A DNA stretch of 64,000 bases from NCBI RefSeq assembly GCF_001424225.1, contig NZ_LMOR01000004.1, positions 310,001-374,000 of the forward strand, read 5' to 3'. The position numbers and the translations under genes are program-made. The notes beneath the pieces are model-generated. The model worked only from the letters and a program-made list of their open reading frames with translations, did not search any database and was not told the origin of the DNA. Positions 1-64,000 of this stretch are shown here, in pieces; position 1 is the first letter of the stretch, and each line of letters opens with the position of its first letter. The stretch comes from Microbacterium sp. Leaf151 (lineage in GTDB: Bacteria; Actinomycetota; Actinomycetes; Actinomycetales; Microbacteriaceae).

Positions 1-476
1 TTCGCCCAAGGTGCGGACGCGATGGCCGGGTTCCAGCGGGCGGATCCGAAGGCCAGGATGCCGAGCCAGATGAGAGTTCCGACGCCGGGGATGAGCCACA
101 GCAGCAGCAACGGCCAGTCCTTGCCGAACTTCAGACCGATCCGCCAGGCGACCACGACGCTGGCTGCGAGCGCCACGAGCCCGAAGACGAAGCCGATCAC
201 CGGGATGTTGCTCAGAACGCTCGCGCCGACGACCACGATGAGATACGCCCACGGCGAGACATCGCCGAGCTTCGCCGCCACGAGCGTGTTGTAGATCGGC
301 ACCCAGGCGCGCCACTTGCCCTGCACGCCGGCCTTTTCGAAGATCTTCATGAGGAAGAACGACGAGATGATGTAGCCCGCGAAGATGCTGATGAGCAGCA
401 GGGGCAACAAGACGATCAGGAATGCGAGGGCAGCGAAGCCGTTCCCGTCATCGTAGGTATAAGACGAACCACTCAT
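1..476 (-). CDS. DUF5684-like multi-pass membrane protein (C-terminus cut by window edge)
   Basis: The reading frame opens at an ATG at 476 and runs leftwards off the window, so only about 158 residues are visible. It begins MSGSSYTYDDGNG and is then almost wholly hydrophobic, with about four predicted membrane helices. The stretch MKIFEKAGVQGKWRAWVPIYN is the signature of the DUF5684-type family and recurs in a second gene at 34963-35355 (VFTKAGHPGWLAIIPIVN). A GGAAAGGAA ribosome binding site lies 6-14 nt upstream and a promoter is seen at 534-562. No catalytic residue is evident. The family has no established function that I know of. Confidence 0.75.
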   Translation of the reverse strand, partial: MSGSSYTYDDGNGFAALAFLIVLLPLLLISIFAGYIISSFFLMKIFEKAGVQGKWRAWVPIYNTLVAAKLGDVSPWAYLIVVVGASVLSNIPVIGFVFGLVALAASVVVAWRIGLKFGKDWPLLLLWLIPGVGTLIWLGILAFGSARWNPAIASAPWA

Positions 477-533
477 GTGGATTCCTTTCCAGGCGAGTGC
501 GCGACGAAGCGTCCGTACGCCCCGTGCGCTCAC

Positions 534-562
534 ATGTTAGCGAAGCTGTGAGAACACTGAAA
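534..562 (-). promoter_or_regulatory. sigma-70-type promoter for the left-edge membrane protein gene
   Basis: On the minus strand TTTCAG (562-557) and TAACAT (539-534) are separated by exactly 17 bp. The start codon is at 476, which leaves a leader of about 50 nt carrying a good Shine-Dalgarno sequence. Confidence 0.5.
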
Positions 563-576
563 GACACGTTCCACCT

Positions 577-1326
577 TTACACGACGAGAGCGATCTCGCC
601 GTCTCGACCGTCGACGATCGCCCACCCCGTCGACGTCGCCCAGGCTCGAAGCTCATGGACGTCCGCGACCGCGGGGCGGTGCGTCGCAAGTGCACGCACG
701 AACTCTCCCTTCGCGTGCTTGTTGAAGTGGTTCAGCACACGCGCCGCTCCCTCCGACGTCGGGGTCACGACACGGACGTATGCGGACGAGACCGTCGAAG
801 GGAGGGGCCCGAGGGCGACGTACGCCTCGGATCGGAGGTCGAGCACGAAGTCGGGGGTGGTCGCGGCCACCGCATCGCGAACCGCGTCGGCCCAGATGCG
901 TCGGAGCGGCGGGACACCGGGGAGAGATGTACCCGCCGCCAGCCGGTACGCCGGAATCCGGTCGAGGGCTCCCACAGGCCCCAGCGGTGCTGAGTGGATG
1001 GCGACGTGCGCCCCGAGCCACGAGCGTGCCTCGTCGTCGAGGGACGCGGCATCCAGTGCGTCGTAGAGCACCCCCGTGTAGCGGTCGACGGCGGCCATCG
1101 TGGGCGCAGTGCGAAAAGCGGCGTTATCGGCGATCTCATGCCGTCGCTTCGGGCTCAGCTTGAGAACCCGTGCGGCCGCGTCCTCGTCGGCGGACAACGC
1201 GACGAGGGCGTCCACGACGGCGTCGCGGGGCTCGCGGAGGGTCGGGAAGACGAGACGGGTGGTGTCGAGCGGAGCACCCACACCTCCGGGGCGCTTGGTC
1301 TCGGACGGGGGAAGCAGGACGAGCAT
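577..1326 (-). CDS. yaaA: YaaA (DUF328) family peroxide-stress protein
   Basis: The product of about 249 residues starts MLVLLPPSETKRPGG, the conserved N-terminal signature of YaaA, and carries the family's later LxxLNHFNKHAKGEFVR block. In E. coli YaaA lowers free iron and limits DNA damage during peroxide stress and binds DNA; the family role here is inferred. I chose the ATG at 1326 over the GTG at 1332 because GGAG sits 5 nt before the ATG and would overlap the GTG. The gene follows the atp operon terminator directly, so it may have its own promoter or depend on read-through. Confidence 0.85.
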   Translation of the reverse strand: MLVLLPPSETKRPGGVGAPLDTTRLVFPTLREPRDAVVDALVALSADEDAAARVLKLSPKRRHEIADNAAFRTAPTMAAVDRYTGVLYDALDAASLDDEARSWLGAHVAIHSAPLGPVGALDRIPAYRLAAGTSLPGVPPLRRIWADAVRDAVAATTPDFVLDLRSEAYVALGPLPSTVSSAYVRVVTPTSEGAARVLNHFNKHAKGEFVRALATHRPAVADVHELRAWATSTGWAIVDGRDGEIALVV

Positions 1327-1346
1327 GTGCACTCCGGGAAAACGGC

Positions 1347-1382
1347 GACGCGCGCCGCCCGAGTGATCGGGCGACGCGCGTC
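1347..1382 (-). terminator. intrinsic terminator of the atp operon
   Basis: Two 15-nt arms (1347-1361 and 1368-1382) pair with one mismatch around the loop AGTGAT. Read on the minus strand, the hairpin follows the atpC stop by 15 nt and is followed by CCGTTTTCC. It lies between atpC and yaaA. Confidence 0.75.
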
Positions 1383-1397
1383 AGCGATGAAGCGGCG

Positions 1398-1658
1398 TCA
1401 GGAGACGAGTGAGGCGTTTCCGGCGACGATGGTCAGCTCGTCGCTCGCCATCGACAGGAAGCCGTCCTCGGCGTTGGCCAGGATCTTCGTTCCGTCGGTG
1501 CGAGTGATGCGCACCTCGCCCTGGGCGAGGATGGCGAGCACCGGTTCGTGCCCCTGCATGAAGCCGATCTCGCCCTCGACGGTCTTGGCCACGACGAGAG
1601 ACGCTTCTCCCGTCCACACCTCGGCGTCGGCCGAGACCAGGCTCACGCGCAGCGGCAT
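1398..1658 (-). CDS. atpC: F0F1 ATP synthase epsilon subunit
   Basis: The 86-residue product starts MPLRVSLVSADAEVW and carries the epsilon beta-sandwich motif GEIGFMQGHEPVL. It belongs to the central stalk of the F1 sector, which couples rotation to catalysis. It is short for the family: the C-terminal two-helix regulatory domain of E. coli epsilon is absent, as in many actinobacteria. The start ATG is 1 nt past the atpD stop, so translation is probably coupled. It is the last gene of the atp operon, with a terminator 15 nt downstream. Confidence 0.95.
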   Translation of the reverse strand: MPLRVSLVSADAEVWTGEASLVVAKTVEGEIGFMQGHEPVLAILAQGEVRITRTDGTKILANAEDGFLSMASDELTIVAGNASLVS

Positions 1659-1659
1659 G

Positions 1660-4030
<2,371 letters not shown>

Positions 4031-4055
4031 GATTCCGTTCTCGTGTCGTCGCTAC

Positions 4056-5687
4056 TCAGCGACGGCCTTTGACGATCCGCTCCTGGTTGACGTCTTCCGC
4101 CCCGGCGGCGTCGACCTTCTCGGCGCCGACGACGCTCTGGTCCTTGCCGGGTTGGAACTCCTTCGAGAAGGCATCGACGTGCTTCTCGAGCTCGGCGAGG
4201 GTGTCGTCGCCGAGCGCGTTGGTCTCGCGCAGGGTGTCGAGCACCGTCGAGTTGCGACGGAGGTAGTCGAGCAGCTCGCGCTCGAAGCGGAGCACGTCGG
4301 AGACCTCGACGGTGTCGAGCTTTCCGTTCGTGCCTGCCCAGATCGAGACGACCTGCTCCTCGACCGGGTAGGGCGAGTACTGCGGCTGCTTGAGCAGCTC
4401 GGTCAGACGCGCACCACGGGCCAGCTGACGACGCGACGCCGCATCGAGGTCGCTCGCGAACATCGCGAACGCTTCGAGCGAGCGGTACTGGGCCAACTCG
4501 AGCTTCAGCGTGCCCGAGACCTTCTTGATCGACTTCACCTGGGCGTCACCACCCACGCGCGACACCGAGATACCCACATCGACCGCGGGTCGCTGGTTGG
4601 CGTTGAACAAGTCGGACTGCAGGAAGATCTGGCCGTCGGTGATCGAGATCACGTTGGTCGGGATGTACGCCGAGACGTCGTTCGCCTTGGTCTCGATGAT
4701 CGGCAGACCCGTCATCGAACCGGCACCGAGCTCGTCGGACAGCTTCGCGCAACGCTCGAGCAGACGCGAGTGCAGGTAGAAGACGTCACCGGGGTACGCC
4801 TCGCGGCCCGGCGGGCGGCGGAGCAGCAGCGACACGGCGCGGTAGGCCTCGGCCTGCTTCGACAGGTCGTCGAAGATGATGAGAACGTGCTTGCCGCCGT
4901 ACATCCAGTGCTGGCCGATGGCCGAACCGGTGTAGGGAGCGAGGTACTTGAAGCCCGCGGGGTCGGAGGCCGGGGCCGCGACGATGGTGGTGTACTCCAT
5001 CGCGCCGGCATCTTCGAGGGCACCCTTCACCGAGGCGATGGTCGAACCCTTCTGGCCGATGGCGACGTAGATGCAGCGCACCTGCTTGTCGACATCGCCG
5101 GACTCCCAGTTCGCGCGCTGGTTGATGATCGTGTCGATCGCGATGGCCGTCTTACCGGTCTGGCGGTCGCCGATGATCAGCTGACGCTGTCCGCGTCCGA
5201 CCGGGATCATTGCGTCGATGGCCTTGATGCCCGTCTGCAGCGGCTCGTGCACGCTCTTGCGCTGCATGACGCCTGGAGCCTGGAGCTCGAGTGCACGACG
5301 ACCCTCGGTCGCGATCTCACCGAGACCGTCGATCGGGTTTCCGAGCGGGTCGACGACGCGGCCCAGGTAGCCGTCACCGACGCCGACCGAGAGGACCTCA
5401 CCCGTGCGGGTCACACTCTGACCCTCTTCGATACCGGAGAACTCGCCGAGCACGACGACACCGATCTCGTTCTCGTCGAGGTTCTGCGCCAGACCCAGCG
5501 TGCCGTTCGCGAAGCGAATGAGCTCGTTGGCCATCACGCCGGGAAGGCCCTCGACGTGCGCGATGCCATCGGCCGCGTCGACGACGGCGCCGACCTCGGT
5601 CGCCGCGGCGCCGTTGGGCTCGTAGGCGGTGACGAAGTCTTTCAGCGCGTCACGAATGACGTCGGGGCTGATAGAGAGATCTGCCAT
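4056..5687 (-). CDS. atpA: F0F1 ATP synthase alpha subunit
   Basis: The 543-residue product has Walker A GDRQTGKT at 173-180, the [26 protein letters not shown] Walker B region, and the alpha signature [14 protein letters not shown]. It forms the non-catalytic nucleotide sites of F1. The frame is open far upstream (to 6602), but [18 protein letters not shown] is the conserved N-terminus and is preceded by a GAAGGAA site. The acidic, lysine-rich C-terminal tail beyond about residue 510 is typical of actinobacterial alpha subunits. Confidence 0.98.
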
Positions 5688-5749
5688 TGTCTTCCTTCGT
5701 TCGTGGGGCACTCGGCCCCCAGATCCACGCCCGCTCGGGCGGAAAGTCT

Positions 5750-6538
5750 TTAGCCGGCGATCCGCTGGCGGAGATCGGCGAGACGTGCGGACACGCTCGC
5801 GTCGATGACATCGTCGGCGACCTGCACACGCAGTCCGCCGAGCACCGTCGGGTCGATCACGGTGTTCAGCGTGACCGCTGAGCCGTATCGCGCGCTGAGG
5901 GAGTTCTGCAGGCGGGCCTGCTGGTCGTCGCTCAGCGGGGCCGCGGCGTACACGGTGGCGACGATGCGCGCACGCTGGTCGGAGACGATGCGCTCGGCCC
6001 GGCGCAGCAGGGCGCGCACCCGGCGACCGCGGGCGTGCTTCACCAGCGACGAGACGATGAGTGCGGTACCGGCGCTCGTGCGTCCATCGAGCAGCTTCGA
6101 GACGAGGTCGCCCTTCGCCGTGGCGCCGCCGAGGCGACCGCCCAGCGCAAGCTCGAGCTCGCCGTTGGAGGCGACCGTCCGTGAGAAGGCGAACAGCTCC
6201 GCCTCGATGTCGGCCGGCTCGGCGACCGAGGTCGCCTGCACCGCGAGCTCTTCGAGCCCCTCGATGAACTGGCCGGAGTTGGACCAGCGCTGTTGAGCGG
6301 CGCTGGAGAGCAGCGCAACCGTCGCCGGCTGGTACGACGGACCGAAGACCGCCGAGACGAGACCCGCACGGACAGCGGGCGGCACCGACGAGTCGGACAG
6401 CGCGCCGCTCAGCTGCGCCGAACCGCTCACGGCGGCGACGGCCGCGAACAGTTCGCGCGCGACGTCGAGGTCGACGCCCGACGTGGAGGCCAGCGCCTCC
6501 GTCGTCGCGGTCCGGGCCTGAGTGGTCGCGCTGCCCAT
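5750..6538 (-). CDS. atpH: F0F1 ATP synthase delta subunit
   Basis: The 262-residue product is longer than the E. coli delta subunit (177 residues) but of the size usual in actinobacteria, where delta carries an added N-terminal region. The C-terminal signature is visible as [46 protein letters not shown]. It links the peripheral stalk to the top of F1. Its ATG overlaps the atpF stop by one base (TAATG), a strong sign of translational coupling. Confidence 0.95.
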
Positions 6539-7098
6539 TACTTGGCCGCCTTCTCGGAGGCCTCGAGCTCGGCGAGGAAGCGGTCGACCACGGCGTTCGC
6601 ACGCGCGTCGTCGGTCAGCGTCTCGCCGATCACGTTGCCCGCGAGGTCGACCGCGAGGGTGCCGACCTCCGAGCGCAGCTGCACGAGAGCCGTCTGACGC
6701 TCGGCCTCGATCTGCGCGTGCGCGCTGGCGGTGATGCGTGCTGCCTCGGTGGCAGCCGTCTCTTTCGCCTCAGCGACGATCTTCCGACCGTCCTGCGTCG
6801 CGCCCTCACGGATCTCGCCGGCCTGCTTGCGCGCTTCGGCGAGCTGGGCGGTGTACTCCTCGAGGGCGGCCTCGGCCTGTCGCTGGGCCTCGTCGGCCTT
6901 GGCGATGTTGCCCTCGATGGCAGCACTGCGCTCGTCGAGCAGCTTCGCCATGCGCGGCAGAGCCACACGCCACACCACGACGGCGATGATGACGAAGCAC
7001 ACGAACGACCAGAGGATGTCGTACGCGGCAGGCAGGAGCGGGTTCTGCGCTTCCTCGCCCGCGGGCTCCGCGGCGAGTGTGACAAGAGCGTTCAGCAT
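6538..7098 (-). CDS. atpF: F0F1 ATP synthase b subunit
   Basis: The 186-residue subunit has one N-terminal membrane helix ([21 protein letters not shown], about residues 28-48), then a long charged, alanine-rich coiled coil (residues about 50-160). This is the peripheral stalk that anchors the stator. The gene follows atpE after 34 nt and shares one base with atpH. Confidence 0.95.
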
Positions 7099-7132
7099 CC
7101 TGTCTCCTTACAGTGAGTCGAGAGCGGCCGGA

Positions 7133-8458
<1,326 letters not shown>

Positions 8459-8947
8459 TCACGCGCGGCGGTCGCTGGCGTCGGGATCGGTGGGCAGGGT
8501 GACGTCGCTGGCGCTGGGGATGCGCATGCGCATGAGCACCACGACGTCCACCGCCAGCGAGGCGAGCACGCTGATCACGAGCGCGACGTAGAAGACGACG
8601 AGGTCGACCCAATCCTGCCCCCGCAGCACGGCGATGGCGACGATGAACAGGATCAGCTTGAGCAGCCAGCCGCCGAGAACGATCCCGAAGAAGATGGGGA
8701 CATAGAGCGGATCGCCGTACCACCGGTTGGCCACCAGGATGCTGGTCGCCGTCACGGCCAGGAAGATCGCGCTCACGGCGACTCCCGCCAGTGCGCTGCC
8801 GAGACCGGGCGCTCCCCCGACGGCGAAGCCGACGGCGGCGCCCACCACGAGCAGGACGGCGGTCACGATCCCGCCCCAGACCAGGGCGGTGCGCAGCACC
8901 GGCGTACTCGAAAGGGGTCGACGGGCTTCGGGCGTGGCGCTGCTCAT
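8459..8947 (-). CDS. AtpI-like small membrane protein upstream of the ATP synthase operon
   Basis: The 162-residue protein has four predicted membrane helices (ALVWGGIVTAVLLVVGAAVGF, LAGVAVSAIFLAVTA, FFGIVLGGWLLKLILFIVAIA, VVFYVALVISVLASLAVDVVV). Position between a wecA-type gene and atpB, size and topology match the poorly conserved AtpI position in actinobacteria, where AtpI is thought to help c-ring assembly. Sequence alone does not prove this. The ATG at 8947 overlaps the upstream stop as ATGA. The C-terminal tail is charged. Confidence 0.7.
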   Translation of the reverse strand: MSSATPEARRPLSSTPVLRTALVWGGIVTAVLLVVGAAVGFAVGGAPGLGSALAGVAVSAIFLAVTATSILVANRWYGDPLYVPIFFGIVLGGWLLKLILFIVAIAVLRGQDWVDLVVFYVALVISVLASLAVDVVVLMRMRIPSASDVTLPTDPDASDRRA

Positions 8948-10119
8948 GAGGGGGTCTCCGGTCGGATGGGTCGGGCACGACGGGTCAACCGCCGTAGACG
9001 GTGCTGTGAGGGAAGGAGTGTCAGCACGGCGCACGCGGCGACACCGGTGAGGCCGAACAGGACACCGATCAGGTAGTCGCCGGGCCAGCTCTGCTGGGTT
9101 CCGATGTACATCAGCAGGAACGCCAGGCTGACCACTGCGGTCCAGCTGTAAAAGATGAGCACCGCGTCGCGGTCGCTGTGGCCCATGTCGAGCATGCGGT
9201 GGTGGAGGTGCTTGCGATCTGGCGAGAAGGGCGACCTACCGGCCCACTGACGTCGCAGGACCGCGAGGCCGAAATCGAGCAGGGGAAGCAGCACGATCAC
9301 GACCGGCAGCAGGATCGGGATGAAGGCACCGAGGAGCTGCGAACGACCGATCTTCTCGGGGTCGAGCACGGCCGGATCGAGTTGACCGGTGATGGCGATG
9401 GCCGAACTGGCCATGAGGAGTCCCAGCATGAGCGCGCCCGCGTCGCCCATGAACAGCTTCGCCGGCGTCCAGTTCATGGGCAGGAACCCCACGCACGCCC
9501 CGATGAGGACGGCGGCGATGAACGAGGCGAGGTTGAAGTAGGTGCTGGCTCCGGTGTCACGCACCAGGAGGTAGGAGTAGGCGAAGAACACGCCGTTGGC
9601 GATCAGACAGACGCCCGCGACGAGGCCGTTGAGGCCATCGATGAAGTTGACGGCGTTCATCACGACCACGAGGGCGAAGACGGTGAGCAGAAAGCTCACC
9701 CACCCCGACCCGACCGTGAGCGCCCCGATCGGCAAGGACAGGATCTGAAGTTGCCCGAACCACGCGATGATGCCGGCGGCGACGAACTGCGCGCCGAGCT
9801 TGATCATCCAGTCGAGGTCCCACAGGTCATCCGCGACGCCGACGAGCACGATGAGGAGTACGGCGCCCAGGAGCGAGAGCACCGGCACCGGGTCGGCCCA
9901 GAGTATTGCGAAATAAGGGTTGCGACTCGACAGGGCGAATGCCGCCGCGACACCCAGGAACATCGCCACTCCGCCCAGTCGGGGCGTCGGCGTCTGATGG
10001 ACGTCGCGATCCCGGATGCCGGGATAGAGCTTGAACCGCAGCGCGAGCTTCCACACCACCCACGACAACGCGAGCGTGACCGCCGCCGTGAACAGGATGA
10101 TGAGGAGGTATTGGGTCAC
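8944..10119 (-). CDS. MraY/WecA/TagO-family UDP-GlcNAc-type undecaprenyl-phosphate transferase
   Basis: The 391-residue polytopic protein has about ten to eleven membrane helices and the family motifs in order: GVADDLWDLDW (Asp pair for metal and prenyl phosphate), NAVNFIDGLNGLVAG, FMGDAGALMLGL, and RKHLHHRMLDMGHSDRDAV (HHR motif). Such enzymes transfer a sugar-1-phosphate to a C55 lipid carrier to start cell-wall polymer synthesis. The NxxNFIDGLNGL form fits WecA/TagO rather than MraY. It overlaps sua5 and the atpI-like gene by 4 nt each, indicating one operon. Confidence 0.9.
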   Translation of the reverse strand: MTQYLLIILFTAAVTLALSWVVWKLALRFKLYPGIRDRDVHQTPTPRLGGVAMFLGVAAAFALSSRNPYFAILWADPVPVLSLLGAVLLIVLVGVADDLWDLDWMIKLGAQFVAAGIIAWFGQLQILSLPIGALTVGSGWVSFLLTVFALVVVMNAVNFIDGLNGLVAGVCLIANGVFFAYSYLLVRDTGASTYFNLASFIAAVLIGACVGFLPMNWTPAKLFMGDAGALMLGLLMASSAIAITGQLDPAVLDPEKIGRSQLLGAFIPILLPVVIVLLPLLDFGLAVLRRQWAGRSPFSPDRKHLHHRMLDMGHSDRDAVLIFYSWTAVVSLAFLLMYIGTQQSWPGDYLIGVLFGLTGVAACAVLTLLPSQHRLRRLTRRARPIRPETPS

Positions 10120-10853
10120 GGACCCGGCGCCTCGGAATCCGGCGACGGTTCGACCGACGGCGCGATGGGGCTGACGTCGCCGTCCTCCGGGTCGGGCTCG
10201 AGCAGATCGCCGAGCACCGCACGCAGACGCTCGCGCGAGATGGCGCCTTCGCGCAGCACGCGCACCTGGGGCTCGGCACCGCCGACCAGGGTCGTGGCAT
10301 CGACGATCGTCGAGGCGACGCCCGTCTCGCTGGGACCGGCGTCGAGGTAGGCGGCGACGCTGTCACGCAGCATGTCGCGGGCGGAGTCGATGTCGACGGC
10401 GGCCGCCATGCCGGTCAGGTTCGCACTCGAGACGGCGAGGGGGCCCGTCTCCTCCAGCAGCTCGAGCGTCAGCTTCTGCGCGGGCATGCGCACCGCGACC
10501 GTCCCGTGGGTGTCGCCGAGGTCCCACGACAGCGAGGGCTGAGCGGGCAGGACGATGGTCAGCCCGCCGGGCCAGAACTCGCGCACGAGGTCGTCGACGG
10601 CGGGAGGGATCTCGGCGACGAGGGCGCGCAGGGTCGCCACCCCCGGCACGAGCACGGGCGGTGGTTGCTGGCGTCCCCGCCCCTTCGCTTCGAGGAGCCC
10701 TGCGACGGCGCGCGCATTGAACGCGTCGGCGGCGATTCCGTAGACGGTGTCGGTGGGGAGCACGACGAGTTCGCCTCGGCCGATCGCCTGACGCGCGTGG
10801 CGCATCCCGGACAGCAGCTGCGACTCGTCACGGCAGTCGTAGACGGGTGACAT
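10116..10853 (-). CDS. L-threonylcarbamoyladenylate synthase (Sua5/YwlC/YrdC family)
   Basis: The 245-residue product contains the YrdC fold motifs: GELVVLPTDTVYGIAADAFN, LLEAKGRGRQQPPPVLV (KxR substrate-binding signature), WPGGLTIVLP, and VAVRMPAQKLTLELLEETGPLAVSSANLTG. It makes threonylcarbamoyl-AMP for the t6A37 modification of ANN-decoding tRNAs. The length is intermediate between TsaC (about 190) and full Sua5 (about 340); the extra C-terminus is short and acidic. A TAGACT -10 box lies 10 nt upstream. Overlap with the downstream transferase gene is 4 nt. Confidence 0.93.
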   Translation of the reverse strand: MSPVYDCRDESQLLSGMRHARQAIGRGELVVLPTDTVYGIAADAFNARAVAGLLEAKGRGRQQPPPVLVPGVATLRALVAEIPPAVDDLVREFWPGGLTIVLPAQPSLSWDLGDTHGTVAVRMPAQKLTLELLEETGPLAVSSANLTGMAAAVDIDSARDMLRDSVAAYLDAGPSETGVASTIVDATTLVGGAEPQVRVLREGAISRERLRAVLGDLLEPDPEDGDVSPIAPSVEPSPDSEAPGP

Positions 10854-10863
10854 GTCGCGCGCA

Positions 10864-10869
10864 AGTCTA
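10864..10869 (-). promoter_or_regulatory. -10 box (TAGACT) upstream of the sua5-family gene
   Basis: TAGACT lies 10 nt before the ATG, which predicts a very short leader. The same hexamer precedes lysA (26755-26750) and argS (30609-30604). No convincing -35 is seen. Confidence 0.4.
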
Positions 10870-10892
10870 GTCGTGCCCTGCTGAGAGCGCAG

Positions 10893-11783
10893 TCACGGAC
10901 GAACGGCCGTCGTCGCGCGGTCGCGCATCGTCAGGTCGATGTGCGTGGCGACCGAGCGCCATCCGTCGGCGGTCAGGATGCCGCGGATCGCCTCGCCCTG
11001 CCACTCCCCGTGCTCGAGCACGATTGTGCCGCCGGGATGGGCCAGACGCAGACCCACGTGACTGAGCCGACGCACGGCATCCAGTCCGTCGGGGCCGCCG
11101 TACAAGGCCGCCGGCGGGTCGTAGAGGCGCACCTCGGGATCGCGCGGGATCGCATCGTCGGGCACGTACGGCGGGTTGGAGGCCACGACCGAGACGGTCC
11201 CGTCCAGTTCGGGGAACGCGGCCGCCAGATCGATGAAAGCGAGGGTGAGGTTGTCGGCGCCGACACGGGAGTGGTTGAGCCTGGTCCAGATGAACGCGTC
11301 GACCGAGTTCTCGGCGGCGAACACGCGCGCGTGGGGCACCTCGGTCGCCATCGCGAGGGCGATCGCGCCGCTGCCGGTTCCGAGGTCGACCGCGATGGGG
11401 GACTCGGATGCCACTCCGCGGAGCGCGTCGATCGCGAGCTGGGCCACCATCTCGGTCTCGGGCCGGGGCACGAAGACGCCCGGGCCGACCGCCAACTCGA
11501 GGGAGCGGAACGGGGCGACGCCCGTCAGGTGCTGCAGCGGCTCACGCTGGCAACGTCGGTCGACGAGCGGGGCCAGTCCCGCGGCGGCGGCGGACGGCAT
11601 CCGATCTCCACGGACTGCTGCAGCCTGCACTCCCCCACGCGAGGTGTCGAGCACGTGGGCGACGAGCAGCTCGGCGTCGACCTGCGCGTCGGGGACTCCG
11701 GCCGCACCGAATCGGCGGGCGGTCTCGCGGACGACGTCGGCGACGCGAGGGGAAAAGGGCGGGGGCGAGTGCGTCTCGGGCAT
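10893..11783 (-). CDS. prmC: release factor glutamine N5-methyltransferase
   Basis: The 296-residue protein has an N-terminal helical domain and a class I SAM-dependent methyltransferase fold: AVDLGTGSGAIALAMA (SAM loop), FAAENSVDAF, and the diagnostic catalytic motif VASNPPYVPDDAIP. It methylates the Gln of the GGQ loop in RF1/RF2. In this genome the RF1 gene is 6.5 kb away, behind an insertion of plus-strand genes, whereas prfA-prmC adjacency is usual. The start MPETHSPPP is preferred to an upstream in-frame codon at 11819, which lies too close to the cysK promoter region. Confidence 0.93.
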   Translation of the reverse strand: MPETHSPPPFSPRVADVVRETARRFGAAGVPDAQVDAELLVAHVLDTSRGGVQAAAVRGDRMPSAAAAGLAPLVDRRCQREPLQHLTGVAPFRSLELAVGPGVFVPRPETEMVAQLAIDALRGVASESPIAVDLGTGSGAIALAMATEVPHARVFAAENSVDAFIWTRLNHSRVGADNLTLAFIDLAAAFPELDGTVSVVASNPPYVPDDAIPRDPEVRLYDPPAALYGGPDGLDAVRRLSHVGLRLAHPGGTIVLEHGEWQGEAIRGILTADGWRSVATHIDLTMRDRATTAVRP

Positions 11784-11844
11784 GACGGAACCCCAGCCTA
11801 GTAGCGCAGCGTCACACAACGATCTCGGACCCGGGCGCCTCGCC

Positions 11845-11850
11845 TAGGAT
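11845..11850 (+). promoter_or_regulatory. probable -10 box of cysK-cysE
   Basis: TAGGAT lies 33 nt before the cysK ATG, within the divergent cysK-prmC spacer. The leader carries GAAAGG 8 nt before the start. The -35 region is weak. Confidence 0.35.
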
Positions 11851-11883
11851 GATCGCGTTCTGACAGACGGCGAAAGGCGCCCC

Positions 11884-12822
11884 ATGCCCGGCATTCACCC
11901 CGACATCACTTCCGCATTCGGCGACACCCCCCTCGTGCGGTTGAACCGCGTCGCGGAGGGCACCGAGGCGCAGATCCTGCTGAAGCTGGAGTTCTACAAC
12001 CCGGCATCCAGCGTCAAGGACCGCCTGGGCATCGCGATCGTCGACGCGGCCGAGGCATCGGGTGAGCTGAAGCCCGGCGGCACCATCGTGGAGTCCACCA
12101 GCGGCAACACCGGCATCGCCCTCGCGATGGTCGGGGCGGCGCGCGGGTACAAGGTCGTTCTGACCATGCCCGCCTCGATGTCGAAGGAACGCCGCATCCT
12201 GCTCAAGGCCTTCGGCGCAGAGCTCGTGCTGACCGACCCCACCAAGGGCATGTCGCACGCGGTCGACGAGGCCAAGCGCATCGTCGCCGAGACCCCTGGT
12301 GCCGTCTGGGCACGTCAGTTCGAGAACGAGGCCAACCCTGCCATCCACCGCCGCACGACGGCCGAGGAGATCCTGCGCGACACCGAGGGCAAGGTCGACT
12401 ACTTCGTCGCCGGCATCGGCACGGGCGGCACCATCACGGGCGTCGGTCAGGTGCTCAAGGAGCGCGTCCCCGGCGTGCAAATCGTCGCCGTCGAGCCGGC
12501 CGACTCCCCCATCCTCACCAAGGGCCACCCCGGCCCGCACAAGATCCAGGGCATCGGCCCGAACTTCGTCCCCGCGATCCTCGACCGCGAGATCCTCGAC
12601 GAGGTCATCGACGTCGAGTTCGACGACGCCATCCGCCTGGCCCGTGAAACGGCCGCAAAAGACGGCATCCTCGTCGGCATGTCGTCGGGCGCGGCCATCT
12701 GGGCCGCCCTCGAGGTCGCCCGCCGTCCCGAGGCAGCCGGCAAGAACATCGTCGTGATCATCCCGTCGTACGGCGAGCGCTACCTCTCGACGGCGCTGTA
12801 CGAGCACCTGCGCGAAGACTGA
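11884..12822 (+). CDS. cysK: cysteine synthase A (O-acetylserine sulfhydrylase)
   Basis: The 312-residue PLP enzyme converts O-acetylserine and sulfide to cysteine. The PLP lysine is Lys45 in [11 protein letters not shown], the substrate loop TSGNTG is at 72-77, and the phosphate-binding GTGGTITG follows at about residue 180. The PPxPxLVRL-like start [11 protein letters not shown] is typical. Length matches the family (about 310). The serine acetyltransferase gene begins 2 nt after the stop, so the two enzymes that form the cysteine synthase complex are co-expressed. Confidence 0.97.
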
Positions 12823-12824
12823 CG

Positions 12825-13394
12825 GTGGGGGTCCTCTCCCGCATCCGCGAAGACATCTCCTCCGCCAAGCTCCGCGACCCCGCGGCGCGCGGCGCACTCG
12901 AGATCGCCCTGCTGTACCCGGGGCTCCACGCCGTCTGGTCGTACCGGATCGCCCACCGTCTGTGGCGACGGGGTCTGCGCTTTCCGGCGCGGGCCCTGTC
13001 GCAGGTGACCCGGTGGCTGACCGGTGTCGAGATCCATCCGGGCGCGACGATCGGGCGGCGCTTCTTCATCGACCACGGCATGGGTGTCGTCGTCGGCGAG
13101 ACGGCCGAGGTGGGCGACGACGTGATGCTGTACCACGGCGTCACCCTCGGCGGCCGGCAGCGCGAGGGCGGCAAGAGGCACCCCACACTTCATGACGGGG
13201 TCGCCGTGGGCGCCGGGGCGAAGATCCTCGGTCCCATCACCCTGGGAGCCGGGACGGTGGTCGGCGCGAACGCCGTGGTGACCCGCGACGCCCCCGCCGA
13301 CAGCGTGCTCGTCGGTGTGCCGGCCAAGGCACGGATGCGCCGGAGCGGTGAAGACACCCGTGCCCTGCTGACGACCCCGGAGTACTGGATCTGA
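12825..13394 (+). CDS. cysE: serine O-acetyltransferase
   Basis: The 189-residue short-form (EpsC-like) serine acetyltransferase makes O-acetylserine from serine and acetyl-CoA, the substrate of the adjacent CysK. It shows the left-handed beta-helix hexapeptide repeats from about residue 65 ([44 protein letters not shown]), with the catalytic His in DHGMG and the GKRHPTL segment. The start is GTG 2 nt after the cysK stop. The C-terminus extends past the last repeat and could dock into CysK. Confidence 0.95.
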
Positions 13395-13406
13395 CGGGAG
13401 TTCCGC

Positions 13407-13431
13407 GGCGCGGGTCGACCCGACCCGCGCC
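13407..13431 (+). terminator. hairpin terminator of cysK-cysE
   Basis: A perfect 11-bp stem (13407-13417 with 13421-13431, loop ACC) lies 13 nt after the cysE stop. No T-run follows; the amidase -10 box begins 2 nt later. Confidence 0.55.
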
Positions 13432-13432
13432 G

Positions 13433-13438
13433 TAGGCT
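13433..13438 (+). promoter_or_regulatory. -10 box for a leaderless amidase transcript
   Basis: TAGGCT is followed by 6 nt and then the ATG at 13445. The spacing puts the transcription start at or next to the A of the start codon, and no Shine-Dalgarno sequence is present. Confidence 0.5.
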
Positions 13439-13444
13439 CGATTC

Positions 13445-14845
13445 ATGCCACGCCTGCACGATCTGTCGCTCGTCGCCCAGACCGAGGCGCTGCGCGTGGG
13501 CGAGCTCTCCCCGACCGAGGTGACCGCACATTACCTCGACCGCATCGAACGACTGGACGATCTCGGCGCGTTCGCCGAGGTGACCGCGGGCGCCGCTCGG
13601 GATCGCGCTACCTCGCTCCCGTATCCCCCGGCGGGGTCGTTGTGGAGTGTCCCCCTCGCCGACAAGGACCTCGTCGCCCGCGCCGGCGTCGCCACCCGTT
13701 ACGGCTCGCGATCGCGCGTGGACCACGTGCCGACGTCATCCGATCCCCTCGCACGCGCCCTCGACGCCGCCGGTGCGGTGAACGTGGGCAAGACGAGCAC
13801 GTCGGAGTTCGGGCTCACCGGGTTCACCGAGCCGCTGATCCACGCCCCCGCCCGCGATCCGTGGATGCCGTCGGCCGGCGCCGGCGGGTCGAGCGGCGGC
13901 GCGGCCGTCGCGGTCGCGGCGGGGTTCCTGCCCGCAGCGGTGGGTTCCGACGGTGGCGGCTCCATCCGCATCCCCTCCGCAACGGTCGGGGTGGTGGGAT
14001 TGAAACCCTCACGGGGGCGACTTCCGATCGGTTCGGGCTTCGACTCCCCCGACGGGCTCTCCGTGACGGGCCCGATCGCCCGCTCCGCCGAGGATGCGGC
14101 ACACCTCCTCGACGCTCTCGTCGGCCTGGCGCCGTTCACGTATGCCACGGCAGCACCCGGGAGCGGTCCGTTCGTCGACGCCGCACGGCGAGAGACGACC
14201 GGGCTCCGTGTGGGAAAAACCACGGTTTCCCCGTGGGACGACGACGAAGACATCCGCCTCCATCCCGACGCCCGTGCGGCGTTCGAGACGGCCTCCGCCT
14301 GGCTGAGCGACAGCGGACACGACGTGGAGGATGCCGCGTGGCGTCCGCGGGGCTACGCCGCACTCTTCCGAGTGCTGTGGCGCGCGAGCGCGGCGCGGAT
14401 CCCCCTGAGCCACGAGGATCTCGCCCTCGTCGAGCCTCTCACCGCCTGGCTCGTGCAGGAGGGTCGACGTCTGTCTGCGCTCGACCTGCTCGACGGCCTG
14501 GCGGCGGCCCGGGCGTTCGAGCGGCGAACGGTCACGGACTTCTCGGCGTTCGACGCGGTACTCACCCCCGCCCTCGCGCAGCCGCCGCAGCCGATCGGGA
14601 CGTATGAGGGGCACTCGCCCGAGCGCACGTTCGCGATGCAGGTCGAGTACGCGCCCTACTCCAGCTTCGTCAACGTCGCGGGTCTTCCCGCGGTGACCGT
14701 GCCCCTCACGATGGATGCCACCGGCCACCCGGTCTCAGTCCAGCTCGTCGGCCGTCCGGGCGGCGAAGCGACGCTGCTCGCTCTCGCCGCGCAGCTCGAA
14801 GGGCGTCGGGGGCCACTCCCCCACCCGCCGGTCTGGAGCGCCTGA
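13445..14845 (+). CDS. amidase-signature family hydrolase
   Basis: The 466-residue protein has the Ser-cisSer-Lys triad of the amidase signature family: Lys74 in VPLADKDLVARAG, Ser149/150 in GAGGSSGGAA, and the nucleophile Ser173 in SDGGGSIRIPS. Family members hydrolyse amides or act as GatA in tRNA amidotransferase. No gatB or gatC lies nearby and the substrate loop differs from GatA, so a stand-alone amidase is more likely. The substrate is unknown. It is transcribed from its own leaderless promoter. Confidence 0.9.
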   Translation: MPRLHDLSLVAQTEALRVGELSPTEVTAHYLDRIERLDDLGAFAEVTAGAARDRATSLPYPPAGSLWSVPLADKDLVARAGVATRYGSRSRVDHVPTSSDPLARALDAAGAVNVGKTSTSEFGLTGFTEPLIHAPARDPWMPSAGAGGSSGGAAVAVAAGFLPAAVGSDGGGSIRIPSATVGVVGLKPSRGRLPIGSGFDSPDGLSVTGPIARSAEDAAHLLDALVGLAPFTYATAAPGSGPFVDAARRETTGLRVGKTTVSPWDDDEDIRLHPDARAAFETASAWLSDSGHDVEDAAWRPRGYAALFRVLWRASAARIPLSHEDLALVEPLTAWLVQEGRRLSALDLLDGLAAARAFERRTVTDFSAFDAVLTPALAQPPQPIGTYEGHSPERTFAMQVEYAPYSSFVNVAGLPAVTVPLTMDATGHPVSVQLVGRPGGEATLLALAAQLEGRRGPLPHPPVWSA

Positions 14846-14941
14846 CGAGGACGAGCGGCGCCTTGCGGGCGGCGCGACCGGAGCACCCTCGGGCGCACGG
14901 GCCGGCGGCGACGACGACCACTGTTCGCCGAGGCCGACGCG

Positions 14942-14995
<54 letters not shown>

Positions 14996-15028
14996 AACGC
15001 GAGACTGCTTCGAGGGGTAGAGGTCGCC

Positions 15029-15058
15029 ATTGTTAGCGGAAACAATTTGCGCTAGCCT
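15029..15058 (+). promoter_or_regulatory. promoter with overlapping LacI-type operator for the GH43 gene
   Basis: TTGTTA (15030-15035) and TAGCCT (15053-15058) are separated by exactly 17 bp. An inverted repeat ATTGTT-N6-AACAAT (15029-15046) covers the -35 box and resembles LacI-family operators. A bound repressor would block the polymerase, which fits a sugar-inducible glycosidase. The regulator gene is not in the window. Confidence 0.65.
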
Positions 15059-15143
15059 GAGCGGCGCCATAACTTCCGAACCGGGCTCGATGCCGAACCC
15101 GTGGAGCACGAGTCGATGCCGACCGGCTTCCGAAAGGACACCC

Positions 15144-18092
15144 ATGCCGTCTGATCACACGCCCGTTCGAGCGAGGCGCACGCGCCCGTCGCGCCGGATA
15201 CTCGCCGTCTCGCTCGCCGTCGCGAGCCTGGGAGCGATGCTGACGCCCGCGTCGGCCGCGATCGCGGCCGAGACGGTGCCGGCACCGGTCCTCGAGTACA
15301 CCTTCGATCAGATCGACGCCCGCCCGGCCAACGGCGCCGTGATCGCTGACAGCGCCCCCGGCAACCACGCCGGAACGGTCGTGAACGGCGGCGCGACGAG
15401 CGTCTCAGGGCCGAGCGGCGCCGCGGGCGACATGGCGCTGTCGCTGCCCGGCGGGGCCAGCACCGCCGCGGCGCCGCACGTGCGCATCGCCCCGGGCCTC
15501 ATCCCCGCAGGAACGGCCGACGTCACGATGTCGGCATGGATCCGGTGGACCGGCGCACCGCAGTGCACCTGGCCGTTCACGCTCGGCTCCAGCGTCGATG
15601 CGCACATCCTCGCGACCACGCAGTGCGGCAGTTCCGGCTACGGCGCCATCAAGAACGGCTCCGAGATCCGCGCGTCGGGCACCGCCCCGGTCGCCGCCTC
15701 GCGCTGGGTGCACATGGCGGTCGTCGTCACCGGCGGCAAGACCGTCCAGACCTTCCTCGACGGCGCCCTGGTCGGTCAGGCCGCGACGACCTACAACGCG
15801 TCGGCGGCGATCGGCAGCTCCACCTTCTCGGGCTACCTCGGCAAGTCGTTCTACGGACCCGATGCCTACTGGGCCGGCGCCATCGATGACGTGAAGGTGT
15901 GGACCTCGGCTCTCTCCGCGGGCCAACTGCAGCAGACCGAGGGCGATGTGCACGTGGGCATCGCGCGGGGCGACGCGGCCGTCTCGCTCGGCGACACCTC
16001 CAACGTCACCTCCGACCTGACGCTCCCGACCACCGGTGCGGGTGGCTCGAGCCTCACGTGGACCTCGAGCAACCCCGCTGTCGTCAGCACGACCGGAGCG
16101 GTCATCCGCCCGACCGCCGGTGCCGGCGATGCCAGCGTCGTTCTGACGCCCACCGCCACCCACGGTGGCACCGCTGTCACCGGATCGAGCATCACGGTGA
16201 AGATCCCGGCGTACGCCCAGGGTGACAGTGCACAGGCCGAACTGGCCCGCGCCGTCGCCGACGGCGTAGCCGCTGATGCTGCCGTGGCAGGGCCGATCCG
16301 CGGCAGCGTCACGCTGCCGACGACCGGTGCCGACGTGGCCGCCACCGCTACGCGCTCGGGAGCGGCGAACGCCGCCATCGCGTGGTCTTCGTCGAACGAA
16401 GCGGTCATCTCAACGACCGACAAGGGCACGGCCCCGAACGTCGTCGCCAAGGGCGCCGTCACGCGCCCTGCCGCCGACACGCAGGTCACGCTGACGGCGA
16501 CGATCACCGTCAACGGCACCGCGCCGCTCGTTCGGACACTCGTGCGCACCGTTCCCGCCGCGGCCCCCGTCGCAGCCAGCGACCTGGACGCGTACCTCTT
16601 CGCGTACTTCACCGGCGACAGCATCCAGGGCGAGAAGATCCGCTTCGCGACCTCTGACGGCAACGATTCGCTGCGCTGGAAGACGCTCAACGACGCGCAA
16701 CCCGTCCTCAGCTCGACCAAGGGCACGACGGGCCTGCGCGATCCCTTCATCCTGCGATCGAAAGAGGGCGACCGGTTCTTCCTTCTGGCCACCGACCTGT
16801 CGGTCGGCACCTCCGGCTGGGGCGGCGCGACGAACCGCGGCAGTCAGCACCTCGAGATCTGGGAGTCCACCGACCTGGTCAACTGGGGCGAGCAGCGTCA
16901 CGTCGAGGTCAACCTGCCCAATGCGGGCATGACCTGGGCCCCGGAGGCGATCTACGACGAAAGCATCGAGGCCTACACCGTCTACTGGACGTCTTCGCTC
17001 TTCACGGACGGCGCCGCCCGTAACGTCGCCGACGGAAACGGACCGCAGATCCTCATCTCGACGACCCGCGACTTCCGCGATTTCGCCACCCCCCGGCCGT
17101 GGTTCAAGGCCGCGGACGTACCCGGGCTGAACGCCGGCAACGGACTGATCGACTCCACCGTGCTGAAGGAGGGTGACACCTGGTACCGCTTCACCAAGGC
17201 CACCCAGACCAGCGGCTGCGCTTCACCCGACATCATCGCGCAGAAATCGACCGACTTGCGCGCCACGACGGCATCCGGTGCCTGGTCGCTCATCGACACC
17301 TGCATCGGCCGCACCGCCGGCACGCCCGAGGTCGAAGGTCCGGAGATCTTCAAGGCCAACGAGGGCGACCGCGCCGGGTACGAGTACTTCCTCTGGGTCG
17401 ACAACTACGGCGGACGAGGGTACATCCCCCTCGGGACGAACTCGCTCGAGGGTGACATCCAGTGGACGATCCCGAACAGCTTCTCGCTGCCGGCCTCACC
17501 CCGCCACGGCTCGATCCTCGCCATCACGGCGCAGGAGCGCGACACCCTCGCCGCGAAGTGGAACCCGTCGCTGCTCGTCACCTCGATCGACCCGGTCGCC
17601 GCGACCGCGCAGGCCGGATCCGCCGACGTCACGCTTCCCGGAACCGTGCAGGCCACCTTCAAGGACGGGCACCGCGAGACCGTCGCGGTGACATGGGACA
17701 AGGCCGACCTGTCGTCGTTGAAGAAGGCCGGCGACACCGTCCAGGTGCGCGGACAGCTCGCCAACTCGGCTGGCACACCCGCGATCGCGACCATCACCGC
17801 CACGGCTCCCCCGGGACCCGCCGTGAGTGCCGTGGCATCCGCCCGGTGCGTTGCGGGGAAGGTCGTCATCACCACGCGAGCGACCAACGACAGCGACGCC
17901 GTCGCCGATCTCACCGTGAACACGGCGTGGGGCGGCAAAGCGCACACCGCCGTCGCCCCCGGTGCCTCGGTCTCCACGGCAACCACCGTGCGCGCCTCGA
18001 CGGTCGTGGCCGGCTCTGTCGAGGTGACGGCCACGGACGGGTCGGGTTCGCGCACGATCACCGCCGCCTACGCTGCCATCAGCTGCCGCTGA
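15144..18092 (+). CDS. secreted multidomain GH43-family glycosidase (arabinan/xylan type)
   Basis: The 982-residue protein starts at an ATG with GAAAGGA upstream. A signal peptide occupies residues 1-42 (RRILAVSLAVASLG, then ASAAIAA). A LamG/concanavalin-like domain spans about 45-265. Two bacterial Ig-like domains follow at about 269-365 and 366-475, each with a WTSSNPAV-like strand. A five-bladed GH43 domain spans about 478-805, with TGLRDPFIL (Asp) and VEGPEIFKAN (probable acid Glu). A Big_4-like domain is at about 806-888, and a terminal beta domain ends in Cys-Arg. It probably cleaves arabinose-containing plant polymers; the exact specificity is unknown. The promoter carries a LacI-type operator. 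Confidence 0.88.
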   Translation: MPSDHTPVRARRTRPSRRILAVSLAVASLGAMLTPASAAIAAETVPAPVLEYTFDQIDARPANGAVIADSAPGNHAGTVVNGGATSVSGPSGAAGDMALSLPGGASTAAAPHVRIAPGLIPAGTADVTMSAWIRWTGAPQCTWPFTLGSSVDAHILATTQCGSSGYGAIKNGSEIRASGTAPVAASRWVHMAVVVTGGKTVQTFLDGALVGQAATTYNASAAIGSSTFSGYLGKSFYGPDAYWAGAIDDVKVWTSALSAGQLQQTEGDVHVGIARGDAAVSLGDTSNVTSDLTLPTTGAGGSSLTWTSSNPAVVSTTGAVIRPTAGAGDASVVLTPTATHGGTAVTGSSITVKIPAYAQGDSAQAELARAVADGVAADAAVAGPIRGSVTLPTTGADVAATATRSGAANAAIAWSSSNEAVISTTDKGTAPNVVAKGAVTRPAADTQVTLTATITVNGTAPLVRTLVRTVPAAAPVAASDLDAYLFAYFTGDSIQGEKIRFATSDGNDSLRWKTLNDAQPVLSSTKGTTGLRDPFILRSKEGDRFFLLATDLSVGTSGWGGATNRGSQHLEIWESTDLVNWGEQRHVEVNLPNAGMTWAPEAIYDESIEAYTVYWTSSLFTDGAARNVADGNGPQILISTTRDFRDFATPRPWFKAADVPGLNAGNGLIDSTVLKEGDTWYRFTKATQTSGCASPDIIAQKSTDLRATTASGAWSLIDTCIGRTAGTPEVEGPEIFKANEGDRAGYEYFLWVDNYGGRGYIPLGTNSLEGDIQWTIPNSFSLPASPRHGSILAITAQERDTLAAKWNPSLLVTSIDPVAATAQAGSADVTLPGTVQATFKDGHRETVAVTWDKADLSSLKKAGDTVQVRGQLANSAGTPAIATITATAPPGPAVSAVASARCVAGKVVITTRATNDSDAVADLTVNTAWGGKAHTAVAPGASVSTATTVRASTVVAGSVEVTATDGSGSRTITAAYAAISCR

Positions 18093-18096
18093 CGAG

Positions 18097-18148
18097 CACG
18101 CACCGAGACGGTGCGTGAGGGGGGAGGGCCCGCGGGCCCTCCCCCCTC
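18097..18148. terminator. tandem hairpins between convergent GH43 and prfA genes
   Basis: The first hairpin has a 9-bp stem (18097-18105 with 18109-18117, loop AGA). It abuts a perfect 32-bp palindrome (18117-18148). The GH43 gene stops 5 nt upstream. The remaining sequence to the prfA stop (18149-18272) shows no gene. Confidence 0.7.
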
Positions 18149-18272
18149 CGTCACCTCTGCCGGGTGAACGGGTCGGGCTCCGCGGGGGCGCCCGACGGCC
18201 CCGACGCGCATCGAGGTGCGAAAGGTACGTCGCTTCGGACTCCCCCGTCTCCGACGGACGGCGGCCGGTTGG

Positions 18273-19364
18273 TCACCCGTCGGCCAGTGCCGCGAGCCGC
18301 GCCTCTTCGTCGGCGGTGATGGCCGACTCGATGATCGGGCCGAGGGCACCGTCCATCACCTGGTCGAGGTTGTACGCCTTGTAGCCGGTGCGGTGGTCGG
18401 CGATCCGGTTCTCGGGGAAGTTGTAGGTGCGGATGCGCTCGGAGCGGTCCATGCCGCGGATCTGCGACTTTCGCGCGTCGGCGGCGACAGCGTCGCGCTC
18501 CTCCTGCTGTTTGGCGAGCAGGCGCGCACGCAGCACACGCATACCCGCCTCGCGGTTCTGCAACTGCGACTTCTCGTTCTGCATCGATACGACGATGCCC
18601 GTGGGCACATGCGTGATGCGCACCGCAGAGTCGGTCGTGTTGACCGACTGCCCTCCGGGACCCGACGAGCGGAAGACGTCGATCTTGAGGTCGTTGGGGT
18701 CGATGCCGACCTCTTCGGGCTCGTCGACTTCGGGGAAGACGAGCACACCGGTCGTCGAGGTATGGATGCGGCCCTGCGACTCCGTCGCCGGCACGCGCTG
18801 TACGCGGTGCACGCCGCCCTCGTACTTCAGGTGCGCCCACACGCCTTGCGCCGGGTCGCTCGAGGAGCCCTTGATCGCGACCTGGACGTCCTTGTATCCG
18901 CCCAGATCGCTCTCGGTGCGCTCGAGCAGCTCGGTCTTCCACCCCATGGACGCCGCGTACTGCAGGTACATGCGCAGGAGGTCGGCCGCGAACAGGGCGC
19001 TCTCGGCCCCGCCCTCACCGCCCTTGATCTCCATGATCACATCACGCGCATCGTCGGGGTCGCGCGGGATGAGCAGGCGCCGCAGACGCTCCTGCGTCTC
19101 GACGACCCGCTGCTCCAGCCCCGGCACCTCGTCGGCGAACGCGTCGTCCTCGCGAGCCAGTTCACGCGCCGCATCCAGATCATCGGAGGCCGAGACCCAC
19201 GTCTCATGGGCGGAGACGATGCGCGACAGCTCCGCATAGCGCCGGTTGACGCGCTTCGCGCGTCCCGCGTCCGCGTGTACGGCGGGGTCGGAGAGCTCCT
19301 CCTGGACGGCTTTGTGCTCGTCGAGGAGCCCTCGGACCGACTCGAACATCGCGGGCACCGACAT
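18273..19364 (-). CDS. prfA: peptide chain release factor 1
   Basis: The 363-residue class I release factor recognises UAA and UAG. It carries the GGQ motif at residues 237-239 ([20 protein letters not shown]), the [25 protein letters not shown] region, and the C-terminal [22 protein letters not shown] of RF1. The tripeptide anticodon region HTSTTG (about 201-206) is in the RF1 form. It starts 17 nt after rho, so the genes are probably co-transcribed; MFESVRG at residue 6 is an alternative start. The Gln238 methyltransferase prmC lies beyond the inserted plus-strand block. Confidence 0.96.
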
Positions 19365-19381
19365 CGCGCTGGCGGCCGGGG

Positions 19382-21718
19382 TCAGCGGATGCTGTTGTCG
19401 TCACCGCCGCGCGCGGGCGCCGGGATCGACTTCTGCATCTGCACGAGGAACTCGACGTTCGACTGGGTCTCTTTGAGCTTGCCGAGCACGACCTCGAGGG
19501 CCTGCTGGGGCTCGAGGCCGGCCAGGGCGCGGCGGAGCTTCCAGGTGATCTTGACCTCGTCGTTCGACAACAGCATCTCCTCGCGGCGGGTGCTCGACGC
19601 GTTGACGTCGACGGCCGGGAAGATGCGCTTGTCGGCGAGCTGGCGGTTCAGACGAAGCTCGCTGTTGCCGGTGCCCTTGAACTCCTCGAAGATCACGTCG
19701 TCCATCTTCGAGCCGGTCTCCACCAGCGCGGTGGCGAGGATCGTGAGCGATCCGCCGTTCTCGATGTTGCGTGCGGCACCGAAGAAGCGCTTGGGCGGGT
19801 ACAGCGCGGAGGCATCGACCCCGCCGGACAGCACGCGGCCCGAGGTCGGGGCGGCGAGGTTGTACGCGCGACCCAGACGGGTGATCGAGTCGAGCAGCAC
19901 GACGACGTCGCGGCCGAGCTCGACCAGGCGCTTCGCGCGCTCGATGGCGAGCTCGGCGACCGTGGTGTGGTCTTCGGCCGGCCGATCGAACGTCGAGGCG
20001 ATGACCTCGCCGCGGACTGTCCGCTGCATGTCGGTGACCTCTTCGGGGCGTTCGTCGACGAGCACGACCATGAGGTGGACCTCGGGGTTGTTCGTGGCGA
20101 TCGCGTTGGCGATCTGCTGCAGAACGATGGTCTTGCCGGCCTTCGGAGGCGCGACGATCAGCCCGCGCTGGCCCTTGCCCACCGGGGCGACCAGGTCGAT
20201 GATGCGCTGCGTGAGCTTCTCAGGGCCGGTCTCCAGGCGCAGACGCTCCTGGGGGTAGAGGGGGGTGAGGTTGTTGAACTCCACACGGGCGGCGGCGTCG
20301 TCGACCGACAGGCCGTTGACGGAATCGACCTGCACGAGCGCGTTGTACTTCTGACGCCCCTGCTGCTCGCCCTCGCGCGGCTGCTTGATGGCGCCGACGA
20401 CGGCGTCACCCTTGCGCAGGTTGTATTTCTTGACCTGGCCGAGCGAGACGTAGACATCGCTGGGGCCCGGCAGGTAGCCGGTGGTGCGCACGAACGCGTA
20501 GTTGTCGAGCACATCGAGCACGCCGGCGATGGGGACGAGCACGTCGTCCTCGCCGATCTCGGTCTCGAACTCATCGCCCGTGGTGCTCTGGCCGCGGCGC
20601 TTGTTGCGCTGACGGTTGCGGCTGTTCGCCGCGCCCTGCTGCTGCTGGGCCTGCTGACCGCTCTGCTGCGCATTGTCGCGCTGCGAACCACCGCCCTGCT
20701 GACCGTTATCGCGCTGACCGCTCTCGCGCTGACCGCTCTCTCGCTGACCGTTCTCGCGCTGGCCGCCCTGCTGCGCGTTGTCACGCTGCGACGCGCCCTG
20801 CTGGCCGCCCTCGCGCTGGCCACCCTGCGTGGGCGCGTCGGCGTCGTCGGAGCCGGCTTCGGGCTTCTCTGCGGCGGCGTCGGGCTTGTTGCGGTTGCGG
20901 TTGCGCGAGCGGCTTCGGCCACGACCACGAGCGGGGGTCTCATCGTTCTGCTCGGCGTTGTCGGAGGCGGCGTTCTCGCCGTCGTTCGCCACGGCCTCCG
21001 CCACGGGCTCCGCCGCATCGGGGGCACCGGATTCTTCGATGGCGGCGTCCGCGATCGGTGCGTCGGTGCTCGGTGTGTCGGTCGCCTCGGCGACGACCGG
21101 CGTCTCCTCGGAAGACGCTGCGTCCTCGGCGACGTCGGCCGCGGTCGTGACGGGGGTGGTCGACGTCTCGTCCGACGCGGCGTCGGCCGGAGCCTCGACG
21201 TCGGTGCCGGCCTCGGCGGCAGCGGCCTCGGCGGCAGCGGCCTCAGCGGCAGCGGCCTCGGCGGCAGCGGCTTCAGCGGCCGCCTTCTCCTTGGCGGTGG
21301 CGGTCGTCGCACGACGGGGGGCACGCTTGCGCGGGGCGCGTGCGGGCTTCTCCGCCGGGGCGGCCTCCTCGGGTGCAGACTCGGCAGCGGGCTCGGCAGT
21401 CGGCTCCACCGCGGGCGCGGCGTCGGCGGATGCCGTCTCGTCTGCCGGAGTCACCGCGTCGTCGGCCGCAGCGTCGGCTTCTGCTGCAGGGCCGTCGGCG
21501 ACGAGAGTGTCGTCGGCGAACAACGCCTCGGGCTGCGCATCGGCGGCCGCGGTGTCCGGGGCGTCCGTGCCCTTGGTCGTCGCGGTGTCGACCGTGCTCG
21601 GCTCGGTGTCGGTGTCCGGCGTTGCGGTGCCCTGCGCGTCAGCCGTGGGCTGCTCTTCGGCGGGGATCTCGGCGCCCTCGGGCGCGTCGACGGAATGGGT
21701 CTCGGAGATGGACTCCAC
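19382..21718 (-). CDS. rho: transcription termination factor Rho with large low-complexity N-terminal insert
   Basis: The 778-residue hexameric RNA helicase is far longer than E. coli Rho (419). The C-terminal half is canonical: RNA-binding fold [27 protein letters not shown], Walker A APPKAGKT, Walker [16 protein letters not shown], and Q/R-loop residues through the end. The first about 380 residues are Ala/Glu-rich, then Arg/Asn/Gly/Gln-rich with repeats such as GQRES. Actinobacterial Rho proteins often carry such inserts, which bind RNA. The start is GTG with GAGGAG 5 nt upstream. The long leader (about 150 nt) could allow autoregulation. Confidence 0.97.
20698..20757. repeat. degenerate 15-bp tandem repeat inside rho (Gln-Arg-Glu-Ser-Gly units)
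   Basis: About four copies of a GCTGACCGCTCTCGC-like 15-mer encode successive [10 protein letters not shown] pentapeptides in the disordered region of Rho. Copies differ at one to three bases. Confidence 0.8.
21211..21270. repeat. 15-bp tandem repeat inside rho (Ala-Glu-Ala-Ala-Ala units)
   Basis: Four near-identical copies of CCTCGGCGGCAGCGG follow one another and encode AEAAA pentapeptides. Only one base changes, in the third copy. Confidence 0.85.
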
Positions 21719-21869
21719 GAGTGCTCCTCAGAATGAAACGTGTCAGATCGCGCTTCGCCGTGCAGATCGCAGACGAAGAGACACCAGCGGTTCGGGAGAT
21801 TGCAGCCGATACCGGGTTCGCGATGTGTTGCGGATTTCGCAGGTGGTGCAGAGGCTCAGATTCGCGAAC

Positions 21870-22802
21870 TTACGCGGAACCCTCTGCGTTTTTCACTGTA
21901 CCACCCTTGACGTCGACGGCGAGCATGAGCGCCTGCCACGGGGTGTCGACCACGGATGCCATGAGATCAGCGGCTTCGAGTCGCTGCCCGGGTCCGTCGG
22001 CGAGGACCAGAACGCTGGGGCCCGCCCCCGAGACCACGGCCGCGTATCCCTCGGCACGGAGCGCTCGAACGAGCCGGTCGGTCTCGGGCATGGCCTGCGC
22101 GCGGTAGTTCTGGTGCAGCTTGTCTTCGGTGGCCGCCATGAGCAGTTCGGGGCTCTGCGTCATCGCGGCTATCAGCAGGGCCGAGCGCGAGACGTTGAAC
22201 ACCGCGTCCTCGCGCGGGACCTGCAGGGGCTGCAGGCTTCGGGCGACGGCCGTCGACATCGTGAAGCCCGGCACGAACACCAGCGGCGACACGCCACGGT
22301 GGACGATCAGCTGCTTGTGCTGCGGGCCGGCGGCATCCATCCACGCGATCGTCAGACCGCCGAAGAGGCCCGGTGCGACGTTGTCGGGGTGCCCCTCCAG
22401 TTCGGTGGCCAGGCGCAGCAGGTCGACGTCGCTGAAGGCGACCTCGCCCTCGAGCAGACCCTTCGCGGCGAGGATGCCGGCGACCACGGCGGCTCCCGAC
22501 GAGCCCATGCCGCGCCCGTGCGGGATGACGTTGTGCGCGGTCAACCGCAGCCCCGGGAGGGTGCGGCCGACCGACGCGTACGTGTGCGCCATCGCGCGCA
22601 CCACGAGGTGCGACGCGTCGCGCGGCACGTCGGCCGTGCCCTCGCCCGCGACCTCGATCTCGAGGCCGTCGCCCTCGATCTGCTCGACGGTGAGATCGTC
22701 GTACACGCTCAGCGCCAAGCCGAGGGTGTCGAAGCCGGGCCCGAGGTTCGCGCTCGTAGCGGGAACGCGGACCGCGACTCGGCGACCGGGGCCTGAGCTC
22801 AC
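21870..22802 (-). CDS. thrB: homoserine kinase
   Basis: The 310-residue GHMP-family kinase phosphorylates homoserine for threonine synthesis. Motifs: [21 protein letters not shown] (motif 1), [18 protein letters not shown] (ATP phosphate loop), and [15 protein letters not shown] (motif 3). The start is a GTG that overlaps the thrC stop as GTGA. The 3' end of the coding region contributes GCAGAGG, which pairs with CCTCTGC about 30 nt later, a possible attenuator or terminator before rho. Confidence 0.95.
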
Positions 22803-23881
22803 GCGGTCACCGGCTGCAGGTCGAGCACCGAGGCGACCTCCGAGGTGGTCGCGTCGACGACGGTGGGCTTCACGTCGGTGCCGTCGGCCTTGCGAAGCGC
22901 CCACTGCGGGTCCTTGAGACCGTGACCGGTGACGGTCAGCACGACCTTCGCGCCGGCCGGGACGATCCCCGCCTCCGCGCGGTCGAGCAGGCCCGCAACG
23001 CTGATCGCCGATGCGGGCTCGACGAAGACGCCGACCTCGCCCGCGAGGATCTTCTGCGCCTCGAGGATGCCATCGTCGTCGATCGCGCCGAACCAGCCGT
23101 CGGTGGCGTCGCGCGCCTCGAGCGCGAGGTCCCACGACGCGGGGTTGCCGATGCGGATGGCACTGGCGATCGTCTCGGGGTTCTTCACGACCTCGCCGCG
23201 CACGAGCGGCGCGGAACCGGCGGCCTGGAAACCGAACATGCGGGGCACGCGGGTGGCGACGCCGCGGGCGGCCTCTTCCCGGTAGCCGCGCGAGTACGCG
23301 GTGTAGTTGCCGGCGTTGCCCACGGGGATGAAGTGGAAGTCGGGGGCATCGCCCAGCTGCTCGACGACCTCGTACGCGGCGGTCTTCTGCCCCTCGATGC
23401 GGTCGGGGTTGACCGAGTTGACCAGGTGCACCGGGTAGTGGTCGGCGAGCTCGCGCGCGATCTCGAGGCAGTCGTCGAAGTTGCCGCGGATCTGGATCAG
23501 ACGACCGTTGTGGGCGACCGCCTGGCTCAGCTTGCCCATCGCGATCTTGCCCTCGGGCACGAGCACGGCGGCGGTGATGCCGGCGTGGGCGGCGTAGGCC
23601 GCGGCCGAGGCTGAGGTGTTGCCGGTCGAGGCGCAGATGACGGCCTTCGCGCCGTGCTCGACGGCGCGCGAGAGCGCGACCGTCATGCCGCGGTCCTTGA
23701 AGGAGCCCGTCGGGTTCATGCCCTCGAACTTCACCCACACGTCGGCGCCGGTACGACGCGACAGGGCCGGGGCGGGGATGAGGGGCGTGCCGCCCTCGCC
23801 GAGGGTGACGACGGTGGAGGCGTCGGTGACGCCCAGACGGTCGGCGTATTCGCGGAGGACTCCGCGCCAGAGATGAGCCAT
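22799..23881 (-). CDS. thrC: threonine synthase
   Basis: The 360-residue PLP enzyme turns O-phosphohomoserine into threonine. The PLP lysine is in [15 protein letters not shown], the family loop is [17 protein letters not shown], and [15 protein letters not shown] binds cofactor phosphate. The length is that of the short, actinobacterial class. It begins 3 nt from the hom stop and overlaps thrB by 4 nt. Confidence 0.96.
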
Positions 23882-23883
23882 GT

Positions 23884-25239
23884 TCAGTTCCCTTCCACGC
23901 GCAGCACGGAGACCACGCGCTCGACGACGCCGCTCGCGGCGAGACGCTCGACGGTCTCGCTCAGGTCCTGCTCACGGGCCTTGTGTGTTCCGATGACCAG
24001 ACGGGCCGAGCCCGCTGCGGTCGATGAGCCTGTCGCAGCGCCCGTTTCTCCGGCATCCGGAGAAGCCTCGATCACGGTCTGCTCGACGGTCGCGATCGAC
24101 ACGCGACCCTCGCTCAGGATGCCGGCGACCGTGGCGAGCACGCCCGGCTTGTCGTCGACCTCGAGGGTGATCTGGTACCGCGTGATGACGCGCCCGATCG
24201 GCACGGCGGGGAGGTTCGCGCGGGTCGACTCCCCCACGCCCACGCCACCCGCGATGTGCCGACGCGCAGCCGAGACGACGTCGCCGAGTACGGCGGACGC
24301 CGTCTGTACGCCGCCGGCGCCGGCGCCGTAGAACATCAGGTCGCCCGCGGCCTCGGCCTGGACGAACACGGCGTTGTTCGCGCCGTGGACGCTCGCGAGC
24401 GGGTGCGCGCGGTCCACGAGGGCCGGGTACACGCGCACCGAGATCGACTCCGTGCCACCGTCTTCGGCGGCGAGGCGCTCGCACACGGCGAGCAGCTTGA
24501 TGACGTAGCCGGCGTGACGAGCGGACTCGATCATCGCGGCGTCGACCGAGGTGATTCCCTCGCGGTGCACGGCATCCAGGGGAACCGCGGTGTGGAACGC
24601 GAGGCTCGCCAGGATGGCAGCCTTCTGCGCGGCGTCGTAACCCTCGACGTCGGCGGTCGGGTCGGCTTCGGCGTAGCCGAGCGCCTGCGCCTGGGCCAGC
24701 ACGTCGGCGAAGTCGGCGCCCTCGGTGTCCATACGATCGAGGATGTAGTTGGTGGTGCCGTTGACGATGCCCATGATCCGCACGACGCGGTCGCCGGCGA
24801 GGGAGTCGCGCAGGGGCCGGATGATGGGGATGGCGCCGGCGGCGGCGGCCTCGTAGTAGACCTCGGCGCCGACCTGGTCGGCGGCCTCGAAGACCTCGGA
24901 GCCGTGGGTGGCGAGCAGCGCCTTGTTCGCGGTGACGACGTCGGCGCCCGAGGCGATCGCGTGCAGCACCTGCGTCCGCGCGGGCTCGATGCCGCCCATC
25001 AGCTCGATGACGATGTCGCTGCCGACGATGAGCGTCTCGGCATCCGTGGTGAAGAGTTCGCGGGGCAGCTCGACGTCGCGCTTCGCGTCGAGGTTTCGCA
25101 CCGCGATGCCGGCGAGCTCGAGCTTCGCGCCCGCGCGGTCGGCGAGTTCGTCGCCGTGTCTGAGCAGCAGGTCGGCGACCTGGGAGCCGACGGCGCCGGC
25201 GCCGAGGAGCGCCACGCGCAACGTGCGGTAGTCGGTCAT
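23884..25239 (-). CDS. hom: homoserine dehydrogenase with C-terminal ACT domain
   Basis: The 451-residue enzyme reduces aspartate semialdehyde to homoserine. An N-terminal Rossmann motif [13 protein letters not shown] lies at about residues 12-24. The catalytic domain shows [24 protein letters not shown] and the Lys/Asp signature [24 protein letters not shown]. From about residue 350 an ACT domain ([33 protein letters not shown]) probably senses threonine. The ATG overlaps the lysA stop as ATGA; the longer frame upstream is a shadow of lysA. Confidence 0.96.
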
Positions 25240-26732
25240 GCGGTTTCTCCGTGGGGTGTGTCGGTATCGGATGCCGGGACTCCGGCGTCGCGGGCGAGCA
25301 GATCGTCGACGGTCTCGCCGCGGACGATCACGCGCGCCTCGCCCCCTCGCACCGCCACGACGGGCGGGCGCGGGGTGTAGTTGTAGTTGCTCGCGAGCGA
25401 GAAGCAGTAGGCGCCGGTCGCGGGGACGCCCACCAGATCGCCGGGCGTGACGTCGGCGGGGAGGTACTCGGCATCCACCACGATGTCTCCCGACTCGCAG
25501 TGCCGACCGACGACCCGCGACAGCGCCGGGGCGACATGACTCGTGCGCGAGACGATGCGCGCCGAGAAGTCGGCTCCGTACAGCGCCGGGCGGGCGTTGT
25601 CGCTCATGCCGCCGTCGACGCTGATGTACGTGCGATCGAGACCCTCGGCCGCCGTGACGGTTTTGACTGTGCCCACCTCGTACAGCGTCACGCCCGCCTG
25701 AGCGACGATGATGCGTCCGGGTTCGGTGGCGATGTCGGGCATCGGGATGCCGCGCACCGCGCACTCGTCGGCGATGGCATCCAGGATGCCGTCGGCGATC
25801 TCTTCGATGGGTCGGGGATCGTCGACCGAGGTGTAGGAGATGCCGAACCCGCCGCCGACGTTGATCACCGGGATCTCTCCCCCGGCGAGCAGGTCGGCGT
25901 GCAGGTCGACCAGGCGCGCGGCCGACTCGCGGAACCCGGAGGAGTCGAAGATCTGCGACCCGATGTGCGCGTGCAGGCCCACGAATCGCAGGCTCGGCAG
26001 CTCGCGGATGCGGGCGACGGCGTCGGCCGCCCCCTCGAGCGAGAAGCCGAACTTCTGATCCTCGTGCGCCGTGGCCAGGAACGCGTGGGTCTCGGCGTGG
26101 ACGCCGGTCCGCACCCGCACGAGCACGGGCTGCACCACACCGCGGCGGTCGGAGATGGCGGCGAGCCGCTCGATCTCGATGGGGCTGTCGACCACCACCG
26201 ACCCGATGCCGACCTCGACCGCGCGCTCGAGTTCGCCCACGCTCTTGTTGTTGCCGTGGAAGCCGAGGCGCGCGGGATCTGCGCCGCCGGCCAGGGCCAC
26301 CTCGAGCTCACCGCGGGTGCAGACGTCGACGGCGAGTCCCTCATCGATGACCCACCTCACGACCTCCGTCGAGAGGAACGCCTTGCCCGCGTAGTACACG
26401 CGTGCCCGGATGCCGTGGCGTGCGGCCGCGGACTCGAACGCCGCGCGGGCGCGACGCGCGTGGGCGCGCACCTCGTCCTCGTCGAGGACGTAGAGCGGGG
26501 TACCGAAACGGTCGCGCAGGTCGAAGACCGAGACCCCGCCGATCTCGACGGACCCGCCGTCGACGCGTCGAGCGGACGCAGGCCAGACAGGGGCGACGAG
26601 CTCATTCGCTTCGGCCGGGGCGACGAGCCACTCGGGCACGAGCGCGGAGTGCGAGGCGGACACAGGGGGACCAATCGGGTTTGCGGCGACGCGACGGCCG
26701 CGGATCACGGCTCCACCCCTGCGGAGAGTCAC
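25236..26732 (-). CDS. lysA: diaminopimelate decarboxylase
   Basis: The 498-residue fold-III PLP enzyme makes lysine from meso-diaminopimelate. The PLP lysine is in VYYAGKAFLSTEV, the glycine-rich phosphate loop is NVGGGFGISYT, EPGR is present in ATEPGRIIVAQAG, and the partner-subunit Cys motif is GRHCESGDIVV. The start is a GTG with AAGGA 10 nt upstream; a later GTG (VSASHSALV) is possible and would remove about 24 residues. It leads the lysA-hom-thrC-thrB operon, so lysine and threonine branches are transcribed together. Confidence 0.95.
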   Translation of the reverse strand: MTLRRGGAVIRGRRVAANPIGPPVSASHSALVPEWLVAPAEANELVAPVWPASARRVDGGSVEIGGVSVFDLRDRFGTPLYVLDEDEVRAHARRARAAFESAAARHGIRARVYYAGKAFLSTEVVRWVIDEGLAVDVCTRGELEVALAGGADPARLGFHGNNKSVGELERAVEVGIGSVVVDSPIEIERLAAISDRRGVVQPVLVRVRTGVHAETHAFLATAHEDQKFGFSLEGAADAVARIRELPSLRFVGLHAHIGSQIFDSSGFRESAARLVDLHADLLAGGEIPVINVGGGFGISYTSVDDPRPIEEIADGILDAIADECAVRGIPMPDIATEPGRIIVAQAGVTLYEVGTVKTVTAAEGLDRTYISVDGGMSDNARPALYGADFSARIVSRTSHVAPALSRVVGRHCESGDIVVDAEYLPADVTPGDLVGVPATGAYCFSLASNYNYTPRPPVVAVRGGEARVIVRGETVDDLLARDAGVPASDTDTPHGETA

Positions 26733-26749
26733 GCGAGGGTGTTCCTTGC

Positions 26750-26755
26750 AGTCTA
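26750..26755 (-). promoter_or_regulatory. -10 box (TAGACT) of the lysA-hom-thrC-thrB operon
   Basis: TAGACT lies 17 nt before the lysA GTG, followed by an AAGGA ribosome site. Upstream in the gene-free divergent spacer (26756-27010) there is a palindrome GGCATATGCC at 26762-26771 but no clear -35; I see no gene in this spacer. Confidence 0.45.
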
Positions 26756-27010
26756 GGGCACGGCATATGCCCCTCCCCTCCCGTGCGGCGTCCGCGGCCG
26801 CCCCCGCGCCCGGCGACCACCCCGACGCGTCGTCGGTGCGCGGGACGACGCTCGGTGGACGAGGGCGCCGGTGGTTCCGTCGCGGCTACGGGCGCCGCCC
26901 CCTCCGAAGGGGTGAGGGCGACTGCCTCGACGGATGACGAATCGGGTGATGGCGGGGCGGGTCGCGGCGCGTGACGCTCAACGCTGGCCGTCGAGTGCGC
27001 GGGGGCACCA

Positions 27011-27016
27011 TACGGT
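27011..27016 (+). promoter_or_regulatory. -10 box for a leaderless P-loop gene
   Basis: TACGGT is followed by 6 nt and the GTG start at 27023, the same geometry as at the amidase, DUF5684 and AhpD-like genes. Confidence 0.4.
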
Positions 27017-27022
27017 GTCGAC

Positions 27023-28126
27023 GTGACGTCGCCCCTCTCCTCTCCGCTCGCCGTCGACGCCGTCGGCGTGCGCGTCCGCATCGAAGTCTCGGGTCTGTCG
27101 TCCGCCGACCGCGAGTCGGTCACGCGCGCCTGGGCGGACGCCCGCGTCGGCGATCACGCCCCGGCGGACGTCACGGTGGTCCCGGTCTCCCGTGACGGCG
27201 AGGGGCAGATGCTGTCGGATCTGTCGAGCATGGTCACCCAGGCGGCGATCGAGGCCCGGCGAGGCGACGCGTGGATGCTGCATGCGGCCGGGCTCGCGGC
27301 CCCCGACGGCGGCGTGGTCGTGCTCGTCGGGCCGTCAGGCGCCGGCAAGACCACCGCTACACGGGTACTCGCACGGTCGTGGGGCTACGTCTCCGACGAG
27401 ACCATCGGGATCGAGTCCGACACACGCATCTCCAGCTACCGCAAGCCGCTCTCGGTCATCACGGAGGGACAGGGCTACAAGGTCCAGCACGCTCCTCGCG
27501 ACCTGGGCCTCCTGCCCCTCCCGGCCGCACCGCTACGCGCACGCCGCGTCGTGCTCCTCGACCGCGACAGCGCCCACACGCGAGCGCGCCTCGTCCCCAT
27601 TCCCGCGTCCGAGGCCCTCGTCCTCCTCGCGCCGCACTCAAGCGCCCTCGCCTCGATGCCGCACCCCTTGCGCACCATCATGAGCGTGCTCGCGCGAACG
27701 GGCGGCGCACTCCGAGCCCAGTACGCCGAGGCGGAGCAGCTCGTCGCCCTGGTGGACGAGCTCATGTCCGAGGCACTCGACTACTCCCCCACGGCCACCG
27801 AGCCCCCGTCCCACGCTGTCGTTCCGTCGACCGTCCCCGGGTCGTCGAACGGGGTGGTCAGACGCTACCGCCGCGGCGCCGTCGTCGACTCCTGCGCGCT
27901 GCCCGACGACCGAATCGCGCTTCTGTCGGCGGAGCCCGACGGCCGGGGCACGCTGCGCATCCTCGCCGGTGCCGCCCCCGCGCTGTGGCTCGCCGCAGAT
28001 GATTCCACCCGCGACGACCTGCTGAACGCGGCGACCGGCGGCGCGCCCTATGACGAGGCGGCCCGCGCAGTGGACGACGTCCTGAGTCAGCTCGTCGAGG
28101 CCGGACTGCTCACCGTCACCCGATGA
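27023..28126 (+). CDS. HPr-kinase-like P-loop protein with PqqD-like C-terminus
   Basis: The 367-residue protein has Walker A GPSGAGKT at residues 103-110, followed by a WGYVSDETIGI segment like the HprK-type Walker B/DE region, and no membrane helices. The last about 90 residues (RRYRRGAVVDSC to the end) look like a PqqD-type winged domain. HprK-PqqD fusions are often found near ribosomally made peptide clusters, where PqqD-like domains bind leader peptides. No precursor or radical-SAM gene is adjacent here. It is the only plus-strand gene within the lysA-argS cluster and probably leaderless. Function is unknown. Confidence 0.7.
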   Translation: MTSPLSSPLAVDAVGVRVRIEVSGLSSADRESVTRAWADARVGDHAPADVTVVPVSRDGEGQMLSDLSSMVTQAAIEARRGDAWMLHAAGLAAPDGGVVVLVGPSGAGKTTATRVLARSWGYVSDETIGIESDTRISSYRKPLSVITEGQGYKVQHAPRDLGLLPLPAAPLRARRVVLLDRDSAHTRARLVPIPASEALVLLAPHSSALASMPHPLRTIMSVLARTGGALRAQYAEAEQLVALVDELMSEALDYSPTATEPPSHAVVPSTVPGSSNGVVRRYRRGAVVDSCALPDDRIALLSAEPDGRGTLRILAGAAPALWLAADDSTRDDLLNAATGGAPYDEAARAVDDVLSQLVEAGLLTVTR

Positions 28127-28144
28127 ACGACAGCGACGCTGCGA

Positions 28145-28933
28145 TCAGCCGCAGGTGCCGTCGACCTGCAGAGCCGGATCGCTGACGATGGCGCCGGCGA
28201 TGTCGAACGTGGCCACCAGGTCCTGACCTTGCACGCTCGCGGACGTCAACGTCAGCCCCGCCGGCAACCGGTCGGCGATGCACAGGCGCGACGTCTGCAG
28301 GATGCCGTCGGCGACACCACCGAATTGACCGCGGAGGGTGTCGGCGTCGAGCACGTTGCCCGCGACCTGGAACGACGACGGCGTCAGTGTGAGATCGCCT
28401 TCGGCCGCGCCGGGTGTTACGGCGACACCGACCGGGATGCCGATGCCGAACAGCGACAGCGACGTCTCGAACGTGACGTCCGGCGCGGCGACGTCGATCG
28501 TGCCGGCGGGGAGGTCCGGAAGCTCTGCGAGCAGCGCCCGCACCTGCTCCTGATCGAGGCGGACGGAGGCGGTTCCCCCTTCGGCGGGCGATCCGGCCGA
28601 GACCGGCACACCGCGCAGGTCGACGCGCACATCGCCGGTGATCGGCCCCAGGGTGACGTCGTCGGAGGCCACGGCGACCTCGTCGAGGCGCCCCCCGATC
28701 ACCTGCGGCAGAACGAGGCCGGCCACCTGCACGTCGACGTCCTGGTCGTCGGGCAGCCCGACGTTGGACACGACGAGGGAGCGCACCGTGCTCGTGACGA
28801 CCGAGCGCGCGATGAACTCAGCGGCGACGACCGCGGCTGCCAGCAGCACGACGACCACGACGATCACCGCGATCCAGCGACCGGTCTTCCGGCCCGACGA
28901 GGGGCGGGGCGTCGTGGCATCCGTCATCGTCAC
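28145..28933 (-). CDS. LmeA-like (DUF2993) phospholipid-binding protein
   Basis: The 262-residue protein has a short basic N-terminus, one membrane helix ([23 protein letters not shown], about residues 19-41) and an extracytoplasmic domain of DUF2993 type, as in mycobacterial LmeA, which acts in lipomannan maturation. Features are [32 protein letters not shown] near the start and a C-terminal Cys pair (SRLCIAD, VDGTCG). The GTG at 28933 overlaps the argS stop as GTGA; the ATG at 28927 is an equally possible start. Confidence 0.8.
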
Positions 28934-30594
28934 ATCCGTTCCGGAGCGCTCACGCCGAGCAGGGTGAGGCCGTTGCGCAGTACCTGACCGGTCGCGTCAT
29001 TGAGCCAGAGGCGCGTGCGGTGCACCGACTCGACAGACGCGTCACCGAGCGGGATGACGCGGCAGTTGTCGTACCAGCGGTGGTAGAGGCCCGCGAGCTC
29101 TTCGAGGTAGCGCGCGACACGGTGCGGCTCGCGCACCTCGGCGGCGAAGGCCACGATGCGCGGGAACTCCTGGAGGGCACCCAGCAGGGCCGACTCGGTC
29201 TCGTGGTCGAGCAGCTCGGGGGCGAACTCCGAGCGGTCGACCCCGGATGCCGCGGCATTGCGCGCGACGTTGTGCGTGCGGGCGTGGGCGTACTGCACGT
29301 AGAACACGGGGTTGTCGTTCGTGCGCTTCTGCAGCACGTCGAGGTCGATGTCGAGATTGGAGTCGGCCGAACTGCGCGTCAAGGCGTAGCGGGCGGCATC
29401 CACCCCGACGATCTCGACGAGGTCTTCGAGGGTCACCACGGTGCCGGCGCGCTTGGACATACGCATCGGCTGCCCGTCACGCACGAGGTTGACCATCTGA
29501 CCGATGAGCACCTGGAGGTTGACGTTCGGTACGTCGCCGAAGGCGGCGCACATCGCCATGAGGCGCTGCACGTACCCGTGGTGGTCGGCGCCGAGCATGA
29601 TGATGCAGCGGTTGAAACCGCGCTCGCGCTTGTCGAGGTAGTACGCGAGGTCGCCCGAGATGTAGGCGGGCTGCCCGTCGGACTTGATGATGACGCGATC
29701 CTTGTCGTCACCGAACTCGGTCGAGCGCAGCCACGTCGCCCCGTCCGCCTCGAAGATGTGGCCGAGCTCGCGCAGGCGCGCGACGGCCCGGTCGACGGCG
29801 CCCGAATCGTGCAGGTCGTTCTCGTGGAAGTACACGTCGAAGTCCACGCCGAAGTCGTGCAGCGACTGCTTGATCTCGCCGAACATGAGGGTCACGCCGA
29901 GCTCGCGGAAGGCCTCTTGCTTGGCATCCGGATCGAGGGCGTCGATGTCGCCGTCGTACTGCTCGGTGACGCGCGCGGCGATGTCGTGGATGTACGCGCC
30001 GCCGTAGCCGTCGTCCGGGGTGGGGTCGCCCTGGTGGGCGGCGACGAGGCTGCGGGCGAAGCGGTCGATCTGGGCGCCGTGGTCGTTGAAGTAATACTCG
30101 CGGGTGACCTTCGCGCCCTGAGACGAGAGGATGCGCGCGAGCGCGTCGCCCGCCGCGGCCCACCGGGTGCCGCCGAGGTGGATCGGACCGGTGGGGTTCG
30201 CACTGACGAACTCGAGGTTGATGATCTCGTCGGCGCGGGACTCGTTCGTTCCGAACGCAGCCCCCTCGTCGACGATCGTCTTGGCCAGGGCGCCGGCGGC
30301 CGCCGCATCGAGGCGGATGTTGATGAAACCGGGTCCGGCGACCTCGACGCTCGCGATGCCGTCGACGGCCTCGAGCCCCGCGGCGATCTCTCCGGCGAAC
30401 TCGCGCGGATTCGCACCGACGACCTTCGACAGCTTCAACGCGGCGTTGGATGCCCAGTCGCCGTGGTCGCGGTTCTTCGGACGCTCGAGCGGCAGGTCGA
30501 CGACCGTGATCCCCGTCGAGGACCCCTCTCGTCGCGCCTCCGCGAGCGGGGCGATGACGGCGAGCAGGGCGGCGGAGAGGGCAGCGGGATCCAT
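28930..30594 (-). CDS. argS: arginyl-tRNA synthetase
   Basis: The 554-residue class I synthetase has the HIGH-type motif [14 protein letters not shown], an MRMSKRAGT (KMSKS-equivalent) loop, an N-terminal Add1 domain and a C-terminal DALR anticodon-binding domain ending at [13 protein letters not shown]. It charges tRNA-Arg, and a tRNA-Arg(CCG) gene lies 3.4 kb away. A TAGACT -10 box is 9 nt before the ATG. argS-lysA-hom is a common actinobacterial order; here two genes lie between argS and lysA. Confidence 0.97.
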
Positions 30595-30603
30595 AGCCCG
30601 TCA

Positions 30604-30609
30604 AGTCTA
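30604..30609 (-). promoter_or_regulatory. -10 box (TAGACT) of argS
   Basis: TAGACT with 9 nt to the ATG. The transcript would have almost no leader. No -35 consensus. Confidence 0.4.
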
Positions 30610-30633
30610 GGGCGCGACGCCGGGGTGGCCGCG

Positions 30634-31443
30634 TCAGCCGATCTGCACCAGGGCCTCATGGTCGTCGGGGGTCGTGGTATCCGGAGTGTCACCGTCGAGC
30701 ACCGCGTCGACATGCATGCGCTCGAGCCCGACGTAGCCGCCGTGGTAGCTGAGGAAGGCGCAGTCGGCGGCGTCGCGACCCGTCGCGATGCGCACCAGCG
30801 AACGGCGGTCGGCGAGTCGCGTGGCGTCGACGACGTACCAGGCCCCGTCGATGTAGGCCTCGGCCACGGCGTGGAAGTCCATGGGCTCGAGGCCCGGGGC
30901 GTAGCACGCGGCGTACCGGGCGGGCATGTCCATCGCACGAAGCAGGGCGATGACCACGTGCGCGTAGTCGCGGCAGACGCCCTGCCCGGTCATCAAGGTG
31001 GTCACGGCACTGTCGGTGCCGAAGCTGAGTCCGGGGGTGTAGGTGACGGTGGAGGCGACGAAACCCGACACCGCGGCCAGCAGTTCCTCTCCGCCGAGGC
31101 CACGGAACTGCCGCCGCGCCTGAGCGAACACCTCATCGGACTGGCAGTACCGACTCGGGCGCAGGTAGGTGATGGTCTCGAGGTCGCTCGATCGAGGACC
31201 CTGCGCCGGTCCCGAGACCACGGCGTCGTAGCGCACCGACAGCGGCCCCTGCTCCCCCGTGAGACGGTGCAGACGACTGCCCGACTGGTCGACGATCTCG
31301 GTCGGGGTGTACACGCGATCGCCCTGAGAGAAGGTCAGTGTCTCGTCGGCGACCGGTACGCCCTGGGCCGCGGTGATCTGGAAGATGAGGTCGACGGACG
31401 CCCCCAGATCGAGGTCGAGTTCGGCGGTCACACGGCGCGGCAC
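30634..31443 (-). CDS. transglutaminase-like cysteine protease-fold protein
   Basis: The 269-residue protein has an N-terminal beta domain and a transglutaminase-like core with Cys in TGQGVCRDYAHVVIALLRA, His in EPMDFHAVAEAYIDGAWYVVDATR and the Asp of the same motif, so the full Cys-His-Asp triad is present. No signal peptide is seen. I chose the GTG at 31443 because GAGGA lies 7 nt upstream; GTG codons at 31482 and 31431 are alternatives. Such proteins are peptidases or amidases; the substrate is unknown. Confidence 0.83.
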   Translation of the reverse strand: MPRRVTAELDLDLGASVDLIFQITAAQGVPVADETLTFSQGDRVYTPTEIVDQSGSRLHRLTGEQGPLSVRYDAVVSGPAQGPRSSDLETITYLRPSRYCQSDEVFAQARRQFRGLGGEELLAAVSGFVASTVTYTPGLSFGTDSAVTTLMTGQGVCRDYAHVVIALLRAMDMPARYAACYAPGLEPMDFHAVAEAYIDGAWYVVDATRLADRRSLVRIATGRDAADCAFLSYHGGYVGLERMHVDAVLDGDTPDTTTPDDHEALVQIG

Positions 31444-31497
31444 CGGGCAATCCTCGCACGCGGTCGAAGGCCCTCGGACCACCGCGGACGAATCGGG

Positions 31498-32064
31498 TCA
31501 CCCGTCTTTCTCACCCGCTCCGGGAGACGCTCCCTGACTCGGCTTCTTGTCGTCGTTGCCGCCGGGGCCGCCGTTTCCAGGCCCCTTGCCGTCGCCGCCG
31601 TTCGGCGGGGATCTGTCGTCATCCCCGACGCCGTTCTCCGGCTCTTCGGGCGTCGGTTCCGCCGTCGGCTCGGCGGTCTCAGCGGGTTCCGGCTCGGCGC
31701 TCTCGGTCGGTTCCGGCGCGGTCGTCTCGCTCGGTTCGGGCTCGCCGGTCTCCTCCGGCGCCGGCGACGACGATGGCGCCGGTGTGAGTGAAGTGAGGTC
31801 CGCCCGCACGGTGGCGATGCGAGCCAGGATGCCGTCGGCCTCCGCCGAGGTGATCTCCCCCGCGTCACGCCGCGCGACGACGTCGGCCTCGAGGGCGTCG
31901 AGGCTCGTCAGCGCTGAGGCGTAGTCGCCGGCGGAGGCCTGCTCGGCGACGGTCTGCACCGACTGCTGCCACGCAGTGGGAGCAGCGTCCGGCGGCGTGC
32001 ACGCGGCGAGCGCGATGCCGGCGGCGAGCAGGAGCGCGGCCGCCGGTGCGGCGCGACGGATCAC
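31498..32064 (-). CDS. lipoprotein with Pro/Glu/Gly-rich C-terminal tail
   Basis: The 188-residue product has a lipoprotein signal ending in LAAC (Cys22). A helical region follows (ASALTSLDALEADVVARRDAGEITSAEADGILARIATVRADL, about residues 50-95), then a disordered tail rich in Pro, Glu and Thr and finally Gly, Asp and Lys. Its GTG overlaps the kinase stop as GTGA, so it is translated with the kinase and may be its extracellular partner or substrate. No function is known. Confidence 0.75.
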   Translation of the reverse strand: MIRRAAPAAALLLAAGIALAACTPPDAAPTAWQQSVQTVAEQASAGDYASALTSLDALEADVVARRDAGEITSAEADGILARIATVRADLTSLTPAPSSSPAPEETGEPEPSETTAPEPTESAEPEPAETAEPTAEPTPEEPENGVGDDDRSPPNGGDGKGPGNGGPGGNDDKKPSQGASPGAGEKDG

Positions 32065-33311
32065 GGGCCGACCTCCGTCCACAGCTCGTCCATGTGCTGG
32101 TCGAGCGGCTGCGGGAGCGCCGGCAGGTCGGATTGGCCGGGTGCACCCGAATTCGAGAGCGAGACGGCGGCGACCAACGCTCCCACGGCGAGGATGACGG
32201 CCACGACGGATGCCACCACGACGTTCTTCTTGGACCCGCGGCGGGACGCCGGCGCCACGGAGCGCGGACCGCCGCCCACAGACGAACCCTGCGACGTGGC
32301 GCCGCCCGTCGGCGAGAGCACCTGCGTGCGGTCCGCGCTCGTCGACGAGGGGTGACTGTCGGGTTGCGGGAGCACCCGCGTGCGGTGGTCGCTCCCGTCG
32401 AACGCGCGCGTCGGAGCCGTCGCGTGCGGCAGGACCGCCGTTCGCGCATCGACCGACGCCGCCGAGGCGCCCGCGGCAGCGCGCAGCGCCGTGATCACTC
32501 CCGCGGCATCCGGTCTCTCCGCGGGTTCGAGGGCGGTCATGCGCTGGAGCACGTCGCGCCACGCCGGCGGAACGTGCGCGGGAATCTCGGGCGTCGAGAC
32601 GAGCCGTGCCGCGAGCGCTTCGTGGGGCGCGCGCGACCCGAACGGGCGCGATCCGGTCAGCGCCTCGAGCAGCACGAGTCCGAGCGCGTACACATCGCTC
32701 GTGGGGGCGGCGGGAAGGCCGCGCGCCTGCTCGGGACTGAGGTAGGCGGCGGTGCCGATGACGGTGTCGGCCCGGGTGACACGGGTGGCGCCCACCAGGG
32801 CCGCGATGCCGAAGTCGGCGAGGGTCGCCCGTGGCCTCTCGCCCACATGGGCGGCGGGGCGGATGAGGATGTTCGACGGCTTCACGTCGCGGTGCACGAT
32901 CCCCCGCGCGTGGATGACGGCGAAGGCCTCGGCGATCTCGCGGCCGATGAGAGCGACCTCGGGCGCGGGCAGCGGACCGCGTGCGATGCGGTCCGACAGC
33001 GTGGGCCCCGAGATCAGCTCCATGACGAGATAGGCCGGGCTCCCCGCGAGTCTGGCGTCGTAGAGGGTCACCAGAGACGGATGCGACATCGACGCCAGCA
33101 ACCGTATCTCCGACCGGACGCGCGCGACATCCGGGGGATCGGCGCCGTCGCCGTCGATGATCTTGAGGGCGACGCTCCGCTCCAGCGCCGTGTCGACGGC
33201 TTCATGCACGCGCGCGTACCCACCGCGGCCGAGGAGGCGGCCCACGCGGTAGCGTCCGTCGAGCAACTCACCGTCGACCGGGTCGGCGGCCGTGTGCGTC
33301 TGCTCGCTCAT
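32061..33311 (-). CDS. PknB-type serine/threonine protein kinase
   Basis: The 416-residue protein has a Hanks-type kinase domain: glycine loop LGRGGYARV (27-35), catalytic Lys50 in VALKIID, HRDVKPSN catalytic loop, and LADFGIAAL activation start. After about residue 290 comes a Pro/Ser/Thr juxtamembrane region with TAVLP, TRVLP and TQVLS motifs, then one membrane helix (NVVVASVVAVILAVGALVAAVSLS) and a short outside tail of about 30 residues without PASTA repeats. The TxVLP repeats may be autophosphorylation or FHA-binding sites. Confidence 0.93.
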   Translation of the reverse strand: MSEQTHTAADPVDGELLDGRYRVGRLLGRGGYARVHEAVDTALERSVALKIIDGDGADPPDVARVRSEIRLLASMSHPSLVTLYDARLAGSPAYLVMELISGPTLSDRIARGPLPAPEVALIGREIAEAFAVIHARGIVHRDVKPSNILIRPAAHVGERPRATLADFGIAALVGATRVTRADTVIGTAAYLSPEQARGLPAAPTSDVYALGLVLLEALTGSRPFGSRAPHEALAARLVSTPEIPAHVPPAWRDVLQRMTALEPAERPDAAGVITALRAAAGASAASVDARTAVLPHATAPTRAFDGSDHRTRVLPQPDSHPSSTSADRTQVLSPTGGATSQGSSVGGGPRSVAPASRRGSKKNVVVASVVAVILAVGALVAAVSLSNSGAPGQSDLPALPQPLDQHMDELWTEVGP

Positions 33312-33342
33312 GATCTCATCCCGGGGTGCGGCCCCGAGCGCA

Positions 33343-33597
33343 TCAGACGAGGTCGTCGTTCGAGGATCGCGTCGTCGAACGGGTGACCTGGGCGCCGCCG
33401 ACGCCCTCGGTGCGCGTGACCGTGTCGGTCTGACGGCGCTTCGCCAGGAGCACGATGCCGATCAGGAAGACGACGACGCCGGCGCCCATCATGATGTAGC
33501 CGATCATGCTCAGGCTGACGTAGTCGTTGGGAAGGTTCACCGCGAAGGCGAGGATGGCCCCGATGACGAACAGGGCGATGCCGGCTCCGATGCTCAT
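33343..33597 (-). CDS. small two-helix membrane protein (DUF6458-like)
   Basis: The 84-residue protein starts MSIGAGIALFVIGAILAFAVN and has a second helix (MMGAGVVVFLIGIVLLAKRR), followed by a Thr/Ser-rich tail ending NDDLV. An AAAGGGG site lies 6 nt before the ATG at 33597; the longer frame upstream has no support. The family is common in actinobacteria and uncharacterised. Confidence 0.75.
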   Translation of the reverse strand: MSIGAGIALFVIGAILAFAVNLPNDYVSLSMIGYIMMGAGVVVFLIGIVLLAKRRQTDTVTRTEGVGGAQVTRSTTRSSNDDLV

Positions 33598-33656
33598 GTC
33601 AGACCCCTTTCGAAGGAGTTCCCAGCATGGCAAGGACGACCCCGACCCGACACGCT

Positions 33657-33675
33657 CTTGACAACGCCTGTCAAG
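33657..33675. promoter_or_regulatory. inverted repeat CTTGACA-N5-TGTCAAG between divergent small genes
   Basis: Two perfect 7-bp arms flank ACGCC. Each arm contains TTGACA reading outward, so it could serve as a shared -35 region or as an operator. Outer CCCGACCC/GGGTCGGG arms extend the symmetry. No good -10 lies 17 bp from either TTGACA. Confidence 0.45.
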
Positions 33676-33715
33676 ACGGGGGCGACGAGCCGGGGTCGGG
33701 TGTGACATGGATGCC

Positions 33716-33913
33716 ATGAGCGAGAACGACGTGACCACCCGATCCAACCGCGGCCAGTGGGAGAACGCGGTCGAGGGCCGCCCCGAGCTGTCGGCCAGCT
33801 TCTCGAGCAAGCAGGAGGCGGTCGATCAGGGGCGCGCCACGGCGGACGAGCTCGGTTCCGAGCACATCGTCGAGGATGCCGAGCCGACCGGGGCGGTCAC
33901 CGACGAGGACTGA
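33716..33913 (+). CDS. small DUF2188-like protein
   Basis: The 65-residue acidic protein reads MSENDVTTRSNRGQWENAVEG, then SFSSKQEAVDQGRATADELGSEHIV, matching the DUF2188 pattern in which a W-x-V segment and KxxAxxxGrxxA recur. The ATG at 33707 would add three residues. The spacing from TGACAT (33703-33708) to 33716 fits a leaderless transcript. A strong terminator follows. Confidence 0.65.
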   Translation: MSENDVTTRSNRGQWENAVEGRPELSASFSSKQEAVDQGRATADELGSEHIVEDAEPTGAVTDED

Positions 33914-33927
33914 CCGCAGAGAAACGA

Positions 33928-33964
33928 CGAAAGAGGCCGCGATCGTGGATCGCGGCCTCTTTCG
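33928..33964. terminator. bidirectional terminator between DUF2188 gene and tRNA-Arg
   Basis: A perfect 17-bp stem (33928-33944 with 33948-33964, loop GTG) with A-rich left and TTTC right edges serves the plus-strand gene and also the minus-strand tRNA. Confidence 0.85.
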
Positions 33965-33967
33965 TGG

Positions 33968-34043
33968 TGGTGCCCCCGACTGGAATCGAACCAGCGACCT
34001 TTGGTACCGGAAACCAACGCTCTATCCCCTGAGCTACGGAGGC
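33968..34043 (-). tRNA. tRNA-Arg(CCG)
   Basis: The 76-nt gene folds into a cloverleaf. The acceptor stem is GCCTCCG/CGGGGGC, the D arm is AGCTCAGGGGATAGAGC, and the anticodon arm TTGGT-TTCCGGT-ACCAA has anticodon CCG for CGG. The T arm is CTGG-TTCGATT-CCAG. The CCA end is encoded. Confidence 0.95.
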
Positions 34044-34133
34044 GGACAGCTCCAGGTTATCACCGCGGCGCAGCGCACCCCGACGACGCGGGGCGGCGCC
34101 GTGGACGCCTGCGACCGCCCCGCGGCATCCGGA

Positions 34134-34319
34134 TCACTCGTCGCCGACGACGCCGATGCCGGTGGCCTGGTGGTCGGCGTTGGGGTCGTCCTTCGTGGGA
34201 GCCTTCGACGCCTCTTCGGGGTCGTTCTCCTGGCTCGGCCGGACCGTGGGGTCGTCGCCGAGGTCGGCGGCGTCGTCGGTCGGGTCTTCCGCGGGGGCGG
34301 AGTTCTGCGGGTCGCTCAT
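34134..34319 (-). CDS. small acidic hydrophilic protein
   Basis: The 61-residue product (MSDPQNSAPAEDPTDDAADLGDD) is strongly acidic and predicted disordered. A GAAGGGA site precedes the ATG by 7 nt. Similar short acidic Pro/Asp/Ala proteins are encoded at 39024 and 44411. No function can be assigned. Confidence 0.55.
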   Translation of the reverse strand: MSDPQNSAPAEDPTDDAADLGDDPTVRPSQENDPEEASKAPTKDDPNADHQATGIGVVGDE

Positions 34320-34403
34320 GGGGTTTCCCTTCGTCACGTGGACCTCCACCCTCGCAAGCTCGAGCGAACGGACGCAGCGGCTTGACCGGGGAGGCTCACG
34401 GGC

Positions 34404-34853
34404 TTAGCGACCCAGCATGGCGCGCAGGCGCCGCGAGAGCGGCTGGGTCAGGATTACCTGTCGCCCGTTCACGTCGAGGGCGAGGATCGAGCCTCCCCAT
34501 CCCCGCCCGCGCGCCGGCTGCGCGTCGCCGCGGACGTACGCCTCGGCGATGTCGACGTAGGCGGCGAGCAGCTGCGCGCTCTGGTCCTTCGACGAGTTCG
34601 CGTCGACCAGCTGCAGCCGGTGTCCCGTGTCGGTCTCGACCGAGAACCACCGGGACCCGGGCGTCGACACGAGCGCCCAGCGCTCGTTCCGTTCGAACCG
34701 CGCCCACGCCGCGCCACTCCTGAGGGCTGTGGTCACCTCGAGATCGGCCTGGGCGATGCAGAGCACCTCGAGCATGGCGAGGGCTTCTGCCGCGGTGACG
34801 TAATCACCGCGGTCGGCGCCCAACCCGCCCCACTCGAACCTGCGCTCGCTCAT
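34404..34853 (-). CDS. conserved-looking hypothetical protein
   Basis: The 149-residue soluble product starts MSERRFEWGGLGADRGDYVTAAEALAMLEVLCIAQ and has no membrane segment, signal or known catalytic motif that I recognise. Codon use is like its neighbours, with GC-rich third positions through its length, supporting a real gene. It is divergent from the DUF5684-like gene at 34963. Confidence 0.65.
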   Translation of the reverse strand: MSERRFEWGGLGADRGDYVTAAEALAMLEVLCIAQADLEVTTALRSGAAWARFERNERWALVSTPGSRWFSVETDTGHRLQLVDANSSKDQSAQLLAAYVDIAEAYVRGDAQPARGRGWGGSILALDVNGRQVILTQPLSRRLRAMLGR

Positions 34854-34950
34854 CCCGTCACCGCCCGTGCCCTCGTCCTCCCCAGAGGGTAACCCCGGGT
34901 TCGCGCGCCGGCTCCGCGCGCAGAAGACTTCGCGCGCAACAGCGGGGCCC

Positions 34951-34956
34951 TACGAT
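34951..34956 (+). promoter_or_regulatory. -10 box for a leaderless DUF5684-like gene
   Basis: TACGAT lies exactly 6 nt before the ATG at 34963; no Shine-Dalgarno sequence is present. Confidence 0.45.
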
Positions 34957-34962
34957 GAGCGC

Positions 34963-35355
34963 ATGCTGACCTCGTCGCCGTCATCGATCACCGATCAGAC
35001 CTCCATCTTCGCCCTGAGCGGCACCACGTCGTTCCTCGCCGTCGCCCTCTACGTCCTCACGGTCGTGGCATTGTGGAAGGTCTTCACCAAGGCCGGGCAC
35101 CCCGGCTGGCTGGCGATCATCCCAATCGTCAACATCGTCTTCCTGACCAAGATCGCCGGGTTCTCCGGGTGGTTCGCCCTGCTCTACATCGTCCCGATCG
35201 TGGGTGTCGTTTTTCACATCATCGTCCAACTGCGAGTCGGACGAGCCTTCGGACACGGTTGGGTGTTCTCGCTCTTCCTGCTCGTGTTCCTCTACGTCGT
35301 CGGCTACCTCATCATCGGCTTCAGCGACGACAAGTACCGTCCCGAGCGCATCTGA
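34963..35355 (+). CDS. DUF5684-like multi-pass membrane protein
   Basis: The 130-residue protein has about four membrane helices. Its core LWKVFTKAGHPGWLAIIPIVN parallels the protein at the left edge of the window. The C-terminus is cytoplasmic and charged (DDKYRPERI). A longer open frame begins at 34867, but the -10 box at 34951 and the family N-terminus favour 34963. The function is unknown; small polar residues between helices suggest a scaffold or transport role, but this is only a guess. Confidence 0.75.
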   Translation: MLTSSPSSITDQTSIFALSGTTSFLAVALYVLTVVALWKVFTKAGHPGWLAIIPIVNIVFLTKIAGFSGWFALLYIVPIVGVVFHIIVQLRVGRAFGHGWVFSLFLLVFLYVVGYLIIGFSDDKYRPERI

Positions 35356-35388
35356 GGGCGAGGCGGCCGCCACGCCATATGAAGAAGA

Positions 35389-35422
35389 CGGATGCCACGG
35401 GGTCGCCCCGTGGCATCCGGTC
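35389..35422. terminator. bidirectional terminator between DUF5684-like gene and rtcB
   Basis: A perfect 14-bp stem (35389-35402 with 35406-35419, loop TCG) is flanked by GAAGAAGA on the left and GTCTTTCTC on the right, so it can end both convergent transcripts. Its arms contain the common GGATGCC heptamer. Confidence 0.8.
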
Positions 35423-35426
35423 TTTC

Positions 35427-36596
35427 TCAATCCCCCTTGACGTTGACGATCTGTCGCAGCGTGTGACGGATCGTCACCAGGTCGGCAGCATCCGCCATCA
35501 CCTGATCGATCGGCTTGTAGGCCTGCGGTATCTCGTCGATGAACGCCTCGGTGTCGCGGTATTCGATCCCCGTCATCGCCTCGCGCAACTGCTCGTGTGT
35601 GAAGGTCTTCCGGGCCGCCGACCGGGAGTATTCCCGACCCGCTCCGTGCGGTGACGAGTTCAACGCGACCGGGTTGCCTCGACCCTCGACCACGTACGAG
35701 GCCGTGCCCATCGACCCGGGGATGAGACCAGGACGCCCGGCATCGGCCATGATCGCGCCCTTGCGCGACACCCACACCTGCTTACCGAAGTGCCGCTCGG
35801 ACTCGGTGAAGTTGTGGTGGCAATTGATCCGCTCGCGCTCTTCGACGGGGGTGTCGAGGAAGCGACCGAGCTGATTCGAGACACGGTCCATCATCTCCTC
35901 CCGATTTAGCAGGGCGAAGTGCTGAGCCCATCGCAGCTCCCGGATGTACCGGGCGAACTCGGGCGTGCCTTCGACGAGGTAAGCCAGATCGGGATGCGGG
36001 AGCTCGATCCACCATTGCTGCGCGAGGCGCTGCGCCACCTTGATGTGATGCTGCGCGATGCGGTTGCCGACGCCCCGCGACCCCGAGTGCAGGAACATCC
36101 ACACGTCGTCGTTCTCGTCCAGCGAGATTTCGATGAAGTGGTTGCCGCTGCCCAGCGAACCCAGCTGGTTGCGCCAGTGACCGGCGTACGACGTCGGGTC
36201 GAACTCGGCCGTCTCGGCGAGAGCTTCGAGCTCGGCGATCCGCGGCTCGGCGGTGGCGACGATCTTGCGGTTGTCGCGCCCGGCCGAGAGCGGGATGGCC
36301 CGTTCGATCTGCTGACGGAGCTCTGCAAGATCCCGACCGGCGAGATCGTGGGCCGCGAACTGCGTCTTGACGGCGATCATGCCGCAGCCGATGTCGACGC
36401 CGACAGCCGCGGGCATGATGGCCCCACGCGTCGGGATGACCGAGCCGACCGTCGCGCCGAGCCCGAGGTGGGCGTCGGGCATGAGGGCCAGGTGGGGATA
36501 GATGAACGGCATGCGCGATGAGGTGCGGGCCTGTTCGATGGTCTTGTCATCGATCAGGCTCGCCCACGACACGAGTCGTTCGTTGAGCTTCTGCAT
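35427..36596 (-). CDS. rtcB: RtcB-type 3'-phosphate RNA ligase
   Basis: The 389-residue GTP- and Mn-dependent ligase joins 2',3'-cyclic or 3'-phosphate RNA ends to 5'-OH ends. Motifs include MPDAHLGLGATVGSVIPT, GVDIGCGMIAVKT (Asp/Cys metal ligands), LGSLGSGNHFIEI, HSGSRGVG, and the guanylated His in NSSPHGAGREYSR. The start MQKLNERLVSW has AAGGAAAGGA upstream; the frame is open 20 codons further without similarity. A terminator and a 28-codon gene lie upstream. No rtcA or rtcR regulator is nearby. Confidence 0.94.
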   Translation of the reverse strand: MQKLNERLVSWASLIDDKTIEQARTSSRMPFIYPHLALMPDAHLGLGATVGSVIPTRGAIMPAAVGVDIGCGMIAVKTQFAAHDLAGRDLAELRQQIERAIPLSAGRDNRKIVATAEPRIAELEALAETAEFDPTSYAGHWRNQLGSLGSGNHFIEISLDENDDVWMFLHSGSRGVGNRIAQHHIKVAQRLAQQWWIELPHPDLAYLVEGTPEFARYIRELRWAQHFALLNREEMMDRVSNQLGRFLDTPVEERERINCHHNFTESERHFGKQVWVSRKGAIMADAGRPGLIPGSMGTASYVVEGRGNPVALNSSPHGAGREYSRSAARKTFTHEQLREAMTGIEYRDTEAFIDEIPQAYKPIDQVMADAADLVTIRHTLRQIVNVKGD

Positions 36597-36680
36597 GGAT
36601 CCTTTCCTTCGGTGATGCGCTGCTGCGCGGTGAGTGAGCCACAGACCTGAGCGCACTCCCCCACTCGAAGGGAAAGAGAA

Positions 36681-36707
36681 ACGCCCCGACCTGACGGTGC
36701 GGGGCGT
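36681..36707 (-). terminator. terminator between the 28-codon gene and rtcB
   Basis: An 8-bp stem ACGCCCCG/CGGGGCGT (36681-36688 with 36700-36707) is extended by an inner ACC/GGT pairing and followed, on the minus strand, by TTTCTCTTTCCC. It lies 13 nt after the small gene's stop and ahead of rtcB. Confidence 0.65.
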
Positions 36708-36720
36708 GAGAAGACAGTGT

Positions 36721-36807
36721 CTAGACGACCGGCGCCGGAGGGTACGACGAGGGGAGAAACGGCTGGTACTGCTGCTGCTCCGGACGCAGATCGCGCTTAG
36801 CGGTCAT
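36721..36807 (-). CDS. 28-residue small protein or leader peptide upstream of rtcB
   Basis: The 28-codon frame reads MTAKRDLRPE, then three Gln and a Tyr, and ends SSYPPAPVV before a TAG stop. It has an AAGGA site 7 nt before the ATG, a promoter at 36855-36884 and a terminator 13 nt downstream, which together make a complete tiny transcription unit. The sequence is hydrophilic with a Pro/Tyr-rich C-terminus and no membrane segment. It could be a leader controlling rtcB, a small regulatory protein, or a peptide precursor; none can be chosen from sequence. Confidence 0.6.
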   Translation of the reverse strand: MTAKRDLRPEQQQYQPFLPSSYPPAPVV

Positions 36808-36854
36808 CGCCTCGTCCTTTCTCGACTCGTCGCGCCAACCGGCACGGACTTGCG

Positions 36855-36884
36855 AACTTAGTGGATGCCGCACGCCCATCGCAA
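36855..36884 (-). promoter_or_regulatory. promoter of the 28-codon gene
   Basis: TTGCGA (36884-36879) and TAAGTT (36860-36855) are 18 bp apart on the minus strand. The leader to the ATG at 36807 is about 40 nt. Confidence 0.5.
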
Positions 36885-36927
36885 GGCTTCCGCTCCACAC
36901 ATCGCCCGGCGGTTCACCGGCGTGGGA

Positions 36928-37281
36928 TCAGCCCTGGGTGGGCTGATCGAAGTCCCAGTCGATCAGTTCGTCGTTTCCACCGGGGTCGGGCTCGACGGCG
37001 CGGAGGCGCGCTCGGGGGAAGAGACGGTGGGCGCGTAACTCCTCAACTGCGGCGGCGAAGTCCGGCTCCTCGTCGTCCCACTCGAGGGGAGCCGAGAGCA
37101 CGTCGTTGCCGACGCCGATCACCAAGTCCGCCTGAGCGACCTTCTTCGCGTCCGTGACGATGGGGATGCTGACCGCTTCGGCCTGCCCCTCTTTCGCGAC
37201 TGCCGCGGTCAGCTCGATCAGCGACGCGGCGACGTCGTCTGTGGTCATCACGGTCTCGCCGGCATAGGTCACGCATCGCAT
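36928..37281 (-). CDS. hypothetical protein
   Basis: The 117-residue product starts MRCVTYAGETVMTTDDVAASLIELTAAVAKEG, with a central IVTDAKKVAQADLVIGVGNDVLSAPLEW block and an acidic C-terminus. GGAGG lies just upstream of the ATG. It has no membrane segment or catalytic motif that I recognise. The MTTDD methionine at residue 12 could also be the start. Confidence 0.6.
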   Translation of the reverse strand: MRCVTYAGETVMTTDDVAASLIELTAAVAKEGQAEAVSIPIVTDAKKVAQADLVIGVGNDVLSAPLEWDDEEPDFAAAVEELRAHRLFPRARLRAVEPDPGGNDELIDWDFDQPTQG

Positions 37282-37350
37282 CCCTCCACCCTGGGGTCCG
37301 ATCGAACGGCGAGGGGGTGGGTTGCCGGGATACGACCAGTGGGGTACGAC

Positions 37351-37530
37351 TCAGCCCCTGCGCTGGGACGACCGGAACATCGCCTCGTCGAGCTCGAACC
37401 ACACCGCGCGCACGGTGTCGAAGTCGCCGAAAGGTTCGGGTTGCGGGTCGTCGAGCGACAGTCGGTAGCCACGAGGCAGGTCGTCCACGTGTTGTCCGTC
37501 GCGCGGTCCGCCGACGAGCACGTAGATCAC
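37351..37530 (-). CDS. small hypothetical protein downstream of marR
   Basis: The 59-residue frame begins VIYVLVGGPRDGQHVDDLP and ends MFRSSQRRG. Its GTG overlaps the marR stop as GTGA, the arrangement used by many gene pairs in this window, so it is probably translated with marR. The VGGPRDGQ start recalls small hypothetical proteins of actinobacteria and phages. The function is unknown. Confidence 0.6.
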   Translation of the reverse strand: MIYVLVGGPRDGQHVDDLPRGYRLSLDDPQPEPFGDFDTVRAVWFELDEAMFRSSQRRG

Positions 37531-38081
37531 GGCGAATCGACCGCGGGCGCCTCGGCGGCTACACCGTCGACGGCGTCGCTCATGCGCCGCAGGAAAGCGA
37601 CGACGGCCGCCGACTCATCGGGCGTCATGTCGATGACCGCAGCCAGCATTCGGTCGTGCATGTTCCCCAGCGTCTGCCGAACTTCTTCGTCAGCCCGCGG
37701 CGTGACCGCGATGAAGATGCTGCGGCGGTCGTCGGGGTTGGCGGAGCGCGTGATGTGGCCGGAGCGTTCCAACCGGTCGAGGATCGCCGTCGTAGACGCC
37801 GTCGACAGTCCCAGATACCGAGTCAGCTCCCCCGGACGGACCTGCCTCTTCTGGTCGCGAAGCAGGTAACGCAACACCAGCAGCTCGTTCTCACCCATCG
37901 ACATCGAGTCGCGCGTGCGTCGCCGCATGGCCACCTCGGCGGCGCGGTAGACCCGGAGGGATTCGAGCACGGCCTTGCTTCGCTGCCGACGGTCGGCCGG
38001 CTCGTCGCCGTACCAGTACGTCACCTCGCGGACGGATTCCGCTGTCGAGGGTGCGCGGGGCGTGGTTTCGACGTCCGTCAT
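37527..38081 (-). CDS. MarR-family transcriptional regulator
   Basis: The 184-residue protein has a winged-helix core: MGENELLVLRYLLRDQKRQVRPGELTRYLGLSTASTTAILDRLERSGHITRSANPDDRRSIFIAVTPRADE, with the Asp-Arg-Arg wing. N- and C-terminal helices give the dimer interface. GGAG lies 6 nt before the ATG at 38081. An operator overlaps its own -35 region, so it probably represses itself and perhaps the divergent DUF7882 gene. The ligand is unknown. Confidence 0.9.
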   Translation of the reverse strand: MTDVETTPRAPSTAESVREVTYWYGDEPADRRQRSKAVLESLRVYRAAEVAMRRRTRDSMSMGENELLVLRYLLRDQKRQVRPGELTRYLGLSTASTTAILDRLERSGHITRSANPDDRRSIFIAVTPRADEEVRQTLGNMHDRMLAAVIDMTPDESAAVVAFLRRMSDAVDGVAAEAPAVDSP

Positions 38082-38106
38082 GTCACACTCCTCCGCTCGT
38101 ACCGCG

Positions 38107-38142
38107 ACTATACAACGCAAATAATAGTTAGGCAAACTAGTT
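38107..38142 (-). promoter_or_regulatory. marR promoter with overlapping operator
   Basis: On the minus strand TTGCCT (38135-38130) and TATAGT (38112-38107) are 17 bp apart. The -35 lies within TAGTT-N5-AACTA (38125-38139), which overlaps the palindrome AACTAGTT (38135-38142). This is the expected layout for MarR autorepression. Confidence 0.65.
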
Positions 38143-38194
38143 ACTAAGCGAGTATGTTCTCAACACAGCTAATCGCTTTCGAAGGGAGCACCCC

Positions 38195-38578
38195 ATGGGC
38201 CACCTGTATTACGGAACGTCGACCGAATCGATCCGGATTCCCGACCGCCTGCTCTCACACCTCAAGGTGGTCGCGACCACCAAGCTCCGCCGCAGCGAGA
38301 GCTTCACCCTCAGCTGGGCCCATGTCGACGGCACCCCCGGTCGTTCCACCCTCTGGCTGCAGCCGGCGATCCCGCTGCGCTTCGTCTTCGACTCCGCGGA
38401 GCCCGAATCCCTCGACGCCGCGACGCTGAAGTCCATGGCCGACATGGCGGGCTCCTCCGCGGGTCTCATCGTCGACCTCGGCGCGGACATCCCCACGGCC
38501 GAGGTCGGCCCGCGTCCCGCGCCTGCCCGCTCGACTGAGCGCTCCGGCCGTCGCGCTGCACTTTCTGCGGCGGCCTGA
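38195..38578 (+). CDS. DUF7882-type protein
   Basis: The 127-residue protein starts MGHLYYGTSTESIRIPDRLLSHLKVVATTKLRRSESFTLSW, a pattern I associate with small Microbacteriaceae proteins (often mislabelled as ligases). The rest has FRLSW- and LWL-type beta strands and a Ser/Ala/Arg-rich tail. GAAGGGAG lies 8 nt upstream. It is divergent from marR across the operator region and is followed after 1 nt by a second small gene. Confidence 0.75.
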   Translation: MGHLYYGTSTESIRIPDRLLSHLKVVATTKLRRSESFTLSWAHVDGTPGRSTLWLQPAIPLRFVFDSAEPESLDAATLKSMADMAGSSAGLIVDLGADIPTAEVGPRPAPARSTERSGRRAALSAAA

Positions 38579-38579
38579 C

Positions 38580-38921
38580 ATGGCCGTCACCTCCGCTCCT
38601 TCCGCCGCTCCCCTGTCGGCGGTTCGTATCCTCTGGGTCAAGGTCGACGCCGGCTTCTGGGTCGCCCATCGTGGCGGTGAATACTTCGGCTGCGTCGACG
38701 CCGTCGCCGGCGGCTTCGTCGCGCGTGACGCCCACGGCGTCCCCATCGGCCGATACGACGTGCTCGCCGAGGCCAAGGCATCGCTGCGTTCGACGACGCA
38801 CCCGACGAATACGTTGCGACGTCGGAGAATGGAGCGTACGTCCTTGGTTGCCGCCACGGCTCTCGGCTCAACCGCCCTCGTGTTCGCGCTGACCGCCGGG
38901 GCGATGGCGCCCTACCTCTGA
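38580..38921 (+). CDS. small protein with C-terminal membrane helix
   Basis: The 113-residue product has a soluble N-terminal part (ILWVKVDAGFWVAHRGGEYFGCVDAVAGGFVARDAHGVPIGRYDVLAEAKASL) and a C-terminal hydrophobic segment (LVAATALGSTALVFALTAGAMAPYL). The ATG lies 1 nt after the upstream stop, so it is co-translated with the DUF7882 gene. No family is recognised. Confidence 0.6.
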   Translation: MAVTSAPSAAPLSAVRILWVKVDAGFWVAHRGGEYFGCVDAVAGGFVARDAHGVPIGRYDVLAEAKASLRSTTHPTNTLRRRRMERTSLVAATALGSTALVFALTAGAMAPYL

Positions 38922-39023
38922 GAACGGTTTCCCGCTCGCCGTCACCGCGAGCGATGTCGACCCCCTGTACAGGGCACGCAACGCGTGTCACGGTCGTCAC
39001 TCCACCGACGAACGGAGTCCTTC

Positions 39024-39173
39024 ATGGCCGACCGCCACGCACACCCCGATGACGCCCCCGACTCGCAGTCGAACGGCGCGGGCAGTGAATCCCCGGAAGA
39101 GGGTGCTGCCGCTCAGCAGGATGCAGACGACGCAGCGACGACGGATGGTTCCCCCACCGGCGACATCGGCTGA
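39024..39173 (+). CDS. small acidic disordered protein
   Basis: The 49-residue product (MADRHAHPDDAPDSQSNG) is rich in Asp, Ser, Gly and Ala. GGAG lies 6 nt before the ATG. It resembles the proteins at 34134 and 44411 only in composition. No function is known. Confidence 0.5.
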   Translation: MADRHAHPDDAPDSQSNGAGSESPEEGAAAQQDADDAATTDGSPTGDIG

Positions 39174-39249
39174 ACATCCTCCACGCGGTCAGGTCTCGCT
39201 CCCTCCGTCCCGGAGGTGCGCGGCCTGGAGCGCGGGTTGCAGACGCCGT

Positions 39250-39981
39250 CTACGAGCCCGCGATAGAGATGGACCCGGTGGTCGAAACGCCCTCGCACGA
39301 CACGGTGAAGGTGATCGTTCGCGCACCCCCGGGATTGAGGAACAACTGCGTCGTGTAGCTCCCGCGGTCTGAGCTGTCGGGGGTGCTCCCCCCGAGCTGA
39401 TCGCGCCACGTGCCCCCTTCGCTCGCAACGACGGACACCGTGCGATAGGGGACACCGCTGCCGCTCGCGCTTTTCAGCGTTCCGGACACGTTGATGTAGT
39501 ACTGGTTGGTGTCGCCGGAGAACGACCTCGAGAGGTTCACCGTGATGGAAGCCACGGGGACGAAGACGTAGGAGAAGGACGCCGTGGTGGCGAGACCGTT
39601 CGAGAGGGCGGTGACGCTGGCGGTCTGCGATGTCTTCACGCGGGCGACCGACGCCGTCGTGGAGAACGTCCCCGCGGTCGTCAGGGAGAAGCTCGTCCGA
39701 GCCAGCGTGACGTTGGCGTCGGAGCTCGACAAGGTCAGCCTCTGACCGCGCACCGCACCCTCGTACTTTCCCGTGACACTCACGCTGCCGCCGACGGGCA
39801 CGTCGGACACCTGCGAGAAGGTCAGAGTCAGAGCGGACGTACTCGCCGCCGAGGCGGGTGAGGCGGTGGTGACGATGATCGCCGGCACCGCCCACGCGGC
39901 GGTGGTGACGACAGCACGTCGAGACATCGCGTGGGAGTCGACCTCGCTCACACGCTCGTCGGCGAAAGCCTCTTTCGTCAT
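39250..39981 (-). CDS. secreted Ig-like beta-sandwich protein with Tat-type signal
   Basis: The 243-residue product has a long charged N-terminus then SRRAVVTTAAWAVPAIIVTTASPASAA, an Arg-Arg signal resembling Tat substrates, with cleavage after ASA near residue 45. The mature part is Ser/Thr/Val-rich with repeated beta strands (SVSVTGKYEGAVRGQRLTLSSSDANVTLARTSFSLTTAGTFSTTASV) of the bacterial Ig type. It is a probable surface or secreted protein. Two cysteines are rare; only one is seen near the C-terminus (VSCEG). Confidence 0.7.
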   Translation of the reverse strand: MTKEAFADERVSEVDSHAMSRRAVVTTAAWAVPAIIVTTASPASAASTSALTLTFSQVSDVPVGGSVSVTGKYEGAVRGQRLTLSSSDANVTLARTSFSLTTAGTFSTTASVARVKTSQTASVTALSNGLATTASFSYVFVPVASITVNLSRSFSGDTNQYYINVSGTLKSASGSGVPYRTVSVVASEGGTWRDQLGGSTPDSSDRGSYTTQLFLNPGGARTITFTVSCEGVSTTGSISIAGS

Positions 39982-40119
39982 GTTGCCGTCCCTTCGCTCG
40001 CGGACTCTTTCCGTCTCGCCGAGCGTGGCAGCTTTCCTCGTCGCCGCCCGCCTCTTCGCCCAGGGGCGAGGACTCACGAGCCGTGGTTCACCCGTCGATG
40101 CGTACAGGACGCTCGGATA

Positions 40120-40135
40120 CGTCACCCGCGTGACG
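40120..40135. promoter_or_regulatory. inverted repeat CGTCAC-N4-GTGACG
   Basis: A perfect 6-bp dyad lies in the gene-free region 39982-40169 between the Ig-like gene start and the nei-type stop. It could be a hairpin ending the nei operon or an operator for the Ig-like gene. Confidence 0.35.
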
Positions 40136-40169
40136 CATGTCAGGCACCGTGGGCGCTGGCAGCATCGGT

Positions 40170-41000
40170 CTACGCCTGCTCCCGAGTTCCCGCCCCGTCG
40201 CCGGACGGCGCCGGCTGACACCGTGGGCACCACCAGGTGCGACGCCGCTCGGGGTCGTTCGCCACCTCGTCGCGCACGCGCACCCGCGTCCCGCAGCGGA
40301 GGCACGGTCGCCCCGCCCGGCCGGCGACCCAGTGCGACGATCCCTTGCGACGATCGCCGGTGGTCACCTGGTACATGCCCGGCACCGTCGCCGAAATCCG
40401 TAGGCATCGCGCGGCGAGCGCGATGAGCGCACCGAGATCGGTGGCCCCGATCGGGGCGAAGGGATGGACACCGCGCAGGAAGGCCAGCTCGTTCACCCAC
40501 AGGTTGCCGAGTCCTGCGATGCGCGTCTGGTCCAGCAGCGCCGCCACGAACGGACGGTCGGGACGCGCCGACAACCGGCGGACTGCTTCAGCCGCGTCCC
40601 AGTCCTCCCGAAGGGGGTCGGGACCGAGATGCCCGACGACATCGTGCTCCCGGGCGGTGGGGAGGAGGTCGACCACCGGGAGGTCGAGGCCCCACACCTC
40701 CCGCCCGTCTTCGAGGCGGAGGCGTACGCGCGCCTTCTCACGCGCCGCGGAGGGCAGCGCCCGACCCGCCCGTATGATCGTCCAGCTGCCCTGCATGCGC
40801 AGATGGGTGTGGAGGGTCGAAAGGTCGTCGAAGCGCGTGAGCAGGTGCTTGCCGTGGGTGTCGTGCGCGATGATCGATCGTCCCGCGAGCGAGACCCCCG
40901 CACCGTTGCCGGACCGCAGTTCGCCGTCGATCACGCGGATGCCGCAGGTCGCGGCATCCAGGCGCTGTCGCAGACGATAGACGCTGTCCCCCTCGGGCAC
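40170..41000 (-). CDS. Fpg/Nei-family DNA glycosylase (endonuclease VIII-like)
   Basis: The 276-residue enzyme starts GTG-Pro-Glu-Gly-Asp, so the catalytic N-terminal Pro2 and Glu3 are in place. Other motifs are HTHLRMQGSW, the H2TH region (LLDQTRIAGLGNLWVNELAFL) and a C-terminal zinc finger CLRCG...CPRCQ. It excises oxidised bases and nicks the strand. The start follows the CrtI-like stop by 2 nt in the same operon. The MPEGD form fits the Nei2 group of actinobacteria. Confidence 0.93.
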   Translation of the reverse strand: MPEGDSVYRLRQRLDAATCGIRVIDGELRSGNGAGVSLAGRSIIAHDTHGKHLLTRFDDLSTLHTHLRMQGSWTIIRAGRALPSAAREKARVRLRLEDGREVWGLDLPVVDLLPTAREHDVVGHLGPDPLREDWDAAEAVRRLSARPDRPFVAALLDQTRIAGLGNLWVNELAFLRGVHPFAPIGATDLGALIALAARCLRISATVPGMYQVTTGDRRKGSSHWVAGRAGRPCLRCGTRVRVRDEVANDPERRRTWWCPRCQPAPSGDGAGTREQA

Positions 41001-41002
41001 CG

Positions 41003-42484
41003 TCAGGGAGCCGTCGGCGAGAGCTGGTCCGCGCGCGGCGCCAGATCGGGGCGGAGGCGCGTGCCGAATTCGTGCCGCAGGGCACTGAGCGCCGCCTGCC
41101 ACCCCGCAAGACCGTGTACGCCGGGACCGGGACTCGTCGATGACGAGCACAGATAGACGCCCTTCATGGGCGTGCGCCACGGATCGGGGCTGTAGACCGG
41201 CCGACCGAGGAGCTGCGTCAGGGTCGGCGCGCCCGCGGAGATGTCTCCGCCGGGGAAGTTCGGGTTCCACGCCTCGACGTCGACCGCCGTACGAGACGCG
41301 GAGGCGAGGATCGTGTCGCGGAAACCGGGAGCGAAGCGCTCGATCTGCGCCACGACGGCGGCCTCGCGGTCGGCGGGGCTGCCCGCCGGTACGTGCGTAT
41401 AGGCCCAGAACACGTGCTTGCCGGCGGGCGCGCGCGTCGGATCGAACAGCGTCGGCTGCGCAGCCAGCACATATGGCGCATCGGGCAGGTCCCCGCGGGC
41501 GACGGTGTTCTCGGCCGCGGCGATCTCGGCTCGGGTCCCGCCCAGGTGCACGGTCCCCGCCCGCGCGACGTCGGCATTGGTCCAGGGCACGGGCTCCGAG
41601 AGCGCGAAGTCGACCTTCGCGACACCGCCCCCGTAGCGGAAGCGTTCGAGGGCCCGACGGTAGGCCACCGGCATCCGCTCTCCCGCCAGAGCGATCAGAG
41701 CGCGCGGCGTGGTGTCGAGCAGCACCGCGCGAGCGGGCGGGAGCTCGTCGAGCGAGGTGACCTCGACACCGGCGCGCAGCACTCCGCCGTGTGCCCGGAT
41801 GTCGGCGATCATCGCATCGGCGATCGCCTGGCTGCCGCCCACCGGGATCGGCCACCCGCGACCGTGCCCGTACGTGGCGAGCACGAGACCCGCGCCGCCG
41901 GCGGCGAGGCTCGGCTGATGCAGGATCGTGTGGGCTGAGACACCCGTGATCAAGCTCGGTGCGACCTCTTCGCGGAAGCGCGCGTTCCACCAGGGTCCCC
42001 CCTGCTCGAGAGCCCGGATGCCGAACAAGAACGCCGCGAGCGGGTCACCCGGTATGCGCAGCAGCGCGTTGCCCGTGAAGTCGGCGACCCCACGAAGGTG
42101 GTCGACGAGCGGGCGCATGAGGCGCTCGTAAGCCGGCCCATCGACCCCGAGCCCCTCCGACGCTCGAGCGAGGTCGCGGAACGCGAGGCCCGCCCGCGCC
42201 CCGTCGAGCGGATGGGCGTAGGAGATCTCGGGGACGGTCAGGCGGATGCGGCGATCGAGGCCGAACTCGCGGAAGAACCACGACTCCAGAGCCAACGGGT
42301 GAACGGCCGATCCCACGTCATGGCGGAAGCCCGGGAGCGTGAGCTCTGCCGTCGAGGCCGCTCCCCCGAACGTCTCCGACCTCTCGTACACGGCGACCGA
42401 CAACCCCGACCGCGCGAGCGTGACGGCCGCGGCCAGGCCGTTCGGGCCCGAACCGACGATGATCGCGTCGTAGCTCTCGCTCAT
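41003..42484 (-). CDS. CrtI-like FAD-dependent phytoene dehydrogenase-family oxidoreductase
   Basis: The 493-residue flavoprotein has the N-terminal dinucleotide fold DAIIVGSGPNGLAAAVTLARSGLSVAVYERSETFGGAAS and a C-terminal segment (GVYLCSSSTSPGPGVHGLAGWQAA) typical of CrtI/NAD(P)-binding amine oxidase-like proteins. No crtB or crtE is adjacent, so the substrate need not be a carotenoid. The ATG overlaps the SRPBCC stop as ATGA, linking the two genes. Confidence 0.88.
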   Translation of the reverse strand: MSESYDAIIVGSGPNGLAAAVTLARSGLSVAVYERSETFGGAASTAELTLPGFRHDVGSAVHPLALESWFFREFGLDRRIRLTVPEISYAHPLDGARAGLAFRDLARASEGLGVDGPAYERLMRPLVDHLRGVADFTGNALLRIPGDPLAAFLFGIRALEQGGPWWNARFREEVAPSLITGVSAHTILHQPSLAAGGAGLVLATYGHGRGWPIPVGGSQAIADAMIADIRAHGGVLRAGVEVTSLDELPPARAVLLDTTPRALIALAGERMPVAYRRALERFRYGGGVAKVDFALSEPVPWTNADVARAGTVHLGGTRAEIAAAENTVARGDLPDAPYVLAAQPTLFDPTRAPAGKHVFWAYTHVPAGSPADREAAVVAQIERFAPGFRDTILASASRTAVDVEAWNPNFPGGDISAGAPTLTQLLGRPVYSPDPWRTPMKGVYLCSSSTSPGPGVHGLAGWQAALSALRHEFGTRLRPDLAPRADQLSPTAP

Positions 42485-42984
42485 CGGTCGATCGGCTCCT
42501 TCTGGGCGGTGGACTCGTGCCCGATGGCGGCGGCACCGCCATCGGTGCCGGGGGCCCCTCCCTCGGCGAGGTAGGCGAGGCGGTGCAACGTCTCGGCGTT
42601 GCGCCACCGGGTGACCGCATCGAACACCGTGTCGGGGAGGATCCGGGTGGGGCCCGTGACCGGTTCCTCCTGGATGCGCACGACGCACGCATCGCCGCGC
42701 GGCTTGACGTCGATCGCGACACGGGCGACGCCGATGGGTCCGCCGTGCGGCTCCATCACCGCGCGGTACGGCGGGTCCCACACGCGCATGACCGTCGTGT
42801 CGTCGACCACCAGGGGCCACGACCCGAAGGAGTGGTGCAGCGTCGCCCCCTCGGCGGGCCAGGTATCGCCGACGTCGCGCATGCGCGAGGTGCCGACGAC
42901 CCAGAGGGGGTACAGCCATCCGCTGGCGAGAACGCGGAACACGTCGTCAGGGGTGCAGTGCATCAGGCGGACGTTGCGTGCCAT
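42481..42984 (-). CDS. SRPBCC (START-like) family protein
   Basis: The 167-residue protein has the pattern of a polyketide-cyclase/SRPBCC fold: DDVFRVLASGWLYPLWVVGTSRMRDV, then ATLHHSFGSWPLVVDDTTVMRVW, and a C-terminal helix (PDTVFDAVTRWRNAETLHRLAYLAE). Such proteins bind a hydrophobic ligand, which fits the neighbouring flavin oxidoreductase. AGGAGGAA lies 6 nt before the ATG. It is first in the SRPBCC-CrtI-Nei operon. Confidence 0.85.
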   Translation of the reverse strand: MARNVRLMHCTPDDVFRVLASGWLYPLWVVGTSRMRDVGDTWPAEGATLHHSFGSWPLVVDDTTVMRVWDPPYRAVMEPHGGPIGVARVAIDVKPRGDACVVRIQEEPVTGPTRILPDTVFDAVTRWRNAETLHRLAYLAEGGAPGTDGGAAAIGHESTAQKEPIDR

Positions 42985-43124
42985 GGATTGTTCCTCCTCG
43001 TCGATGCGATGGACGGATGCCGCGACGCAGCCGTCCCGACATCGCCCACGCTACGGCCCGCCGACGTCGGCGGTCGCCGAGGTTGCGCCGCGACGCGCGG
43101 CCGGGTACCGCCTCACGGGAGTCC

Positions 43125-44300
43125 TCACCCCGTCGCCGGCAGGACGAACCACGCACGCGTACCGCCGGTCGGTGAGGCATCGAGTCCGATCGATCCCCCG
43201 TGCGCATCGACGATGCGTCGGCAGGTCGCCAGACCGATGCCGATGCCCTGCACCTCGGACCCGTGTCCTCGCTGCATCGGTTCGAACAATCGATCGCGCA
43301 GCTCAGGGGCGACGGCGTCGCCGTTGTCGTCGACGCTGACGCGCCACCCGTCGGGCAGCGTCTCCACGCTCACACGGATCACGGGGACCCTCTCGGCCGC
43401 CACGGTGAACTTCACCGCGTTGGCGATGAGGTTCTGCAACAGCACGCGCAGCAGGGTCCCATCGCCGCGGACGAAGGTGGAAGCGTCGACCGACACCCGG
43501 GCTCCCGCACGGACGACCGCGCCGTCGAGGTCTTCCAGCACGGCATCCACCGTGTCGGCGATGTCGACGTCGGTGAGGTGAGGCCGTGTGCCGCCGATGC
43601 GCGCGAAATCCAACAGGTCGCTCACCATCGTCGACATGCGCGAGGCGGCGGCTTCCGCGCGGGCGAGGGACTGCGCAGCGCGCGGCGCCTGGCCCATCTC
43701 GGGGCTGTCGGCGGCGAGCTCGAGAAAGCCGGCCAGCGCCGTGAGCGGATTGCGCAGGTCGTGGCTGATCTGTGTGGCGAAGTCCTCGAGCAGGGCGTTC
43801 GACTGCAGCAGATCCCGCTGCACGCGGCGCAGTTCGAGGACGTCGATCACCTGCCCCGCGAGCAGGTCGAGACCGTGGGCCGCGGCGTCCGACAACTCGC
43901 CGACCTCCGTGTCGAAGACGCACAGCGTGCCGATGGAGACGCCCGCCGGGGTGATGAGCGGACTCGACGCGTAGAAGCGCGTCAGGGCGATCTCCCCCGT
44001 GACGAACGCGTTCGTGGCGAAGCGGACGTCGAGGCGGGCGTCGGCCACGACGACGCGGCGAGGGTCGGAGATCACGACCGCGCACATCGAATCCTCACGC
44101 GCGCAAGACGCCGCCTGTACGCCGACCGCGGCGATCTGGTGCTGCATCCGGTCGTCGATGATGTTGATCACCGCCGTCGGCACGCGGCACACCGTCGCGG
44201 CGAGCTCCACGAGACCCTGGAGGTCGGGCTCGGTGGGTTCGCCGATCAGACGGTACTGCGCGATCGCTTCCCGCCGGGTCACATCCTGCGCCGTCGACAC
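43125..44300 (-). CDS. GAF-domain sensor histidine kinase
   Basis: The 391-residue soluble kinase has a GAF domain (about 25-155, with SMCAVVISDPRRVVVADARLDVRFATNAFV), a dimerisation/His domain with His180 in QISHDLRNPLTALAGF, and a HATPase domain (NLIANAVKF, DNGDAVAPELRDRLFEP, GIGIGLATCRRIVDAHGG). No membrane helix is present and no response regulator is adjacent, so it is an orphan. The GTG start has AGGGG upstream. Its signal could be redox or a small ligand bound by GAF. Confidence 0.92.
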   Translation of the reverse strand: MSTAQDVTRREAIAQYRLIGEPTEPDLQGLVELAATVCRVPTAVINIIDDRMQHQIAAVGVQAASCAREDSMCAVVISDPRRVVVADARLDVRFATNAFVTGEIALTRFYASSPLITPAGVSIGTLCVFDTEVGELSDAAAHGLDLLAGQVIDVLELRRVQRDLLQSNALLEDFATQISHDLRNPLTALAGFLELAADSPEMGQAPRAAQSLARAEAAASRMSTMVSDLLDFARIGGTRPHLTDVDIADTVDAVLEDLDGAVVRAGARVSVDASTFVRGDGTLLRVLLQNLIANAVKFTVAAERVPVIRVSVETLPDGWRVSVDDNGDAVAPELRDRLFEPMQRGHGSEVQGIGIGLATCRRIVDAHGGSIGLDASPTGGTRAWFVLPATG

Positions 44301-44410
44301 GTCATCCCCTCGCGGTCGTCCTTCTCGTGAGCCTAACGGTCCTGGTACACCGTCTCGGGCGGATCAGGAAGGGGCTCGCGCGCGCCGGCCGGATGACGAA
44401 GAGTCGGCAC

Positions 44411-44683
44411 ATGAGCACCCCCGCATTCCCCCAGACACCGTCCGAGCCCGGCGCCCCCTCCCCCGGGGAGCCCGTCGCGCCCACCCCCACCGAGCCGACG
44501 GCGCCCACCCCTGCGGAGCCCACGATCCCCCTTCCGCCCGAGACCGCGCCCTCGCCCTCGTCCGGCGGCGCTTTCGCGCAGGACGACGACACCTCCGGCA
44601 TCGGCTCCGCGGAGATGGATGCCGACAACGCGGTCGAACAGGACATGATCGACGCCGTCGATCCCGGCGGGAGTCCCGACTGA
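44411..44683 (+). CDS. small Pro/Thr-rich acidic protein
   Basis: The 90-residue product has a PTEP/PAEP repeat-like region (EPVAPTPTEPTAPTPAEPT) and an acidic C-terminal half (DDDTSGIGSAEMDADNAVEQDMIDAVDPGG). It is predicted disordered with no signal peptide. Start chosen at the ATG at 44411; the frame above is unsupported. A strong terminator follows. Confidence 0.5.
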   Translation: MSTPAFPQTPSEPGAPSPGEPVAPTPTEPTAPTPAEPTIPLPPETAPSPSSGGAFAQDDDTSGIGSAEMDADNAVEQDMIDAVDPGGSPD

Positions 44684-44692
44684 CGACCCCGC

Positions 44693-44737
44693 GACGAAGA
44701 AGAGGGCGAAGCCATCGGCTCCGCCCTCCTCGTCGTC
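44693..44737. terminator. terminator between convergent small gene and PIG-V-type gene
   Basis: Arms of 21 nt (44693-44713 and 44717-44737, loop ATC) pair with a few mismatches. It lies 9 nt after the small gene's stop and 9 nt before the minus-strand gene's stop. Confidence 0.7.
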
Positions 44738-44746
44738 AGGTGGGGA

Positions 44747-46060
44747 TCACGGGTTGCCGCGGGTCCACAGCAGCAGGATCGCCACGGCCTGGAGAACGAG
44801 GCAGCCGGCGAGGATCGCCACCCGTCGACGCGGTGTCGACGACCACCGCTCGTCGCCGAGCAGGGGTGCCATGGGCATGAGCAGACGGAAGGTGCTCTGC
44901 TGCGGCAGGAACACCGCGAGGATGTACACGCCGTAGCTGAAGCCGTAGGCGACGACCATCAGGCCGAGCTTTCGTACCGGTCGCGACCACATCAGGGCGA
45001 GGAAGCCGATGATGAGCGCGATGACGAGGATGATGCCCACGACACCCAGGTGCGTCCCGGCTTGCCGGAACCATGGGGTGAACGGGGTGAACTCGTCGTT
45101 TCCGACGTAGTCGAGCCACCAGCCGAGCTCGGTGCGGATGTACGCGTTGTGGGTGCCGGTGACGTACTGGGCGATGTGGTTCCACGACAGCCCCGTCACC
45201 GCGATCGCGAGACCGGAGGCCATCAGCGGCGCCCATTCCTTCATCGGGAACGGATCGACCTTGCGACGGAAGAAGCGCACGAGGAACACGATGCCCAGGG
45301 CGAGGCCGAGAGCGAGCACGCCGGGTCGCGTGTACGCGGTGAGGACGCCGATCGGCAGTATCCACAGGTAGCGGCGTTTGATGGCCAGCAGCATGCCGGC
45401 GAACATCAGCAGCATGAACAGGCCCTCGCTGTAGCCGATCACGAAGAGGAACGACATGGGCGCGAAGGAGAAGAACACCACCGCCCACCAGGCCGGCTGG
45501 GGCTTGGTGACGGTGCGCATGAGCACGAACAGCAACCAGGTGGCGCCGAGGCTCGCTCCCAGGCTGAGCAGCACCGAGACCGGCTGCCATCCGAGACCGG
45601 TCGCACCCGAGATGGCGCGTATCAGGCTGGGGAAGACGGGGAGGAACGCCCAGTTGTTCGGCAGGATGTCGCCCGAGACGTTCATCGGGAGCGACATCGG
45701 GTAGCCCTCGGCCGCGATCTGTCCGTAGCGGTCGGCGTCCCACCCGGTCAGGTAGTCGAAGAAGGTGCCGAGGCGCTCGCCGTCAGGACCGAAACCCCAG
45801 CGCGCGGCCTTCGCGATCGAGTAATAGCCCCACAGCATCCCGAAGTTGACCACGCGCGCCACGGCCCACAGCAGCAGGATGCGCGTGAAGGCGCCACGCT
45901 CGATGGGGACGATGCCCTCGGGCTTGCGCAGGACATCGTGCCCGTACTGACGCAGGGCCCGACCGATGCGCGAATCGCGCAGGCGGTCGAGGCGACGCGG
46001 TGGTGCGATGACACGCGAAGGACGCGTCGGGGAGACAAGCTCGCTCGGCGGTGCGCTCAC
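44747..46060 (-). CDS. PIG-V-like integral membrane mannosyltransferase
   Basis: The 437-residue polytopic protein has about nine to ten helices and an acidic first external loop (YLTGWDADRYGQIAAEGYP), as in GT-C glycosyltransferases that use a polyprenyl-phosphate sugar. The pattern resembles PIG-V-type enzymes in actinobacteria. The GTG at 46060 has AAAGG 6 nt upstream; the upstream frame is unsupported. It may transfer mannose to lipids or proteins outside the membrane; the acceptor is unknown. Confidence 0.8.
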   Translation of the reverse strand: MSAPPSELVSPTRPSRVIAPPRRLDRLRDSRIGRALRQYGHDVLRKPEGIVPIERGAFTRILLLWAVARVVNFGMLWGYYSIAKAARWGFGPDGERLGTFFDYLTGWDADRYGQIAAEGYPMSLPMNVSGDILPNNWAFLPVFPSLIRAISGATGLGWQPVSVLLSLGASLGATWLLFVLMRTVTKPQPAWWAVVFFSFAPMSFLFVIGYSEGLFMLLMFAGMLLAIKRRYLWILPIGVLTAYTRPGVLALGLALGIVFLVRFFRRKVDPFPMKEWAPLMASGLAIAVTGLSWNHIAQYVTGTHNAYIRTELGWWLDYVGNDEFTPFTPWFRQAGTHLGVVGIILVIALIIGFLALMWSRPVRKLGLMVVAYGFSYGVYILAVFLPQQSTFRLLMPMAPLLGDERWSSTPRRRVAILAGCLVLQAVAILLLWTRGNP

Positions 46061-46141
46061 TCGGAACCTTTCACAAGGGAAGATGTGGGCGAGTGACGAC
46101 GGTGTCGGGGCCCGGATAAGTGCAGGAAACCAGATGGTACC

Positions 46142-46164
46142 GGATGGAAATGTGCGTTCCATCC
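46142..46164. promoter_or_regulatory. inverted repeat GGATGGAA-N7-TTCCATCC
   Basis: A perfect 8-bp dyad lies 27 nt past the gdx stop and 80 nt before the PIG-V GTG. It could terminate gdx, although it lacks a T-run, or act as an operator for the PIG-V gene. Confidence 0.45.
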
Positions 46165-46190
46165 CGTTGACTTCCAGGGAAACCCCCTGA

Positions 46191-46514
46191 TCAGTGGGTG
46201 TCTCCGACGAGCTTCAGGCCGATGACGCAGCCGACGAGGCCCAGCACGAGCAGAACTTTCACCACCGAGATCGCCTCCGCGCCCGTGACCATGGCCACCA
46301 CCACGGTCAGCGCCGCGCCGATTCCCACCCACACCGCGTAGGCGGTACCGGTGGGGATGTCGCGCATCGCGAAGGCGAGGCCCCCCATGGACACCACCAG
46401 TGCCGCACCGAAGATCACGCTCGGCCAGAGCTTCGTGAACCCCTCCGACCGACCGAGGGCCGTGGCCCACACGGCCTCGAGGACACCGGAGAGGATGAGG
46501 ATGATCCACGACAT
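46191..46514 (-). CDS. gdx: SMR-family guanidinium exporter (Gdx/SugE type)
   Basis: The 107-residue protein has four membrane helices and matches the Gdx subclass of small multidrug resistance proteins: MSWIILILSGVLEAVWATALGRSEGFTKLWPS (Glu13 central ligand), MRDIPTGTAYAVWVGIGA. This is closer to E. coli SugE than to EmrE. Gdx exports guanidinium in exchange for protons. A guanidine-III riboswitch lies directly upstream, which confirms the role. GAG/AAGGAG sits 7 nt before the ATG. Confidence 0.93.
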   Translation of the reverse strand: MSWIILILSGVLEAVWATALGRSEGFTKLWPSVIFGAALVVSMGGLAFAMRDIPTGTAYAVWVGIGAALTVVVAMVTGAEAISVVKVLLVLGLVGCVIGLKLVGDTH

Positions 46515-46527
46515 GACTGTGCTCCTT

Positions 46528-46568
46528 GGCCAGTCTTGTCGCTGTCCGGGTACTGATCCCTCGTCCGG
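46528..46568 (-). ncRNA. guanidine-III riboswitch (ykkC-III)
   Basis: The 41-nt element contains CCGGACGAGG, GTACCCGG and GACAAGAC in order, the conserved core of class III guanidine riboswitches as I remember the Thermobifida fusca structure. CCGG...CCGG forms the pseudoknot pairing, and GGATCAG pairs with CTGGCC with one bulge. The 3' edge abuts AAGGAG, the gdx ribosome site, so guanidine binding would change translation of gdx. Confidence 0.9.
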
Positions 46569-46785
46569 TGACGCGGTGGGCGTCCGGTGGCCACGATACC
46601 CAGCGCACCTGGGCAGTGCCCGTGCAGTCCGGCATCCGCCCTCCACGACCACGCGTAAACGCTCCCCACGCGCAGAAACACGCTGTGCTCGCGTTTGTGG
46701 GCGCCGATCGCGTTTATGCATGGGGGGGGAAGTGGGGCGACGCGAAATCGACCGGACAGAGCGGCCGGGGTCACGGCATCCGGGG
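46569..46785. other. gdx-CPBP spacer with GCGTTT repeats
   Basis: No gene is seen here. GCGTAAACGC (46653-46662) and GCGTTTATGC (46710-46719) are inverted copies of one motif, with a further GCGTTTGTG at 46691-46699 and an eight-G run at 46722-46729. They may be binding sites for an unknown regulator near the gdx promoter. No confident promoter is found. Confidence 0.4.
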
Positions 46786-47646
46786 TCAGATGAGGAAGAT
46801 GGATGCCGCGCCGGGGTTGTGGGCGTGCACGAGCACGCCGAAGACGACGGCGTCGAACAGCAGGTGCACCGTCACGACGTACCAGAGCGACCGCGTCTTG
46901 AGGAAGAGGAACCCCTGCACGATGGCGAAGGGGACGGTCAGCAGGGGCCCCCACGCCTGGTAGCCCAGCTCCCACAGGAACGACACGAACACGATCGCCT
47001 GGAGCAGGTTGGCGGTGAGATCGGGGAAGTGACGGCGCAGCAGCACGAAGACCGTGCAGATGAAGAACAGTTCGTCCCAGATGCCGACCGCGCCGACGCC
47101 GACGAACAGTCGCGCGATGAGATCAGGGGTGTTCACGACGGGCCAGTTCATGTAGACGCCCGAGGTGATGAAGTAGAACGGCAGGATCAGGTAACCGAGC
47201 ACGATGACGCCGGCCAGCCACGCCCACTGCCACCATGTCCATCGCCCACCGCCGCGCCAGGGGAAGCGGATCGCGTAATCGCGGTAGACGAAGCGCGAGA
47301 TGACGTAGGGCACCACCACCGCACCGCCGAGGGCGAGCGTGAAGCGGACGAAGGCGGCGTTGTCGAGCTCAGCCTGCAGGGGGATGAGGCTGACGATGAA
47401 CTGGCCGATCGCGATCAGGGAGACGTCGCGGGCGATGCTCGGTTCCTCGCCGCGCGCGAGCGGCACTCCAGCGCGACGGTCGATGAGCACCCCGGATGCC
47501 ACGGCCAGCGCGAGGAGCACCCACCCGAGCCAGACGACCTGCACGACGAAGAGAGCGGGGGCGGCCAGGCACACCAACAGCGCCGGGATGAGCTTCGGCG
47601 TCCACGTGGAGCGCTCGCGCACGGGTACCGCGGTGTGCGCGGTCAC
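46786..47646 (-). CDS. CPBP-family intramembrane metalloprotease-like protein
   Basis: The 286-residue protein has about eight membrane helices and a CPBP/Abi pattern: GIWDELFFICTVFVLLRRHFP at motif 1 (usual EExxxR, here Asp-Glu), LWELGYQAWGP, and a last motif VTVHLLFDAVVFG with His. CAAX-type proteases remove prenyl ends or act in other roles in bacteria. The replacement of the first Glu by Asp may reduce activity. The GTG overlaps the trmB stop (GTGA). Confidence 0.75.
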   Translation of the reverse strand: MTAHTAVPVRERSTWTPKLIPALLVCLAAPALFVVQVVWLGWVLLALAVASGVLIDRRAGVPLARGEEPSIARDVSLIAIGQFIVSLIPLQAELDNAAFVRFTLALGGAVVVPYVISRFVYRDYAIRFPWRGGGRWTWWQWAWLAGVIVLGYLILPFYFITSGVYMNWPVVNTPDLIARLFVGVGAVGIWDELFFICTVFVLLRRHFPDLTANLLQAIVFVSFLWELGYQAWGPLLTVPFAIVQGFLFLKTRSLWYVVTVHLLFDAVVFGVLVHAHNPGAASIFLI

Positions 47647-48365
47647 GGCGAGACCCGTGTGTACGTGAGGTCGCGAATGTCGCGCCCGACGCGCAGGCCC
47701 TTGTTCTCGAAGGCGGTGAGCACGCGCCCCGCGAAGCGCTCGGCCCACTCCCCCGCGAACGCCCGCTCGAAACCGGGAGCCGCGTCCAGCACGTCGCGCA
47801 TCTGGTCGGCGTAGTCCTGCCAGTCGGTGGCCAGGCGCAGGGTGCCACCGGGGCGTAGGGCCTGGGCTGCGACGCGGGCGAAGTCGGGGGCGACGAGACG
47901 GCGCTTCGTGTGCTTGTTCTTGTGCCACGGATCGGGGAAGAACACCCAGAGCTCGTCGACGGATGCCGCGGGCAGCAGGTGTTCGAGGGCCTCGGGCGCG
48001 TTGGCCTCGACGAGGCGGAGGTTCTTCACGCCGTCGCGGTCGGCGTCGAGCATCGTCCGGGCGAGTCCGGCCGTGAACACCTCGACGGCCAGGAAGTCGC
48101 TGTCGGGATCGCTGGCTGCGGCCGAGACGATCTGGTGGCCCTGGCCGGAGCCGATCTCCACGACCAGTCGCGCGCGGCGACCGTAGACCTCTTCGACGTC
48201 GACAGCCGTACCGGCCTTGACGCTGGTCGTGGCGGCTGCGCGCACCACGGGCAGCAGGTAGAACGGCGACAGCTCGGCCCATGCGCGGTCCTGGGCCTCC
48301 GACATGCGGCCGCTGCGACGCACGAACGACACCGGCTTGTCGCGGAAGACGGGCGCGGCATCCAT
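47643..48365 (-). CDS. trmB: tRNA (guanine-N7)-methyltransferase
   Basis: The 240-residue SAM-dependent enzyme methylates G46 of tRNA. Motifs: VVEIGSGQGHQIVSAA (SAM loop), DFLAVEVFTAGLA, VDELWVFFPDPWHKNKHTKRRLV (the diagnostic FPDPWHKKRH-like motif), and LRLATDWQDYADQM. The first ATG (MDAAPVFRDKPVSFVRR) has a TAGCGT -10 box 7 nt upstream, so the transcript is probably leaderless. Confidence 0.95.
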   Translation of the reverse strand: MDAAPVFRDKPVSFVRRSGRMSEAQDRAWAELSPFYLLPVVRAAATTSVKAGTAVDVEEVYGRRARLVVEIGSGQGHQIVSAAASDPDSDFLAVEVFTAGLARTMLDADRDGVKNLRLVEANAPEALEHLLPAASVDELWVFFPDPWHKNKHTKRRLVAPDFARVAAQALRPGGTLRLATDWQDYADQMRDVLDAAPGFERAFAGEWAERFAGRVLTAFENKGLRVGRDIRDLTYTRVSP

Positions 48366-48372
48366 GTCTCTC

Positions 48373-48378
48373 ACGCTA
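48373..48378 (-). promoter_or_regulatory. -10 box for a leaderless trmB transcript
   Basis: TAGCGT on the minus strand ends 7 nt before the trmB ATG at 48365. Confidence 0.4.
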
Positions 48379-48383
48379 TCCGC

Positions 48384-48448
48384 CGCGTGAGGGGTCGCTT
48401 CGTGTCGCTCAACTGACGCGGAGGCGGCGGATTCCGCCCCCTCACGCG
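48384..48448 (-). terminator. inverted repeat downstream of the DUF3097 gene
   Basis: CGCGTGAGGGG (48384-48394) pairs perfectly with CCCCTCACGCG (48438-48448) across a 43-nt loop that contains a small GGCGG/CCGCC hairpin. It lies just past the DUF3097 stop and before the trmB promoter. No T-run. Confidence 0.45.
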
Positions 48449-48469
48449 AGAGGGAACGCTTGCGGCCGC

Positions 48470-49303
48470 TCACGGGACGGTCACGAAGTCGATGAGCTCC
48501 TCGACGCGGCCGAGAAGGGCCGGCTCGAGGTCGCGGAAGGTCGTGACGCGCGACAGGATGTGCTGCCACGCGCGGGCGGTGTCGGCCTGCTCCTCGGCGG
48601 GCCAGCCGAGTGCGCGGCACACCCCGACCTTCCACTCGATGCCCCGGGGCACTTCGGGCCACGCGGCGATCCCGAGGGCGCGCGGGGTGACGCACTGCCA
48701 GACGTCGACGAAGGGGTGCCCGACGATGCGCACGTGCGCGCCATGACGGCCGCGGGCGATCTTCTCGGCGATGCGCGACTCCTTGGAGTTCGGCACGAGG
48801 TGGTCGACGAGCACGCCGTAGCGGCGCTCGGCGGTGGGGGGCTCGGCATCCAGGGTCTGCTCCAGCAGGTCGACGCCCTCGAGGAACTCCACGACGACGC
48901 CCTCAGCGCGCAGGTCTGCGCCCCAGACCTTCTCGACGAGTTCGGCGTCGTGCTTGCCCTCGACGAAGATTCGGCTGGCCCGCGCGGTACGGGCGCGCTG
49001 GTCGGCGGCGACGAAGGATCCGGATGCCGTGCGGGTGCGGCCCTTCGCGGCGGGTGCCGGAGCCGTGAGCACCGCCGGCGCACCGTCGACGAGGAAGCCC
49101 CCTCCGAGGGGGAACAGGCGGCGCTTGCCGAATCGGTCCTCCAGCTCGACGTTCATCCCGTCGACGCGGGTCACCGCACCGACGTAGCCGTCGCCGGCGA
49201 CCTCGACGACGAGGTCGGTGGATGCCGCGATCTGCGCCGGCTTCTTCCGTCCGGCGTCGCGCCAGCCGCGGGCGAGCACATCGGTGCCGTAGCGGTCGTC
49301 CAT
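48470..49303 (-). CDS. DUF3097-family protein
   Basis: The 277-residue protein starts MDDRYGTDVLARGWRDAGRKKPAQIAA and matches the actinobacterial DUF3097 pattern. A central block IFVEGKHDAELVEKVWGADLRAEGVVVEFLEGVDLLEQ and GVLVDHLVPNSKESRIAEKIARG...VRIVGHPFVDVWQCV resembles TOPRIM-like folds (Glu-Gly-x-x-Asp and a later Asp-x-x-Val). It might act on nucleic acid, but that is speculation. GGAGG lies 5 nt before the ATG. Confidence 0.85.
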   Translation of the reverse strand: MDDRYGTDVLARGWRDAGRKKPAQIAASTDLVVEVAGDGYVGAVTRVDGMNVELEDRFGKRRLFPLGGGFLVDGAPAVLTAPAPAAKGRTRTASGSFVAADQRARTARASRIFVEGKHDAELVEKVWGADLRAEGVVVEFLEGVDLLEQTLDAEPPTAERRYGVLVDHLVPNSKESRIAEKIARGRHGAHVRIVGHPFVDVWQCVTPRALGIAAWPEVPRGIEWKVGVCRALGWPAEEQADTARAWQHILSRVTTFRDLEPALLGRVEELIDFVTVP

Positions 49304-49439
49304 CTGTACCTCCGAGGGTCCGAGCCTAGGCGGCGGTGCTGTGCGCTGGCAGCGGACGCGCCGATCCAGTCCCGTGGCGACGCCCGGATGTCGGAGGTCG
49401 TTTGTAGGGTGGGACAGTCCGGCGACCGAAGGGGGAAGC

Positions 49440-51545
49440 ATGCGAACGCCCAGGGCGGCACACATGCTGGCCACGCTGTTGATCGTGTCCGTCGGCGTTC
49501 TCGTCGCCCCACTGAGTGCCTCCGCGGTTCCCCCGCCGTCGCTGGGCTCCAGTTACGTGATCGACCGAGCCGACGCGCTCACCGACGGTGAAGAGGCCTC
49601 CGTCCAGAGCCGCATGGTGTCGCTGCGCGAGCAGACCGGGCTCGATCTGTGGGTCGTGTACGTTCCGGAGTTCACCGACCCGCCGGGGGCCGCCGACTGG
49701 GCGAACGAGACGGCGAACCGCAATCAGTTGGGCCCCGATCAGTACGTGCTCGCCATCGCCCTCAGCGGCGACACCTTCTCCTACTACCTCTCCGGAGACG
49801 CCGAAGACGGCGACCTGTCCGCCGCGCAGCTCGGCGAGATCGAGCAGAACCGCGTGCAGCCGGCCCTCGAGGCGGGCGACGACGTGGGAGCCGCCATCTC
49901 GGCCGCCGACGGGATCCGCGCCGCACACATCGAGGCCGGTGGGGGCGAGCCCGCCCCTCCCCCCTCGCCCGCCGGCTCCGGCGGACCCGCGCTCGGCCCC
50001 ATCGTGCTCGTCGGACTCCTGCTCCTGGCCGTCGCGATCGGTCTCGTGTGGTTCGCGCTGCGACGTCGGAAGCAGGCTGCCGCCGGCACCTCGAACGCCC
50101 CCACCGAGAGCATCGAAGACCTGTCGCGGCGGGCGGGCTCGGCGCTGGTCGCGACCGACGACGCCGTCAAGACCAGCGAGCAGGAGCTCGGTTTCGCCCG
50201 CGCCCAGTTCGGCGACGAGGCGGCGGAGCCGTTCACCGAGGTGCTGACGCAGGCGAAGGCCGACCTCGACCGGGCGTTCTCTCTTCAGCAGCAGCTCGAT
50301 GACGACGTGCCCGAGACCCCCGAGCAGCAGCGCGTCGCGTACGCCGAGATCATCCGCCTGTGCGCCAGTGCAGACGAGGCCCTGGATGCCAAGGCCGCGG
50401 CCTTCGACGAGCTCCGCGCCCTCGAGGCCGACGCGCCGGCGGCCCTCGCGGCCACGCGGGAGCGGCAGGCAGCGGCTGACGCCGCGTTGGCGACGGCCGA
50501 GGCCGACCTCGCGCGGTTGCGCGAACGCTTCGCCGACGACGCCCTCGAGGCCATCGCCGACAACCCCGCGCAGGCCCGAGAGCGTCTCGACTTCGGTATC
50601 GCGCAGTCCCGCGCGGCGGAGACCGCGCTGAGCGAGGGCCGCACCGGTGAGGCCGCCGTGGCGATCCGCGCAGCTCAAGCTGCCGTCGCCCAGGCCGAGA
50701 CCCTCGAGCGCGCCATCGCAACGCGGGGCGCTGACCTCACCGATGCGCAGCAGCGCGCTGCGGCCCTCGTCGCCGAGATCGAGGGCGATCTGGCCGCGGC
50801 CGCGCGTCTGCCCGATTCCGACGGACGTGTCGCCGCCGCGACGACCTCGACGCGCACCCAGCTCGACGCCGCCCGCGGTGCCCTGGGCGGCGCCCGCACC
50901 AGCCCGCTGCGGGCAGTCGACATGCTGCAGCAGGCGAACACGACGATCGACGCCGTCCTCGACGCGGTCCGTGACGAGACAGAGAGGCGTCGGCGCGCCG
51001 AGAGCCAGCTCGACGCCACGCTGGCGCAGGCCCGTGCGCAGGTCTCCGCGACCGAGGACTTCATCTCCGCGCGGCGGGGAGCCGTCGGGCCGACCCCGCG
51101 CACGCGCCTCGCCGAGGCCGGCGCCGCCGTCGTGCAGGCGCAGCAACTGCGCGCGACCGACCCCGTCGCCGCCCTCGCGACCGCCCAGCGCGCGGCACAG
51201 CTGGCCGGCGAGGCGGCCTCGCTCGCCCAGAACGACGTCGGCGCCTTCGGAGGCGCGGGCGGCTTCGGCGGCACCGGCGGCGGAGGCGGCGGCATGATGG
51301 GGGCCATCCTCGGCGGCATCGCGGTCGACGCCCTGCTCGGCGGCGGGCAGCGCCGTGGCGGCTTCGGTGGCGGGGCCCTGGGCGGCCTGGGCGGCGGCTT
51401 CGGCGGCACCGGCGGCGGGCGCTCACGCGGCGGAGGCTTCGGCGGCGGCTTCTCCGGCGGGGGACGCAGCCGTGCCGGTGGGGGCGGCGGCTTCTCCGGC
51501 GGCGGACGCGGCCGTGCCGGCGGGGGGAGCGGCAGACGCCGCTAG
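49440..51545 (+). CDS. secreted/membrane TPM-domain protein with coiled coil and Gly-rich tail
   Basis: The 701-residue protein has a signal peptide (residues 1-28, ASA), a TPM domain (about 33-160, with GLDLWVVYVPEFTDPPGAADWANETANRNQLG), a membrane helix (IVLVGLLLLAVAIGLVWFAL, about 180-200) and a long alanine-rich coiled coil (about 215-600). It ends in a glycine/arginine-rich tail of about 100 residues. TPM domains occur in membrane-stress and photosystem-repair proteins. Its next neighbour is a PspA/IM30 gene, which supports a shared membrane-stress role. Confidence 0.85.
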   Translation: MRTPRAAHMLATLLIVSVGVLVAPLSASAVPPPSLGSSYVIDRADALTDGEEASVQSRMVSLREQTGLDLWVVYVPEFTDPPGAADWANETANRNQLGPDQYVLAIALSGDTFSYYLSGDAEDGDLSAAQLGEIEQNRVQPALEAGDDVGAAISAADGIRAAHIEAGGGEPAPPPSPAGSGGPALGPIVLVGLLLLAVAIGLVWFALRRRKQAAAGTSNAPTESIEDLSRRAGSALVATDDAVKTSEQELGFARAQFGDEAAEPFTEVLTQAKADLDRAFSLQQQLDDDVPETPEQQRVAYAEIIRLCASADEALDAKAAAFDELRALEADAPAALAATRERQAAADAALATAEADLARLRERFADDALEAIADNPAQARERLDFGIAQSRAAETALSEGRTGEAAVAIRAAQAAVAQAETLERAIATRGADLTDAQQRAAALVAEIEGDLAAAARLPDSDGRVAAATTSTRTQLDAARGALGGARTSPLRAVDMLQQANTTIDAVLDAVRDETERRRRAESQLDATLAQARAQVSATEDFISARRGAVGPTPRTRLAEAGAAVVQAQQLRATDPVAALATAQRAAQLAGEAASLAQNDVGAFGGAGGFGGTGGGGGGMMGAILGGIAVDALLGGGQRRGGFGGGALGGLGGGFGGTGGGRSRGGGFGGGFSGGGRSRAGGGGGFSGGGRGRAGGGSGRRR

Positions 51546-51638
51546 TCCACCCCTCGCGGGCACCCCGCCCGATCACAGAGAATTCGTAGCATCCGATACC
51601 AGACTCGACATCGTCGCCCTCAGGAAGGAACACCCCGC

Positions 51639-52394
51639 ATGGCCAAGCAGTCCATCTTCGGTCGCATCTCGACCCTCGTCCGCGCGAACATCAATTCGCT
51701 CCTCGACCAGGCCGAGGACCCGCAGAAGATGCTCGACCAGCTCGTCCGCGATTACTCGAACTCGATCGCCGACGCCGAGTCGGCGATCGCCGAGACGATC
51801 GGCAACCTCCGCCTGCTCGAGCGCGACCACCAGGAAGACATGCAGGCTGCGGCGGAGTGGGGCAACAAGGCCCTCGCCGCCAGCCGCAAGGGTGACGAGC
51901 TCCGCGCCTCCGGCAACGCCGGCGAAGCCGACAAGTTCGACAACCTCGCCAAGATCGCCCTGCAGCGGCAGATCTCGGCCGAGGGCGAGGCGAAGTCGGC
52001 CGCTCCCACCATCGCGGCGCAGACCGAGGTCGTCGACAAGCTCAAAGACGGCCTGAACGGCATGAAGGGCAAGCTCGAGCAGCTCCGCGCCAAGCGCAAC
52101 GAGCTCACCGCTCGCGCCAAGGTCGCCGAGGCGCAGAACAAGGTGCACGACGCCGTCAAGTCGATCGACGTGCTCGACCCCACCAGCGAGCTCGGTCGCT
52201 TCGAAGACAAGATCCGGCGCGAAGAGGCCCTGGCAGCGGGCAAGCAGGAGCTCGCCGCCTCCAGCATCGACGCCCAGTTCAACGCGCTCGACGACGTGGG
52301 CGAGCTCACCGAGGTCGAGGCGCGACTGGCCGCCCTCAAGGTCGGCGGACCTCAGCGTGCCGCGATCGACGCACCCAGCCCCGACCAGGTCTGA
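51639..52394 (+). CDS. PspA/IM30-family membrane-stress protein
   Basis: The 251-residue helical protein starts MAKQSIFGRISTLVRANINSLLDQAEDPQKMLDQLVRDYSNSI, the PspA/IM30 N-terminal amphipathic helix and hairpin. Long coiled coils fill most of it. PspA proteins bind and stabilise stressed membranes as ESCRT-III-like polymers. AAGGAA lies 9 nt upstream of the ATG, and the gene follows the TPM protein after 93 nt. A terminator follows. Confidence 0.92.
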   Translation: MAKQSIFGRISTLVRANINSLLDQAEDPQKMLDQLVRDYSNSIADAESAIAETIGNLRLLERDHQEDMQAAAEWGNKALAASRKGDELRASGNAGEADKFDNLAKIALQRQISAEGEAKSAAPTIAAQTEVVDKLKDGLNGMKGKLEQLRAKRNELTARAKVAEAQNKVHDAVKSIDVLDPTSELGRFEDKIRREEALAAGKQELAASSIDAQFNALDDVGELTEVEARLAALKVGGPQRAAIDAPSPDQV

Positions 52395-52400
52395 CATGCT

Positions 52401-52440
52401 CGTGAGTGCACCGCCCGCTCGTCCGGGCGGCGCACTCACG
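52401..52440 (+). terminator. terminator after the PspA-type gene
   Basis: A 17-bp stem with one mismatch (52401-52417 with 52424-52440, loop CTCGTC) begins 7 nt after the pspA-type stop and is followed by TCTT. Confidence 0.75.
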
Positions 52441-52460
52441 TCTTGCGGCGAGGAGCACCC

Positions 52461-53273
52461 GTGACCCGATTCATCGTCGCCCCGCAATGGCAGGGGTCGT
52501 CGTCGTCACGCGCCATGCAGCTCATCGACGGCGCCGAGGCCATCGCCGGAGACCTGCCGCGCAGCTCGACCACCGTGCTCGACGTGCCCACCGAGGCCGG
52601 CGACGCCCAGGGGACGGGGGTTCACCGCCTCAGCGCGCTGGTGCGCATGCGCGAGCGCATCGAAGACGCCGTCCGCGGGTCCGCCGAGCCCGCGATCGTC
52701 GTGGGTGGCGACTGCGGAGTCGCCCTGGGCTCGCTCACGCCCGTCGCGGGAGACGATCTCGCGGTGGTGTGGATCGACGCGCACGCCGACCTCAACACCC
52801 CCGCAAGCTCCCCCAGCGGCGCCTTCCACGGCATGGTGCTGCGCGCGATCGCCGGCGAGGGCGAGAGTCTCCTGCGCCTCGAGCCCGGAATCCCTCCCGC
52901 GCGCCTCGTGCTCGCGGGCACGCGGTCACTGGATGCCGAGGAGCAGCGCTTCATCGAGCATCACGGCGTGCGGGTCGTCGCCCCGAGCGAGATGGCCGAC
53001 CCCGACGTGCTGGCCGACGCCGTGGTCGCGACCGGAGCGACTCGCGTGTACGTCCATGTCGACCTCGACGTGCTCGACCCCGCCGAGGTGGCGGGCGTCG
53101 CCCTGCCCGAGCCCTTCGGTGCCCGCACCGTCGACGTCGTGGCATCCATCCGACGATTGCGGGAACGACTCCCCCTCGTCGGCGCGACGCTGACGGAATT
53201 CTCGCCGTCGTCGCCGGTGGCTGCCGTCGATGACCTCGGCACGATCCTGCGGCTCGTGGGAGCCCTCGCGTGA
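52461..53273 (+). CDS. arginase/agmatinase-fold protein with altered metal motif
   Basis: The 270-residue ureohydrolase-family protein has VWIDAHADLN (Asp106, His108, Asp110) and YVHVDLDVLDP (Asp pair), four or five of the usual Mn ligands. The first motif is VVGGDCGVALG: the His of GGDHS is Cys. A GTG start has GAGGAG 6 nt upstream. Substrates of the family include arginine, agmatine and formiminoglutamate; which applies here is not known, nor whether the Cys form is active. Confidence 0.85.
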   Translation: MTRFIVAPQWQGSSSSRAMQLIDGAEAIAGDLPRSSTTVLDVPTEAGDAQGTGVHRLSALVRMRERIEDAVRGSAEPAIVVGGDCGVALGSLTPVAGDDLAVVWIDAHADLNTPASSPSGAFHGMVLRAIAGEGESLLRLEPGIPPARLVLAGTRSLDAEEQRFIEHHGVRVVAPSEMADPDVLADAVVATGATRVYVHVDLDVLDPAEVAGVALPEPFGARTVDVVASIRRLRERLPLVGATLTEFSPSSPVAAVDDLGTILRLVGALA

Positions 53274-53725
53274 GCCCCATCCCCCGACCTCCGGCCGGGT
53301 GGCGCGAGCGCGCAGACAGCGCGGTCGCTCGCGGGCGACGGTTCGATCGCTTCATCCCGGCCGCGCTGCTCGACACGCCCGTCAGCCGGATCGGCTACTG
53401 GTACGGCTGCGCCCTCGGGTGGACCTGGGGATCCGTGTGGAGTACCGGCCGCATCGAGAAGCGGGCGGGTCTGTGGGTCTTCCGGGGGCTTCCGTCGTGG
53501 GCGTTCCCCCGCGGCGGCGTGTGTGTGGGCGCCTGCTTCCTGACCGGCGACGACCGTCCGACCGACACGGTGCTCAGACACGAGGCCGTGCACCGACGCC
53601 AGTGGCGCCGCTACGGATTCCTCATGCCGGTGCTCTACGCGCTGGCCGGGCGTGATCCACTCCGCAACCGCTTCGAGATCGAGGCGGGCCTGATCGAGGG
53701 CAACTACGTGCCGCGCGGCAGCTGA
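53270..53725 (+). CDS. small HExxH-motif protein
   Basis: The 151-residue product has a basic N-terminus, hydrophobic stretches around residues 40-55 and 75-90, and HEAVHRRQWRRYG (HExxH) at about residue 106, followed by FEIEAGLIEGNY with a possible Glu ligand. The pattern suggests a zinc peptidase-like fold but the protein is short. Its GTG overlaps the arginase-like stop as GTGA, so they are co-translated. Confidence 0.65.
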   Translation: MSPIPRPPAGWRERADSAVARGRRFDRFIPAALLDTPVSRIGYWYGCALGWTWGSVWSTGRIEKRAGLWVFRGLPSWAFPRGGVCVGACFLTGDDRPTDTVLRHEAVHRRQWRRYGFLMPVLYALAGRDPLRNRFEIEAGLIEGNYVPRGS

Positions 53726-53907
53726 CGCGCGGGCCTCGACCGGCACCGGGACAGCTCGCGACGAGACGACGTCCGTGGGCGAAGCACGGTGGGGTGCCTC
53801 GGCGTCCGCGCCCGGTCGATTCACTTACGTGCGCCGCGAGAGGTCGTCCGCGAAAAGGATGCACCGCGAGGCTCTCGCAGGCGGACAGGCGCCGGAGCGC
53901 GTCGACG

Positions 53908-54372
53908 TCAACGCGCGGTCGCGAGACCGAAGCGCTCGGGAGTGTGGATGGCCAGCGCGGCGACGCCGTGACGGCTCATCAGGTCGTCGACGATCTCGGC
54001 CGTCCCGAGGTATCCACCCAGCAGCACCACGCGGGTCGCGTCGTCGTCTGCACAGAGCATCTCGCCGGCCCAGCCCGAGACAGCGCGCGCAAGAGCCTCT
54101 CCGGGCGCGCAGCCACGGCCGGTCCCGGGGGCGCCGGCCCGGCGGGAGCGGTCGAGCCAGGTGAGCGTCATGCGCGCCGGGGCGGCGACGGAACCCATCC
54201 ACGACTCGTCGGGGACCTCGATGAACACGCGTCCGGTCGAGCAGATGGGCAGCGTGGCCAACAGCGTCTCGAGCTCGACGAGAGAGGTCTCGTCGGCCGT
54301 CACGAGATGCTGCACGCGCGTGTGCCGCGACGCCCGGCAGGCGGCGGCGTTGTGCTCGGTGGACGTGGTCAT
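53908..54372 (-). CDS. SIP-domain protein (siderophore-interacting C-terminal domain only)
   Basis: The 154-residue protein corresponds to the C-terminal NAD(P)H-binding half of siderophore-interacting ferric reductases: LVTADETSLVELETLLATLP, RVFIEVPDES, LTWLDRSRRAG and VVLLGGYLGTAEIVDDLM. The FAD-binding N-terminal half is missing, so it cannot by itself be a full ferric-siderophore reductase. A DtxR-like iron box overlaps its promoter, consistent with induction when iron is scarce. No siderophore uptake gene is adjacent. Confidence 0.8.
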   Translation of the reverse strand: MTTSTEHNAAACRASRHTRVQHLVTADETSLVELETLLATLPICSTGRVFIEVPDESWMGSVAAPARMTLTWLDRSRRAGAPGTGRGCAPGEALARAVSGWAGEMLCADDDATRVVLLGGYLGTAEIVDDLMSRHGVAALAIHTPERFGLATAR

Positions 54373-54382
54373 GATGGCATCC

Positions 54383-54412
54383 ACTATACCCCCGGCGAAG
54401 GGTTGCCTAACC
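54383..54412 (-). promoter_or_regulatory. promoter with DtxR/IdeR-like iron box
   Basis: On the minus strand AGGTTAGGC-AACC (within 54413-54401) matches the AGGTTAGGC core of the IdeR/DtxR consensus, with one base less in the spacer. TATAGT (54388-54383) is a good -10 box. The SIP ATG lies 10 nt after it. Confidence 0.55.
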
Positions 54413-54550
54413 TGAGTTCGCGCCCTGTATCTCGACGTCGAGGCGGTCGCCGGGCACGAGCCGTGGCCGCGGATCGTCCGCCGACGCAGGACATCTACCG
54501 CGCATCATGCGATCCCGCTGCCGATCCCGGGGCGCGGCGGGCCCAACAGG

Positions 54551-55264
54551 TCAGACGACCAGCAGATCTCGCAGTCGGCGCAATTCGTCGTCGGTCACAC
54601 CGTTCGCGCGCAGGTATCCGGCCGGGGAGCCGTACTCGCGATCGAGGCGTTCGAGCAGCGTGCGCATGACCGGCGCCGGGGACCGCGTCGCCAGCGCCTC
54701 CGCGTGCACGGCGCGCGGGTGCAGGGCACGGACGGCCCGCAGCACGGCGGCGTTGCGTTCGGCCGGCAGAAGTTGCTCTGTGCGGGCGTAGTCGGCGATC
54801 ACGGCTTCGCGGTCGACCCCGGCGGCGTCGAGCGCGATGGCGACGGTGACGCCCGTGCGATCCTTGCCGACGGTGCAGTGCACGAGCACGGGCTGCGCGC
54901 TGAGGATGCCGCGCACCACCGCGACGACGCGGTCGGCGGAATCGTCGACGATCGCGGCGTACAGGGCGTCGAGGCTCAGGTCGTTCGCGAAGAAGGACGC
55001 GACGGAGCCGAGGAAGAGCGGTTCGTGCTGCACGTCGACCGCGAGATCGTCCAGACGGCTCGGAGCGTGGGCCACCTCGGCGTCATCGCGCAGATCGATG
55101 ACGCGTCGGATGCCGAGCTGACGGAGTGTGCGGACACCGGCGTCATCGACGGCGACGAGGTTGCCCGACCGGAACAGCACCCCGTCGCGCGTGCGTCCGT
55201 CGCCGGCGCGCAGACCGCCGACGTCGCGGAAGTTCGTCGCACCCGAGACCAACGACGCCGTCAT
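54551..55264 (-). CDS. tyrosine/serine protein phosphatase
   Basis: The 237-residue protein has the P-loop phosphatase signature VLVHCTVGKDRTG (Cys-x5-Arg) and an N-terminal TNFRDVGGLRAGDGRTRDGVLFRSG, typical of the Tyr_phosphatase_3 (IphP-like) family. RRVIDLRDDAEV holds the conserved Asp/Arg region. It dephosphorylates proteins or phosphoinositides. The ATG overlaps the AhpD-like stop as ATGA. The 178 nt to the SIP gene shows no clear gene. Confidence 0.9.
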   Translation of the reverse strand: MTASLVSGATNFRDVGGLRAGDGRTRDGVLFRSGNLVAVDDAGVRTLRQLGIRRVIDLRDDAEVAHAPSRLDDLAVDVQHEPLFLGSVASFFANDLSLDALYAAIVDDSADRVVAVVRGILSAQPVLVHCTVGKDRTGVTVAIALDAAGVDREAVIADYARTEQLLPAERNAAVLRAVRALHPRAVHAEALATRSPAPVMRTLLERLDREYGSPAGYLRANGVTDDELRRLRDLLVV

Positions 55265-55758
55265 ACGTCGTGCCCCCGGGGCGCGTTCGCGGGCGCGTCT
55301 GTGCGCGGCGGTACCGGGTAGCGGCCGGCGATGGCCACGCGATTGAACGCGTTGATAGCCACCAGGACCCAGCTGAGGGCGACGTACTCCCGCTCGCTCA
55401 GGATGCCGCCGGCCTGATCGTAGACGTCGTCGGGGATGCCGTCCTCGTGGATGAAGGTGAAAGATTCGGTCAGCTCGAGCGCGGCCCGCTCGCGTTCGTC
55501 GAAGACGCCCGACTCGCGCCACGTGGCGATCTGCGCGATGACATCGGCGTCGAGTCCGGCTTTCACCGCCGCCTCGACGTGAACGCGCACGCAGAAGGCG
55601 CAGCCGTTCAGCTGCGAGGCGTGGATCTGCACGATCTCGCGCAGGCGAGCGTCGAGCCCGGCGTCGGCTGCGAGCCGGCCGACCGTGGTCGAGAACGACC
55701 GCAATGCCGCGTACGCCTCGGGGGCCTTCTTCGACAGGTGCACGCGTTCCTCGGCCAT
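55261..55758 (-). CDS. AhpD-like carboxymuconolactone decarboxylase-family protein
   Basis: The 165-residue helical protein carries NGCAFCVRVHVEAA, the redox CxxC-x3-H motif of AhpD-type proteins, which reduce peroxiredoxins. ATG at 55758 follows TAGGCT with 6 nt, so a leaderless transcript is likely; an upstream in-frame GTG at 55764 lies inside that spacer. It is first in a two-gene operon with the phosphatase. Confidence 0.9.
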   Translation of the reverse strand: MAEERVHLSKKAPEAYAALRSFSTTVGRLAADAGLDARLREIVQIHASQLNGCAFCVRVHVEAAVKAGLDADVIAQIATWRESGVFDERERAALELTESFTFIHEDGIPDDVYDQAGGILSEREYVALSWVLVAINAFNRVAIAGRYPVPPRTDAPANAPRGHDV

Positions 55759-55764
55759 GGCCAC

Positions 55765-55770
55765 AGCCTA
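55765..55770 (-). promoter_or_regulatory. -10 box for a leaderless AhpD-like transcript
   Basis: TAGGCT on the minus strand is exactly 6 nt before the ATG at 55758. Confidence 0.45.
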
Positions 55771-55915
55771 TGGGCCGCCGTGCGCGCACGGGTCGGGATG
55801 CCGAGGGTCGGGCTTCGGGACCCGGCGAACACCCCCGTCGCCCGAACGACCGCGCCGTGACGCCCCGCGGCACGGCGGTGGCGTCGGTGTCGACAGCGGT
55901 GACAGGCTGGGTGCC

Positions 55916-56833
55916 ATGCCCGAGCTCGACGAGTTCTCCTTCCTGCCCGCGCAAGCCGCCTCCCTGGGACGTGCGGAGCCGACGGTGCACCGCGTGCGCC
56001 TGACGCTCTCCGACGGTCGTTCCCTCAGCGGTCTGGCGTGGGGCGACGCACCTCCGCGCGTGACGCTGCTGCACGGCGCCGGACTCAACGCCCACACCTG
56101 GGACACGACGCTGCTGCATCTGGGTGCGCCGGCCCTGGCGCTCGATCTGCCCGGCCACGGCGATTCGTCGTGGCGCGACGACGCCGCCTACGTCGCCCGC
56201 ATCCTCGCGCCCGATGTCGTGGCGGCGATCGAGGCCTGGAGCGACCGGCCGCAGACGCTCGTGGGCCACTCGCTCGGCGGGCTCACGGCGGCCGCCGTCG
56301 CGGCATCCCGGCCCGATCTCGTGTCGCAGCTCGTGATCGTCGACATCACCCCCGGCGTCGATCCCAGCGCGGGCCCCGCGCAGATCCGTGCCTTCTTCGC
56401 CGGCCCGACCGACTGGGCATCGCGCGACGAGCTCGTCGACCGCGCGCTCTCCTTCGGTCTCGGCGGCACGCGCGAGGCGGCAACCCGCGGCGTCTTCCTC
56501 AACTCGCGGGTTCGACCCGACGGACGGGTGGAGTGGAAGCACCACTTCGCCCACCTCGCGGCCGCTGCCGCGAACGCGGGCGCCGATGCGACGACCCCCG
56601 ACGCGGTTCGAGAGGTGCTGGCCACCACGGGGTGGGACGACATAGCCGACGTGGCGCGTCCGATCACCCTGGTTCGCGGCGAGCGCGGTTTCGTCACGCC
56701 CGCCGATGCCGAGGAATTCACGCGTCGCGTCCCCGGCGCCGCGGTGCGCACCCTCCCCACCGGCCACAACGCGCAGGAGGAGGATCCCGGCGCTCTCGCC
56801 GCGCTCCTCGCCGACGCTCAGTCGAACGACTGA
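55916..56833 (+). CDS. alpha/beta-hydrolase
   Basis: The 305-residue protein has TLLHGAGLNAHTWD (oxyanion region), nucleophile Ser in LVGHSLGGLTAAAVA, and the catalytic His in PTGHNAQEEDP. Substrate unknown; such folds include esterases, lactonases and haloperoxidases. CAGGCT lies 7 nt before the ATG, near the spacing of leaderless promoters in this genome. It is divergent from the AhpD-like gene by 157 nt. Confidence 0.88.
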   Translation: MPELDEFSFLPAQAASLGRAEPTVHRVRLTLSDGRSLSGLAWGDAPPRVTLLHGAGLNAHTWDTTLLHLGAPALALDLPGHGDSSWRDDAAYVARILAPDVVAAIEAWSDRPQTLVGHSLGGLTAAAVAASRPDLVSQLVIVDITPGVDPSAGPAQIRAFFAGPTDWASRDELVDRALSFGLGGTREAATRGVFLNSRVRPDGRVEWKHHFAHLAAAAANAGADATTPDAVREVLATTGWDDIADVARPITLVRGERGFVTPADAEEFTRRVPGAAVRTLPTGHNAQEEDPGALAALLADAQSND

Positions 56834-56997
56834 GCGCGAGCGGTCGACCGAGGAGCCCCTCCTCCCCCGGGTCACGAACCGTCGCGCACCGTCACACGCG
56901 GAGGGGAGGGAATACGGGTGAAAGTAGGCTGTTCCCACCCCTGCACGGCATCCACAGCACCCTCGATGCCTTCGGCCTGCGAAAGGACAACCCCGCA

Positions 56998-58509
56998 ATG
57001 CTGCGCCGCACCACCCTCGCCACGAGTGCGCTTCTCATCGGAGCCCTGCTCCTCACCTCCTGCACCGGTTCGAACACCGCGCAGAACCCGACGGGCGAGG
57101 CGAATCCGGATGCCACTCTCACGGTGCGCCTGTCGCTCGAGCCGTCGAACCTCGACATCCGCCGCACCGGTGGTGCCGCCCTCGAGCAGGCACTGGTCGA
57201 CAACGTCTATCAGGGACTCGTGACGCGCAACGCCGACGACGACAACGCCATCACCCCGGCCCTGGCGACGGAATGGAACGTGTCGGCCGATGGCCTCACC
57301 TACACCTTCACCCTGCGGCAGGGGGTGACCTTCCACGACGGCAGCGAGCTCGCCGCCGACGACGTCGTCGCCTCCCTGCAGACGGCGAAAGACGATGCGA
57401 CCATCGCCGACAGCTCCGACCTGGCCGGTGTGACCTCGATCGCCGCCCCCGACGCCTCGACCGTCGTGCTGACTCTCGCACAACCCAACATCGACTTCCT
57501 CTTCACCCTCACCGGGCGGGTCGGCCTCGTCTTCAACAGCGGCGACACGACGAACCTCCAAACGGCCGCCAACGGCACCGGACCGTTCACGGTCGCGAGC
57601 TGGAACACCGGCCAGAGCCTCACGCTCGCGCGCTACGACGGGTACTGGGGCGACACGGCCGGCGTCGCCGAGGTCGTGCTCGACTACATCCCCGACGACA
57701 GCGCCGCCATCAACGCCGCTGTCAACGGCGACCTCGACGTCGCTCTCGAGATCGACCCCGAGTTGCGCGGCCAGCTCGAAGACGGCGGGAACTTCACGAT
57801 CGCGTCGGGCCTGACGACCGACAAGGGCACCCTGGCGTTCAACAACCAGCGGGCTCCTCTGAACGACCAGCGGGTGCGCGAGGCCCTACGCCTGGCGATC
57901 GACCACGACGCCCTCGTCGAGACCCTCGGCTCCGGCGACACCCTCTACGGCCCCATCCCGCCGCTCGATCCCGGCTACGAAGACCTCACGGGCTCCGTCG
58001 CCTTCGATCCCGACCGGGCCCGTGAGTTGCTCGCCGAGGCCGGCGCACAGAACCTGAACCTCACGCTGACCATCCCCAACGTCTACCCCGGCACGATCGC
58101 CACGTTCTTGGTGTCCTCGTTCGCCGACGTGGGCGTCACTCTGCAGGTCGAGCAGGTCGACTTCACCGCGTGGTTGCAGGACGTCTACACGAACAAGGAT
58201 TACGACCTCAGCTTCGTCCGCCACGTCGAGGCGCGCGACTTCGGCAACTGGGCCGATCCGTCGTACTACTTCGGCTACGACAACGCCGAGGTGCAGGGCC
58301 TCTACGCACAGGCACTCGCCACCACGGACGAGCAGCAGTCGTCCGACTTCTTGGCCGAGGCCGCGCGGATCGTGAGCGACGAAGATGCGGCCGACTGGCT
58401 GTTCCTGTCGACACCGCTCACCGCGGTGGGCACGAACGTCGCGAACTTCCCGAAGAACTCCCTCAACGTGCGCCTGCCGCTGGCCGGCGTGACGGTCTCG
58501 TCGGAGTGA
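56998..58509 (+). CDS. peptide/nickel-type ABC transporter substrate-binding lipoprotein
   Basis: The 503-residue lipoprotein has a signal ending LLTSC (Cys22) and a family 5 solute-binding fold: GLTYTFTLRQGVTFHDGSELAADDVVAS, FNNQRAPLNDQRVREALRLAIDHD. It captures peptides or related ligands outside the cell and hands them to the two permeases. GAAAGGA lies 10 nt before the ATG. It leads a five-gene operon in which each junction overlaps by 4 nt. Confidence 0.93.
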   Translation: MLRRTTLATSALLIGALLLTSCTGSNTAQNPTGEANPDATLTVRLSLEPSNLDIRRTGGAALEQALVDNVYQGLVTRNADDDNAITPALATEWNVSADGLTYTFTLRQGVTFHDGSELAADDVVASLQTAKDDATIADSSDLAGVTSIAAPDASTVVLTLAQPNIDFLFTLTGRVGLVFNSGDTTNLQTAANGTGPFTVASWNTGQSLTLARYDGYWGDTAGVAEVVLDYIPDDSAAINAAVNGDLDVALEIDPELRGQLEDGGNFTIASGLTTDKGTLAFNNQRAPLNDQRVREALRLAIDHDALVETLGSGDTLYGPIPPLDPGYEDLTGSVAFDPDRARELLAEAGAQNLNLTLTIPNVYPGTIATFLVSSFADVGVTLQVEQVDFTAWLQDVYTNKDYDLSFVRHVEARDFGNWADPSYYFGYDNAEVQGLYAQALATTDEQQSSDFLAEAARIVSDEDAADWLFLSTPLTAVGTNVANFPKNSLNVRLPLAGVTVSSE

Positions 58510-59456
58510 TCCGCTACGCGCTGACACGGCTGGGCCTGCTCGTGCTGGGCCTGGCCGTGGCCAGCGTGCTGATCTTCCTCTCGCTACGCGTTCTCCCGGG
58601 CGACGTCGCGCAACTCATCGCCGGCGGCGAAGCGACACCCGCGCAGATCGCCGCCGTGCGCGCGAGTCTCGGCCTCGACGTGCCGCTGTGGTCGCAGTAC
58701 GGCCACTGGATCGGCGGATTGCTGCGCGGCGACCTCGGCACCTCCCTCGTCACGGGCACCTCGGTCGCCGCGGAGCTGGCCGACAAGGCGCGGGTCACCG
58801 TTCCGCTCGCGGCCATGTCCCTCACGGTCGCGATGCTCGTCGGCATCCCGTTCGGGGTGCTGTCTGCTCTGGGACGTCGCCGCGCGAGCGGCACCGCGGT
58901 GAGTGTCGTCGCGCAGGCGCTGGCGGCCGTACCGGTGGTCTGGGCGGGTCTCATGCTGGTGGTGGTCTTCTCGGTGTGGCTGGGCTGGTTGCCGCCGCAG
59001 GGCTTCCCCCGGGCCGGATGGGACGACCCCGCAGCCGCCTTCCGCGCGCTCGTGCTGCCTGCCGTGACCATCGGCGTCGTCGAGGGAGCCATGCTCCTGC
59101 GCTTCGTGCGCAGCGCCACACTCCAGGCGCTCGGCCAGGACTACGTGCGCACCGCCGCGGCGAAAGGTCTCACCCGCACGCGCGCGCTCCTCAGCCACGG
59201 TCTCCCCAATGTCGGGCTCTCGGTCATCACCGTGCTGGGGCTGCAGATCGCCGGCGTCATCGTGGGAGCGGTGATCATCGAGCAACTGTTCACGCTTCCG
59301 GGCATCGGCCGCATGCTCGTCGGCGACGTCGCCTCGAGAGACCTCCCGAAGGTGCAGGGGGAACTTCTCGCGCTGACCGGCTTCGTCCTTTTCGTGGGAT
59401 TCCTCGTCGATCTCGTCCACCGTCTCGTCGACCCTCGCCAACGGGAGGCCGCATGA
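58506..59456 (+). CDS. ABC transporter permease (DppB type)
   Basis: The 316-residue permease has about six helices and the EAA-like loop in GQDYVRTAAAKGLTRTRALLSHGLPN, where it contacts the ATPases. The N-terminus RYALTRLGLLVLGLAVASVLIFLSLRVLPGD is typical of DppB/OppB. The GTG overlaps the binding-protein stop as GTGA. Confidence 0.92.
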   Translation: MIRYALTRLGLLVLGLAVASVLIFLSLRVLPGDVAQLIAGGEATPAQIAAVRASLGLDVPLWSQYGHWIGGLLRGDLGTSLVTGTSVAAELADKARVTVPLAAMSLTVAMLVGIPFGVLSALGRRRASGTAVSVVAQALAAVPVVWAGLMLVVVFSVWLGWLPPQGFPRAGWDDPAAAFRALVLPAVTIGVVEGAMLLRFVRSATLQALGQDYVRTAAAKGLTRTRALLSHGLPNVGLSVITVLGLQIAGVIVGAVIIEQLFTLPGIGRMLVGDVASRDLPKVQGELLALTGFVLFVGFLVDLVHRLVDPRQREAA

Positions 59457-60322
59457 CCACCCTGCGACGTCTCTGGGGGCTCGGAACCGGCCGATTCGGC
59501 ATCCTCATCGTCCTTCTCGTGCTCGTCACGGCGCTGGTGTCTCTCGTGTGGACGCCGTTCGATCCGGCGGCCGTCGATGCGCGGGAGCGCTGGAGCGACC
59601 CGTCGTGGCCGCACGTGCTGGGCACCGACAACAGCGGTCGCGACATCGCGAGCCTGCTCATGGCGGGCGCGCGCACGACGGTGATCGTCGCCGTCGGGGC
59701 GGGGGTGGTCGCCTCGGTGCTCGGAGTCGCCCTCGCGGCCCTCGGCTCGCTGACGACGCGGTGGGTCCGCGAGAGCGTCGCGGTTCTCGTCGACATCCTG
59801 ATCGCCTTCCCGGTGCTCATCATCGCGATGATGATCTCGGCGGTATGGGGCGGCTCGCTGGCGGTCGTCATCTGGGCCGTGGGCATCGGCTTCGGTGTGA
59901 ACGTCGCCCGCGTGACACGGCCGGAGCTACGCCGTGTCCTGCGCAGCGATTACGTGCTCGCCGGACGCGCGAGCGGTCTGACGACTTGGCAGAACCTCAC
60001 CCGGCATCTCCTGCCCAACGTCGCACCGGTGTTCATCGTGCAGCTGTCGTGGGGCATGGCGGTGGCGGTGCTCGCCGAGGCGGGACTGTCGTACCTCGGC
60101 TTCGGCGCCCCGGTCACTCAGCCCTCGTGGGGCGTGCTGCTGAGCGATCTGCAGGCGTACATCGCCGTGCATCCGCTGACGGTGGTGTGGCCGGGCATGG
60201 CCATCACGGTCACCGTACTGGGGCTGAACCTGCTGGGCGACGCCCTGCGCGAGGCCGCCGATCCCACCCTCTCCGAGCGCGCGCCCTCCGCCCGCCTGCA
60301 CGTGCCGGGGGTGATCGCGTGA
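59453..60322 (+). CDS. ABC transporter permease (DppC type)
   Basis: The 289-residue permease has an N-terminal helix, then GTDNSGRDIASLLMAGARTTVIVAVGA (DppC signature) and the EAA-like loop RSDYVLAGRASGLTTWQNLTRHLLPN. It pairs with the upstream DppB-type subunit to form the membrane channel. ATGA overlap with the previous gene. Confidence 0.92.
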   Translation: MTTLRRLWGLGTGRFGILIVLLVLVTALVSLVWTPFDPAAVDARERWSDPSWPHVLGTDNSGRDIASLLMAGARTTVIVAVGAGVVASVLGVALAALGSLTTRWVRESVAVLVDILIAFPVLIIAMMISAVWGGSLAVVIWAVGIGFGVNVARVTRPELRRVLRSDYVLAGRASGLTTWQNLTRHLLPNVAPVFIVQLSWGMAVAVLAEAGLSYLGFGAPVTQPSWGVLLSDLQAYIAVHPLTVVWPGMAITVTVLGLNLLGDALREAADPTLSERAPSARLHVPGVIA

Positions 60323-61266
60323 GCCTCGAGGTGACCGATCTGCGCGTCGAGATCGGCGGACGCCCGGTCGTCGACGGGGTCTCGTTCGCCGTGCCCGACG
60401 GCGCACGGGTGGGCATCATCGGCGAATCCGGCTCGGGCAAGTCGCTCACCGCCCTGGCGATCCTCGGGCTCCTGCCCGACGGGGCGCGGGCGAGCGGCAG
60501 TGTGCGGTGGAACGGGCGCGAGATCCTGGGGCTCCCCGACCGGGAGCTCGCGCGCCTGCGCGGCGACGACATCGGCATGGTGTTCCAGGAGCCCCGCACC
60601 GCGCTGAACCCCATCCGCACGGTCGGCCGGCAGATCGGCGAGTCGGTGCGCATCCACGAGCGCGTCTCGCGCCGCGAGGCGCTGCGCAGGGCGGTCGCAG
60701 AGGCGGAGCGCGTCGCGCTGCCCGACCCCGAGCGCATCGTCTCGCGGTACCCGCATCAGCTGTCCGGGGGCCAGCGCCAGCGCGTCGCGATCGCCATGGC
60801 CCTCGCCTGCCGCCCGCGGCTGCTCATCGCCGACGAGCCGACGACCGCGCTCGATGTGACGATCCAAGCGGGTGTCCTCACGCTGCTGCGCACCCTGGTC
60901 CAGGATGCCGGCATGTCCCTCGTCTTCATCACGCACGACCTCGCGGTGCTCGCGCAGGTCGCCACCCACGCTGTCGTCCTCGAGCACGGCCGGGTGGTCG
61001 AGCAGGGCGGTGTCGCCGACCTGCTGCACGCGCCGTCGTCGCCGGTCACGCAGGCCCTGCTGCGCGACGCGACGGCGACACTGTGGCATCCCGAGCGTGC
61101 GCATCCATCGGTCTCGGATGCCGCGGCGGCGGCCGTCCAAGACGGACCCGCCCTCACCGCGCCGAGCGGCGGGGCGATCGATGCCTCCGTGGCGGGCGAG
61201 GATGGCGCCACCCCACCGACCGCCCCCACGGAACCCGGCGCCTCGGAGACGGGGCGGACCCCATGA
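60319..61266 (+). CDS. ABC transporter ATP-binding protein (DppD type)
   Basis: The 315-residue ATPase has Walker [10 protein letters not shown]-loop [10 protein letters not shown], signature [16 protein letters not shown], Walker [13 protein letters not shown] and the H-loop [10 protein letters not shown]. The last about 60 residues are Ala/Pro/Ser-rich and disordered. It powers the peptide transporter together with the second ATPase. GTGA overlap with the permease. Confidence 0.93.
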
Positions 61267-62054
61267 CCGAGACGATCATGCGGGCCCGCGGACTCTCCCG
61301 CGACTACCCGACCCCCCGCACGCGCGGATTCGGACGCGCCGAGCGCACCCCGGGTCTCGTCGACGTCGACCTCTCGGTGCTCGCGGGTTCCGCGGTCGGC
61401 ATCATCGGCGAGTCTGGCTCGGGCAAGTCAACGCTCGTGCGCCTGCTGCTCGGACTCGACGTCGCGACCGCGGGAACGGTCGACGTCGAGGGACGCGCGG
61501 TGGACGCCCGCGGCTCGGCGCGTTCGCTGCACTGGCTCCGCCGCACGACCGGCGTCGTCTTCCAGGATCCGTACGCCTCTCTCGATCCGCGCATGAACGT
61601 CGGGCGCATCGTCGGCGAGCCCCTGTGGGCGCTGGGCATCGAGGGCGATCGTCGCGCCCGCGTGCGGGAGGTCCTCGAACAGGTCGGACTAGAGGCCGAC
61701 ATGGCCGCCCGCTTCCCCCACGAGTTCTCGGGCGGACAGCGACAGCGCATCGCGCTCGCCCGTGCCATCGTGCACCGGCCGCGCATCCTCGTCGGCGACG
61801 AGCCGCTGTCGGCGCTCGACGTGACGGTGCGGGCGCAGATCCTGCGTCTGCTGGCGCGGCTGCGGGTCGAAGAGCAGTTGACCCTCGTGCTGGTGTCGCA
61901 CGACATCGGCGTCGTCCAGAGAGTCTGCGATCAGGTCGTCGTGATGAAGGACGGGCGCATCGTCGAGCAGGGCCCCACCGAGAAGGTCCTGCTGCAGCCG
62001 CAGGCCGCGTACACCCGCCAGCTGCTGGCATCCATCCCGACTCTGCCCCGCTGA
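61263..62054 (+). CDS. ABC transporter ATP-binding protein (DppF type)
   Basis: The 263-residue ATPase has Walker [11 protein letters not shown]-loop [15 protein letters not shown], signature [15 protein letters not shown], Walker [13 protein letters not shown] and H-loop [12 protein letters not shown]. The FQDPYxSLDPR form is characteristic of DppF/OppF. It is last in the operon; two hairpins follow. Confidence 0.93.
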
Positions 62055-62101
62055 CGGGGCGATCGTTCGGACCGGATCCGCACCGCCGTGCCGCGCACGG
62101 C
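62045..62101 (+). terminator. tandem hairpins at the end of the ABC operon
   Basis: GCCCCG-CTGA-CGGGGC (62045-62060) spans the stop codon, and GCCGTGC-CGC-GCACGGC (62085-62101) follows. Both stems are perfect; neither has a T-run. Confidence 0.55.
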
Positions 62102-62177
62102 TCCTCCCCACGGCGGGGTGATGGGAATACGCCCCCAGATCGAGAGCAAGGGATGCCGCGATGTCGGAGGTGCGCGC

Positions 62178-62183
62178 TAGCCT
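62178..62183 (+). promoter_or_regulatory. -10 box for a leaderless M4 protease transcript
   Basis: TAGCCT is followed by 7 nt and the ATG at 62191. An in-frame ATG at 62161 lies upstream of this box, which argues against it as the start. Confidence 0.45.
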
Positions 62184-62190
62184 CGGGCGC

Positions 62191-63249
62191 ATGATCGCCG
62201 GCATCGTTCCCCCCTTCCTGCTCGACCGTCTCGCCCAGACCGACGACCCCCGTCTCGCACGGGCCGCCGCAGCCGCCCGCAAGACACTGGCCATGCCGCG
62301 TCCTCCGCGGCCCACCCGCACACGACTGCGCCTGTCGATCGACGGCGATGCGCTCGTCGCCGAGACCGCGCCCGCCCCCGATCGCATCATCTCCGACGCC
62401 GGCAACACCGAGAACCTGCCGGGGCGCCGGGTGCGCAGCGAAGACGACGCCCCCAGCGGCGACGTCGCCGTCGACGAGGCCTACGACGGTCTGGGTGCGA
62501 CCTACGATTTCTTCTGGGACGCCTTCTCACGCGACGGGATCGACGCCGCGGGCGGGTCGCTCCTGGCCACGGTGCACTTCGGTGACGACTACGACAACGC
62601 GTTCTGGAACGGCGAGCGCATGGTCTTCGGCGACGGCGACGGCGAGGTGTTCGTCGGGTTCACGCGCTCTCTCAGCGTCATCGCCCACGAGCTCGGCCAC
62701 GGGGTGACCGAGGCCGCCGGCGGCCTCGAATACCAGGGGCAGTCCGGCGCTCTGAACGAATCGTTGTCCGACGTCTTCGGGGCCCTCGCCGAGCAGCACC
62801 ACCTCGGCCAGCAGGCCGATGAGGCGACCTGGCTCATCGGGGCGGGCATCTTCGCGCCTGACGTCCAGGGCGAGGCCCTGCGATCGATGAAGGCGCCCGG
62901 CACGGCGTACGACGACGACGTGCTCGGCAAAGACCCGCAGCCGGGGCACATGCGCGACTACGTCGAGACCGACGACGACAACGGCGGCGTGCACATCAAC
63001 TCCGGTATCCCCAACCGGGCGTTCTACCTCGCCGCCATCGCCCTGGGCGGCAAGGCCTGGGACCGCGCGGGTCTGATCTGGTACCGCACGCTCACCGCGG
63101 GCACCCTCTCCCCCACCGCCGACTTCACCTCCTTCGCGGCCGCCACCCTGGCGGCGGCCGCTGCGGAGTACGGTGAGGAGTCGGAGGAGGTCGCCGCCGT
63201 CCGCGCCGCTTGGGCCGGGGTCGGCGTTGTGGAGGATGCCGCAGCCTGA
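62191..63249 (+). CDS. protealysin-like M4 metalloprotease
   Basis: The 352-residue zinc protease has a short propeptide MIAGIVPPFLLDRLA, the protealysin-type PPxxL motif, and no signal peptide. The zinc site is His166-Glu167-x-x-His170 in IAHELGHG and Glu190 in NESLSD, and a later GGVHINSGIPNRAF holds the second His. Protealysin-like enzymes are made inside the cell and can be exported by other routes. The next gene encodes an emfourin-type inhibitor. Confidence 0.92.
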   Translation: MIAGIVPPFLLDRLAQTDDPRLARAAAAARKTLAMPRPPRPTRTRLRLSIDGDALVAETAPAPDRIISDAGNTENLPGRRVRSEDDAPSGDVAVDEAYDGLGATYDFFWDAFSRDGIDAAGGSLLATVHFGDDYDNAFWNGERMVFGDGDGEVFVGFTRSLSVIAHELGHGVTEAAGGLEYQGQSGALNESLSDVFGALAEQHHLGQQADEATWLIGAGIFAPDVQGEALRSMKAPGTAYDDDVLGKDPQPGHMRDYVETDDDNGGVHINSGIPNRAFYLAAIALGGKAWDRAGLIWYRTLTAGTLSPTADFTSFAAATLAAAAAEYGEESEEVAAVRAAWAGVGVVEDAAA

Positions 63250-63595
63250 AGCCGTCAGCGACGAGCGTCTGACGATCGTCGTCGTGCGCTCGGGCGGCAT
63301 CGCCGGGCTCTCGAGACAGTGGCGGGCCGATGCCGATGCCGAACATGCGCCGCGCTGGAGGGAACTCGTCGAGAGCTGCCCCTGGGACGCGACACCCCCG
63401 CCGACGGCCGGGGCAGACCGTTACCAATGGCGCATCGAGGTGCATCACGGCGGGGCACCCGTGCACCAGGCGCGCCTGGGCGACGGGCAGGTCGAGGGCG
63501 CGTGGCGCACGCTCGTGGACGAAGTGCGTCAGGCGGCTCACCCGCAGCCGCGCGGGCGCTCAACCGCTGCCGAGACAGGCACGTCGACATCCTGA
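63236..63595 (+). CDS. emfourin-like protealysin inhibitor
   Basis: The 119-residue protein contains LTIVVVRSGGIAGLSRQWRAD and PRWRELVESCPWD, a pattern that matches emfourins, slow-binding inhibitors of protealysin-like proteases. It overlaps the protease gene by 14 nt, so the two are co-translated. Its role is probably to keep the enzyme inactive in the cytoplasm. The start may lie a few codons away; there is no clear Shine-Dalgarno. Confidence 0.82.
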   Translation: MPQPEAVSDERLTIVVVRSGGIAGLSRQWRADADAEHAPRWRELVESCPWDATPPPTAGADRYQWRIEVHHGGAPVHQARLGDGQVEGAWRTLVDEVRQAAHPQPRGRSTAAETGTSTS

Positions 63596-63619
63596 CGAAG
63601 ATCGCGCTGCCCCTCTGTG

Positions 63620-63634
63620 TGACGGCAACCGTCA
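63620..63634. terminator. short hairpin between convergent genes
   Basis: TGACGG-CAA-CCGTCA is a perfect 6-bp stem over the 3' end of the GNAT gene and downstream of the emfourin gene. Confidence 0.45.
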
Positions 63635-64000
63635 GCCGAAGAGCTTCCGCCGCTTCTTCTTCGACGGGATGCTCTTCTGCAGGTAGACAACCCCGAGCCA
63701 TCGTCCGAATTTGAAACCGACGCGGCCCATCCGGCCGACCTCGGTGAAGCCGAGCTTCTCGTGGAGCGCGATCGACGCATCGGCGCCCTTGTCGCTGATC
63801 GCGGCGACCATCTCGCGAATGCCGAGATCCTGGCAGGCGGCGATGAGCGCTTCGAGCAGAGCACGTCCGAGTCCCTTGCCCGCCGCCGCTTGACCGAGGT
63901 AGATCGAGTTCTCGACCGTGTACCGATAGGCGGACTTCGACTGCCAGGGCTGCACGAGGGCGTAGCCGAGGATCTGCCCGCTGGGCGACTGCGCCACGAG
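63632..64000 (-). CDS. GNAT-family N-acetyltransferase (N-terminus cut by window edge)
   Basis: The visible C-terminal part of about 122 residues has LGYALVQPWQSKSAYRYTVENSIYLGQAAAGKGLGRALLEALIAACQDLGIREMVAAIS, with the acetyl-CoA motif Q/R-x-x-G-x-G/A as AAAGKGLGRALL. YTVENSIYL is typical of phosphinothricin acetyltransferase-like proteins, and the end is basic (SKKKRRKLFG). The frame continues past position 64000, so the start is not seen. Confidence 0.85.
   Translation of the reverse strand, partial: LVAQSPSGQILGYALVQPWQSKSAYRYTVENSIYLGQAAAGKGLGRALLEALIAACQDLGIREMVAAISDKGADASIALHEKLGFTEVGRMGRVGFKFGRWLGVVYLQKSIPSKKKRRKLFG

Follow-up and report, generated by a model that had tools for sequence, protein, structure and literature searches.

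A guanidine-III riboswitch before a Gdx-type exporter gene in Microbacterium sp. Leaf151, and a conserved complementarity of its aptamer strand to the start codon region that may serve as the switch

Guanidine-III riboswitches (ykkC-III, RF01763) were discovered before emrE and speB genes (PMC2864571, in excerpt). Their working has been called "less well established", with exposure of the ribosome binding site as the proposed outcome (PMC5696562, in excerpt), and a review of 2025 credits them with control of mRNA stability via RNase E together with release of the Shine-Dalgarno (SD) sequence (PMC12186494, in excerpt). In-line probing of the T. fusca RNA, as cited in an excerpt of PMC5696562, found P1 and P2 to be duplexes even when no ligand is present. 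The guanidine-II riboswitch shares with the present case the ligand, the transporter gene and translational ON control via an SD-hiding helix, but is built on another RNA fold, and a P0 helix has been proposed for its flanks (PMC9561414, in excerpt). The add riboswitch of V. vulnificus is a translational ON switch with the ribosome binding site and AUG in a sequester hairpin; there too, the start region is concealed in a hairpin in the OFF state and released by the ligand (PMC10907184, in excerpt). The accessible parts of the open-licence papers on guanidine-III (PMC2864571, PMC5696562, PMC12186494, PMC7736828, PMC7266159) contain no description of start-codon pairing.

The locus analysed here lies in a window of 64,000 nucleotides of Microbacterium sp. 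Leaf151 (contig NZ_LMOR01000004.1, positions 310,001 to 374,000), from the first letter of which all positions below are counted. A search of the window with cmscan and Rfam 15 gave a match to RF01763 at 46589-46525 on the minus strand, scoring 55.8 bits (gathering score 36). The alignment spans the full model (positions 1-67 of 67), and the E value, calculated over the whole window and 4227 families, is 7.6e-9, so that the match is not due to chance; a tRNA was the sole other Rfam match above cut-off in the window. The features of the locus are as follows.

46525..46589, minus strand: guanidine-III aptamer, full model length (RF01763, 55.8 bits)
about 46570..46584, minus strand: GACGC-CCACC-GCGUC, the model's first hairpin (RF01763 match and fold)
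46559..46568, minus strand: CCGGACGAGG, with the pseudoknot 5' strand CCGG and the conserved third strand ACGA (sequence and RF01763; third-strand role from PMC5696562, in excerpt)
46546..46553, minus strand: GTACCCGG, bearing the pseudoknot 3' strand CCGG (sequence and RF01763)
46533..46540, minus strand: GACAAGAC, conserved aptamer strand and proposed OFF-state partner of the start codon region (RF01763, fold and relatives)
46508..46542, minus strand: predicted OFF hairpin (minimum-energy fold)
46522..46527, minus strand: Shine-Dalgarno AAGGAG, mostly within the loop of the proposed OFF hairpin (sequence and fold)
46510..46517, minus strand: proposed anti-aptamer strand GTC-ATG-TC, made up of the start codon and its flanks, with 7 of 8 positions paired to GACAAGAC
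46191..46514, minus strand: gdx, predicted 107-aa guanidinium exporter of the SMR family, with ATG at 46514-46512 (PF00893, solved relatives and distribution)

The earlier note, made from the letters of this DNA, had recognised the three core segments in order, and all three were found in place on the minus strand, CCGGACGAGG at 46568-46559, GTACCCGG at 46553-46546 and GACAAGAC at 46540-46533. The conserved core CCGGACGA, GTACCCGG and GACAAGAC thus occurs in that order, and the pseudoknot and second stem for which the note had seen possible pairings can be formed as an H-type pseudoknot CCGG:CCGG with inner P2 pairs CAG:CUG. The guanidine-III identity, for which the note had named a covariance-model search as the check, was borne out by the bit score given above and by the search of the genome (3.61 Mb, 7 contigs), where the element was the sole guanidine-III match. 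The core strings had been placed correctly, but the 5' end put at 46568 omits the first hairpin. Also as described, the element lies at the AAGGAG of an SMR gene: the aptamer overlaps AAGGAG (46527-46522), which ends 7 bases 5' of the ATG at 46514, and the distance from GACAAGAC to the ATG is 18 nt. A scan for sigma-70 promoters and terminators gave no match. The full-length model, core strings, pseudoknot and P2 are those of the class, with no unusual aptamer feature, and the gene context is that of the emrE-type genes noted at its discovery (PMC2864571, in excerpt). The window element with its gene is almost certainly a guanidine-III riboswitch with an exporter gene, and this copy is predicted to bind guanidine.

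The product of the downstream gene matched PF00893 with 74.7 bits against a cut-off of 23.7. Its nearest solved relatives were SMR chains, 6wk5 (2e-18) and 8vxu (9e-18), which we take to be Gdx-Clo structures, ahead of EmrE chains (from 1e-9). It aligned with solved Gdx without gaps over residues 1-102 at 40% identity, and G10, E13, W16, S42, Y59, W62 and K101, presumably the ligand-site columns, were identical. The Gdx type claimed by the earlier note thus agrees with the closest solved relatives. The protein resembles the Gdx-Clo-type exporters (6wk5, 6wk8, 8vxu) in all these respects; it differs in falling under the SugE equivalog cut-off (NCBIfam NF008512, the best model, 88.4 vs 126 bits) and was not assigned that equivalog. 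By its closest solved relatives the window gene is a Gdx-type SMR gene, with transport predicted.

With the protein as query, the genome held one match at E 0.001 or better, and together with the single guanidine-III match this makes the description of the locus as a self-contained sensing and export unit a fair one, though the genome has a further ykkC-type element at another place, below threshold (G000:C4:744456-744567, minus strand; L391 1501-1612). It matched RF00442 with 50.2 bits, below the cut-off of 63, and sits 39 nt before an EamA-family transporter gene. An arginase-family gene is present in the window itself at 52443-53273 (plus strand), 6 kb from gdx (PF00491, 126 bits); it reads GGDCG where GGDHS is presumably the usual motif.

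The riboswitch-gdx arrangement is ordinary, one more guanidine-III/gdx pair, as the element is frequent among genomes of the family and was found in other samples. It was present in 100 of 199 sampled family genomes at E 0.001 or better (93 above cut-off), exporter matches, some of them weak, in 125 of the 199. Exporters of at least 50% identity were mostly located behind the element, with exceptions in G164, G031, G105, G110, G167, G037, G133 and G084. The element was further found in 51/396 genomes of the phylum sample, 61/195 of Myxococcota, 8/294 of Planctomycetota and 3/112 of the family of a Legionella genome. Within the genus the distribution is patchy: G106 and G690 lacked an exporter match, G164 carries a two-gene SMR pair and no guanidine-III match, and at L142 the core of the gdx leader is changed to GAAAAGAC, with a perfect GGTCC-GAAA-GGACC hairpin right before the start codon. 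Guanidine-III core strings with an SMR gene and GTC before its ATG were also observed on a Kocuria rosea plasmid (NZ_CP127860.1; L392 27940-28254, minus strand) and on a large Embleya plasmid (NZ_CP108785.1; L393 from 18001, plus strand), both typed mobilizable.

The aptamer and the gene are therefore of an already known kind, and the new part is the pairing of the start region, which is likely the expression platform according to the modelled folds. In the minimum-energy fold of 46592-46485 (minus strand), GACAAGAC lies against GUC-AUG-UC with 7 of 8 positions paired and more pairs on both sides, and the SD sequence is mostly in the hairpin loop; 5 of 200 shuffles of this stretch fold equally well. 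The reverse complement of GACAAGAC is GTCTTGTC, and the start region reads GTCATGTC. It is proposed that, without guanidine, GACAAGAC and the two bases behind it would pair with CAGUC-AUG-UCG. This OFF hairpin would bury the start codon, keeping the SD near the loop, and the ribosome would be kept off. Guanidine would stabilise the H-type pseudoknot and thereby retain GACAAGAC, together with the 3' strand of P2, in the aptamer. This would free the start codon, so that the exporter is made and guanidinium pumped out. Unlike in the V. vulnificus add riboswitch, sequestering would here fall to a conserved strand of the aptamer, paired across the start codon.

The complementarity was analysed across relatives. 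The 147 riboswitch loci, 100 of the family and 47 further of the phylum, had an SMR gene directly behind the element in 130 cases; among the 17 without one by the rule used, L165 has an SMR-like ORF farther down. With order-level loci added, 137 distinct leaders with exact GACAAGAC were obtained, of which the 133 with 20-36 nt to the start made up the register set. GTC was found at -3..-1 in 87 of these 133 leaders and TC at +4,+5 in 65, as compared to 6 and 8 of 140 background starts, respectively, which were taken by a crude rule and not from annotation; both occurred together in 41 leaders and in none of the 140 background starts. Annotated starts of the Kocuria plasmid had GTC in 5/51 and TC in 3/51. 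The start-codon register was predicted to hold 3.80 expected pairs, and no alternative register between -3 and +9 exceeded 0.59. The register pairs fell to 0.51 with swapped-in background start regions, but stayed at 3.30, close to the value for the leaders' own, with start regions of other riboswitch loci. At least three register pairs were present in the minimum-energy fold of 84 of the 133 leaders and fewer in 49, and GTC was absent from 46.

A pattern scan of named genomes gave at least 118 loci, the first 80 and the other 38 being analysed separately. The named genomes are mostly Actinomycetota and share genera and some genomes with the first set; identical leaders were removed. Among the first 80 listed, 73 loci have an SMR gene and 67 leaders were new and distinct; those of 20-36 nt had GTC in 35/57 and 4.41 register pairs vs 0.49 for background, and the longer ones had GTC in 5/10. 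The other 38 listed, of which five lacked an SMR gene by the rule, gave 31 new leaders, with GTC in 13/24 (2.74 register pairs) and in 3/7 of the longer ones. Overall, 9 of the 17 leaders over 36 nt among the listed loci were without GTC. In other phyla, a set that repeats some named-genome leaders and in which 5 of 41 loci did not fit the pattern, distinct leaders of Myxococcota had GTC in 18/23 and at least three expected register pairs in 15 (from the best 30 of 65 matches), those of Planctomycetota in 3/4 and 1/4, and those of Legionellales in 0/3 and 2/3, respectively, one of the latter with GUU before AUG.

The second codon of the exporter gave a further indication. Among 226 pooled leaders, the sequences of which are related, a serine at position 2 was encoded by TCN in 115 of 115 cases and by AGY in none, and 10 of 10 further Ser2 codons were also TCN. 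In seven ORFs of the window 42 of 135 Ser codons were AGY, as were 11 of 19 Ser2 codons at crude background starts. This exclusive use of TCN would be the cleanest sign of RNA-level selection on +4,+5. Because the aptamer fixes the core, the core pairs never vary, and covariation was sought only beside it. Of the 226 leaders, 140 have a pair between aptamer position 8 and -4 (mean of shuffles 114) and 162 have one between position 9 and -5 (mean 143), and no covariation was found at the next three aptamer positions past 9. After thinning to 112 leaders, positions 8 and 9 were the best of five shifts (z 2.7 and 3.3); at 44 and 28 leaders the signal at position 8 was gone and that at position 9 had z 2.8 and 2.0, respectively. 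GTC remained in 55/112, 21/44 and 13/28 leaders, in a thinning that counts GTC itself as similarity. The covariation beside the core is suggestive only.

Among the other explanations, the strongest is a translational ON switch in which a hairpin with the P2 3' strand as its 5' arm hides the SD only, the start codon being incidental. Exposure of the ribosome binding site is what was proposed for the class (PMC5696562, in excerpt), and in several leaders the SD is indeed flanked by arms, as in CCAC-GAGGA-GTGG and GACTC-GGAGGA-GTGAGTC. However, SD accessibility was 0.54 in natural leaders vs 0.57 with background start regions, while the pairing of GACAAGAC to the start region doubled (0.65 natural vs 0.31 background), and the window leader has most of its SD in the loop. 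A plain SD-hiding hairpin was rejected as a common rule, as SD accessibility hardly differs from background, and the explanation as a whole is unlikely. Somewhat less probable is a riboswitch acting mainly on mRNA lifetime, in which RNase E, scanning from the 5' end, would be stopped by the pseudoknot once ligand is bound, and complementarity to the start codon would play no part in regulation. Such an action is reported for guanidine-III (PMC12186494, in excerpt), but it leaves unexplained the GTC in 87/133 leaders, the TC in 65/133 and the TCN-only Ser2 codons; the RNase E mechanism and a clamp on the start codon can coexist.

It was also considered that GTC is inherited with gdx or is a habit of the lineage, unrelated to the riboswitch. 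SMR genes without the element offer some ground for this: the first or lone ones had GTC in 9/29, far above the general background. The same genes speak against it, however, as GTC is about twice as frequent with the element (87/133; Fisher p 0.0008, relatedness ignored) and TC was found in 65/133 with the element vs 1/29 without, a strong difference (p 1.4e-6). Leaders joined to 30 element-free SMR start regions were predicted to form 1.05 expected register pairs. GTC was present in 6/9 SMR genes with partial signs of the element and in 0/22 second genes of SMR pairs; a smaller mixed SMR control had 6/22, including 10 second genes of pairs and the degenerate elements L206 and L213. Against inheritance with gdx, GTC also recurs in Myxococcota and before two unrelated gene families, and we regard this explanation as improbable.

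Genes unrelated to SMR behind the element were grouped by eye, one of each type being scanned against family libraries. GTC preceded the CBU_0592-type membrane protein gene in 5/8 loci, the PF06695-type gene in 2/3 and the arginase-type gene with a near start in 0/2. In the first type, guanidine-III-type elements precede genes for proteins of about 85-100 aa (L040, L049, L069, L076, L085, L086, L096, L099); the L049 protein was scanned and is a CBU_0592-family membrane protein, and the proteins of the other seven loci look alike. Several of these loci have an altered GACAAGAC core, e.g., GACGACGAC in L076, L085 and L086, and they are possibly a variant class or belong to another guanidine-linked transporter. 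Altered cores were also observed in L106, L124 and L163 (GCCAAGAC, GCGAAGAC and GCAAAGAC), in front of genes whose products have about 154 aa; the L163 product is by scan a PF06695 protein (putative small multi-drug export protein). Elements before arginase-family genes were found in L101 (scanned, PF00491, 256 bits), L112, L113, L241 and L283, the last two being Mycobacterium records.

Pairing of the start region with the third strand GGACGAG through TCGTC before the start codon is very improbable: this third strand is reported free without ligand (PMC5696562, in excerpt) and 38 of 226 leaders have TCGTC at -5..-1 vs 3 of 140 background starts, but TCGTC:GACGA, though enriched as a string, is not favoured in whole-leader folds of 132 of the 133 leaders (0.55 expected pairs vs 0.70 in background chimeras), where the start region makes 4.15 pairs with GACAAGAC vs 0.76 in background chimeras, and it leaves TC at +4,+5 unexplained.

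The preferred reading, an exchange of GACAAGAC between the aptamer and the start codon, was modelled by forcing an aptamer-like fold on 129 leaders; four leaders were left out of these models and one out of the whole-leader folds, as they did not fit the P2 or GGACGA rule. Accessibility of -3..+5 rose by 0.20, as compared to 0.10 in background chimeras and 0.06 in SMR chimeras, and in the window leader it went from 0.13 to 0.62; the model imitates the pseudoknot by constraints only and is qualitative, and the -3..+5 stretch was picked after the register had been seen, so that this is not an independent test. The larger gain comes from the OFF state (0.25 natural vs 0.38 and 0.40 in chimeras), while the openness of the forced state did not exceed that of chimeras (0.45 vs 0.48). 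Opening measured at the start codon only did not set natural leaders apart from background (natural +0.15 vs background +0.13). The duplex state of P1 and P2 without ligand in T. fusca argues against easy strand exchange, provided that those constructs included the start region.

Taken together, the aptamer, the gene and a start region with conserved complementarity to GACAAGAC can be read directly from the DNA. From these we infer a switch between two folds and export of guanidinium, and we somewhat favour a clamp on the start codon as the working mechanism of a riboswitch that would turn on the Gdx exporter. For the class at large, the chances appear about even that many guanidine-III riboswitches, at least in Actinomycetota and Myxococcota, have no separate expression platform; there, pairing of the conserved GACAAGAC with GUC-AUG-UC would, by selection, have left its mark on the leader and on codon 2 of the exporter gene, and guanidine binding and burial of the start codon would compete for the same eight bases. 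A handful of base changes, including a synonymous one, should suffice to test the clamp. The interest of this locus would lie in its mechanism: if true, an aptamer strand that clamps the start codon directly would be a simple mechanism, recurring across phyla.
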